From: Clostridia bacterium
GTDB lineage: Bacteria > Bacillota > Clostridia > UBA1212 > UBA1255
Direction of reading: 5' to 3'
Assembly (NCBI GenBank): GCA_017560765.1
Contig: JAFZEI010000084.1
Coordinates: 1 to 40,675, forward strand
Length of the DNA: 40,675 nt
Shown here in pieces: positions 1 through 40,675 of the stretch. Both the position numbers and the translations under genes were made by a program. Position 1 is the stretch's first letter, and each line of letters begins with the position of its first letter. The notes below the pieces were generated by a model. That model did no database searches. It was not told the origin of the DNA and was given only the letters and a program-made list of their open reading frames with translations.

Positions 1-146
1 AAGAACTTATAAAACTGAGTGTAACTCTGTCTGTAATGATTTATAGTCCCCTCCCTCAAATTCCTCTGCCGACAGTATTCAAGATACTTATTACAGCCTT
101 CCTCAAAAGTTAGTGATTTTGATGTCTTCATTTTCAGTTTCTTCAT
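1..146 (-). CDS. Tyrosine recombinase/integrase, N-terminal fragment (cut by window edge)
   Basis: Only the first 48 codons lie in the window; the rest continues beyond base 1. The start is an ATG at 146-144, preceded on the minus strand by an AGGGGTG ribosome binding site. The visible peptide includes FEEGCNKYLEYCRQRN and then EGTINHYRQSY. This is the pattern of the SAM-like core-binding domain at the N terminus of phage-type integrases, in which two helices hold the DNA opposite the catalytic domain. The catalytic Arg/His/Tyr residues are outside the window, so activity cannot be judged. It suggests a mobile element beyond the left edge. The family call is good; the exact role is unknown. 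Confidence 0.7.
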   Translation of the reverse strand, partial: MKKLKMKTSKSLTFEEGCNKYLEYCRQRNLREGTINHYRQSYTQFYKF

Positions 147-171
147 TGTAAAACACCCCTCTTTTAATTTC

Positions 172-218
172 AAAAAAATAGACACATCATTTAAGAAAAC
201 TCAAAAATGATGTGTCTA
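172..218 (-). terminator. Rho-independent terminator of the GGGtGRT operon
   Basis: A perfect 13-bp inverted repeat (179-191 with 206-218, core GACACATCATT) has a 14-nt loop. Read on the minus strand, it is followed by a run of seven T (178-172). It lies after the end of the GGGtGRT gene and before the integrase start, so it separates the two transcripts. Confidence 0.75.
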
Positions 219-293
219 ACTTTTTAATTTAAAATTTTAATAATAGGTCTTTTACAAGTTACCCGAAGGCATTAAAAAGCTTAAAAGTTCTTA

Positions 294-1292
294 TTATTTC
301 TGTGCCTCTTCGATAGCAACAGCGCAAGCAACTGTCATACCAACCATCGGGTTGTTACCAGCACCGATAAGACCCATCATCTCAACGTGAGCCGGAACTG
401 ATGAAGAACCTGCGAACTGTGCATCACCATGCATACGACCCATTGTATCTGTAAGACCGTATGATGCAGGACCTGCAGCAACGTTATCGGGGTGAAGTGT
501 ACGACCTGTACCACCACCGGAAGCAACTGAGAAATATTTCTTGCCATGCTCTAAAGACCATTTCTTGTATGTACCTGCAACAGGATGCTGGAACCTTGTA
601 GGGTTAGTTGAGTTACCTGTGATAGAAACGTCAACATTCTCTTTTCTCATGATAGCAACGCCCTCATTAACATCGTTAGCGCCGTAGCAACGAACGCTTG
701 CGCGATCACCGTTAGAGAATTTAACCTCACGAACGATTGTCAACTCGCTTGTAGCAAAATCGTATTTAGTCTCAACGTATGTGAAGCCGTTGATTCTTGA
801 AATGATATAAGCAGCATCTTTTCCAAGACCATTCAAAATAACTTGGAGAGGTTGCTTTCTAACTTTGTTAGCTGTTCTTGCAATACCGATAGCACCCTCA
901 GCAGCAGCAAAAGACTCGTGACCTGCTAAGAAGCAGAAGCATTTTGTATCTTCACGAAGAAGCATTGCGCCCAAATTACCATGACCGAGACCAACTTCTC
1001 TTGTATCAGCAACAGAACCGGGAATACAGAAAGCCTGCAAACCAATACCGATTGCCTCAGCTGCATCAGCAGCATTAGTAACATTTTTCTTTATTGCAAT
1101 AGCGCATCCTAAAGTATATGCCCAAACAGCATTCTCAAATGCGATAGGTTGTACACCTTTAACAATACTTGCAACATCTACGCCCTTAGCGTCACAGATT
1201 GCTTTAGCATCCTCTAAAGAAGCAATGCCATACTCTGCCATAGCTTTATTGATGCCATCTATTCTTCTTTCATAACCTTCAAATCTTACCAT
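294..1292 (-). CDS. GGGtGRT family protein
   Basis: A 332-residue soluble protein of the family named after its GGGtGRT motif, seen here at residues 259-265 and followed by LHPDN. The biochemical role of the family is not established. It is found mainly in anaerobes and is repeatedly paired with a NifU-like scaffold, as here. Other conserved-looking stretches are GLGHGNLGAM (about 102-110) and FLAGHESFAAAEGA (about 121-134). The ATG at 1292 follows an AGGAGG site that overlaps the stop codon of the upstream gene. The 14-nt gap makes translational coupling likely. No signal peptide or membrane segment is seen. A role in iron-sulfur metabolism is inferred only from the neighbour. Confidence 0.88.
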   Translation of the reverse strand: MVRFEGYERRIDGINKAMAEYGIASLEDAKAICDAKGVDVASIVKGVQPIAFENAVWAYTLGCAIAIKKNVTNAADAAEAIGIGLQAFCIPGSVADTREVGLGHGNLGAMLLREDTKCFCFLAGHESFAAAEGAIGIARTANKVRKQPLQVILNGLGKDAAYIISRINGFTYVETKYDFATSELTIVREVKFSNGDRASVRCYGANDVNEGVAIMRKENVDVSITGNSTNPTRFQHPVAGTYKKWSLEHGKKYFSVASGGGTGRTLHPDNVAAGPASYGLTDTMGRMHGDAQFAGSSSVPAHVEMMGLIGAGNNPMVGMTVACAVAIEEAQK

Positions 1293-1306
1293 GGTTCAAT
1301 TCCTCC

Positions 1307-1999
1307 TTATTCGTTACGGGGGTCAATGACCTTAGCAGCATCGGCATATCTGCCATATGTACCGATGTTCTTCTCATAAGCCTCTTTAGGGTCTACACCC
1401 TTCTTGATAGCTTCCATCATTTTGCCGAGATGAACGAACTTGTATCCTATAACCTCGTCATTCTCATCAAGGCCAATGCTGATAACGTAACCCTCAGCCA
1501 TTTCAAGGAAACGAACACCCTTCTCCTTAGTACCATACATAGTACCAACCTGAGAACGAAGTCCTTTACCTAAATCTTCAAGTCCTGCACCAATAGGCAA
1601 ACCATCCTCAGAAAAAGCAGACTGAGTTCTGCCGTATACTATCTGCAAGAAAATTTCACGCATAGCAACATTGATTGCATCGCAAACCAAGTCAGTATTA
1701 AGAGCCTCAAGCAATGTCTTGCCACCAAGAATTTCAGCAGCCATAGCAGCAGAGTGAGTCATACCTGAGCAGCCCAAAGTTTCAACAAGAGCTTCCTCAA
1801 TAATACCGTTTTTAACATTAAGTGTAAGCTTACAAGCACCCTGCTGAGGAGCACACCAGCCCACACCATGTGACAGACCCGAAATATCGGAAATTTGTTT
1901 AACATTTACCCATTTGCCTTCCTCAGGAATGGGAGCCGGTCCGTGATTGGGACCTTGTTTAACACACATCATTTTTTGTACTTCATGTGAGTAATTCAT
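1307..1999 (-). CDS. NifU-like iron-sulfur cluster assembly scaffold protein
   Basis: A 230-residue protein resembling the NifU/IscU N-terminal scaffold fold in the divergent version that accompanies GGGtGRT proteins. Candidate cluster-binding cysteines are C49 (GVGWCAP), C56 (QGACKLTL) and C77 (TLGCSGMTHSA). NGIIEEALVETLGCSG matches the strand-loop region around the second scaffold cysteine. I chose the ATG at 1999 because AGGGG precedes it at workable spacing. A longer frame to 2125 would run through the promoter and into the 3' end of the neighbouring gene, and that extension does not look conserved. The gene is first in a two-gene operon with the GGGtGRT gene. Confidence 0.82.
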   Translation of the reverse strand: MNYSHEVQKMMCVKQGPNHGPAPIPEEGKWVNVKQISDISGLSHGVGWCAPQQGACKLTLNVKNGIIEEALVETLGCSGMTHSAAMAAEILGGKTLLEALNTDLVCDAINVAMREIFLQIVYGRTQSAFSEDGLPIGAGLEDLGKGLRSQVGTMYGTKEKGVRFLEMAEGYVISIGLDENDEVIGYKFVHLGKMMEAIKKGVDPKEAYEKNIGTYGRYADAAKVIDPRNE

Positions 2000-2033
2000 G
2001 TGTAGATAACCCCTTTCAAAAATTGTACGGCTC

Positions 2034-2062
2034 ATTATACCGCGATTCTCAAAAAATAACAA
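2034..2062 (-). promoter_or_regulatory. Promoter of the NifU-like/GGGtGRT operon
   Basis: On the minus strand, TTGTTA (2062-2057), a 17-bp spacer and a perfect TATAAT (2039-2034) are seen. This predicts a transcript start near 2027 and a leader of about 28 nt. The -35 box lies inside the last codons of the upstream gene that ends at 2049. Confidence 0.65.
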
Positions 2063-3779
2063 GCGTTCCGAAGGATACTGCAACAGAAAAATCATCATAA
2101 TTTTCTGTATAAACGCCATTTTCATCGACCACTACCTGAAAAGAAATACCATCGGGAGGCAAAAACAAGAATTCCTTGCCTTCTGACTTGTTTTCTCGCA
2201 AGATATACGTTCCCGTTTCACAAGGGAAAACATCTATATTACACTGCCCTTTCGCATAAGCAGCCGACACCAAAATATCTTTCTTTTTCACTTGACCCTT
2301 CTCACTCAATACAGAAAGTGCCTTAACCGACCCATCATCAAAATACGACACATACAGCAGATTATTTTCTTTCCCGTTAGGATTGCCGGCCACCGCTACT
2401 GCTGTCGGCCTACTCATAATTCTCGTATACGGAACATTCAACTCGCTGCTCTCAAAACCGTCTTCGGTTCTTCTTATTGCCACAAGACCATAATTATAAC
2501 TTTCACTTTCTGCAAGCCAACTGTTTTGATTTTTCTCATTTAATATAAAACTGCCGGAAGTAAGCTGATTTAAATAAAACACATCTTTAGAAACCATATA
2601 CACTGCCATGTGTTTCTCTATCATTTGAGGTCTTTTCCTGTATTGAGACGGAAGCTCAGCCAATTTTTCTGATTTGTTGCCATCTTCACGCAACAAATAC
2701 AAAGAATTCTCTGTGGCAGCAACAAAATATCCGCTGTTATCTTCTTCTGCTACGTAATAATCCAAAATGCCGTATATACTGCCAAGCTCACAATACAGCA
2801 CTTTATCCTCACCGCCGGAGCACAAAACAATCTTTTTATTGTATTCAGAGTAATAATATAAATTACCATTACTGTCAAAAAATGTGTGTTTCGGTATCAC
2901 ATTATAATATCCTTGTTTTATTTCCACTTGCGACTCATCATTTAAAATATAATCACGGCCGCCTTTAGATGCACAAACAGTAAAATCACTGTAAAAATCA
3001 TCATAATTATATTTGTCACTTTCAGGGAAATAAACGAAGTCGATATCTGCACATATATTACGCTTTTTAGCAATTTCACAATCATAAGAAGAAAGCAATC
3101 CATCGTGATTAAGGTAAACAACTTGATTGTATGCCTCAAATACGCCGGCAATACTAATGTTTTCGGAAATAAGCGTATACTCTCCGCTCGGTACACCTTC
3201 TCCCGTATCAGATACCACAGTATCGGAAGTGAATGCAAAAAGACTATTATGTTGCTCATAACCCGTAGCATAGATTACTGTAAGAGCCTCAATACCGTCG
3301 TTTTCCACAACATCAAAGCTATCAACTTTTTCTGCAATAAAAAAAGACTTTTCAAGTTCAATGTCAAGATAGTATAAATACGAAACATCCTTAAAATAAA
3401 GCATATAAACAATATATTTGCCATCACCGCTTACAAGACAATTGCGCTTATAACTTATCATTTCGTTAAAATCCGTGTTTTTGCCAAAATAAGAAATGTT
3501 AATTCCTTCAGGTGTAATATCTATAGGTTTATCATTTATAACCATATAAAGCTTGTCTTGATAAAAGCATATGCAAGGCTTATCTGCCTCATGCAAACTG
3601 TATTTGTCACTGTGATGTTCTGTATAAACAAGCGCAGACGGAATATCAGTGTCATCGGTCAGCTTGTCCGTCAGCCATGAATCTACCGAATCCAAAGTAA
3701 TAACCATGTGTAAGGCAAAAATAACAGTAACAATTATTGCAAATATACAGAAGAATTTTAATAATTTACTCAGCATCAA
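2049..3779 (-). CDS. Membrane-anchored protein of unknown function, possible beta-propeller ectodomain
   Basis: A 576-residue protein that I do not recognise as a named family. One hydrophobic segment (about residues 7-27) suggests a signal anchor with the rest outside the cell. The remainder is rich in short strand-like stretches with aromatic and Gly/Asp turns (for example DGKYIVYMLYFKDVSYLYY), as in beta-propeller or WD-like surface proteins. Its ATG overlaps the end of the upstream gene by 14 nt, so the two are probably translationally coupled. Near its end it has DDFSVAVS, like EDFSVAMS near the end of the upstream protein. It then stops about ten residues later and lacks the C-terminal membrane helix its neighbour has. 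Confidence 0.75.
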   Translation of the reverse strand: MMLSKLLKFFCIFAIIVTVIFALHMVITLDSVDSWLTDKLTDDTDIPSALVYTEHHSDKYSLHEADKPCICFYQDKLYMVINDKPIDITPEGINISYFGKNTDFNEMISYKRNCLVSGDGKYIVYMLYFKDVSYLYYLDIELEKSFFIAEKVDSFDVVENDGIEALTVIYATGYEQHNSLFAFTSDTVVSDTGEGVPSGEYTLISENISIAGVFEAYNQVVYLNHDGLLSSYDCEIAKKRNICADIDFVYFPESDKYNYDDFYSDFTVCASKGGRDYILNDESQVEIKQGYYNVIPKHTFFDSNGNLYYYSEYNKKIVLCSGGEDKVLYCELGSIYGILDYYVAEEDNSGYFVAATENSLYLLREDGNKSEKLAELPSQYRKRPQMIEKHMAVYMVSKDVFYLNQLTSGSFILNEKNQNSWLAESESYNYGLVAIRRTEDGFESSELNVPYTRIMSRPTAVAVAGNPNGKENNLLYVSYFDDGSVKALSVLSEKGQVKKKDILVSAAYAKGQCNIDVFPCETGTYILRENKSEGKEFLFLPPDGISFQVVVDENGVYTENYDDFSVAVSFGTLVIF

Positions 3780-5196
3780 TATTCCTCCACTTGTGTTTTG
3801 CCATAATCAAAATAATACCCACAGCCGAAATAAGAATCCAAGGCAGAATATCCGGGACATAATCCAACAACTCTGAAAAATACAATGCCCTGCTGAGTTT
3901 GCTCATTGCCACAGAAAAATCCTCAACAGAACTAAAGTATACCATTTTGTATACACCTACACTGTTCTCAGCTATATATGTGTATATACCACCCTTATTG
4001 TCAATATCATAGTATACGGAAAGGTGGCAAGGAATTTCCACTGTTGTGCCATCAACAGTAAGATAGTATGAATCGTCTGACGAGTCAGTTGCTTGTGCCA
4101 AAGTGAGAATAAATTCACCTTTGTTATTTAATTTATTTAAAGATTTTTCTCTGGCTAAGCTCGGTACACGATAATCATTTAACGCAGAATAAACTGTCAT
4201 TTCCTTTTCTATGCCCTGTATATCAAGCTCTGCAAGAAAAACGGAAGACCGTACTATATCTCCATCATCATTCTGCATTCCTTTTGTATAAATATAGTAA
4301 TTGCAACCATGTCCGTATATCTTGAATTCATCAATTCTTCGCACATCCAATGTTGTCATAATCACATCAGATTTGCTGTAGTCGTAAAATCTGCCGTAAA
4401 GTGCTAAGTTACCATCCTTGTTTATTTGACATTCGGTAACGGCACTTACGCAATTAACCTCGTCATAAATAACTTCAGACCACTTATGCTCGCCGTAAAC
4501 ATCAAAAGCCTCGGCAAAACCGTAACTAAAACCAACACCATCCTCAGACGCAGAATCAGCACCGCACAATATCAATTCACCATTATGGTAAACTCCCGAT
4601 GTAATGACACTTTTAGTTGAATACGCATACGATCTTATAATCTGTCCCTTTTTATCATATAAAACAGCTTTTTGTGTGCCTGCTGCCAAAATATACTCAC
4701 CATTGCTATCAGGCAGCAAAAGCTTGCTCAATGTGTCTTTGCCCAAATTTGGTGTGAAAGAGATTATTTCGTTTAGCTTTACTGCACCACCTGTATTTTT
4801 TTGAGAAAAATCAATGGAATACATCACAGTCACACCATCATTCAAGCATAAAACATTCACTGTATTATCAACAACACGAATATCATGGATTATACAATCC
4901 TCAATGCTCTTACCAAAGTTGCCTCCGGCCAACACCTTACCATCATTGGCATAAAACACATAATAAAGTCTGTTATCCTTAAAATTCCGGCCTATTACAC
5001 CTATACTTTGATGCTCTGTGGCAAAAAAATAATCAACGGTTTTACTCTCTGCCCCTGCAATGTCAGCAGCCGTCACTCGACCTTTTTCAGGCAACAGATA
5101 ATCATTGCAGATATTCACAAAATATCTGAAAACACCTGTTATTGATATTAAAACTATTAAAACAGATAATAAGCTTATCAAGATTCTCTTAAACAT
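3766..5196 (-). CDS. Two-helix membrane protein of unknown function, possible beta-propeller ectodomain
   Basis: A 476-residue protein with no recognised domain name. It has an N-terminal membrane segment (about residues 4-22), a long strand-rich middle and a second membrane helix near the C terminus (about 450-466), ending in a basic tail. This predicts a large outward-facing domain held at both ends. The start at 5196 follows GAGAGG; the longer frame to 5244 would extend over the promoter. It is first in a two-gene operon with the similar protein downstream. The arrangement suggests a surface or sensing pair, but no function can be given. Confidence 0.72.
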   Translation of the reverse strand: MFKRILISLLSVLIVLISITGVFRYFVNICNDYLLPEKGRVTAADIAGAESKTVDYFFATEHQSIGVIGRNFKDNRLYYVFYANDGKVLAGGNFGKSIEDCIIHDIRVVDNTVNVLCLNDGVTVMYSIDFSQKNTGGAVKLNEIISFTPNLGKDTLSKLLLPDSNGEYILAAGTQKAVLYDKKGQIIRSYAYSTKSVITSGVYHNGELILCGADSASEDGVGFSYGFAEAFDVYGEHKWSEVIYDEVNCVSAVTECQINKDGNLALYGRFYDYSKSDVIMTTLDVRRIDEFKIYGHGCNYYIYTKGMQNDDGDIVRSSVFLAELDIQGIEKEMTVYSALNDYRVPSLAREKSLNKLNNKGEFILTLAQATDSSDDSYYLTVDGTTVEIPCHLSVYYDIDNKGGIYTYIAENSVGVYKMVYFSSVEDFSVAMSKLSRALYFSELLDYVPDILPWILISAVGIILIMAKHKWRNIDAE

Positions 5197-5214
5197 TACA
5201 TTTACCTCTCCCAC

Positions 5215-5244
5215 AGTATAACACGGATTACAAAAATAGTACAA
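5215..5244 (-). promoter_or_regulatory. Promoter for the two membrane-protein genes
   Basis: Minus-strand TTGTAC (5244-5239), an 18-bp spacer and TATACT (5220-5215). It lies back to back with the ftsH promoter in the 116-bp divergent intergenic region. Confidence 0.5.
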
Positions 5245-5250
5245 CTAAAA

Positions 5251-5279
5251 TTGCGAAAAACATATTTGTTTGGTATACT
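5251..5279 (+). promoter_or_regulatory. ftsH promoter
   Basis: TTGCGA (5251-5256), a 17-bp spacer and TATACT (5274-5279), predicting a start near 5286 and a short leader that carries the GGAGG site at 5299-5303. Confidence 0.6.
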
Positions 5280-5312
5280 GTCTTTCATACTGAATTTTGG
5301 AGGTATATAGAA

Positions 5313-7175
5313 TTGAGCACAGACAATAACAAGAAAAAAAAGTCACCAATATTTATATATTATGCTATTTTATTAATCGTTGTCCTTGTAATAAGTTACC
5401 TACTTATTCCAAAACTTGTAGAGCCAAAAGAGAAAAAAATCTCCTTCAGCGAATTTGTTGAAATGATTAAAAATGACGAGGCAGAACAGGTCGAGGTAAA
5501 TTCCAGACAATATAAACTCAAGCCTAAAAATTTCAAAGAAACAAACACATATTATGTAACCGGTAATATTTACAACGATTTTCATGAAAGCAGTGCACTT
5601 TTAAGCCTTCTTGATGAGAAAGGTTTAAAATACGACTCGCCCATAGTGTCGTCTAATTATTTATTGGAATTAATCATTTATGTTGTACCTACTATCGTTA
5701 CAATTGCATTTTTCGTCGTTATTTACCGTTCTATGAACAAAAAAGGCGGAGTAATGTCTTTCGGCAAAAACACAAGTAAAATTTACGCAGAAAAAAGCAC
5801 CGGTAAAACATTTGCAGATGTAGCAGGACAAGAAGAAGCCAAACAAAATCTTGTAGAAATTATAGATTTTCTTAATAATCCCGGTAAATATACTGCTATC
5901 GGAGCCAAACTCCCAAAAGGCGCATTACTTGTAGGTCCTCCCGGAACAGGAAAAACTTTAATGGCAAAAGCAGTAGCGGGCGAAGCAAAAGTACCCTTTT
6001 TCTCTCTTTCCGGTTCAGAATTTGTGGAAATGTTCGTAGGAATGGGAGCTTCTCGTGTACGTGATTTGTTCAGACAAGCAGCAGAAAATGCTCCTTGTAT
6101 TGTTTTTATTGACGAAATCGATGCAATAGGAAAAAGCCGCGATAACAGTTTTAGTTCTAACGACGAACGAGAACAAACACTTAATCAGCTTTTATCCGAA
6201 ATGGATGGTTTTGACTCTTCCAAAGGTGTTGTTATTATAGCCGCAACAAACAGACCCGAGATACTCGACAAAGCTCTGCTCCGTCCCGGCCGCTTTGACA
6301 GAAGAATAATAGTTGACCTCCCGGACCAAAAAGGCCGCGTTGATATAATGAATGTCCATGCCAAGAATGTCCTTATGGAGCCTGATGTAGATTTTGAAGT
6401 TATTGCACGAGCCACTCCCGGTGCTTCCGGTGCTGATTTAGAGAACATAATCAACGAAGCCGCATTAAGAGCTGTACGTGCAGGTAAGCAACGCGTAAGC
6501 CAAAAAGAAATGGAAGAAGCCATAGAAGTTGTTATCGCAGGAGAAGAAAAGAAAAATCGTGTTATGTCAGACGAAGAAAAAAGAATAGTTGCATATCATG
6601 AAACAGGTCACGCACTTGTCACTTCTCTCCTAACCCACACAGAGCCGGTTCACAAAATTACAATCATTCCAAGAACTTCAGGCACACTGGGTTATGTAAT
6701 GCATGTTGCAAAAAAAGAAAAAGTTCTCATGACAAAGAAAGAACTTTTAGAAGAAATCATTATTCTTACAGGCGGCAGAGCCTCAGAAGAATTAGAATTT
6801 GATTCCGTAACAACAGGCGCATCAAACGACATTGAACGTGCCACCGAAATGGCTCGTAATATAATCACAACTTACGGTATGAGTGATTCCTTCGGATTTG
6901 TAAATTGGCAAAAAAAGAATCAAATGTATCTTGGTGACAGCAAAACTTTGAATTGCTCCGAGGAAACTCACAGTAAAATAGATAATGAAATCCAGCGAAT
7001 TGTGGCCGACTGCTACAAAAAGGCGTTGGAACTTTTAGGTGCACACAAGGCTACGCTTGATGCCCTGGCTTCTGTTCTTTACGAGAAAGAAAACCTAACA
7101 GGCGATGAATTTATGAAGCTTTTTTCAGAACTTGAGCCTGATATCACATTAACACGCGCCGATGACGGTGTGTAA
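5313..7175 (+). CDS. ftsH: ATP-dependent zinc metalloprotease FtsH
   Basis: A 620-residue membrane AAA+ protease that degrades misfolded and regulatory proteins at the inner face of the membrane. Two membrane helices (about 13-33 and 117-137) flank a small extracytoplasmic domain. The AAA module shows Walker A GPPGTGKT (208-215), Walker B IVFIDEID (263-270) and the second region of homology (about 311-330). The protease domain has HETGH (429-433), and the third zinc ligand is probably D506 in TTGASNDIE. All key residues are present. The start is a TTG at 5313, nine bases after GGAGG; no upstream in-frame ATG is placed better. The length is normal, with a short C-terminal tail. The kinase gene follows 15 nt later, probably in the same transcript. 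Confidence 0.95.
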
Positions 7176-7190
7176 AAATCGGGGTGTTTT

Positions 7191-8159
7191 ATGAACGGAA
7201 TCATCACTGTTTCTCTCAGTCCTGTAATCGATATACATTATTCTGCCGACAGCTTTGATGCGGGCAAGGATAATGTTGTTAAAAGCCGCGACATTTTTGC
7301 AGCAGGCAAAGCCATGAATGTGTCAAGGGCTTTGCACACTGTAGGTATCTCCGCAGAAACACATATGCTTCTCGGAGAAGAGAATGCTTCGGAATACTTG
7401 AGGCTTGCCTCAGACTATGCTGTTCCCCTCTCCTGCATTACGACAGACGGAGCAGTAAGAGAAAACATTTCCGTAAATACACCAAATGGAGAAACAAGAA
7501 TATGCCTAAACAACTACAGCATAACTCCTAATATACTACCTGTTTTTGCCGTCAAAATCATCAGTAAACTTTCAGAAAATATGGCTGTTGTTTTTTCGGG
7601 AAGCCTGCCAAAAGGCATCACCTGCGCAGATTTTGTAAAATTCGTATTGACAATAAAAAACGCAGTTCCCAATACAAAAATCGTATTGGATTGCCCAACG
7701 CTTGCATCCGAACATATCAAAGAAATAAAACCTTTCCTAATTAAACCAAATTACGAAGAAGCGTTAAAATTATTAAATAATCTTAATTTTGCCGGTTTTA
7801 CATCCGAAGATAATAACGATACCGAAAACGCAGCAAAAACATTATGTATTCATACAGAAAGTAGCTACTGCGTAATAAGCTGCGGCGCATCAGGCGCCGC
7901 ATACTCATCAAAAAATGGTGATTCAGGTTATATAAAAGCTCCAAAAATAAACAACATTGCCTGCTCCACGGTAGGAGCAGGCGACAGTATGCTTGCAGGT
8001 ATGTTATTTAGTTTTTTAAAAGAGAATTCCTTGCATCGCTGTACCATTTCAGAAGCTGTAAAATGGGGTGTTGCTTTTGGCAGTGCTGCCTGTTTAAATA
8101 AAGGCACCGAACCACCTACAGCAGAGAATATTTTTCAGCTACGCAGAGAAATAGATTAA
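7191..8159 (+). CDS. PfkB-family sugar-phosphate kinase (1-phosphofructokinase/tagatose-6-phosphate kinase type)
   Basis: A 322-residue ribokinase-fold kinase. The N terminus (TVSLSPVIDI) is the variant typical of 1-phosphofructokinase and related hexose-phosphate kinases, as are GKAMNVSRAL (39-48) in the sugar site, SGSLPKG (136-142), IKPNYEE (184-190) and the anion-hole/base motif GAGDS (262-266, D265 as general base). The family phosphorylates fructose 1-phosphate or tagatose 6-phosphate with ATP, but the substrate cannot be fixed from sequence. No fru PTS gene or regulator is adjacent; the neighbour is ftsH, 15 nt upstream. The ATG follows a GGGGTG site. Confidence 0.85.
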   Translation: MNGIITVSLSPVIDIHYSADSFDAGKDNVVKSRDIFAAGKAMNVSRALHTVGISAETHMLLGEENASEYLRLASDYAVPLSCITTDGAVRENISVNTPNGETRICLNNYSITPNILPVFAVKIISKLSENMAVVFSGSLPKGITCADFVKFVLTIKNAVPNTKIVLDCPTLASEHIKEIKPFLIKPNYEEALKLLNNLNFAGFTSEDNNDTENAAKTLCIHTESSYCVISCGASGAAYSSKNGDSGYIKAPKINNIACSTVGAGDSMLAGMLFSFLKENSLHRCTISEAVKWGVAFGSAACLNKGTEPPTAENIFQLRREID

Positions 8160-8278
8160 ACTTTGTAAAAATAGTATGTGCCAAAAGGATAAGCCTTTTA
8201 TCTTGAATAACACCATCATCAACTTAAGGTCAGAACTTTCCTTTTACCGTCTTTTGATAGCATTCTCATAAAATTACA
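8160..8278. other. Convergent intergenic region
   Basis: 119 bp between two converging genes. It holds a weak 6-bp inverted repeat (AAAAGG 8183-8188 with CCTTTT 8194-8199) that may be part of a terminator, though no good T-run follows. Nothing else is evident. Confidence 0.3.
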
Positions 8279-9010
8279 TCATATTTCAAATTTCATGCCG
8301 TCCTCAGCAAATACAGTTTCAAAGGGAAGCTTATCCTTATTTTTTTGCATTTGTTCATAATTCGTAGGGAAAATATGTGTATAAATCATCTTCTTTGTTC
8401 TCGTTTTAGCAATTATATCTATGTTCTTTTCTACATCATAATGAACAAGCTCGCAAACTATGGCATCAAAATCTTCTTCAAAGACAATCTGAGGATAATC
8501 ATGAAAATCACAAGATAAATCGCAAATATACATGAGTTTTTTACCCTCTGCCTCTATATAATAAACAAAGCTTGGATATTTGCCGCCCATAAGGTGGTCT
8601 GTTCTTATTGCTTTTACGCGTATATTCTCATCAGAATATATAAATCCCTCTTTTACACAGTGAAAAGATATAAAATCTTCTTTCGGCTCCATATGAAGAG
8701 CTGTAAGCCAGCCTTTAAATGCATCTATTCCCGCCTGTTCAGGCATAAACATATCAACACGAACGTTTTTGGAATAAGCTATGAATTTCTTTGCAATGCA
8801 AGAAAGTGAACCAACGTGATCTTCATGCATATGCGTAATAAAAACGCACCTTATATCATACGCACTAAGATGCTCATTTGTCATTTTACTTTCTACGTGA
8901 GTACCGCAATCAAAAACATAATGCACCCCATTAACCGTAAGTAAATGACCTGATGTTGCCCTGCCGATTTCCGAATAACCATGACTTGTTCCGATTGTAA
9001 TCCATCTCAT
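8279..9010 (-). CDS. MBL-fold metal-dependent hydrolase, RNase Z-like
   Basis: A 243-residue cytoplasmic metallo-beta-lactamase-fold protein. The dinuclear metal site is visible: HMHEDH at 60-65, then H139 (TDHLMGG), D164 (ICDLSCD) and H212 (YTHIFP). The order resembles RNase Z and phosphodiesterase-like members rather than beta-lactamases. The usual long RNase Z insertion arm is absent, so tRNA processing is not implied and the substrate is unknown. It is the last gene of a three-gene operon; its ATG lies 6 nt after the GH1 stop, with GGGAG inside the GH1 end. Confidence 0.82.
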   Translation of the reverse strand: MRWITIGTSHGYSEIGRATSGHLLTVNGVHYVFDCGTHVESKMTNEHLSAYDIRCVFITHMHEDHVGSLSCIAKKFIAYSKNVRVDMFMPEQAGIDAFKGWLTALHMEPKEDFISFHCVKEGFIYSDENIRVKAIRTDHLMGGKYPSFVYYIEAEGKKLMYICDLSCDFHDYPQIVFEEDFDAIVCELVHYDVEKNIDIIAKTRTKKMIYTHIFPTNYEQMQKNKDKLPFETVFAEDGMKFEI

Positions 9011-9016
9011 AATTAA

Positions 9017-10372
9017 TTACTCCCTATTCTTTGCTTTCTCAATGTGCTCTTTGTAAAAATATGCACTTTTTTTCGGTTTTAATTCCATTGTTTTTTTATC
9101 TACCTGTGTTATGCCGAATTTATAATTCGAACCGGCAGACCATTCAAAATTGTCCATAAGACTCCACAAGTAATAGCCTCTTATGTCATAACCTTCTGAC
9201 AAAGCTTTTTCGAGACTTTTTAAAAATCCCGATACATATCTTATACGGTCATTATCTTCGACCATACCCGTTTCGTCAACAGGCTCCTCGCCTATGGCAT
9301 ACGTACCATTTTCTGTTATGTAAATAGGTATTTTTATGTTATACAAATCGTGTAACAGCTTGACAGCCTCATAAAGAGCGTCAGGATAGTATTCCGTACG
9401 GTTATTTAAGAAATTACCGCCTTGCGAAAAATCTGCCTGTGCTTTGGCATCAACGGAAACAGGAACGCGGTTATACACATTCAGGCCGAAAAAGTCCAAC
9501 GGCTGAGACGTAAGTTCAAAATCATGAGGCTTCATTTCCATTAAAGTCCCCTCTTTTGCCAAATGCTCGATAATATAGTCAGAATATCGTCCGGCAAGAA
9601 TCGGGTCACAGTAAAATTTCCAATTACGTTCATCTTCGTTAATAACCAATGCCGCATCCTCCGGAGAAGATGTAATTGCATGGCGTTTCCATATATCAAT
9701 GACAACGCCTATTTGAGAATTTTTTATATTTTCGCCGCGGAATGCTTCCACTGCCTTACCGTGAGCCACCAAAATATTATGACGTGCTTGGTTTCCCCAT
9801 GCTTCATTCGTATGTCCGGGAGCAAAACCGCCTAAAGCATATCCTACATACGTTGCTATAGGCTCATTTATTGTAGTCCACATGGGAACTATATTGCCAA
9901 ATTCCCTAAACATCTTATAAGCATATTCTCCAAACCACTCTATGGAATCTCTGTTTGCCCAGCCTCCTCTTTCTTCGAGAGCCTGTGGTAAATCCCAATG
10001 GTATAAAGTAATATTCGGCATTATTCCGGCCTTCAATAGCTTCTCAAAGCATCTTTTATAATAATCTACACCGAGGGGATTTAATTTGCCCGTACCTTGC
10101 GGTAACACACGAGACCATGAAACAGACATACGGTAAGTGTTAACACCGATATATTTAAGCATCTCCACATCACGGTCAAAACGATGATAACTGTCGCAAG
10201 CAACGGCCGGCGTTTCACCATTAAATATTTTACCGGGTTTTGTTGCAAAAACATCCCATATACTTGGTGTTCTGCCATCCTCTGCTGCCGCGCCCTCTAC
10301 CTGACCGGCACTTGTGGCAAGACCCCATAAAAAATCCTTGGGATATTTAAAATTACTATTATTTGTTGTCAT
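9017..10372 (-). CDS. GH1 beta-glucosidase (possibly 6-phospho-beta-glucosidase)
   Basis: A 451-residue glycoside hydrolase family 1 enzyme of normal length with no signal peptide, so it acts in the cytoplasm on imported beta-glucosides. The acid/base glutamate is E170 in TINEP and the nucleophile is E354 in ITENG. The N-terminal FLWGLATSAGQVEGA and YHWDLPQ (124-130) complete the family signature. The C-terminal stretch around DNFEWSAGSNYKFG contacts the sugar in subsite -1. The EW and later residues look like the non-phosphorylated beta-glucosidase group, but this is not decisive. The start follows GGTGAGGAG. It lies 19 nt downstream of the large surface protein, which suggests capture outside and cleavage inside. 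Confidence 0.92.
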   Translation of the reverse strand: MTTNNSNFKYPKDFLWGLATSAGQVEGAAAEDGRTPSIWDVFATKPGKIFNGETPAVACDSYHRFDRDVEMLKYIGVNTYRMSVSWSRVLPQGTGKLNPLGVDYYKRCFEKLLKAGIMPNITLYHWDLPQALEERGGWANRDSIEWFGEYAYKMFREFGNIVPMWTTINEPIATYVGYALGGFAPGHTNEAWGNQARHNILVAHGKAVEAFRGENIKNSQIGVVIDIWKRHAITSSPEDAALVINEDERNWKFYCDPILAGRYSDYIIEHLAKEGTLMEMKPHDFELTSQPLDFFGLNVYNRVPVSVDAKAQADFSQGGNFLNNRTEYYPDALYEAVKLLHDLYNIKIPIYITENGTYAIGEEPVDETGMVEDNDRIRYVSGFLKSLEKALSEGYDIRGYYLWSLMDNFEWSAGSNYKFGITQVDKKTMELKPKKSAYFYKEHIEKAKNRE

Positions 10373-10391
10373 ATTTTCTCCTCACCTTCTA

Positions 10392-13300
10392 TCAAAGCGA
10401 TGATAAACAAGTATAGTAGAAGCTTTGATTTCTGTTTCTGTATGCACCTACTTGTGAACCGGTGTCAGTCAGAAGCGCAGAATAAATACTTTCGTGTGTA
10501 AAACCATTTGTCTTTGCGAGCACACGTTCAACTTCCTCTATACCACCCATAAATCTCATATTAATACAAAGAGCATTTGCGATAATTCCTTTTACTCCCA
10601 TGTCGTAAGCTTCTTTTGAGTACTCTTTAATCAACTGCGCCAGCTCATCCGATGCCATTGCACTGTATTCTTCTGAAACACTGCAAAGGATTTCACTTAT
10701 TTTATTGATTTGTTCGTTTGTTAAAGAGCTTTCTGCTAAAGAAGAAGGTCTCTCATAATCTGCCGTATTTGTCTTTTTAATTATAAAAGTAATGCTTAGA
10801 ATATCTTCTGCAAAAACTTCAAGTTGAACAGAGCTCTCTGTTTTTGCTAATACGCAGTCATCCGTACCTGCTGCTCTCAATATATAATTACCATCTGCCA
10901 AATAAACAAACCATGTTTGTTCGCTTTCACCTTCTGAAAGAAGAACAATTCCGGCACCTAAAGTAGGACTACCACTTACGCCAAGAATATATCTTGTCTT
11001 TACATTGGTAATTTTATAACTGCCGTCAACTTGACGTTCAAAGTAATATAATTGTTCATTATCTGCGCTATTTGCTTCTTTAGATGTTACTTTTAGTCCG
11101 GAAAGTCCCAGACCGTTAACTGCATCGGGAGTTACAATATGTGCAATAAAATCTGTACCTATATCAACATATCCATCAGGCATATCAGGAAGGTCAGCTA
11201 TCGGATCTCCGTCGACGGTAACCTCACACGTTGCTGTTAATCCGCTGTATGTTACGGCTGTGATTATTACTTTGCCTCTTGCAACCGGTACGGCCAAACC
11301 ATTTTCATCAATCGTAAGAATACTCGTATCGCTTGACGACCAAGTTACTTTCTCAATTATTGAATTGAAAGGCTCAAAAATCACCTCAAATGTTTCTTCT
11401 GAACCAAAATTAACTGTATAAGTATCTCCCTGGACAATGCTTATTGATGTAGCGTCTACAAGCCTTACAAGCTTTATACTGTAAGTTCCCGTATCTTCAA
11501 ACGAAACAGGTCTTGTTTTGAAATAATACGTTTCTCCTGCTGTCATATAGCACCGAGCATAAAAGTTATTATCTGTATCGCTGTTATCATCACTCACAAG
11601 AAGATTCATGTCTGAATCATAAATACTTCCGCATGTATCGATACTATTGTTATATGAATAGATTGCGTAATACCCATCTGCATCCGGTACAAAAGAGAAA
11701 AAGCCTACGCCTCTGTCAACTGCCGTATCAAATGAAACCTCCTCATCGCATATAATGGAGGGTATTTCTTTAATTGTAATTTCACAAGAACTTGTTAATC
11801 CTTTTTCGGATGTTACAGTAATTGTTACTGTGCCTGATTTCAGAAGTGAAACATAACCCATTTCATCAACAGTTGCAACACTCTCATCACTTGATTTCCA
11901 AGTCACTTCTTCTATAATACAATCATCCGGGAGGAAGTTTGCATATAAAGCAATTTTTTCTCCTACATATCCAAATAAAACCTCTTCACATAATATTTCC
12001 ACAGCAGTAGCAGGTATTTCTTCGATTACCGTTACTTCACACGTATCTGTCAGACCATTCTCTGAAGTAATTGTTATTACAGCTGTACCTTTAGAGACAA
12101 AAGAAATTATGCCGTTTTCATTGACTGTAACTATGTTCTCATCGCTTGAGGACCATGTTACAGACTCTGTCTGACACTCCTCCGGAGAGAAGAAGTACCA
12201 CAACATTAAATATGTATTTATATCACCGGAAATGGCGTCACCATTTCCGATAGTTACGGAAGTTGCAGCAGGTCTTTTGTTAACAGTCACCAAACACGTT
12301 GCAGTAAGTCCGTTTTCTGATTTTACCGTAATAACAGCCTGGCCTTCTGAAATAAGATGAACTCGACCATAATCCGAAACAACAGCAACCGACTCATTAC
12401 TCGATGACCACACTACCTCTTCTTTAACTGAATTTTCAGGAAGAAAACTTACAGATAAATAACGATATTCATCAGCATAACCGGAAATAGAATTGTCGGG
12501 TATAATAGAAACAGAAGTTGCTGTTTGTATCTTTTTAATTTGAACAGAATATGTTCCTGTTGTCTCGCTAAAATAAGGAGTGGATTTAAGATAATATGTC
12601 TCACCGGCTGTCATTTTATAATTCACATAAAAACAATCCGTATTTTCATCCATATCATCATTACAAGCAAGCTCGTTCATATTACCATCGTAAATATATC
12701 CATACGTATCAATATCCGCATTATACGAATAAAAAGCATACAGACCTGTTACTGTCGGTTTAAATTCAAAAATCGCAGCGCCTGATTCTACAGTAGCTTT
12801 TACAATCTTTTCTTCTCCAATGTTTATTACAGGATATCCGGCAACCTCTACAGTACATTTAGCCGTAAGTCCTTTTTGTGATGTTACTGTAATGACAGCT
12901 GTGCCTTTTTTAAGAAACTCAACTGCACCGCTTGCCGAAACTGATACAACCGAGCTGTCACTTGAACTCCAAGACAGGCTTTCCGCTGCGTAATTTTCCG
13001 GAGAAAAAGACACGGTAAATTGCTGCTTATTTCCAATGTAACCAATAATCTTACTTCCCTGATCTATAACAATCGAATTTGCAGCCACTGTCTTTGCTAT
13101 CTTTACATTAAAACTACCCAAAACATCTTTATTAAAACGGCATTGCAATATATACGTTGTACCGCCTGTCATATCACACTCTAATCTAAAATTGTTATCA
13201 GAACCGCTGTTGTCATCACTTGCCAACAAATCCCTTGCAGAAGAATAAATTGCCGCAAATGTATCTTTATCGGAGAAAGAACTGAAAACATACCTGCCGC

Positions 13301-14039
13301 TTGACTCCGGCGTAAAATAAAAATATGCGTTCTTTTGATATTTTGTTGTTAAGGCCTCTGTCAGACTGTTTGCCTTTATTATTGAATAATCTGCAATTTC
13401 GATTTTACAAGTATCTTTTAAGCCATTTTCTGAAACAACAGTAATATTTGCTGTTCCCGGTGCAAGTAAAGAAACTTTACCGTTATTATCTACTGTTGCC
13501 AAAGCATTATTATCAGAGCTCCACGTAACACTCTCATAAATACAATCTTGAGGCGATAAGCTTGCCGTCAATTGAACACTGTCTTTTACATATGCTTTTA
13601 TATTATCGCCTTGGTCTATTGTCAAAGACTTGGCAACGATTGTTTTTTCTAATTTAACACAAATATCGCCTATACTTGTTGTCTCATGGAATGAAACACC
13701 GAAAATATATGTTGTACCGGCTTTCATGTCGTATTGAAGGCGGAAATTAAATTCTTCCCCACCATCATCGTCCTGCAAAAGCTCATTCATATTTGCATCG
13801 TAAATATAACCCTTCGTATCATCTACAGAGGATGAATAAAAAACATATCCGGCACTTTCTGTAGGTGTAAAGCTAATGTATACTATTTCTCCTCCCTCGC
13901 TTATAGTAACTGTTTTTGTCTCTCCTGACTGAATAGTTGTAACATCCGCTGCCGCCACATTGAGTACAACTGCGCTAAAACAATATGTGAGCAACATAAC
14001 AACTGCAAGGAACAAAGAAAAAGATCTTTTTTTCCACAT
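10392..14039 (-). CDS. Large secreted Big_2-repeat surface protein with beta-trefoil-like domain
   Basis: A 1215-residue exported protein. A signal peptide (about 1-31) is followed by alternating modules. There are four similar strand-rich modules of about 100 residues with a TAGETYY-type ending, resembling bacterial pre-peptidase C-terminal domains (about 32-133, 217-318, 403-506, 762-866). There are six Big_2 Ig-like domains with the hallmark VTWSS and GxxxITVTSENGL (about 134-216, 319-402, 507-592, 593-676, 677-761, 867-950). Next come a ricin-like beta-trefoil region (about 955-1090) and a helical C-terminal domain I cannot name. No LPXTG or membrane anchor is present. It heads the operon with the GH1 gene. 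Carbohydrate binding or adhesion is inferred, not shown. Confidence 0.83.
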   Translation of the reverse strand: MWKKRSFSLFLAVVMLLTYCFSAVVLNVAAADVTTIQSGETKTVTISEGGEIVYISFTPTESAGYVFYSSSVDDTKGYIYDANMNELLQDDDGGEEFNFRLQYDMKAGTTYIFGVSFHETTSIGDICVKLEKTIVAKSLTIDQGDNIKAYVKDSVQLTASLSPQDCIYESVTWSSDNNALATVDNNGKVSLLAPGTANITVVSENGLKDTCKIEIADYSIIKANSLTEALTTKYQKNAYFYFTPESSGRYVFSSFSDKDTFAAIYSSARDLLASDDNSGSDNNFRLECDMTGGTTYILQCRFNKDVLGSFNVKIAKTVAANSIVIDQGSKIIGYIGNKQQFTVSFSPENYAAESLSWSSSDSSVVSVSASGAVEFLKKGTAVITVTSQKGLTAKCTVEVAGYPVINIGEEKIVKATVESGAAIFEFKPTVTGLYAFYSYNADIDTYGYIYDGNMNELACNDDMDENTDCFYVNYKMTAGETYYLKSTPYFSETTGTYSVQIKKIQTATSVSIIPDNSISGYADEYRYLSVSFLPENSVKEEVVWSSSNESVAVVSDYGRVHLISEGQAVITVKSENGLTATCLVTVNKRPAATSVTIGNGDAISGDINTYLMLWYFFSPEECQTESVTWSSSDENIVTVNENGIISFVSKGTAVITITSENGLTDTCEVTVIEEIPATAVEILCEEVLFGYVGEKIALYANFLPDDCIIEEVTWKSSDESVATVDEMGYVSLLKSGTVTITVTSEKGLTSSCEITIKEIPSIICDEEVSFDTAVDRGVGFFSFVPDADGYYAIYSYNNSIDTCGSIYDSDMNLLVSDDNSDTDNNFYARCYMTAGETYYFKTRPVSFEDTGTYSIKLVRLVDATSISIVQGDTYTVNFGSEETFEVIFEPFNSIIEKVTWSSSDTSILTIDENGLAVPVARGKVIITAVTYSGLTATCEVTVDGDPIADLPDMPDGYVDIGTDFIAHIVTPDAVNGLGLSGLKVTSKEANSADNEQLYYFERQVDGSYKITNVKTRYILGVSGSPTLGAGIVLLSEGESEQTWFVYLADGNYILRAAGTDDCVLAKTESSVQLEVFAEDILSITFIIKKTNTADYERPSSLAESSLTNEQINKISEILCSVSEEYSAMASDELAQLIKEYSKEAYDMGVKGIIANALCINMRFMGGIEEVERVLAKTNGFTHESIYSALLTDTGSQVGAYRNRNQSFYYTCLSSL

Positions 14040-14128
14040 TGTTAAAACACCCTTTCATTAGTATAAGATTACACAAATTATCCCATACCAACAAAAGGAT
14101 GTCAACATTTTATATTCTGTTTCAGATG
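14040..14128. other. Intergenic region holding the surface-protein promoter
   Basis: Short gap between the SGNH gene end and the surface-protein start. It carries an AAAGGGTG ribosome binding site near 14050 and the promoter listed separately. Confidence 0.4.
14077..14105 (-). promoter_or_regulatory. Promoter of the surface protein/GH1/MBL operon
   Basis: Minus-strand consensus TTGACA (14105-14100), a 17-bp spacer and GATAAT (14082-14077), giving a leader of about 30 nt before the ATG at 14039. Confidence 0.65.
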
Positions 14129-14812
14129 CTATTTATTTTGAAAAATTTTCTTTACGGCATCAGCCACGGCCGATGCCAATCTTACATGAGAATCAGCATC
14201 AATATGAACACCATCAGCAGGCCCGGGTTTTGCATAATCGGCACCATTCAGAAAAAAGCAATGCTTTTCGTCTGCCACTTTTTTGTAAACTTGAGGAAAT
14301 TTTAAGCTCAAATCACGTCCGATGTCCCCACGAAATTTCGCGTATACGTGCACCCTGCCATCCGGATGTGACGGTTTTATTTCCGGTGGAGCAATTAATA
14401 AAATCTTCGGCGGAACATTTCCTCTGCCACACTGAGGCGAGTCCTGTATTATATCCACAAGTTTCGAAATACCTATAGGCATTTCCTCTTCTGTTATATC
14501 TTTCTTTATTTGCAAATCATTTGTCCCCAACATGATAACCACAATATCAAGAGGTCTGTGCGTTATGAGGCAAGGTAACAAATAGTATTCGCCGCTTTTA
14601 TATTGTAACTCGTCTTTATAATAAATTGTCGTTCTGCCGCAAAGGCCTTCTGAAATTACATTATAATCGTCACCCAACCGAGACTGAAGCACCGACGGCC
14701 ATCTGTGCTGTGCATCAAAACGTTCCGACGGAATAGGCAAATCTTTCCATCTGCCTATACACCCCCATGTGTTTGAATCGCCATAGCATAGCACTTGTAT
14801 TTTATCATTCAT
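14129..14812 (-). CDS. SGNH/GDSL-family hydrolase (arylesterase-like)
   Basis: A 227-residue protein with the SGNH hydrolase blocks: nucleophile serine in LCYGDSNTWG near the N terminus, LGTNDLQ (block III Asn), and Asp/His in DGVHIDADSH near the C terminus. The family cleaves ester bonds, often acetyl groups on sugars or lipids; the substrate is unknown. No signal peptide is seen, so it is cytoplasmic. I chose the ATG at 14812 because GGGG precedes it by six bases. A TTG frame start at 14839 inside the thioredoxin end has no ribosome binding site. It directly follows the thioredoxin gene. Confidence 0.85.
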   Translation of the reverse strand: MNDKIQVLCYGDSNTWGCIGRWKDLPIPSERFDAQHRWPSVLQSRLGDDYNVISEGLCGRTTIYYKDELQYKSGEYYLLPCLITHRPLDIVVIMLGTNDLQIKKDITEEEMPIGISKLVDIIQDSPQCGRGNVPPKILLIAPPEIKPSHPDGRVHVYAKFRGDIGRDLSLKFPQVYKKVADEKHCFFLNGADYAKPGPADGVHIDADSHVRLASAVADAVKKIFQNK

Positions 14813-14831
14813 ATTATTCCCCGTAAAAATT

Positions 14832-15140
14832 TCATTCAAGCATACTCAAAAGCTCTGTTTTCGATCTTGCTCCCAATGCTTTTTTTATAACCTTGCCGCC
14901 TTCTAAAACAAATATAGACGGTATACTCATAACTCCAAAAGAAGACGCCAATTCCGGCTGCTCATCCACGTTTACCTTGCCTATTTTATACTCCGGATGT
15001 TCTTTTGCAATCTCGTCAACAACAGGCGCTACCATACGGCAAGGACCGCACCAATCTGCGTAGAAGTCCAAAAGAACTTTTTTATCACTGTTTAAAACTT
15101 CTTTTTCATAATTGTTTTTGTTGATACTTATTACTGACAT
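14832..15140 (-). CDS. trxA: Thioredoxin
   Basis: A 102-residue thioredoxin of normal length with the active site WCGPC (30-34) and the cis-proline loop SIPSIFV (P74). It reduces disulfides in the cytoplasm, with electrons supplied by a thioredoxin reductase that is not in this window. The ATG at 15140 follows a perfect AGGAGG. Its place directly after the desulfoferrodoxin gene fits a redox-stress block. The gene name is by family; the genome may have further copies. Confidence 0.93.
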   Translation of the reverse strand: MSVISINKNNYEKEVLNSDKKVLLDFYADWCGPCRMVAPVVDEIAKEHPEYKIGKVNVDEQPELASSFGVMSIPSIFVLEGGKVIKKALGARSKTELLSMLE

Positions 15141-15164
15141 TATAAAACCTCCTTTTATGAGTTT

Positions 15165-15170
15165 ATTATA
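15165..15170 (-). promoter_or_regulatory. Possible -10 box for thioredoxin
   Basis: A perfect TATAAT on the minus strand upstream of the AGGAGG site. The matching -35 region (GGTAAA) is poor, so the promoter may be weak or activator dependent, or the match may be chance. Confidence 0.35.
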
Positions 15171-15178
15171 TACCGTTT

Positions 15179-15805
15179 TTATTTTATTTTACCATTCATT
15201 ATATCAGAAATTATGGTTATTACTTTACTGTAGCAACCGCCGCAACCTGTAGAACAATGAGTAGTATTTTTTACACTGTCAAAAACAGAAAGTAAACTAT
15301 CAAGATTTTCTTCTTTATGTGCTGCATCAAGAATATCAAAATAACTTACTTTGTTACATTTACAAACAATATAATTCTCGTTTGTATCTGTATCAACCGG
15401 TTTAAGGTCACATACAGGCTCTGCCTTATTCTCAGCAACCCATAATCCATGTAAATTGCAATAAGCATATACTGCCTCAACTTCATCCTTATCGCATATA
15501 GAGAAGCATGCTGCAGGCTTATCTCCCGGTTCAAGACATTTTCTTTGATTGCCGAATTTTGTTTGAATGGAAATCCACTCAATATAATGTTCTGCTGCCA
15601 TAGGATGTTCTACATCTCCTACAACTACATAAACCTTACTGCCCTCAACAGTAAATACGGGCAAATGTTTCTCTACGGAAGCCTCCACGCTGCCCGGAAT
15701 TATCTCTGTCATTTTTTGACCGCAACACATTACAGGAATACCCGCATCCTTTACTACGGCATATATATTACCGCACTTTTCACATCTAAAAAATCTTTGT
15801 TTCAC
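15179..15805 (-). CDS. dfx: Desulfoferrodoxin (superoxide reductase) with C-terminal BFD-like [2Fe-2S] domain
   Basis: A 208-residue fusion. Residues 1-36 form a desulforedoxin-type iron centre (C8, C11, C27, C28). Residues 40-125 are the superoxide reductase domain with iron ligands H47 (EKHLP), H67 and H73 (VEHPMAAEHYIEW), C116 and H119 (YCNLHG); the conserved Glu-Lys pair precedes H47. It reduces superoxide to peroxide without making oxygen, as suits an anaerobe. The tail (about 145-208) has C148-x-C150 and C188-x2-C191, like bacterioferritin-associated ferredoxin domains, with an extra C184. The tail may deliver electrons to the catalytic iron. The start is a GTG with GGAG eight bases upstream. 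Confidence 0.9.
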   Translation of the reverse strand: MKQRFFRCEKCGNIYAVVKDAGIPVMCCGQKMTEIIPGSVEASVEKHLPVFTVEGSKVYVVVGDVEHPMAAEHYIEWISIQTKFGNQRKCLEPGDKPAACFSICDKDEVEAVYAYCNLHGLWVAENKAEPVCDLKPVDTDTNENYIVCKCNKVSYFDILDAAHKEENLDSLLSVFDSVKNTTHCSTGCGGCYSKVITIISDIMNGKIK

Positions 15806-15831
15806 AATAAGTATCTCCTTTCATTTTTTAC

Positions 15832-15837
15832 ATTATA
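15832..15837 (-). promoter_or_regulatory. Possible -10 box for the desulfoferrodoxin gene
   Basis: A perfect TATAAT on the minus strand, 27 bp upstream of the GTG start. The -35 region is not recognisable, and no copy of the Crp/Fnr-type palindrome found further upstream is present here. Confidence 0.35.
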
Positions 15838-15844
15838 TCATAAT

Positions 15845-16786
15845 TTACACTCCATATAAAATATGTAAATTGCGTATTTCTTCATTTTTGATTTTATTAT
15901 TGGCAGAATATGCATGTCCTTCCATTTCTTCTCCGCAATAATCCGTTATTTTTTGCTTTTTCAATTCTGCAACTATATCTTTACACAGCTCTTCAATAAT
16001 TTTAATCTTCACTTTTACTTCCATTTCATCATTAGGCGAAGAAATAATATGTTCAACAGATGACTCTGATTCAGAAAGCACAGTCAAATTGCGCATAGCT
16101 TTAAAAACCCATTTATAATACGTCATATAAGTCTTATTTAACAAGAAAATAACATTGACGGCACTTTTGGCAAATTCAAATACGGCCATTTGAGCTGCGG
16201 CCGTTTCTTTTCTCGCAATGCATCTTTCATAATTATATAAACCTGATTGACCCATCATCAAAAGATTACCTGCAAGTTTCTTCAATCTGACATCCTCAGG
16301 CAGATAAGCAAAGCGCCCGCGTATTTCCGTAAAAAAACCTAAACCATCATAGAAAAGCTTACCGTTAACCAACTCTGCCAAAGATTGCTCCGGCACAAAA
16401 AACCATTCTTTCAAAGACAAACAGCCGGCAGCATCGCCCGTCTTTTCCTTCAGAAAATCACCGATTCTGATAACTCCGTGACGATTCCCACCAACAGGAC
16501 TCAACTTGCTCCGTTTAAAACCCATAAATTCTTTCGGAAGTTTTGAATACGCTCTTTCAAGAGCAAAAGCAGACTTGCTGTCTATAATTTCCTCTCCCGG
16601 AAGAAAAATACAGAAACCCGGTTCAAAATCATGGTCAACAGACAGGCAATCATCAAAGCCGAAACATTCAGAGCCACTACCCACAAGACCCACAGCAATA
16701 TATTTTTGCAGTTCTGAAAAATTTTCACGAAGCATATTCTCTCCGTGCTCAATATAAAATTTTTCTGAAAGTTCAAGCCCCTTCAT
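15845..16786 (-). CDS. DUF4037 domain protein (nucleotidyltransferase-like fold)
   Basis: A 313-residue protein matching the DUF4037 pattern: an N-terminal nucleotidyltransferase-like segment VGLVGSGSECFGFDD...DHDFEPGF, followed by a helical region. GSGSE and DHDF sit where nucleotidyltransferases keep GS and the catalytic acids, but activity is unproven. I prefer the ATG at 16786 (MKGLELSEKF) over a TTG at 16807, which lacks a ribosome binding site. It overlaps the TPR gene upstream by 14 nt, so the two are probably co-translated and may act together. Known family members are mostly uncharacterised. Confidence 0.78.
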   Translation of the reverse strand: MKGLELSEKFYIEHGENMLRENFSELQKYIAVGLVGSGSECFGFDDCLSVDHDFEPGFCIFLPGEEIIDSKSAFALERAYSKLPKEFMGFKRSKLSPVGGNRHGVIRIGDFLKEKTGDAAGCLSLKEWFFVPEQSLAELVNGKLFYDGLGFFTEIRGRFAYLPEDVRLKKLAGNLLMMGQSGLYNYERCIARKETAAAQMAVFEFAKSAVNVIFLLNKTYMTYYKWVFKAMRNLTVLSESESSVEHIISSPNDEMEVKVKIKIIEELCKDIVAELKKQKITDYCGEEMEGHAYSANNKIKNEEIRNLHILYGV

Positions 16787-17528
16787 AAATTCTTTTTGCC
16801 CTTTCAATTAATTGTTTTTCATAATTGAAATATCCGTAATATCCAAAAACAGAAGCGCATTTTTCACACACAAAAGCATAATACCCATCTCTTTTGTCAA
16901 AGTTCTCCAATATCTGCTCTGCTTTTTTTAAATAACGAGATATTGTTTCTTCTGCATCCAAAAGTCCGATTTCCGCCTCTTTTGCACTGGCCATGTTTAA
17001 GTATGTAATAGCAACCTCAAGCATTCCGTATTCTATAGAAGACATAACGGAAACAGCTTTGTCATAAAGCTCGCTTGCCTCTTTGTAACGCTCCAAATCA
17101 ACCAAAGCCAAAGCCATGTTGTTATAAAGCCCGCCCAATCTTGAATCAAAAGGTTCTAACTCGCTCTCGTATATCTCCTTAGCTTTTTCAAATAAAGGCA
17201 AGGCTTTTTGCGGCATGTTAAAAGCCTTATATACTGTTGCGCAGTTCAAAAATGTAGTTGCTGCTCCAACTTGCTTTTGAATCTGCATTTCTTCTGTTTT
17301 TTCGAGAGCTGCTGTCACACATTGCAAAGCTTCCTGTTCCTTGCCAAGCTTTCTATAAAGTCCCATAAGCTCGTTTCTCACAAGCAACTCTATATTTCCC
17401 AAACCGGAAAGCTGTGCCTCGGACAGCCAATAAAGCAAGTGTTTCAATGCAGAATCATAATCATTTTTGTTAAGATATTCGTCTAGTTTATTTAATATGC
17501 GTTCTGTAGAAATACAGCCGTTTGCCAT
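16773..17528 (-). CDS. Tetratricopeptide-repeat protein
   Basis: A 251-residue, all-helical soluble protein with several TPR-like helix pairs. Examples are ATTFLNCATVYKAFNMPQKA (about 105-124), LGGLYNNMALALVDLERYKEA (near 145-165) and a following VAITYLNMASAKEAE. Such repeats usually bind partner proteins. Its end overlaps the start of the DUF4037 gene, the likely partner. The ATG at 17528 follows AGAGGTGA. It starts 27 nt after the flavodiiron gene stop and so may ride on the stress-responsive transcript. Confidence 0.8.
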   Translation of the reverse strand: MANGCISTERILNKLDEYLNKNDYDSALKHLLYWLSEAQLSGLGNIELLVRNELMGLYRKLGKEQEALQCVTAALEKTEEMQIQKQVGAATTFLNCATVYKAFNMPQKALPLFEKAKEIYESELEPFDSRLGGLYNNMALALVDLERYKEASELYDKAVSVMSSIEYGMLEVAITYLNMASAKEAEIGLLDAEETISRYLKKAEQILENFDKRDGYYAFVCEKCASVFGYYGYFNYEKQLIERAKRIYEGA

Positions 17529-17555
17529 CCTCGGTCACCTCTTTTACCTTTAAAA

Positions 17556-19346
17556 TTATTGTATAGGCTCAAAATCTGCAGCGCCATGCTTGCACAAAGG
17601 ACATATAAAGTCTTCCGGCAATGTGTCTCCCTCATAAACGTAACCGCAAATCTTGCACACATAGCCTTTTTTGCCATCAGTTTTCGGCTTAGGCTTTACA
17701 TTATTCTGATAATACGTGTATGTCATTGTTTCTCTGTTAGAAAGTACTCTTGCCTCCGTAACACTGCAAATAAACATACCGTGAGTATCAAGGTCAACAT
17801 ACTGCTCTACCTTTAACGACATAAAAGAATTTATATACCTGGGCAGGAATACCAAGCCATTATCTGAGCGAAGCGTCTGACAATTTGCAAACTTGTCAAC
17901 ATTTCGGCCGCTTACAAAACCAAATGTTTCAAATACCTTAAAAGGTGCATCAACAGTAAGGCAATTAATGTTCATAATACCTGTCTGCTTAATAATATGA
18001 TGAGAGTAATTCTCCTTATTTATCGCTACTGCTATTCTGTTAGGTGTATTTGTAACTTGTGTAACTGTATTTACAATAAGACCGTTATCTTTTTTGCCAT
18101 CATTTGATGTTACAACATACAATCCGTAACCTATATTAAAAAGTGCAGTAAGGTCATTTTTATTTGCCGTATCATCTTTTGAAGCTATATATTCTCTGCA
18201 AAGCTCTTCTGCAAGAGCTCCCAACTGTGTCGCACTCTCTTCATTTAACGCAGACAATATTTTCACTGTATTTTCTGCATACGTAATGTTTTTACTGTTT
18301 GCAAGCATTTCTTTCATCACTTTTGCTGCCAAAGGCGACCAGCTTCCGTTTTCAATTAACGCAACTGTACGATTTTGGAAATTGCGCTGAGTCAAATGGT
18401 CTATAAACTCCCTCATAAACGGGAAAATATCTGCATTATACGTTGTTGTTGCAAGAACAAGTTTATTGTAACGAAATGCATCGGAAACAGCAGATGACAT
18501 ATCGCATCTTGCTAAATCGTAAACAACAACTTTCGGGCAACCGTTACCTTTAAGTTTTTCCTCAAGCTGTATAACTGCTTTCTTTGTGTTACCGTAAATA
18601 GACGTATAGGCAATTACAATACCTTCTTCTTCGGGCTGATAGCTTGACCATGTATTATAAAGATTAATATAGTAAGCAAGGTTTTCCTTAAGAACAGGTC
18701 CGTGAAGAGGACAAATGAAATCAATTTCAAGTCCTGACGCCTTTTTAAGAAGAGTCTGTACTTGTGCTCCATACTTACCAACTATGCCTATATAATAACG
18801 TCTCGCTTCGTCTGCCCATGGCTCATCAATATCAAGAGCGCCGAACTTTCCGAAGCCGTCAGCAGAGAACAACACTTTATCCTTGCTGTCATAAGTCACA
18901 ATTACCTCAGGCCAATGCACCATAGGTGCTGTTACAAAAGTAAGAGTATGTTCTCCCAAATTCAAAGTGTCACCCTCGCCCACAACTATTCTTCTATCCT
19001 CGAAATCTGTCCCGAAGAAGTTTTTCATCATAGAAAAGGCTTTAGCAGATGAAACAATTTTTGCATCAGGATATGCCTTTATAAAGCTTACAATATTTGC
19101 AGAGTGATCCGGTTCCATGTGTTGTACAACGAGATAATCAGGTACTCTGTTACCAAGAGTATTTTGAATATTATCCAGCCACTCATGTGTAAAGTTAACA
19201 TCAACCGTATCCATTATTGCTATTTTTTCATCAATAACAGCATAAGAATTATACGATATACCTCCGGGCACTTTGTACTGTCCTTCAAATAAATCAATCT
19301 TATGGTCATTAACTCCTACATATTTTATATCTTTTGTTATTGTCAT
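17556..19346 (-). CDS. Four-domain flavodiiron protein (MBL-flavodoxin-flavin reductase-rubredoxin)
   Basis: A 596-residue cytoplasmic O2 or NO reductase. Domain 1 (about 1-240) is the MBL-like diiron domain with H76, E78, D80, H81 (HMEPDHS), H144, D163 and H215 all present. Domain 2 (about 243-390) is a flavodoxin with an FMN loop in AYTSIYGNTKKA. Domain 3 (about 395-545) resembles flavin reductases of the HrbAB type. Domain 4 is rubredoxin (C564, C567, C582, C585). The fusion could carry electrons from NAD(P)H to the diiron site in one chain. The start follows GTGAGG. A palindromic operator and TATAAT lie upstream, next to the Crp/Fnr gene. Confidence 0.9.
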   Translation of the reverse strand: MTITKDIKYVGVNDHKIDLFEGQYKVPGGISYNSYAVIDEKIAIMDTVDVNFTHEWLDNIQNTLGNRVPDYLVVQHMEPDHSANIVSFIKAYPDAKIVSSAKAFSMMKNFFGTDFEDRRIVVGEGDTLNLGEHTLTFVTAPMVHWPEVIVTYDSKDKVLFSADGFGKFGALDIDEPWADEARRYYIGIVGKYGAQVQTLLKKASGLEIDFICPLHGPVLKENLAYYINLYNTWSSYQPEEEGIVIAYTSIYGNTKKAVIQLEEKLKGNGCPKVVVYDLARCDMSSAVSDAFRYNKLVLATTTYNADIFPFMREFIDHLTQRNFQNRTVALIENGSWSPLAAKVMKEMLANSKNITYAENTVKILSALNEESATQLGALAEELCREYIASKDDTANKNDLTALFNIGYGLYVVTSNDGKKDNGLIVNTVTQVTNTPNRIAVAINKENYSHHIIKQTGIMNINCLTVDAPFKVFETFGFVSGRNVDKFANCQTLRSDNGLVFLPRYINSFMSLKVEQYVDLDTHGMFICSVTEARVLSNRETMTYTYYQNNVKPKPKTDGKKGYVCKICGYVYEGDTLPEDFICPLCKHGAADFEPIQ

Positions 19347-19385
19347 TTATATACGCCTCACTTCTAAAATCATATTTACATTGTT

Positions 19386-19391
19386 ATTATA
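19386..19391 (-). promoter_or_regulatory. -10 box of the flavodiiron gene
   Basis: A perfect minus-strand TATAAT inside a 15-bp palindrome (TTGTTAT-T-ATAACAA, 19381-19395). The -35 position has no good match, which fits an activator-dependent promoter. The predicted transcript start is near 19379. Confidence 0.65.
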
Positions 19392-19413
19392 ACAAAATAT
19401 TCCAAAAAATATA

Positions 19414-19429
19414 TGTTGATTTTTCAACA
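19414..19429 (-). promoter_or_regulatory. Crp/Fnr-type operator upstream of the flavodiiron gene
   Basis: TGTTGATTTTTCAACA, a perfect 6-4-6 palindrome. It ends 22 bp before the TATAAT, so its centre lies about 42 bp upstream of the predicted start, the class II activator position. It sits 4 bp past the stop of the regulator gene. A second copy is at 20116-20131. Confidence 0.7.
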
Positions 19430-19433
19430 AACT

Positions 19434-20102
19434 CTATATTTTATTTAAAAGCTTAAAAATTTTCTTATTGCTCTCCAATACACCTTCTTGTCTTAGCTTG
19501 CTTATTTCTGCAGACAAACCGCTCCTTTCTACTCCCAGGTAATCAGCAAGCTCCTGTCTGTCATACGGAATGCTAAAGCTGTTGCTTCCTGTTTGTTTTG
19601 AATAATACATCAAAAAAGTCAATAACTTCTCCCTTGTGGAGCGCTTTGATGTTATCTCTATTTTTTGATGAAAGAGGATTGTCTTTTCTGCAAGGTTTCT
19701 CATTAGATTATATATCATGCTTTGATGAAAAACGCAACAATTAGAGCAAGTATATAAAATCCTGTTACTGTCTATAAACATCACCTCGCAAGGCTCAACA
19801 GCAGTCACCGTAACGGGAAGCTCTTTTACCCCGGCGCAAGCAAAGGCCTCAGAAAACATTTGCGCTTTTTCTACCATACCGATTATATTCCTGTTACCGT
19901 AGTAATCAACTTGCGAAACACGAGCTTTACCGGATAACATTATACCTATATATTTTGCAGGTAATCCATCAGCCAATATTGTGTATTCTTTGTCAAAAGT
20001 TATTACTTCTGCTTTTAAGCAAACAAGCATGTTCTCTATGTCTGCCGGCGATATTCCTTTAAAAAGAGAACAATTTTGCAATGTAGTAATATATTTTTTC
20101 AT
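19434..20102 (-). CDS. Crp/Fnr family transcriptional regulator (HcpR-like)
   Basis: A 222-residue regulator: an N-terminal cyclic-nucleotide-binding-like beta-barrel (about 15-120), a dimer helix, and a C-terminal winged helix with DRQELADYLGVERSGLSAEI as the recognition region. No FNR-type N-terminal cysteine cluster is seen; a CSNCC stretch lies in the middle. The recognition helix differs from CRP and FNR and recalls clostridial HcpR-type regulators of nitrosative-stress genes; this subgroup call is tentative. I chose the ATG at 20102 (GGAG seven bases upstream) over one at 20132. Its own leader contains the palindrome it probably binds. Confidence 0.85.
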   Translation of the reverse strand: MKKYITTLQNCSLFKGISPADIENMLVCLKAEVITFDKEYTILADGLPAKYIGIMLSGKARVSQVDYYGNRNIIGMVEKAQMFSEAFACAGVKELPVTVTAVEPCEVMFIDSNRILYTCSNCCVFHQSMIYNLMRNLAEKTILFHQKIEITSKRSTREKLLTFLMYYSKQTGSNSFSIPYDRQELADYLGVERSGLSAEISKLRQEGVLESNKKIFKLLNKI

Positions 20103-20115
20103 ATTTTTCTCCGTT

Positions 20116-20131
20116 TGTTGAAAATCCAACA
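20116..20131. promoter_or_regulatory. Crp/Fnr-type operator between regulator and ferredoxin gene
   Basis: TGTTGAAAATCCAACA, matching the copy at 19414-19429 in both arms except one base. It ends exactly 22 bp before the plus-strand TATAAT at 20154, the same spacing as the other copy. For the divergent regulator gene it falls just downstream of the predicted start, where a bound protein would block transcription. Confidence 0.7.
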
Positions 20132-20146
20132 TAATTATTTTTTATG

Positions 20147-20175
20147 ATTATACTATAATTCATTTACAGTAACAA
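20147..20175 (-). promoter_or_regulatory. Promoter of the Crp/Fnr regulator gene
   Basis: Minus-strand TTGTTA (20175-20170), a 17-bp spacer and TATAAT (20152-20147), predicting a start near 20140. It overlaps the divergent ferredoxin promoter, so the two promoters may compete. Confidence 0.55.
20154..20159 (+). promoter_or_regulatory. -10 box of the ferredoxin gene
   Basis: A perfect TATAAT with no recognisable -35 hexamer at the proper distance. Activation from the operator at 20116-20131 is the simplest explanation. The predicted start is near 20166. Confidence 0.6.
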
Positions 20176-20215
20176 ATGTTTTTGTTGCCGACATACAACC
20201 AAGGAGGATATAATA

Positions 20216-20812
20216 ATGTTAAGAAAGATAATAAAAATTGACGAAAGTAAGTGTAATGGTTGCGGTGCTTGTGCCAAAGCGTGCCATGAAGGTGCAATAG
20301 AAATGATAGATGGTGTTGCTAAACTTACAAGGGAAGATTATTGCGACGGTCTCGGTGACTGTTTACCTGCTTGCCCAACAAACGCAATTTCTTTTGAAGA
20401 AAGAGAAGTACCTTGCGTTAATCCGAGAACATTTGAAAATTCTGCCGCTGCAAGCCGCCTTGCTCAATGGCCTTGTCAAATAAAGCTTGTTCCTGTAAAC
20501 GCGCCGTATTTCGAAGGTGCAAATCTGCTTGTTGCTGCTGATTGTTCTGCTTTTGCATACGGAAATTTCCATAACGATTTTATGCGCAATCATATAACTT
20601 TAATCGGTTGCCCAAAATTGGATGGCGTTGACTATACCGAAAAGCTAACATACATTATTAAGAACAACAATATTAAGAGCGTTAAAATTGTCCGTATGGA
20701 GGTCCCCTGCTGCGGAGGTTTGGAAAATGCAGTAAAAAACGCACTTTTGTCCGGCGGCAAGTTCATTCCGTGGCAAGTTATAACAATTTCAACAGACGGC
20801 AGAATTATTTAA
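20216..20812 (+). CDS. 4Fe-4S ferredoxin-type protein (FrdX-like, hcp-associated type)
   Basis: A 198-residue protein with an N-terminal ferredoxin domain. Cluster one has C13, C16, C19 and C23. The second motif has C43, C49 and C53 followed by Pro, lacking the usual middle cysteine. The C-terminal part (about 70-198) holds further cysteines in ADCSAFAYGNFH, IGCPKLDG and VPCCGGLENA and may bind another cluster or partner. Proteins of this build are often encoded beside hybrid-cluster protein genes and Crp/Fnr regulators; here the hcp gene itself is absent. AAGGAGG precedes the ATG. It is transcribed divergently from the regulator and carries the shared operator. Confidence 0.85.
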   Translation: MLRKIIKIDESKCNGCGACAKACHEGAIEMIDGVAKLTREDYCDGLGDCLPACPTNAISFEEREVPCVNPRTFENSAAASRLAQWPCQIKLVPVNAPYFEGANLLVAADCSAFAYGNFHNDFMRNHITLIGCPKLDGVDYTEKLTYIIKNNNIKSVKIVRMEVPCCGGLENAVKNALLSGGKFIPWQVITISTDGRII

Positions 20813-20818
20813 CTGATA

Positions 20819-21817
20819 CTATTGTATCTCGTTGACACACTTGCCCGTATTAAAAAATTCCGTAATATTATTTATTGTAGTTTCTGCAATGTTTTCAAGA
20901 GCTTCTTCTGTCAGAAATGCCTGATGAGAAGTCACTATAACATTAGGCATGGAAATAAGTCTTGCAAGAATGTCATCATCTAAGATATGCCCGGAATTAT
21001 CCTCAAAAAACAAATCTGATTCCTCTTCATATACGTCCAGACAGGCCGCCCCTACCTGTCTGGATTTTATTCCCTCTAATAATGCGTCTGAATCAAGCAA
21101 AGCTCCTCGCGAGGTATTGATTATAATTACACCTTTTTTGCACTTGCCTATTGCAGTCTTATCTATTAGGTGATATGTGTCTTCTGTCAAAGGACAGTGG
21201 AGAGAAATTATATCGCTTTCTGTGAAAACATCTTCAAGCTCAACATATTTAAAGAAATTATTGCTTTCAAGTTTTTTATCAGGATACTTATCGTATGCAA
21301 GTATATTCATCCCAAAGCCGCTACATATATCTGCAAAAACGCGTCCTATCTTGCCTGTACCTACAATCCCCACAGTTTTTCCATGTAAATCAAAGCCTGT
21401 AAGTCCCACGAGGCTAAAATTAAAATCCTTTGACCGTATATAAGCTTTATGAATTCGTCTTACTGATGTTAAAAGCAAAGCCATTGCATGTTCCGCTACT
21501 GCATACGGTGAATAAGCAGGAACTCTTAATACGTGTATTCTCCCCTGTGCGTATTTTATATCTACATTATTAAAACCTGCACATCTGAGAGCCAAAACTT
21601 TTATTCCCCTTTTGTACATGCAGTCTATAACTTTTTTATTTACGGTGTCATTTACGAATGTGCAAACTACGTCAAAACCCGTTGCCAGGTCTACCGTATC
21701 TTCATTTAGTTTTGTCTCGAAAAACTTAAAGTGTATATTAATGTCTTTACCGAATTTCTCAAAGGAAAGTTTGTCATACTGCTTTGTATCAAAAAAAGCA
21801 ACTTTTATAATATCCAT
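20819..21817 (-). CDS. ldhA: D-lactate dehydrogenase (D-2-hydroxyacid dehydrogenase family)
   Basis: A 332-residue NAD-dependent enzyme that reduces pyruvate to D-lactate, regenerating NAD in fermentation. The Rossmann motif is VGIVGTGKIG (149-158). The catalytic residues are R237 (NTSRGAL), E264 (DVYEEE) and H298 (TSHQAF). HILDDDILARL and the segment after VYEEESDLFFED are typical of the LdhA branch rather than phosphoglycerate dehydrogenase. The length is normal. The ATG follows AGGTG. It converges on the ferredoxin gene with a gap of only 6 nt, so there is no room for a separate terminator. The substrate is inferred from family resemblance. Confidence 0.9.
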   Translation of the reverse strand: MDIIKVAFFDTKQYDKLSFEKFGKDINIHFKFFETKLNEDTVDLATGFDVVCTFVNDTVNKKVIDCMYKRGIKVLALRCAGFNNVDIKYAQGRIHVLRVPAYSPYAVAEHAMALLLTSVRRIHKAYIRSKDFNFSLVGLTGFDLHGKTVGIVGTGKIGRVFADICSGFGMNILAYDKYPDKKLESNNFFKYVELEDVFTESDIISLHCPLTEDTYHLIDKTAIGKCKKGVIIINTSRGALLDSDALLEGIKSRQVGAACLDVYEEESDLFFEDNSGHILDDDILARLISMPNVIVTSHQAFLTEEALENIAETTINNITEFFNTGKCVNEIQ

Positions 21818-21881
21818 ATTTAACGCACCTATCTTATGAAAATATTTTTTATATTATTCTCCGGCAGATGCATTATTATGC

Positions 21882-22760
21882 TTACAAAAATTCTTCCCTT
21901 CTATCCATAAAGAAGTCAAAATACTTGCGAACATTAGGCAAATCAGTCCACTTGCAAACGGATGCAGGATAATCATCTAAATTATATATTTTGGAGTTTC
22001 TCATAGAAAGAAAAATAGGAGAATGTGTAGCTATTATAAATTGCGAATCTGTAACACGTGCAGTCGCTTCTATATAATCTAAAAGTTCAATTTGATACTC
22101 AATCGAAAGACTGTTCTCAGGTTCATCAAGAAAATACACAGCATCTTCATCAATGCGTTCAATAAAGTACCTCATTGCAGTTTCACCATTAGAGTGAAGA
22201 TCAATATCTCGCGCCACTCTTCTTTTCACAAAACTTGATTGCGAGCTCTTTCTTGATAATATTTCTCTCGTTTCTTTCCATCTGTCATAATCACCGAGAT
22301 TTTTTAATCTTCCTATTTCGGGATTATATTGAACCTCTTTGCGAACATTAACATATTTTTCATAAAGCTCATTTCGTCTGTCGTCTATTTTTTCATTTAC
22401 AGAGCGAGCATACAAAACATAGTCAAAAACATCGTCACTTGTTAAAACGTAGCTTCTTTTGGGCATACTATTATATTCAACAGAGCACATCTCCACGAAT
22501 TCACCAAAAAGCGGAGAATGATTAAATTCTGAATATCTGACTGCATTCATAATCTGCGCCATAATATTTATCAAAGTGCTTTTTCCCGAACCGTTACCAC
22601 CATAAAAAAGTGTAATACCTGCAAAGTCCACTTCTCTTAAAGCCTTGTTTGGGAAAATATTAAAAGGATAAAAAGTATTAAAGCAAGTCCTTTTTTCATC
22701 TTTAACAAATTCTATCTCCGCATATTCACTTGGCAACACTAACCTTTTAGCATAAATCAT
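21882..22760 (-). CDS. AAA family ATPase (RecF/SMC-like, stand-alone)
   Basis: A 292-residue ABC-fold ATPase without transporter partners. Walker A is GGNGSGKST (54-62), a signature-like LHSNGET lies at about 188-194, Walker B is VYFLDEPE with D212 and E213, and the switch histidine is H246 in ATHSPIF. The C-terminal piece after the H-loop is short. Such proteins occur alone or with nucleases in repair and defence loci; no nuclease partner is adjacent, so the role is open. A strong AGGAGGAGG precedes the ATG. It lies between the D-lactate dehydrogenase and acyltransferase genes, all on the same strand. Confidence 0.83.
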   Translation of the reverse strand: MIYAKRLVLPSEYAEIEFVKDEKRTCFNTFYPFNIFPNKALREVDFAGITLFYGGNGSGKSTLINIMAQIMNAVRYSEFNHSPLFGEFVEMCSVEYNSMPKRSYVLTSDDVFDYVLYARSVNEKIDDRRNELYEKYVNVRKEVQYNPEIGRLKNLGDYDRWKETREILSRKSSQSSFVKRRVARDIDLHSNGETAMRYFIERIDEDAVYFLDEPENSLSIEYQIELLDYIEATARVTDSQFIIATHSPIFLSMRNSKIYNLDDYPASVCKWTDLPNVRKYFDFFMDRREEFL

Positions 22761-22798
22761 TTTGCTCCCCTCCTCCTAAATCGAATGAAAAAAACGTA

Positions 22799-23848
22799 CT
22801 ATGGCACAATATGCTTTATTACAGGGATTTTTTTAAGTATAAACACGATTGTCACTGCTATCAAATAAATAATTACAGGGCCGGCAAGTCGGAATACAAA
22901 TCCCTGATATGAAAGCGGCAATATACGAAGGAACAGCCTTAATACAAACATATGTATTAAATAAACACCAAAACTGCAACCTGATAACTTAGATATAATC
23001 CGTGCCGCCTTCTTATTATTTTCGAGCTTTTTTATTATTTTGGACTCTTTAAATAAAACAAAAACAGCAATAGCAAGAAAAACAGAAAAGAATTCCGAAT
23101 ATCCAAAAAAAGTTTTGTTTATTACACCATCACGAACAGATAAAAACACTGTAGCCGTGTAGCGCAATAGTATTCCGAAAATGCCTAAACAGTATATTAC
23201 GATGCGCTTTTTGATGTCAAATTCTGTTGTTGCCAGCAAATAACCTAAAATAGCAAATAAAAGGCAGCCACCCACCACCGGCATTGACAAACTGTAATTC
23301 CATTTTAGACCAACAAATGAAAACAGAAATGGTAAAAAGGAGTTAAGTAAAAAAGCAGAACCAAACATATACCAAAGTGTTCCGCGTTCATCCTTAAGCC
23401 GCGAAATCACAGGCATTGCAATATAAATTGCAAAAAGCGGTATAAAAAACCAATATACATTTTCTATTGATGTATTAAAACAACGATTTATAAAGTCTTT
23501 TTCTCCTATAACAAGCGGATTGATTCTCTTAACCGCGGCGGTTAGCAATGTCCATACAACAAACGGAATAACCGTGCGCATAAATCGCTTTTTGAAGAAT
23601 TCGGCTGTAGTATATCTACTTCTGTAATTCATTAAAGTAGCACCTGAAAGCATGAAAAATATCGGCACGGGCCAGTAAAAAAGAACCTCTATAGCAAGCG
23701 CTTGAAACCAAGCCGCCGTATTGCTGTATGTGTGGGCAATACCATTAGTGTGCAAAAAAACAACTCCCAAAGTCGCGCATATATTAAGTATATCGAAATA
23801 CAGCACACGTTTTTTTGTTTCAGTTTTATTTTGCTCTGTTTTGTCCAT
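22799..23848 (-). CDS. Acyltransferase 3 family membrane protein
   Basis: A 349-residue integral membrane protein with about ten hydrophobic helices and the start typical of the family (YFDILNICATLGVVFLHTNG, containing the conserved His). The family O-acylates cell-surface sugars, peptidoglycan or small molecules using acyl donors. The specific target is not evident from the sequence or neighbours. I chose the ATG at 23848, preceded by GGGAG; the longer frame to 23923 would extend across the divergent promoter region. A periplasmic SGNH partner is not fused. Confidence 0.85.
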   Translation of the reverse strand: MDKTEQNKTETKKRVLYFDILNICATLGVVFLHTNGIAHTYSNTAAWFQALAIEVLFYWPVPIFFMLSGATLMNYRSRYTTAEFFKKRFMRTVIPFVVWTLLTAAVKRINPLVIGEKDFINRCFNTSIENVYWFFIPLFAIYIAMPVISRLKDERGTLWYMFGSAFLLNSFLPFLFSFVGLKWNYSLSMPVVGGCLLFAILGYLLATTEFDIKKRIVIYCLGIFGILLRYTATVFLSVRDGVINKTFFGYSEFFSVFLAIAVFVLFKESKIIKKLENNKKAARIISKLSGCSFGVYLIHMFVLRLFLRILPLSYQGFVFRLAGPVIIYLIAVTIVFILKKIPVIKHIVP

Positions 23849-23929
23849 AAACTCCCGACCCTCAGTTTGTCTTGTATATTGTTTTTTTATTGTAACATAT
23901 AATACATTGTGAGAAAAGAACAAAATATT

Positions 23930-23958
23930 TTGCGTTTATATTGTTTCATTGATATAAT
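23930..23958 (+). promoter_or_regulatory. Promoter of the CotH-like gene
   Basis: TTGCGT (23930-23935), a 17-bp spacer and TATAAT (23953-23958), with a predicted start near 23965. This rules out the upstream in-frame ATG at 23909 as the translation start for this transcript. Confidence 0.6.
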
Positions 23959-23989
23959 TATTTCAACAAATAAACACGGAGGAATTCTT

Positions 23990-25606
23990 TTGCTTTTTTC
24001 TGTAAAAAAAATAATATTATTAGCATTATTTTTAATAATTATTTTCACTTGCGGTTGTTCTTCTCATCAAATGCAGGTGATTAATTCCACTTATTCTCCC
24101 CTTACGGATTCTCCACTTACGGAGTCGCCTTCGGCCATCACACCAACTCCCACTATGGCCGCACTTAATAAACTTATTTCTTTTTCACTCAGGCCTGAAG
24201 AGAACCCTTTATTGAGCTCACCTTTAATATGGTCAGTAGAAGACAATATTGTTTTTTTATCAGTTAATTATTCTATTTCAGACGATATTTTAGAAAATGC
24301 AATACCTTTTATTGAAACCTCAAACAACTCATACACAATTGAAAAAATGGACTTAACAAAAGAGCAAACATTGACAATTTCTGACGAAAAAGGTTTGGCG
24401 AGAACTTATACTGTTGTTACCAACAGAATTACTTATAATCTGCCCGTTTTCTATATTGAAATTGAAGACGGCAAAGAAGTTACTTCTAAAGAAGAGTATC
24501 TTAATGCCAAAATTACAATAGATGCATCTACGGCGAGCGGCCATTTTCCGTCTCTTGAAGAGAAAGATGTACTGATTCGCGGACGCGGTCACTATAGTTG
24601 GAAATTTCCGAAAACGCCGTATAAAATTCGTTTCGAAAATAAAACTTCTGTTTTAGGTTTAGAGCCGTCAAAAAACTGGGTTCTTTTGGCTAATTATGTT
24701 GACAGAAGTCTTATGCAGAATCACATTGCGTTGGAAATGGGTAAAATCATGGAAAATATACCATATCATTCTTCCCAATATCCTGTAGATGTTTTTGTAA
24801 ACGGTTCTTACCGCGGAGTTTATACTTTTGGCGAGCAATTAGAAGCAAAAGAAGAAAGAATTAATCTTGTTGAGGATTACGAGAATCCGGATACGGATTA
24901 TTTATTGGAATTAGGTGGCACAGATGATGGTGATGTATTCGGAAGAGATTACTTTAATGCAGGTACATTAAAATTTGTGGCAATCAAGCATCCTGACAGC
25001 ACGCGGCTTAGTGAAGAACAAGCTGATTATCTAATTTCATACGTAAAAGCTGCCGACGAAGCAGTGCGAAATCTTGATGGTTACGAAAATTATATCGATA
25101 CAGATAGTCTTATTGATTGGTTTATCATTCATGAACTTTCTTATAATTTAGATTGTTGTTTTAGGAGAAGCTGCTACTTGATAAAAGAAAAAGGCGGCAA
25201 ATTAAAAATGGGCCCAATTTGGGACTTTGATTTAGCTTTCGGCAGTTATTTCCGTTACGAGGAGGGCGATTGGGCTTCCGAAGGGTATTCCGATGGATAC
25301 GTGGGTGTTACTTGGATGAATTATCTTTTAAAAGATCCTTCTTTTAAGGCAAAGCTATATACCCGATGGAATGAAATCAAAAAGCCTCTTTTAGATTGTG
25401 CTTTAAATTGTGTTACAAACATGGGTTCTCTTATTGCACCTTCTGCGGAATACAATTTCAAAGTTTGGCCTACATTGGGAGAATCAATACCTTCACAACC
25501 TGATTCACACAGAAAATACAATACATATTCATTACAAATACAGCGTTTGAAGGATTTTTTGCAAAGCAGATACACTTGGATGGACTTGCAAATCAGTGCT
25601 TACTGA
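23990..25606 (+). CDS. CotH-kinase-family lipoprotein
   Basis: A 538-residue exported protein. The TTG at 23990 follows GGAGG by seven bases and is the first start after the promoter. It begins a signal peptide ending in TCGC, a plausible though atypical lipobox, so the protein is probably lipid-anchored outside the membrane. A Thr/Pro/Ser-rich linker follows. The CotH domain shows LIRGRGHYSWKFPKTPYKIRF, VDVFVNGSYRGVYTFGEQ and GPIWDFDLAFG, the last holding the likely metal-binding acids. CotH of Bacillus phosphorylates spore-coat proteins; many relatives are secreted with unknown targets. It is divergent from the acyltransferase gene. Confidence 0.87.
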   Translation: MLFSVKKIILLALFLIIIFTCGCSSHQMQVINSTYSPLTDSPLTESPSAITPTPTMAALNKLISFSLRPEENPLLSSPLIWSVEDNIVFLSVNYSISDDILENAIPFIETSNNSYTIEKMDLTKEQTLTISDEKGLARTYTVVTNRITYNLPVFYIEIEDGKEVTSKEEYLNAKITIDASTASGHFPSLEEKDVLIRGRGHYSWKFPKTPYKIRFENKTSVLGLEPSKNWVLLANYVDRSLMQNHIALEMGKIMENIPYHSSQYPVDVFVNGSYRGVYTFGEQLEAKEERINLVEDYENPDTDYLLELGGTDDGDVFGRDYFNAGTLKFVAIKHPDSTRLSEEQADYLISYVKAADEAVRNLDGYENYIDTDSLIDWFIIHELSYNLDCCFRRSCYLIKEKGGKLKMGPIWDFDLAFGSYFRYEEGDWASEGYSDGYVGVTWMNYLLKDPSFKAKLYTRWNEIKKPLLDCALNCVTNMGSLIAPSAEYNFKVWPTLGESIPSQPDSHRKYNTYSLQIQRLKDFLQSRYTWMDLQISAY

Positions 25607-25636
25607 AAAAGGGTTCTATACTCTCTTGTAATTTAT

Positions 25637-27043
25637 CTAAAAATTCATCAACTCCGCCAAATCCACTAACAAAATACTGTCATCAGACTTCGCTTCATTC
25701 AAAACAGCCTCTGTAAATCCGGATTTTGAGAAAAGCACATAATAAGAGTTCCTTCTGTTCGTACTAAATACATCTGCTTTTGCTTTCAAATTCTTCAATA
25801 CAGAAACATCCAGCTTCTCATTGCGCCATTTACACTCTCCGAAAAGATAATCTTTTCCGTCATTTGCAATTAAGTCAATTTCTTCCTGACTATGTGTTGC
25901 AGCATTGGTTCCCCACCATCTTCCGATAGAAGTATATAATATTGGCAGTTCTCCGCTCGCATTCTTCGCATTCAGATAATCCATGCAGACTTTTTCAAAA
26001 ACAAGCCCCATGTAACTGTAGTAATCCGGCTTAATTCGTTTCTCCCATACTGCCTGCTGTGCTCCTGTCTCAATCAATGTTCTGTTTGCAAACACATATC
26101 TATACCAGAAGCGAAACATAAAATCAGAAATACCATATATCGTTTTTCGGGAAGATTCCTTTTCTCCGAACGGTGTTTCTTTATGCAATATTCCAAGCTC
26201 ACACAAAGTTTTGATATATTTCAGGCATTTCGCCGAGTCCTCACCGATTTTAGTGGAAATCTCATTTGCCTTGGTATATCCGCTCGCAATCGCTTCAATT
26301 ATCGCACTGTATACGCCCGGCTCCTGCACCTCCTGGCGCAATAACAGCAAAGCTTCTTCATAAAGATAAGAGGTTACTTTCAGATATGCTCTCTTAATAT
26401 TTCCCTCAAAGCTTTCCTTCTCATTTATTTGCTGCAAATACAATGGAGTTCCGCCATATGCACCATACAGCATTAGCTTTTCCTCGTCAGAAAATCCAGT
26501 CATAAACTTGGAGCTTGTCTGATATCCAAAAGCTTTCATATGAAGTTGCGCCGTCCTTCTTCCAAAAAGAGGACTTTTTGAACCAAGTACTTCCTTCTCC
26601 ATAAATCCCATATAGCTTCCGCTTAGAATCAAAAACAGCTTTCTGCTTGTCAATTTATGGTCAATCAGATGCTGTAGTTCTGAAAGCAGTGCTCTATTCT
26701 TCTTTACAAGATATGGAAACTCATCAATAACCAGTACCAGTTTTTTCTCTCCCTGTCTTTCATCAATATAAGACAATGCATTAGTCCATGAAGAAAATGG
26801 CTCTAAATTATTTTCACCGTAAAACTGAAATACCAGCGATGAGAATTTTTCAAGATTTAACTTATCATTGCTCTGTTCAGCCGAATAGAATATTGCATCT
26901 TTATTCTTACAAAATTTGTTCAGCAGTGTTGTCTTACCTACACGTCTGCGACCATACAGTACAAATAATTGAAATCTGTCTTGTGAATATAATTCCTCTA
27001 AGTCTGCAAGTTCTTTTTCTCTACCAATAAATACCCTCTGCAC
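25637..27043 (-). CDS. ATPase of the archaeal-ATPase/DUF234 type with C-terminal PD-(D/E)XK-like domain
   Basis: A 468-residue protein. The ATPase domain (about 1-240) has Walker A YGRRRVGKTTL (K37) and Walker B LVIDEF (D107, E108). A winged-helix region (about 240-310) follows. The C-terminal domain (about 340-468) shows EEIDLIANDG and GECKW, giving D390, E403 and K405 of a PD-(D/E)XK nuclease-like site. Cellular function is unknown for the family; such genes are patchily distributed and often duplicated. The start is a GTG at 27043 with GGAG upstream. The leader holds a 27-bp palindrome. It converges on the CotH gene. Confidence 0.85.
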   Translation of the reverse strand: MQRVFIGREKELADLEELYSQDRFQLFVLYGRRRVGKTTLLNKFCKNKDAIFYSAEQSNDKLNLEKFSSLVFQFYGENNLEPFSSWTNALSYIDERQGEKKLVLVIDEFPYLVKKNRALLSELQHLIDHKLTSRKLFLILSGSYMGFMEKEVLGSKSPLFGRRTAQLHMKAFGYQTSSKFMTGFSDEEKLMLYGAYGGTPLYLQQINEKESFEGNIKRAYLKVTSYLYEEALLLLRQEVQEPGVYSAIIEAIASGYTKANEISTKIGEDSAKCLKYIKTLCELGILHKETPFGEKESSRKTIYGISDFMFRFWYRYVFANRTLIETGAQQAVWEKRIKPDYYSYMGLVFEKVCMDYLNAKNASGELPILYTSIGRWWGTNAATHSQEEIDLIANDGKDYLFGECKWRNEKLDVSVLKNLKAKADVFSTNRRNSYYVLFSKSGFTEAVLNEAKSDDSILLVDLAELMNF

Positions 27044-27059
27044 GAAACCGCTCCTTTTT

Positions 27060-27086
27060 AACTCAAAAGTAATTTACTTTAGAGTT
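27060..27086. promoter_or_regulatory. 27-bp palindrome in the leader of the ATPase gene
   Basis: Two 13-bp arms (27060-27072 AACTCAAAAGTAA and 27074-27086 TTACTTTAGAGTT) are complementary at 12 of 13 positions around one central T. It begins one base after the -10 box and so covers the transcript start. It could be a repressor operator, or a site bound by the encoded protein. Confidence 0.65.
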
Positions 27087-27087
27087 A

Positions 27088-27116
27088 ATTATGCATCATT
27101 CGTTACGTTTTGTCAA
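27088..27116 (-). promoter_or_regulatory. Promoter of the ATPase/DUF234 gene
   Basis: Minus-strand consensus TTGACA (27116-27111), a 17-bp spacer and CATAAT (27093-27088). The -35 box lies inside the last codons of the sortase gene. Confidence 0.65.
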
Positions 27117-27977
27117 TGTGATTCTATCTTTACCGTCCTCTTTTTTCTTTTGCTGCGTATCCTTCGTTGGTTCTCTGTACTTGACAAGCAAGTGAATAAG
27201 AAATATAAGGAGTATCGGTGCAGCAACAGCCGGTGTTACTATCAAAGGTTTAACACGAAATGCCTCGTTGGAGACATAAATAATCGGTTTTGCCTCAATT
27301 GTTTCAATTCTGACGCCCCGTACCAAAAGCCGATGTGTATTGATGCCGTAAGGTGTACAGGTAAACAAAGTGCAATAGTCACCGCCTTCAATGATCTGCA
27401 AATTTGAAATATCATTAGGTTCTATTACTTTTATAAAATCAACCTGATAGGTTAACACTTGATTCAATACGACAATTTGAAATGTATCGCCAATTTCCAT
27501 TCGGTCAAGGTCGGTAAACAGCTTTGAGCTGGGCAGCCCTCTATGAGCAGACATAATACTATGGGTGTTTTCACCGCCAATAGGCAAACTGCTACCCTCT
27601 AAATGACCTACACCTCTATTCAGCACTTCATCCGATGTACCATGGTAAATTGGAAGTTCCACACCAATGCGAGCAATTTTAAGATAACCGATCATATCAT
27701 TATCAGTTATGCACAGGGTATCGTAGTATCCCGGCACATTTTTATAATCCATCAACGGATAATTTGTTTCATATAGCGCCTTATTGTAAGCATAGGCACG
27801 TTCAAAAATAGCACTGTAGTCGTTTTCATCAAGATTATCCAAAACAGCTTCATAGTCAGTAATTGCTCTGCTTTGGGTTTTGCTGTTCCAAAAATCACTA
27901 AAGGCAGGATATAACAGAACGCAGATACCTACCAAAAAACCAATGGTTAAAAAGATTACTGTTTTATGTTTTCTCAT
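27096..27977 (-). CDS. srtC: Class C (pilus) sortase
   Basis: A 293-residue membrane-bound transpeptidase that joins pilin subunits by their LPXTG signals. It has an N-terminal membrane helix and a second helix near the C terminus (TPAVAAPILLIFLIHLLV), the two-helix layout of class C. Counted from the start chosen here, the catalytic residues are H145 (SAHRGL), C207 (TLFTCTPYG) and R216 (NTHRLLVRG). A classical DPW/DPF lid is not obvious. I chose the second ATG, which has AGGAG at six bases; the first ATG overlaps that site. It is the last gene of the pilus operon, separated from the pilin gene by a strong hairpin. Confidence 0.92.
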   Translation of the reverse strand: MRKHKTVIFLTIGFLVGICVLLYPAFSDFWNSKTQSRAITDYEAVLDNLDENDYSAIFERAYAYNKALYETNYPLMDYKNVPGYYDTLCITDNDMIGYLKIARIGVELPIYHGTSDEVLNRGVGHLEGSSLPIGGENTHSIMSAHRGLPSSKLFTDLDRMEIGDTFQIVVLNQVLTYQVDFIKVIEPNDISNLQIIEGGDYCTLFTCTPYGINTHRLLVRGVRIETIEAKPIIYVSNEAFRVKPLIVTPAVAAPILLIFLIHLLVKYREPTKDTQQKKKEDGKDRITLTKRNE

Positions 27978-28003
27978 AGGCATCTCCTTTCTGTTATAGT
28001 TTT

Positions 28004-28037
28004 AGTGGGAGGAAAGAAGATTTTCTCTCCTCCCACT
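28004..28037 (-). other. Intercistronic stem-loop between pilin and sortase genes
   Basis: Perfect 10-bp arms AGTGGGAGGA (28004-28013) and TCCTCCCACT (28028-28037). In the direction of transcription no T-run follows, so full termination is unlikely. It may stabilise the pilin message or lower sortase expression. Confidence 0.65.
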
Positions 28038-28062
28038 TAGCATCTTTTTATAAGTTTAAGAA

Positions 28063-29874
28063 TTAGTCGGTATAAACAGACATCTTCTTATGAGTAATTA
28101 GGAATACTGCGAAGCCGATAGCAAGCAGAGTACCGATAGTAATCAACCAGAATGTACCCATACCACCGGTAGATGGGAGCACAACGCCCTTGCTGTTGTG
28201 AACAACAGTATGGGTCAGGTCGTAGTTGATTTCATGGTGAACACCGTCGGTCTGCTGAATATTAGCAACGTTACCATTCTCGTCAGCAAAAATAATGAAA
28301 GAACGAATATCTTCACCTGCTTTGAACTCAACAGGCTGTGTTAAAGCATTATAGCCTGCAGGTGCCTCTACCTCCTTCAGGTAGTAGGATCCTTCCTTTA
28401 ATCCAAGGATAACCAACTTACCGTTTTCCTGAGAAACTACAAGGTTGTCCTGTTCAATAGGTTTGCCATCCTTATCCTTCAGATATTCTTCCAGATATGC
28501 CTCATACTTCTTACGGGAAGTCTCTTGCTTAAGACCACTGATTTTTTCAGCAACAGTGTTCAAGCTATCAACAATATACACACCCTTGACATCAGTAGGA
28601 ATCACATATACGGGCTCAGTGCAAGCTTCATCCTTAAACACACGGAACTTAGCACCGGCAAGATTTTCGCGAGTATTGATATCGTCCTTGAGCAAACCAA
28701 TACCGTAAACATATGTTACAACCTCATCGGGAGGAGTGGTAAGAGTTTCGTGCTCACTTGTCCAAGAAGCGTGAGCCTTATTGAATCGGTTGCCGTGGGA
28801 AGTGTCACCAATTGCAGCGTTAGCTTCTACAACTGCTCTATATTCGATTTCTACTGTAACGGGAGAATCAAACTTGGAATCAGAATTTTCGGGGAAGTTT
28901 ACAGAGTAAGCGGTAACATCGCCGGCAGCGTTAGTTACGTCACCGATAGTATGATTCTCAAGCCACGGAATAGTGATGCGGAACTTGTCATAGTCAAGAT
29001 GTACAAGATACCACTGTGCATCGTTACGGTCGCGGTCAGCTTCGGGAATATCTGACCAGTCACCAAAGAATTCCCAGTTATCCGTGTTAACACCGCCCTG
29101 AGAGAGATAATATCCTCTCTTAAGCTCTACACCGCCAACAGTTACTTTAAAGCTATTGAACTCGGCCCAGATGGCGTCGCCCTTTTCATCGTGGATTTGG
29201 TAGTACTTGATCTTGTTTTCACCATCGTAGTTTGTAGCCACAAAGGAGATCTTATAAGTAACTTCGTCAGCGATATTGGCGGAGTTGGAATCACCCCAAA
29301 TAGGGTTACCTTCTTCATCTACACCGATTTGAATCTGCTTTTCAAACTCGCCACCGGGCTTCTGGTTCTTATCGATCACGGAGACATCAGGTGTGTTGGA
29401 GTTGATGGTTACGGTAGTACCCAATGTGCTGGTGATCAAATAGTAGCCGTAAGGCAGGTTCTCAAATTTTACTTCATCGGAAGTTGCCTTAACGGGTTCA
29501 ACTGCGGTCTCGTATGTGCCGTTCTTTTCCAGTTCGGTCAGATACTTAATCAGCTCGCTGTCATTGACACCTTCTTTTTTGGTAACGGAGCCGGTGTTGG
29601 CATTGTACGTAAAGTAGGTGTTGTCAGCGGTACCATCAGCGCCGAACAGAGTAGCAAAGAACTGATTGTCTGTCTCGATGGAGTAGGAAACTGCGTTGGT
29701 ATTGCCATCAGCATCCTTGCTGATGCTTGCGTCGAAGATCTTGTAGAGTTCATAGGTTTCGTCGATGGTTGCGTTAGTGATGGTAATGGAGCCTTTGTTC
29801 TCTTCCGCAAAAGCGGTAATACCCAGAGAAAGAACCATTGCCAGAACCATAATGATTGATAAAAACTTTTTCAT
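28063..29874 (-). CDS. Major LPXTG pilin (SpaA/isopeptide-forming type)
   Basis: A 603-residue secreted pilus backbone candidate. A signal peptide (about 1-23, ending TAFAEE) is followed by an N-terminal strand domain (EKLY-like TYELYKIFDASI), a middle domain and a SpaA-type domain near YGIGLLKDDINTRENLAGAKFRVF. Another segment with SYYLKEVEAPAGYNAL contains the E-box glutamate used for intramolecular isopeptide bonds. The sorting signal is LPSTG (566-570), then a hydrophobic helix and a short tail. The ATG follows AAGGAAA. Composition is visibly richer in G+C than the flanking chromosome, which suggests transfer of the whole operon. Confidence 0.9.
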   Translation of the reverse strand: MKKFLSIIMVLAMVLSLGITAFAEENKGSITITNATIDETYELYKIFDASISKDADGNTNAVSYSIETDNQFFATLFGADGTADNTYFTYNANTGSVTKKEGVNDSELIKYLTELEKNGTYETAVEPVKATSDEVKFENLPYGYYLITSTLGTTVTINSNTPDVSVIDKNQKPGGEFEKQIQIGVDEEGNPIWGDSNSANIADEVTYKISFVATNYDGENKIKYYQIHDEKGDAIWAEFNSFKVTVGGVELKRGYYLSQGGVNTDNWEFFGDWSDIPEADRDRNDAQWYLVHLDYDKFRITIPWLENHTIGDVTNAAGDVTAYSVNFPENSDSKFDSPVTVEIEYRAVVEANAAIGDTSHGNRFNKAHASWTSEHETLTTPPDEVVTYVYGIGLLKDDINTRENLAGAKFRVFKDEACTEPVYVIPTDVKGVYIVDSLNTVAEKISGLKQETSRKKYEAYLEEYLKDKDGKPIEQDNLVVSQENGKLVILGLKEGSYYLKEVEAPAGYNALTQPVEFKAGEDIRSFIIFADENGNVANIQQTDGVHHEINYDLTHTVVHNSKGVVLPSTGGMGTFWLITIGTLLAIGFAVFLITHKKMSVYTD

Positions 29875-29963
29875 AATGATTTTCCTTTCTAAAAATAATT
29901 TTTGATATTAATTCAGAATCAGTCAGGCGCATAAAACAGATTTTTACGCCATTTTGAGAGGCC
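29875..29963 (-). other. Intergenic region between adhesin and pilin genes
   Basis: It holds the pilin ribosome binding site and an imperfect stem with GGCGTAAAA and a complementary arm near 29926-29952. No clear promoter was seen. Confidence 0.3.
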
Positions 29964-32900
29964 TTATTTGTTCAACCTCCTTCCATATCTGCGCCTCAAG
30001 CTGAATCCGTATACAAACGGGCCAAGCACAAGTGTTAGTCCGCATAGTATATAAATGGGGGTTCCAATGCCGCCGGTAGCCGGCAGATCCACATTGGCAG
30101 GCCAATTGACAATATCAATTAGACCTATCTTCTCAAATGGAATACGGACAGCCTCCGCATCTATCATAAGCTTGTTGCATTCAATGCAAGTATCGCTCGT
30201 ATTAATGCAGAAACAGAGCCAATACTTTGTATCATCCAGCTGATAGGCCGGTGGCGGTTGTATCTCCCGCAAATAGTAAAGAATATGTTCTTGCAAAAAT
30301 ATGCCTTCGATGATATTGGTTCGGAATGTCAGCTGGCCATTGGCATCTGTTACACCAGTGGTGATTAGACCACCTTGCGCATTGTAAAGACCAAATTTTG
30401 CTCCCGGAAGTGGTTTGCCGGTCATTGCGCAAGTCTTAAACATATCCACTGTAAAGCTTTTTGCAGCAATATTGATGTCCGCATATACCTTTTCTACACC
30501 GGTATCTTTCACCTCTCCACCCCACAAGGAAATGGATGCAGAGTTACTGTAACGTATACCTCCTGTGATCTGTTCCGGCAAAATTAAAGTAGTATCATAA
30601 TCTAGAATGTACATAACCGGTTGAGGCTTCAGAATCACGATGTTCAGTACATGTACCTTCTTGCCTGAGGTATCCGTTTGATGGCCTGTACCATCATAGG
30701 TAACGGTGTAGTCCACTCCCTGCTTAAGTACACTCGTGTGTCCGCTTGCATTTTCAGCTGTGATAACAAGCGAACCACTTACATAAGCAAGAGTATCGGT
30801 CATCTCATCGTGGATGGTCAGGGGTGCTCCGTTGGTCAACACTTTTTTTGCTTCGTTGACCGTGATTTTATAATGGGCAGTGTAGCCGTTAAAATCGTGA
30901 GTCAGCTGCTTTTCAAACAGGTTTGGAATGAGAACGGTTGCGTCGTCATAGTCCACCTGAACGGAGACGTTGCCGTCTGAAATATAGTAAAGCTGTGCAA
31001 GGTTGTTTACCTGATATCCCAAGGCACCGTACTTTTCGACCAAGGACATATCTGTGGTTTTGTAGACGAAAACAAAGGTCATATTCTGTGTTTCCGTCCA
31101 ACATTGACAGAAGCCGTTTGTCATATAGTTGCCGTCGTCATTTTTAAACCAATATTCTTCACAGCCTCCCCAATGACATGTCGAAGCAGTACATTGGCAA
31201 CGGCATAGGAGATTAATTGTGCGCGTAGCGGCAACGCCATCAGAAGTCCATGCAACATCCCAGGCAAACATATCTTGGGCTGTAGCATCCTGGACACGGG
31301 GGATTTGGATGGTCTGTCCGTTATAGGTAGCCAATACCGTTGCTAAATTGACGTCGTTATGAAGCCTGCCGATTGCCGTGCCTCCGCTGTCAAGCAATTT
31401 CATCTCGTCCATAATGAACCAAGAATATTCCGCCCTTTTACCCTCCGGCCGACCGGGAATGGTTGCCTGAAACTCCCACAAAAAGCCGCCGTCTGATGCA
31501 TCAGACAGGAAAGATCCTTCCTTATCAAGCTCGGCATCCACGGAGCCGTGAGTGAATTCGTTCCAACCCCATGCTGTCTGTCCATCTACAGTAACCTTGT
31601 TCTCATAGGCAAATGAGCCCGGGGTATTAAGCTTGGTTGGTGTGGAGGTATAGGAAACCATGTATTCCCATCCCTCGCTACCAAGAGTTATTTCTCCGCA
31701 GTAAATACATTCGGCGATTTGTGGAATCTTATAGGACCAGCCGTTTTCATCCCATATTAGGTGAGGGTCGGCGGTGGTGATAGTCCATGTGTGCCAGCTG
31801 CCGTCGGCAGCGGTAGCACCAATATTGATACCTGCATCCATATCCGATTGTGTATAGGTATGAGGTTTACCCCATTCCGGCAGCGAGACTTGGTCAGTAA
31901 GGATGCTTCCGGGAATCTGAGAATCGGCACGCCCCTTTATTAGTACATTCCAATTTAGTTTGCCGGTTTCAGCGTTGGAAGTACCCCACTTCGACAGCTC
32001 CGTGGGATATGTCTGCTGAGCAGGAGGTTCTACCTTGACGGTGATAAAACCGTCGAAATCAATTGGGTCTTTTTGCTCTTGGAAATGTATGCCCATTGTT
32101 GCACTAATGACAATATCAGTACGGCTGTTCATCTCGTCGTTGAATTCCATGGTAATCAGACCGGTATCAGTTACAATCCAGGTGCCAACCAACGTTCCGT
32201 CCTTCAGAATAAATTGTCCATTACCACCGTCTATCATCAGGCCGTTTGGAATCTGATATTGATATGTTCCCGGAAGGAAACCCTTGGGGCTATTGAATGT
32301 CAATGTCAACTTATAGCCCTCGTTAGCCTGAGCAATATAGTTCCCTTGAGCGTCCTTAGGTAGCTCCATATTGTTATGATCTAGCAGAGTGAAGAAATAG
32401 TTGCCGCCGTTTGCCTCAAGGTAAGGAATCAATTCTATGGTGGTGCGTGTGGTACGCATTGAAAACCTTCGCACAGGGACTTCTGTCTCCCCTTCGAAAA
32501 TCTGCACTACCGGTTTATTTGACATTTCCGTTTGATGCGGGATTTGAGTGTCGGGGTGTATGTCTCCTACCATGCCCCAGCCTATGATAGACGGATCTGT
32601 GAGCAATAGGATATCAGTTTTTACAGCATTTTCCACATTACCACGAACGACACAGAAGGTGGCATTACAGACCTCTGTTACGATACCCATCGTATTGTTG
32701 TTAAAAAATACAAGGTCGCCACTTTCGGGGAAATATTCTCCCACAGGAGCGAGTTTGCCTTGTTCATTCCACAACCGTGCCATAGATGCGGCACCGGAGC
32801 TCAATGGGTAAGCATCGCTTGCTCCTGCAAAGTGCAGGCAGAATGACACAAACATGGCAGACCACTCGTTATAGGGCGCTCCGTACCATGCTCCATAGCG

Positions 32901-33329
32901 TGTATAGCCGTGGCGTATTCCTGCGTTGTCCACCTGGAAGTTCTTTTCGCTTTCTGCATATCCCACCTGGGTTTTGGCAATATTCGCCAGATCCTTTTCC
33001 AACTGTCCCGTATAGGGATAATCTGCAAAAAAATTATGCCAATCTAAAAGCATTTCCGTATCTGCATTGGGATCGGAATAGCAGTCGGTAGTGTGAATAT
33101 GCTCCTGCTTTCCGCAAATCAGCGCAGTTCCTGACATACACTGATCGGTGTGTTTGTGTTCCTCAATGCCACAACCTGCGCTGTTTGCAATGGTAATACC
33201 TGTCATACGCAAGTTCCATGTAGTTGCAAGCGCAACGATGAGTGACAGAGATGTTAAAATAGCTACAGCAAACCACCACCGTCGTTTTTCAGTATTCAAT
33301 TGTAACAAGTATTGTTCAATGAAACTCAT
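29964..33329 (-). CDS. Large LPXTG pilus adhesin with degenerate CHAP/NlpC-like domain
   Basis: A 1121-residue protein, probably the pilus tip. A membrane or signal segment (about 19-37) is followed by a Cys/His-rich stretch with two CGxxEHxHTxxC units (about 53-83). An amidase-like domain follows (about 113-255), but the catalytic Cys position reads EWSAMF (S157) and the His position reads NTMGIV (T212), so peptidase activity is not expected. Long strand-rich domains and a SpaA-like domain (GKPLPGAKFGLYNAQGG) lead to LPATG (1082-1086), a hydrophobic helix and a basic tail. It is third in the operon, between the signal peptidase and the pilin genes. Confidence 0.88.
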   Translation of the reverse strand: MSFIEQYLLQLNTEKRRWWFAVAILTSLSLIVALATTWNLRMTGITIANSAGCGIEEHKHTDQCMSGTALICGKQEHIHTTDCYSDPNADTEMLLDWHNFFADYPYTGQLEKDLANIAKTQVGYAESEKNFQVDNAGIRHGYTRYGAWYGAPYNEWSAMFVSFCLHFAGASDAYPLSSGAASMARLWNEQGKLAPVGEYFPESGDLVFFNNNTMGIVTEVCNATFCVVRGNVENAVKTDILLLTDPSIIGWGMVGDIHPDTQIPHQTEMSNKPVVQIFEGETEVPVRRFSMRTTRTTIELIPYLEANGGNYFFTLLDHNNMELPKDAQGNYIAQANEGYKLTLTFNSPKGFLPGTYQYQIPNGLMIDGGNGQFILKDGTLVGTWIVTDTGLITMEFNDEMNSRTDIVISATMGIHFQEQKDPIDFDGFITVKVEPPAQQTYPTELSKWGTSNAETGKLNWNVLIKGRADSQIPGSILTDQVSLPEWGKPHTYTQSDMDAGINIGATAADGSWHTWTITTADPHLIWDENGWSYKIPQIAECIYCGEITLGSEGWEYMVSYTSTPTKLNTPGSFAYENKVTVDGQTAWGWNEFTHGSVDAELDKEGSFLSDASDGGFLWEFQATIPGRPEGKRAEYSWFIMDEMKLLDSGGTAIGRLHNDVNLATVLATYNGQTIQIPRVQDATAQDMFAWDVAWTSDGVAATRTINLLCRCQCTASTCHWGGCEEYWFKNDDGNYMTNGFCQCWTETQNMTFVFVYKTTDMSLVEKYGALGYQVNNLAQLYYISDGNVSVQVDYDDATVLIPNLFEKQLTHDFNGYTAHYKITVNEAKKVLTNGAPLTIHDEMTDTLAYVSGSLVITAENASGHTSVLKQGVDYTVTYDGTGHQTDTSGKKVHVLNIVILKPQPVMYILDYDTTLILPEQITGGIRYSNSASISLWGGEVKDTGVEKVYADINIAAKSFTVDMFKTCAMTGKPLPGAKFGLYNAQGGLITTGVTDANGQLTFRTNIIEGIFLQEHILYYLREIQPPPAYQLDDTKYWLCFCINTSDTCIECNKLMIDAEAVRIPFEKIGLIDIVNWPANVDLPATGGIGTPIYILCGLTLVLGPFVYGFSLRRRYGRRLNK

Positions 33330-33362
33330 AAACGCTTGTCCCTTTATAAATACACTATTTGT

Positions 33363-33944
33363 TTAAAAAAATTGTATGCTCTTAAACGGCCATACTCTAA
33401 AGAAAACTTTTCCGACAATCTGATCCTTTGGAATACATCCAATTACAGTATTACGAGAGTCGATAGAACTTTCTCTCATATCTCCTATTACAAAGTACTG
33501 CTCCTGAGGCACTTGAAAAGGAAACTCTAAATCACATTCTCCCAAGGCCTTATGTTCCACATAAGGTTCCTCCAATTTATCACCGTTGAGATATATGGTG
33601 CCATCAGTATCGAACTCAATCCAGTCACCGGGAAGACCGATAACACGTTTTATAAGAAGCTTGTTGTTCCATGTAAATCCGCAAAGATCGCCACGTTCAA
33701 AGCGTGTTGTTTTCGCAAGCAACACAATGTCACCGTTTGACAGAGTTGGCTCCATACTGGTGCCCTCAATTTGAAGAACCGGTAATATCAACGTTGCAAT
33801 CAGCACGGCAACGGCGGCCACAATCGTTAAAACGCATACTGTTCCGCGCAAGGCTTTTTTATAGGCTTTCTGTCGGCGATATCGTTTTCGTTCTGATTCA
33901 ACTTGACTTTTCGTAGGAAGAGATACTTCCATTTTATGTAACAT
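33363..33944 (-). CDS. lepB: Signal peptidase I, pilus-operon copy
   Basis: A 193-residue type I signal peptidase with one N-terminal membrane helix. Counted from the start used here, the nucleophile is S63 in EGTSMEPTL and the general base is K99 in LLIKRVIGLPGD; the conserved GDMRESSIDSR box follows. It cleaves signal peptides outside the membrane. Location inside a pilus operon suggests dedication to the pilins. I chose the ATG at 33944, which has AGGTG six bases upstream. A GTG at 33953 overlapping the previous stop has no ribosome binding site. Confidence 0.9.
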   Translation of the reverse strand: MLHKMEVSLPTKSQVESERKRYRRQKAYKKALRGTVCVLTIVAAVAVLIATLILPVLQIEGTSMEPTLSNGDIVLLAKTTRFERGDLCGFTWNNKLLIKRVIGLPGDWIEFDTDGTIYLNGDKLEEPYVEHKALGECDLEFPFQVPQEQYFVIGDMRESSIDSRNTVIGCIPKDQIVGKVFFRVWPFKSIQFF

Positions 33945-33949
33945 ATCTA

Positions 33950-34342
33950 TCACCTGTTATCCGAATGATTCTGTCTAAATTCTTTCATAAATTTTTCTAT
34001 CACAGAATCGTATTCGCCATGTGTTTTTTTTGCGCCCGCGATGATTGCTTCCGTTCTTGCCTGCGAAAGAATTCTCTGCTGCTCTGTTTCAGTTTCTTCA
34101 CGGATTGCTTTAATTTCATTCAAGCATTGCTCTGCAGCAGTCTGCGCACTACGAAGGCAGTCTTTAATTTCAAGGGCAGCTTCAGCAATATTGCCGGCGC
34201 TCTGCAAATAGAGCCGCTTGTCTTTGAGTTCACTTTCCAACGCTTGCTTTTCTTCGTTCACTTTGTCGAGTTGCAATTGAAGTTGGTAGATAATTTCAAT
34301 CAGCTGCGCTCTGCTGAGTCTTTTAAATTCCTTATCCGTCAT
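33950..34342 (-). CDS. Small coiled-coil protein at the head of the pilus operon
   Basis: A 130-residue soluble protein, mostly charged helix: MTDKEFKRLSRAQLIEII, then a coiled coil rich in Glu, Lys and Gln (about 18-45) and a second helix (AGNIAEAALEIKDCL...). Similar small proteins sit in front of signal peptidase and pilin genes in other Clostridia and are sometimes labelled DNA repair proteins, without evidence known to me. A regulatory or scaffolding role is a guess. It is the first gene after the repeat-bearing promoter, and its stop lies a few bases before the start of the signal peptidase gene. Confidence 0.75.
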   Translation of the reverse strand: MTDKEFKRLSRAQLIEIIYQLQLQLDKVNEEKQALESELKDKRLYLQSAGNIAEAALEIKDCLRSAQTAAEQCLNEIKAIREETETEQQRILSQARTEAIIAGAKKTHGEYDSVIEKFMKEFRQNHSDNR

Positions 34343-34384
34343 ATGCCGAGCCTACTTTCAAATACGAATTTATTTCGAATCTAT

Positions 34385-34390
34385 ATTCTA
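34385..34390 (-). promoter_or_regulatory. -10 box of the pilus operon
   Basis: Minus-strand TAGAAT, giving a start near 34378 and a leader of about 36 nt. The -35 position reads GAGTTT and is poor. The repeat array begins directly upstream, which suggests an activated promoter. Confidence 0.5.
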
Positions 34391-34400
34391 CCACATGCTC

Positions 34401-34452
34401 TCTTACAAAACTCTTACAAATTTCTTACAAGCCTCTTACAAGCCTCTTACAA
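34401..34452 (-). promoter_or_regulatory. Five-copy 11-bp-period direct repeat (response-regulator-type sites)
   Basis: Five perfect copies of TTGTAAGA (plus strand TCTTACAA) start at 34401, 34412, 34423, 34434 and 34445, each exactly 11 bp from the next. The spacing equals about one helical turn, as in direct-repeat sites of OmpR/PhoB-family regulators (for example TGTWAH-N5-TGTWAH of WalR). The array ends next to the -10 box of the pilus operon. Confidence 0.75.
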
Positions 34453-34464
34453 AGCAAGAGGCTT
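34440..34464. other. 9-bp hairpin overlapping the repeat array
   Basis: AAGCCTCTT (34440-34448) pairs with AAGAGGCTT (34456-34464) around a 7-nt loop. It shares bases with the last TCTTACAA copy. It could be a plus-strand terminator, but no gene feeds into it from the left. Confidence 0.35.
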
Positions 34465-34516
34465 ATCTATTATTTTTCAAGAATTCTCATTTATCCGACA
34501 AAATCAAGATGCCAGC

Positions 34517-34552
34517 TGTCTAAATTACTTTTTACAATCCGGAATTTAGACA
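34517..34552. repeat. Inverted repeat with 10-bp arms
   Basis: TGTCTAAATT (34517-34526) pairs with AATTTAGACA (34543-34552). The arms recall the CTAAATT/AATTTAG arms of the dispersed palindrome nearby, so it may be a diverged relative. Confidence 0.4.
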
Positions 34553-34574
34553 CTTAATTAAATAAAAAAAATTA

Positions 34575-34602
34575 GGGCTGTAAAAAAACAGCCCCTTTTT
34601 TT
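34575..34602. terminator. Bidirectional Rho-independent terminator
   Basis: GGGCTGT (34575-34581) pairs with ACAGCCC (34588-34594). A T-run follows on the plus strand, and on the minus strand the stem is followed by a T-rich stretch. It terminates the GNAT gene (minus). Confidence 0.75.
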
Positions 34603-34603
34603 G

Positions 34604-34633
34604 TGTGGCATCTAAATTGACCACAAGTTATGG
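34604..34633. repeat. Dispersed palindromic repeat, copy A (one arm)
   Basis: GTGGCATCTAAATTGACCAC followed by AAGTTATGG matches copies B (35950) and C (39479). Only the left arm and part of the loop are kept. The GNAT stop codon lies inside the repeat. Confidence 0.6.
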
Positions 34634-35182
34634 TTGCATCACCTTGATTAAACGAAACATTTCATCAGGTCCTTCGTCGGCATCGTGTATTTCATCTTCA
34701 AACATTTCGTGTTCGGGCCTGAAATACTCGCACCAAAACTGATCAATCTGAAAACCACACTTGTTTACATAGAAATGGATGTTACGCTTCTCAAAATAAG
34801 GTGTGCAAGTTTCCCAAACGACCGTTTCGGGATGCAGAACCTCAACTGCTTTCCACGCGCTGTAGCCGATACCTTTGCTATGTGCTTCTGGTAAGACAAA
34901 GAGAATATCTAAGTGGTTATGATGCGTCTCCTTGTCAATCGTGAGTATCAATCCACCGACCTTCTTACCATCAAGCATAATACGGTAGGTTTCGCTTTTG
35001 GGATTGTCGATAGATTTTTCAATAGTTGTTCGAGAGATGATTTCGCCATCATCGTCAATATGGTCGTCACGTTCACCGAACTCCATCATCGCCCCATACT
35101 TGAACGCCCACTGATTGTCAAGGATAAACTGCTCACGGTCGTCTAACGCAAGCGGTACAAGAGTAACCTTCGTGTTCTTCAT
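34628..35182 (-). CDS. GNAT family N-acetyltransferase
   Basis: A 184-residue acetyltransferase. The acetyl-CoA-binding core is LDILFVLPEAHSKGIGYSAW, with the Q/RxxGxG/A loop seen as HSKGIG. A following helix and WETCTPYFEKRNIHFYVNKCGF match the GNAT C-terminal fold. The substrate cannot be predicted. The ATG at 35182 follows TTTTGGAGG; the in-frame extension upstream is untranslated leader. Its last two codons and stop run into a dispersed repeat, so the original C terminus may have been slightly altered. The long 5' leader is listed separately. Confidence 0.83.
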   Translation of the reverse strand: MKNTKVTLVPLALDDREQFILDNQWAFKYGAMMEFGERDDHIDDDGEIISRTTIEKSIDNPKSETYRIMLDGKKVGGLILTIDKETHHNHLDILFVLPEAHSKGIGYSAWKAVEVLHPETVVWETCTPYFEKRNIHFYVNKCGFQIDQFWCEYFRPEHEMFEDEIHDADEGPDEMFRLIKVMQP

Positions 35183-35338
35183 AATTACCTCCAAAATAAA
35201 AATAGAGCTTCGGCTATTGACGTACAATAACCCAAGCTCACTTGGACACCTAATCCGGCATTACGGTACTACGGTACACAGCCTCCGGTGACAAATATTT
35301 GTATAAGCATTATACTATAAATATGAACATTTGTCCAA
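35183..35338 (-). promoter_or_regulatory. GNAT promoter with a 120-nt leader
   Basis: Minus-strand TTGGAC/TGGACA (35338-35332) and TATAAT (35314-35309) predict a start near 35302, about 120 nt before the ATG. The leader has a tandem GTACCGTA-GTACCGTA and a CCAAG-TGAG-CTTGG hairpin, and may carry attenuation or other control. Confidence 0.5.
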
Positions 35339-35366
35339 TAAGTGATAGGTGTATGACGGTGTCAAG

Positions 35367-35656
35367 TTATTCTTGGGATTTCAAAAATTTCTGCCACACT
35401 CGATATTTTAACGAAAACTCCCGATTTTGTGTCAACTTACTACTTTTGCCTTGCCATATGCTTTCATTAGCACTTTCAAGCCTGTTATAACATTCTGCTT
35501 CGATTATTTCAATGCCTTTTCTCTCACATAAATCTCTTAATATTTTCCTATATCCGCTTTTAATTTTCCATATATTTCTGCCCTTCTAAACTTTGGCGCA
35601 AAAACAATATGGTGCTTACAATTCCAACTCGTATGTGGTAAACTGTCTTTGTTCAT
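35367..35656 (-). pseudogene. IS200/IS605-family TnpA transposase remnant (frameshifted, truncated)
   Basis: From the ATG at 35656 (AGGAGG upstream) the frame reads MNKDSLPHTSWNCKHHIVFA and then PKFRRAEIYGKLKADIGK, the start of a Y1 HuH transposase of IS200. The HIV pattern of the family start is present. It stops after 39 codons. Restoring one A in an A-run near 35540 would continue the frame as RDLCERKGIEIIEAE. After that the similarity ends, and the second metal-binding HuH motif and the catalytic tyrosine are missing. An unfamiliar stretch (QNREFSLKYRVWQKF) completes the frame. It is clearly inactive. Confidence 0.75.
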
Positions 35657-35666
35657 AAAAACCTCC

Positions 35667-35763
35667 TGTGATTTCTGCGGTCGGCAAACCTGCAGTTATT
35701 CTATCACAGGAGATTTTATGCTTGAAGCTAAAGCATCCCGCTCCCCCTGCCTAGCAGGGGGGT
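35667..35763. mobile_element. IS200/IS605 end region with hairpins
   Basis: Beside the transposase start lie an inverted repeat CTCCTGTGAT/ATCACAGGAG, an ATGCTT...AAAGCAT stem near 35718-35736 and a strong CCCCCTGC-CTA-GCAGGGGG hairpin (35743-35761). Imperfect hairpins next to tnpA are how this family marks its ends for single-strand transposition. The opposite end was not found. Confidence 0.5.
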
Positions 35764-35782
35764 ATTTTATATACAATAAAAA

Positions 35783-35821
35783 AAGAGCCGATTCTGCAAT
35801 TAATTTTTGCAAAACCGACTC
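35783..35821. repeat. Imperfect inverted repeat
   Basis: AGAGCCGATTCTGCAA pairs with TTGCAAAACCGACTCT with a few mismatches (arms of 16 bp). It lies between the IS relic and the Fic terminator; its role is unknown. Confidence 0.45.
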
Positions 35822-35918
35822 TAAAATCGCTTGAAATATTTGATACGGTCGTTCGAACCCATGATGTATGTATTTTGCATCTATGAAACATGAGTAAAAT
35901 TTTCGACCCTTAAACATC

Positions 35919-35946
35919 AAAAAAAGCCCTACACGTAGAGCTTTTT
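35919..35946 (-). terminator. Terminator downstream of the Fic gene
   Basis: GCCCTAC and GTAGAGC (35926-35941, one mismatch), flanked by A-run and T-run, make a terminator readable from both sides. On the minus strand it is the first one after the Fic gene. Confidence 0.65.
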
Positions 35947-35949
35947 CGC

Positions 35950-36001
35950 GTGGCATCTAAATTGACCACGGTTTATGGCAATTATGGTCAATTTAGATGC
36001 C
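35950..36001. repeat. Dispersed palindromic repeat, copy B (both arms)
   Basis: Perfect 17-bp arms: GGCATCTAAATTGACCA (35952-35968) and its complement (35985-36001), with a 16-nt loop containing TTATGGCAATTA. It lies just beyond the terminator T-run, as in copy A. Confidence 0.7.
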
Positions 36002-36035
36002 TTATGTGAATGCCAACAAGTTCATGCAAATTCAT

Positions 36036-37082
36036 TCACGCCTTAATATATCTTATCTTTCTCGAATTACCTATTTTCTTAATCTGTCTGTTTTTCACCA
36101 TAATGCTTAGCACTGCCTCAACAGTAGTTGGGCTTACGTCTGGCAATATATGACAAATCTCCGCTTTTGAAATCGGGACAAGACTATTCAGTACAGTAGC
36201 CTCAATTCTCGCCTTCTTTGTAATCTTGCTTCCGTTGACTACAGCAAAACGCTTATCAAGTTCTTTATAGCACATATAAAGAGTTGACAAGAAGTTTTCC
36301 ATAAATGGAATATAGGTATTCTGGTTTTCGTGCCATCCTATCGATGATTCTTGAAGAGCCTCATAGTAATAGCCTTTATAGTTATTTATCTGTTCCTCAA
36401 ATGATACATATTTTCCGGCATCATAGCCGTTCTTATAAAGAAGTAGAAGAGTAAGAAGTCTAGACATTCTTCCATTGCCATCACGGAATGGATGGATACA
36501 AAGAAAATCAAGTATAACACAAGGAATAAGTAGGAGTTGATTAATACTCGCATCATTTCGTGCGTCCATGTAAGCAAGTTCAAGCTGTTCCATAGCAGCT
36601 TCCACCTCAGATGCGGGAGTAGGTTTGAAACGAATTTTTCGATTTCCATCTTTATCTTCTTCAATAATATAGTTATCTCCGGATTTATATTTGCCTCCGT
36701 ATTCGTATCCCGCAATCTGCATCATTGTTTCATGCAATCTTAAAATATCAGATTGGCGTAAATCTATATTATCATGGTTCAAATGAATGGCATTTAGTGC
36801 ATCACGGTACCCAACGATTTCACCCTCAGTGTGATTCAACGGTGCACTATTCTTATTTACAATAGCTGCAATACGCTCATCACTAGTAACAATACCTTCA
36901 ATAGCATTAGAGCTTTTAACCGACTGAACTTTAGCTACAGCTTCAAGTTCAGTAAATATCTTTGCATACTCTTGTTTTCTTACTCCTGCCATCGTTTTAA
37001 GCGATGCAATGCTTGATGTAAGATTAATAAGGCCTACAGGTAACAAAGTGTTATTTAAAAAAGAATAATCAAATTTTCTCAT
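36036..37082 (-). CDS. Fic family protein (class II, N-terminal inhibitory helix)
   Basis: A 348-residue enzyme of the AMPylating Fic family. The active-site loop is HPFRDGNGR (197-205), complete. The inhibitory motif is SSNAIEGI (57-64, with E62), on the N-terminal side as in class II self-inhibited Fic proteins. The C-terminal segment (about 285-348, ISKAEICHILPDVSPTTVEAVL) is a winged helix, so it may bind DNA. It transfers AMP or related groups to target proteins; the target is unknown. The ATG follows AAAGGAG. No separate antitoxin gene is adjacent, in keeping with the built-in inhibitor. Confidence 0.92.
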   Translation of the reverse strand: MRKFDYSFLNNTLLPVGLINLTSSIASLKTMAGVRKQEYAKIFTELEAVAKVQSVKSSNAIEGIVTSDERIAAIVNKNSAPLNHTEGEIVGYRDALNAIHLNHDNIDLRQSDILRLHETMMQIAGYEYGGKYKSGDNYIIEEDKDGNRKIRFKPTPASEVEAAMEQLELAYMDARNDASINQLLLIPCVILDFLCIHPFRDGNGRMSRLLTLLLLYKNGYDAGKYVSFEEQINNYKGYYYEALQESSIGWHENQNTYIPFMENFLSTLYMCYKELDKRFAVVNGSKITKKARIEATVLNSLVPISKAEICHILPDVSPTTVEAVLSIMVKNRQIKKIGNSRKIRYIKA

Positions 37083-37106
37083 TACACACTCTCCTTTTCT
37101 GCATAT

Positions 37107-37135
37107 ATATTATCACAAAATATGCAAAAATCCAA
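37107..37135 (-). promoter_or_regulatory. Possible promoter of the Fic gene
   Basis: Minus-strand TTGGAT (37135-37130), a 17-bp spacer and TAATAT (37112-37107). The rest of the 180-bp gap up to 37262 shows nothing else of note. Confidence 0.4.
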
Positions 37136-37262
37136 GTCTATCTGCACATCAATATTCCTAAACAAACATTTTCCATTTAATCCAAAATTCCATCTTCCAT
37201 TGTCATTTTAGGCATCAATTCATTGTTGAATATGATAATTTACCAAACAAATACCTTCTATG

Positions 37263-37977
37263 TCAACTTCGGGGCTCTTTTTCTAAGTAATCAATATAAA
37301 GCCAATAAGTGTTATCAATGAATTCAAACTCTAATGAATAATCCAATATTTTACCGGATGGTTTATCTGACAATACAGTAAAACCAATATAATAACCGCT
37401 TACCGTTTTCTTATCGTAAAGCGTATTAAAATCAATGTTTTCCGTTATTTCTAAAGCATCAAGCGTTTGCCCATTGTCGTCAGAAACAATTTCAGCAAGA
37501 ATTAAGTTATAATCATCTTCTATCAAGCAAACAGAAATAACCTTTTTGTCATCTTTTTCTATATTAAAGAACAAAAGTTTTCTTCCATTGTTATACTTTT
37601 CTGTAACAGCCGCATCGAGTTGAGCCTCATATTTTTCTTTCGTGTGTCTAATGTAGCCACTTACTATGTACATTATGATGGCGAACAGACAAAAGATTAG
37701 TGCTACCACCTTTTTCATTCGTTCCTTTTTTTCAGCAGACCGAAATTCACTTTCATATTTAACCATTTCTTTCTCATCAAGTATTATAGAATCAAATTTA
37801 ATAGAACTGCCACTTTCTATTGATTCAAGATACTTCACTGAAGTATTGTAAAAAGCATCTAGTTTAGGGGCATTTTCAACAAACCATTGAAAGATTTCTT
37901 TTGACTTATCAATATTACCAATTTCATAATAAGCTATACAGCAATATATTCATCGCACAAACCATATGCACTCAATC
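37263..37977 (-). pseudogene. Truncated membrane protein gene with N-terminal TPR-like relic
   Basis: A 191-codon open frame begins at a GTG (37838). It encodes one membrane helix (about 42-62) and a C-terminal domain ending FEFIDNTYWLYIDYLEKEPR. Coding similarity to a repeat-type protein clearly extends upstream without a start codon: AYYEIGNIDKSKEIFQWFVENAPKL reads straight into the GTG. About 13 further residues (SAYGLCDEYIA) lie in another frame, as if two bases were inserted near 37935. No ribosome binding site precedes the GTG. It looks like the 3' part of a longer gene cut off near 37977, where the next module begins. Confidence 0.55.
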
Positions 37978-37996
37978 ATTTATATCACACAAACTA

Positions 37997-38026
37997 TTGA
38001 TAAAATCTATATATGTGTGGTATAAT
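37997..38026 (+). promoter_or_regulatory. Promoter of the DUF3990 module
   Basis: TTGATA (37997-38002), an 18-bp spacer and TATAAT (38021-38026), with TGG directly before as an extended -10. The start is predicted near 38033, only about ten bases before the first gene. Confidence 0.65.
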
Positions 38027-38042
38027 ATAATCGGTGATGAAA

Positions 38043-38339
38043 ATGCTGATAAAAAGTGTTGTTCAAAACGAGGCGGAGCGCAACGAAAATATGATCCGCC
38101 AATATGAGGCCCTGCTTGCCGAGCTTCCTCGTGGCTCGCTGATCTGTCGCAAGAATGAATACTACTATCTGAAATACCGTGAGGATGGGAAGGTTCAGGA
38201 TAAGTACATCGGCAAAGACCCGGATACCGTGGCTGATATTCGCTGCAAGCTGGAGCAGCGCAAGCATTATACGGAAATGCTGTCCGCATTAAAGCAGGAG
38301 CAAAAAGCAATTCAAAAGATATTGGAGGAGTTCGTATGA
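38043..38339 (+). CDS. Small protein, first gene of the DUF3990/DUF3791 module
   Basis: A 98-residue basic, soluble protein. A helical start (LIKSVVQNEAERNENMIRQY) is followed by LPRGSLICRKNEYYYLKYRE and KVQDKYIGKDPDTV, then a second helix. The LPRGSL...YYLKYREDGK...KYIGK pattern is a recurring family of small proteins (DUF6788-like), but I cannot assign a function. GGTGA precedes the ATG at 38043; frame starts at 38034 and 38037 lie virtually on the predicted transcript start. Its stop overlaps the next ATG (ATGA), so the two are coupled. It may act as antitoxin or partner for the ADP-ribosyltransferase-like protein. Confidence 0.7.
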   Translation: MLIKSVVQNEAERNENMIRQYEALLAELPRGSLICRKNEYYYLKYREDGKVQDKYIGKDPDTVADIRCKLEQRKHYTEMLSALKQEQKAIQKILEEFV

Positions 38340-38851
38340 TACTGTATCATGGCAGTACGGTTTTGGTTGAAAAGCCGGAGATCCGCAAGGGCGAGACCTT
38401 CCTGGATTTTGGTGTGGGGTTCTATACCACCACTTCCTATGACCAGGCGGAGCGTTGGGCAAAGATCAAAATGCGCCGAGAAAATAAAGATACTGGATAT
38501 GTGGCAGTTTATAAGTTCGATTATGAGGCTGCCGCAAAGGATACTACTATTCGCAGATTTGAAACGGCGGATATGGATTGGCTGTTGTTCGTAGTGGATA
38601 ACCGGCGAGGTGTTCCTTTTGCGGAACAGACGGATATGCACATCGGGCCTGTGGCAGACGATAACGTGTATCAATCCATACGCTTCTTCGAGACCGGCAT
38701 TTTGAACGCAGAGGAAACGGTAAAACGTCTGAAAACGGAAGTGCTGCAGAATCAGTGGACCTTCCATACCGACAAAATGCTGTCCTACTGCAAGTTCATT
38801 GAATATAAGGAAGTAAAGGAGGTAAAGCAATATGGGTCAGGAACAGTTTAA
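38336..38851 (+). CDS. DUF3990 domain protein (ADP-ribosyltransferase-like toxin candidate)
   Basis: A 171-residue protein of the DUF3990 family. The start ILYHGSTVLVEKPEIRKGE and the following LDFGVGFYTTTSYDQAERWA are the family hallmarks. The HG of YHGS and the GFYTT strand correspond to NAD-binding parts of ADP-ribosyltransferase folds; assignment as a toxin is inference. It overlaps the gene before by 4 nt and the gene after by 20 nt, so four genes form one tight operon. It is encoded in visibly G+C-rich DNA unlike its surroundings, suggesting recent transfer. Confidence 0.83.
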   Translation: MILYHGSTVLVEKPEIRKGETFLDFGVGFYTTTSYDQAERWAKIKMRRENKDTGYVAVYKFDYEAAAKDTTIRRFETADMDWLLFVVDNRRGVPFAEQTDMHIGPVADDNVYQSIRFFETGILNAEETVKRLKTEVLQNQWTFHTDKMLSYCKFIEYKEVKEVKQYGSGTV

Positions 38852-39068
38852 CGCTATGCTCTCCGTGATCAGTGCGGATATCGCAAAGATGATCGTCCAA
38901 AAGAAGAATATCTCCGAAAAGGAGGCTATCAAGCTTCTGTATACCTCCAAAGTCTATGCGGCATTGGAACAGGAAGATACAAAACTCTGGCAGTACAGTA
39001 CCCCTATGCTTTACTCTCTGTTGGAGCAGGAATGGGAAAGCGGAACAATCCGCTACCCTGATGTGTAA
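38832..39068 (+). CDS. Small DUF3791-like protein (antitoxin candidate)
   Basis: A 78-residue helical protein: ISADIAKMIVQKKNISEKEA, then a LLYTSKVYAALEQE segment and LWQYSTPMLYSLLEQEWE. It resembles the small helical proteins that accompany DUF3990 genes. The ATG follows AAGGAGG. It overlaps the DUF3990 gene end by 20 nt. Most likely a neutralising partner; not tested. Confidence 0.72.
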   Translation: MGQEQFNAMLSVISADIAKMIVQKKNISEKEAIKLLYTSKVYAALEQEDTKLWQYSTPMLYSLLEQEWESGTIRYPDV

Positions 39069-39080
39069 GGAGGGTTGATA

Positions 39081-39296
39081 ATGAGCCGTGAAGCACAGTT
39101 TATCGTTTTCTGTATGGAAAGCTACAAGACACACAAGGCATTAACCGGCAAGCAGGTATTTGAGCTTTTCGAGAAATACGGTGTGTTTGAGTATATCCAA
39201 GATTTTTTTGACGTGCTGCATACCACGGGGTATCAGTACATCAACAATGACATTGATATTTATTTGCAGGCAAGGAACGCTGTCCTCCCTGCATAA
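39081..39296 (+). CDS. DUF3791 domain protein (antitoxin candidate)
   Basis: A 71-residue protein with the DUF3791 pattern FIVFCMESYKTHKALTGKQV, FELFEKYGVFEYIQDFFDVL and HTTGYQYINNDIDIYL. AAGGAGG lies six bases before the ATG at 39081, so the in-frame TTG at 39075 is not the start. Fourth and last gene of the module, followed directly by a strong terminator. Two small partner proteins for one DUF3990 protein is notable. Confidence 0.8.
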   Translation: MSREAQFIVFCMESYKTHKALTGKQVFELFEKYGVFEYIQDFFDVLHTTGYQYINNDIDIYLQARNAVLPA

Positions 39297-39302
39297 CAAG
39301 AT

Positions 39303-39352
39303 GGGAGCGTAACCTTCGGTATCAACCGAGGGCTGCGCTCCCTGTCTTTTTT
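39303..39352 (+). terminator. Terminator of the DUF3990 module
   Basis: Outer stem GGGAGCG/CGCTCCC (39303-39309, 39336-39342), inner stem CCTTCGGT/ACCGAGG, then a six-T run. Strong and correctly placed 7 bp after the last stop. Confidence 0.85.
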
Positions 39353-39651
39353 ATTAGTTGCCTTTTTTAATGAATTTCTGCGATCACGTTTAACTGCTTG
39401 ATACGCCTTTTTCCATTTGCTTCCACTTTTTCCGCGCTTGTTAGCCTTATGAAGTAATTTACAGCCCCTTTTTTCGCGTGGCATCTAAATTGACTACAAG
39501 TTATGGCAATTATGGTGGATTTAGATGCGTTATCAAATCTCTAATAAATACATATCTCTCGACTACTTAATTTCACTGTTAAAAATATCATATAAATTAT
39601 CTGTTACACCACTCGATGCCTTAATTGTCGCAATCATTAAAAAATCCGGAT
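39353..39651. other. Degenerate intergenic region
   Basis: Contains half of a terminator-like element (ACAGCCCC with T-run near 39463), repeat copy C, and a minus-strand stretch readable as DPDFLMIATIKASSGVTDNL, out of frame with the truncated Fic gene next to it. It looks like debris of mobile DNA. Confidence 0.45.
39479..39529. repeat. Dispersed palindromic repeat, copy C (degenerate)
   Basis: GTGGCATCTAAATTGACTAC and the conserved loop AAGTTATGGCAATTATGG are followed by a mismatched right arm (GGATTTAGATGC). The preceding bases ACAGCCCCTTTTTT match those before copy A. Confidence 0.65.
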
Positions 39652-39819
39652 CTATAGAGGAAGTTTTACATCCTCACTTTCTAAAATAGCAGCTTTTGCA
39701 AAAGTGATTTCAGTCTCTATTTCAGATAATATTTTATCATCTTTAATACCAAATTTATTAATTAGGCTTGCAGTATCGGGATAACAGCCATACCTACTAG
39801 CTTCTATACTATATCCCAT
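39652..39819 (-). pseudogene. Fic toxin N-terminal fragment (truncated)
   Basis: A 55-codon frame, MGYSIEASRYGCYPDTASLI...KFGIKDDKILSEIE, matching the usual start of Fic toxins that are encoded behind VbhA-type antitoxins. A stop follows VKLPL, before the Fic domain and its HPFxxGNGR loop, neither of which is found downstream. The ATG overlaps the antitoxin stop by one base (TAATG), the usual coupling. The toxin is therefore lost. Confidence 0.7.
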
Positions 39820-39992
39820 TATGAAGTTACACCTGCTTTTTGTTTAACAAGCTTTAAATACTCTTCCATTGTGATTTCTTGAGACAAAAGCTTTTTGCAA
39901 AGAATTTTTGTTTGTTTTGAAACAAAGAGGCCTTCCATATTAAGCGAAACTTCCGCATTATTTATTGCAACTTCGATTTCTTTTTGACTCAT
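39819..39992 (-). CDS. VbhA-family antitoxin (Fic inhibitor)
   Basis: A 57-residue helical protein: AINNAEVSLNMEGLFVSKQT, then CKKLLSQEITMEEYLKLVKQ. The inhibitory motif S-x3-E-G is SLNMEG (residues 16-21, E20), as in class I Fic antitoxins, which place this Glu in the toxin's ATP pocket. GGAAG precedes the ATG at 39992. Too short for usual ORF cut-offs. Its toxin partner is truncated, so it is now an orphan; it may still act on other Fic proteins. Confidence 0.75.
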   Translation of the reverse strand: MSQKEIEVAINNAEVSLNMEGLFVSKQTKILCKKLLSQEITMEEYLKLVKQKAGVTS

Positions 39993-40004
39993 AAAACCAC
40001 TTCC

Positions 40005-40475
40005 TTATTCTATATTTATACCACAATTTATTGCACATTGCAATTTATCTCTATACTCATCTTCGTTAAGTCGATTCAAGGCACACCTAATCCTTGATTT
40101 ATCTATTTTCCTTAACACTTCGTCTTCCACATCAACCGTTATATCTGCTATTGTTTCAATCAATTCTATTTTTGACTCACTATCATTAATTAAAATACTT
40201 GTTGAAACAAAGCCATATCCCTTTTCATTTTGTTTGCGTTGAAGATATACTGTATGCTTCATTACTTTTTCTAATTTTTTTAAGTTTTCATGGTTAGTTT
40301 CTATCCCAATCTTATTTCCATTCTCGTCAGTCTCTATATGAAACATTTTCTTTTTCCCTTCATCTGTTTGAAGGAAGTCATACAATTCTTTGCCTTCTAA
40401 CTTCCTGTATCGAACATCGTTATTCTCGGATAAATATGTTCCCTGATTATCTTTGATATAAAATTCTGTACTCAT
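40005..40475 (-). CDS. Small sigma-factor-like or mobile-element protein, function unknown
   Basis: A 156-residue soluble protein I cannot assign firmly. The second half (GYGFVSTSILINDSESKIEL, then ETIADITVDVEDEVLRKID, RCALNRLNEDEYRDKL) resembles the region before sigma-70 region 4 in small sigma-like proteins on clostridial mobile elements. It ends at CGINIE without the expected helix-turn-helix, so it may be truncated. AAGGAGAT precedes the ATG at 40475. The antitoxin gene follows 12 nt later, perhaps in the same transcript. Confidence 0.5.
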   Translation of the reverse strand: MSTEFYIKDNQGTYLSENNDVRYRKLEGKELYDFLQTDEGKKKMFHIETDENGNKIGIETNHENLKKLEKVMKHTVYLQRKQNEKGYGFVSTSILINDSESKIELIETIADITVDVEDEVLRKIDKSRIRCALNRLNEDEYRDKLQCAINCGINIE

Positions 40476-40570
40476 TTTCGTAATCTCCTTTGTTAATTTT
40501 TCGTTTTGATGAATTTGAAAAATTTGGAGATTATGGATATTTAGCTATGCTGCAGCTCCACTTAAGGTAC

Positions 40571-40617
40571 ATAAAAAAGTCCTTTCTCAAGCGGAAATCT
40601 CACTTAAGAAAGGACTT
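40571..40617 (-). terminator. Minus-strand terminator near the right edge
   Basis: AAGTCCTTTCT (40577-40587) pairs with AGAAAGGACTT (40607-40617); on the minus strand a T-run follows. It would end a gene entering from beyond the window. Near 40642 a second T-run after GACGGCG may belong to another terminator cut by the edge. Confidence 0.6.
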
Positions 40618-40675
40618 CAAACTCCGTACAAAGCTTTATCGTGCATAAAAAAACGCCGTCGAATCAAGATGCGCA

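Follow-up and report, generated by a model that had tools for sequence, protein, structure and literature searches.

A conserved operator–promoter module predicted to place ferredoxin and flavodiiron genes under an HcpR-like regulator in a Clostridia bacterium

The window analysed here, a stretch of 40,675 nucleotides from a Clostridia bacterium (assembly GCA_017560765.1, contig JAFZEI010000084.1), contains a gene for a Crp/Fnr-type regulator (19434–20102, minus strand) that lies between a flavodiiron protein gene (17556–19346, minus strand) and a divergent ferredoxin-like gene (20216–20812, plus strand). The 222-aa regulator has an effector-binding barrel and a Crp helix-turn-helix, with Pfam cNMP_binding and HTH_Crp_2 both over cut-off and ERSGLSAEISKL as its recognition helix, and it is the only protein in the assembly above both family cut-offs. 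The flavodiiron protein (596 aa; Pfam ODP, Flavodoxin, Flavin_Reduct and RUBY_RBDX) comprises metallo-beta-lactamase, flavodoxin, flavin-reductase-like and short rubredoxin-like domains, and several relatives encode its core and its flavin-reductase part at different loci. The ferredoxin-like protein (FrdX-like, 198 aa, Fer4 domains) is 74–81% identical to its counterparts encoded divergently to the regulator in relatives; it is missing ~33 residues, LPCGCPGT among them, that are found in all six aligned relatives, with its reading frame intact. It is adjoined by a 2-hydroxyacid dehydrogenase gene (20819–21817) that has no operator, a homologue of which is found in two related loci (L046 and L047) between operator and ferredoxin, in the same direction.

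Two 16-bp palindromes flank the regulator gene. Operator 1, TGTTGATTTTTCAACA (19414–19429), which was identified in the sequence and in genome pattern scans, has perfect arms, while operator 2, TGTTGAAAATCCAACA (20116–20131), has one arm mismatch and a counterpart in 51 related loci. As the initial annotation had stated, each lies 22 bp from a perfect TATAAT, which for operator 1 is the flavodiiron −10 (19386–19391, minus strand) and for operator 2 the ferredoxin −10 (20154–20159, plus strand). The flavodiiron element is an extended −10, TGTTATAAT (TG at 19393–19394; start site predicted), a feature that annotation had missed. Its statement that neither promoter has a good −35 box is borne out by the hexamers found at 17 bp (ATATAT for flavodiiron, ATAATT for ferredoxin), neither of which is −35-like. 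With the −10 set as −12 to −7, the operators are centred at about −42.5 in the window and −41.5 in most relatives, i.e. the geometry of a class II promoter, in which a dimer site near −41.5 is found without a consensus −35. Operator 2 thus falls in the 5′ leader of the regulator gene and, with respect to ferredoxin, near promoter position −42. It had been placed just downstream of the regulator start, which is incorrect: the likely start is the ATG at 20102 rather than 20132, because GGAG upstream of it would serve as ribosome-binding site and alignments with relatives begin at residue 1, and this puts operator 2 some 14 bp ahead of the start codon, outside the gene.

This arrangement was compared among 70 regulators, that of the window and 69 relatives that are ~30–63% identical to it. 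A symmetric GTTG-N6-CAAC palindrome occurs within 130 bp upstream of 42 of the 70, whereas shuffled sequence would be expected to give 0.015. The regulator start codon is preceded at 10–22 bp by a palindrome in 51 loci, and in these a ferredoxin-side −10 is found on the other strand 21–22 bp from the operator (43/51), a regulator −10 at 14–15 bp (45/51) and a TTGACT-like regulator −35 with a 17-bp spacer (42/51); since each count takes the best match within a range, the evidence resides in the clustering on a single spacing. For ferredoxin, that spacing is 21 bp (39/51 loci), and the 22 bp that had been highlighted, although present at both window sites, is therefore a local variant. Neither the window nor the 51-locus consensus shows a usable ferredoxin −35. 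Judged by this comparison, the layout is a real and well-conserved regulatory module, and the proposal that the palindromes are Crp/Fnr-type operators of the adjacent regulator, at class II activator distance, finds clear backing. Seven relatives of the same operator type have one operator–promoter unit each, in the regulator–ferredoxin gap, with one extra match, in G006. At L156 (G006:C67:77913), a further perfect palindrome of the operator type, TGTTGATTGTTCAACA, directly precedes GGAGG and the start codon of another gene, a possible additional target.

The regulator and ferredoxin promoters also appear to share their core. A symmetric block, ATTATACTATAAT (20147–20159), contains both the ferredoxin −10 on the plus strand and the regulator −10 on the minus strand (20147–20152); the latter is preceded at 17 bp by TTGTTA (20170–20175, minus strand), so that the regulator promoter in the window reads TTGTTA-17-TATAAT. 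These divergent, overlapping −10 elements are predicted to form a symmetric bidirectional promoter, the general form of which across loci is ATTATAnTATAAT. In 44 of the 51 loci the block has one and the same register, and in another 4 it is shifted outward by one base (48/51 at either register). An arrangement by which a single site could switch the target on and the regulator down, as first suggested for this window, is thus kept in many relatives, as far as a comparison of loci can tell. Similar symmetric promoters with divergent overlapping −10 boxes and an activator near −41 for one direction are known in E. coli, where a CRP site at −40.5 activates transcription in one direction and blocks it in the other (PMC12825309). 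Whereas that CRP case is semi-synthetic, the type seen in the window is natural and conserved in many families of Clostridia.

How unusual the operator–promoter unit is was assessed in the 2.19-Mb assembly, which is rated 95.75% complete. The bare motif with up to two mismatches is found five times in the window (3.45 expected in shuffles) and 243 times in the whole genome; counting it was abandoned as evidence since it is hardly above shuffles, and was replaced by a search for motif plus spacing. TGTTGN6CAACA-N20–24-TANNNT has five matches in the 2.19 Mb, and only the two window sites have TATAAT; the other three correspond to operator 2 in reverse reading, to a site inside an 815-aa ORF and to the junction of convergent ORFs. 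When a fixed 44-base pattern was used with up to three mismatches, the two window sites headed the ranking with zero and one mismatch. This is consistent with the suggested regulon of two promoters in this assembly. The idea that hcp might be a further target is not supported, as no hcp was found in the assembly.

The regulator belongs to the same protein family as Porphyromonas gingivalis HcpR (profile E 4e-20), which is an NO-responsive activator (PDB 9DAY, PMC12750200). A close parallel is the HcpR2 regulon of Clostridia and other bacteria (Rodionov 2005, PMC1274295), in which a Crp/Fnr regulator is found beside a frdX-like ferredoxin gene and hcp, the palindromic operator is of similar size and changes in the recognition helix track operator bases. 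The window differs in its operator, TGTTGA-N4-TCAACA rather than GTAAC-N4-GTTAC, in having Ser instead of Pro at CRP position 181, and in a genome with no hcp found and a flavodiiron gene as predicted target. On these sequence characters the protein can be filed as HcpR-like within the wider HcpR group and excluded from the common GTAAC-N4-GTTAC HcpR2 subtype, because its operator differs and Ser-181 members with different motifs are on record since the 2005 paper. The hcpR–frdX–hcp cluster of Clostridioides difficile is likewise similar by its published description, with a regulator, a ferredoxin-like gene, an NO-defence enzyme and a shared upstream operator (PMC12915319). There, however, the enzyme is Hcp; its counterpart in the window is a flavodiiron protein, whose gene has a separate operator.

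In relatives, hcp is the usual partner: among 26 genomes with both hcp and a regulator match, 17 have a divergent hcp no more than 4 kb from the regulator, frequently downstream of the same ferredoxin. Seven further genomes of the window's operator type were searched, three of them 75–85% complete, and none yielded hcp; nor did several relatives with other operator types. The missing hcp is for these reasons to be read as an association with this operator type only. A flavodiiron sequence directly follows the ferredoxin in 8 of 12 same-type relatives. In the window, the flavodiiron gene is instead on the opposite side of the regulator from the ferredoxin and has a separate operator. No operator is found upstream of the 86%-identical flavodiiron orthologues in two genomes of the same genus, G001 and G002, although the core promoter in G002, TTTGGAAAAATTTGTTATAATA, resembles that of the window; compared with these orthologues, the predicted control via a separate operator is seen in the window alone. 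The simplest reading would be that operator 1 was gained here, so that a flavodiiron gene transcribed on its own came under the regulator's control, the alternative being that it was lost in both G001 and G002. In G001 (C39, L037), the regulator is of the T type and only 40% identical to that of the window, set against 86% identity for the flavodiiron protein, a contrast suggesting that the regulator–ferredoxin pair may be horizontally exchanged. A literature search for flavodiiron proteins and HcpR returned Desulfovibrio work only, and no earlier report of the pairing in Clostridia was found within the literature covered.

Operator base 6 and its mirror base 11 can be A, G, T or C, depending on the relative, and they covary with the regulator. 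In the first set of loci, Arg at residue 198 (CRP 185) goes with C6 in 15/15 cases, and Asn at the same residue with T6 in 8/8 symmetric sites. A6 accompanies Gly at 195 (CRP 182) in 13/13 when the window is scored by its perfect site 1, the two arms of operator 2 reading A and G. Of the 222 columns of the protein, the most informative on base 6 are 195, 200 and 198, all three of them recognition-helix positions. This peak offers the strongest control against shared ancestry, since all columns have one common tree. When frozen and applied to 58 further loci, many of which share families with the first set and which are thus out of sample rather than phylogenetically independent, the rule was right in 28 of 29 scorable cases. 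Phylogeny-corrected (sister) pairs were too few for significance, which is why the code relies on the position of the signal within the protein and on this out-of-sample prediction.

Taken together, these observations make it quite probable that an HcpR-type regulator binds both palindromes, activates ferredoxin and flavodiiron genes and damps its own. Sequence comparison supports the identity and position of the sites, their conservation, the covariation of regulator and operator, a regulon of two promoters and a genome with no hcp found, and from these we infer binding, activation, autorepression and NO as signal. A regulator dimer would bind operators 1 and 2. At operator 2, in class II position (about −42), it would activate ferredoxin, while the same dimer would cover about +9 to +24 of the regulator's own transcript and RNA polymerase drawn to the ferredoxin side would compete at the common symmetric −10, turning the regulator gene down. 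At operator 1, from the same relative position, it would activate the flavodiiron gene. The expected result is a flavodiiron enzyme that reduces NO or O2, together with its ferredoxin, in place of the Hcp under HcpR control in relatives. Class II activation and lowering of the regulator's own gene would both follow from site position and established Crp/Fnr behaviour.

The same positions could be read the other way round, with a repressor that covers the −35 region of both target promoters, which the operators do overlap, until released by the signal, all the more so as the extended flavodiiron −10 could function without an activator. This is improbable, because the ferredoxin promoter has no usable −35 to be covered, either in the window or in the 51-locus consensus, the distance of 21–22 bp is kept as for activation, and the relatives in C. 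difficile (PMC12915319) and P. gingivalis (PMC12750200) are activators. It is less probable still that operator 1 is a weak terminator hairpin of the regulator gene that merely looks like an operator. It does start 4 bp past the regulator stop codon, with a T-rich stretch behind it, yet its stem has two G–C pairs, its fold is unremarkable (z −1.56) and a terminator scan finds none, for which reasons this reading of site 1 was set aside as weak; moreover, the match to operator 2 and the equal TATAAT spacing are unique to these two sites in the genome.

As for the signal that such an activator would respond to, NO is likely by orthology. In C. difficile, NO induces frdX and hcp ~200-fold provided that hcpR is intact (PMC12915319). 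The heme ligand known from P. gingivalis HcpR is Met68 (PDB 9DAY, PMC12750200). It aligns with Q64 of the window regulator, so the ligand is not conserved and NO sensing by the Met68 heme route is unsupported here. No FNR-like N-terminal cysteine cluster is apparent, but alignment shows that C28, C119, C123 and H126 are conserved across the family. In L028, a relative of the G type, C28, C123 and H126 are all missing, a joint loss that may point to a single metal or cluster site. These conserved residues, together with the missing heme ligand, would suit a system that works as described but senses O2 or redox state, and the substrate of the flavodiiron enzyme could be O2 instead of NO; flavodiiron proteins reduce either, and the multidomain one of C. 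difficile is an NADH:oxygen oxidoreductase (PMC6033852). Sequence features make O2 a serious alternative, but on balance we regard an O2 or redox signal as less likely than NO, given that the orthologous C. difficile cluster is NO-responsive and affords no protection from oxidative stress (PMC12915319) and that Hcp is the usual partner in relatives.

A broader and more tentative picture, which we put forward with some doubt, is that of an HcpR lineage that swapped Hcp for a flavodiiron enzyme, senses through its conserved Cys/His set in lieu of the heme ligand, follows a simple operator code (CRP-185 Arg for C6 and Asn for T6, Gly at 182 for A6) and uses a conserved natural bidirectional promoter that is switched on in one direction and off in the opposite one. 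The activator module would extend the HcpR system to genomes where searches found no hcp and another enzyme takes its place, and the residue-to-base rule would predict operators in new genomes. It would also represent a widespread natural example of an activator acting on a symmetric bidirectional promoter, for which the earlier tests were made with semi-synthetic CRP constructs.
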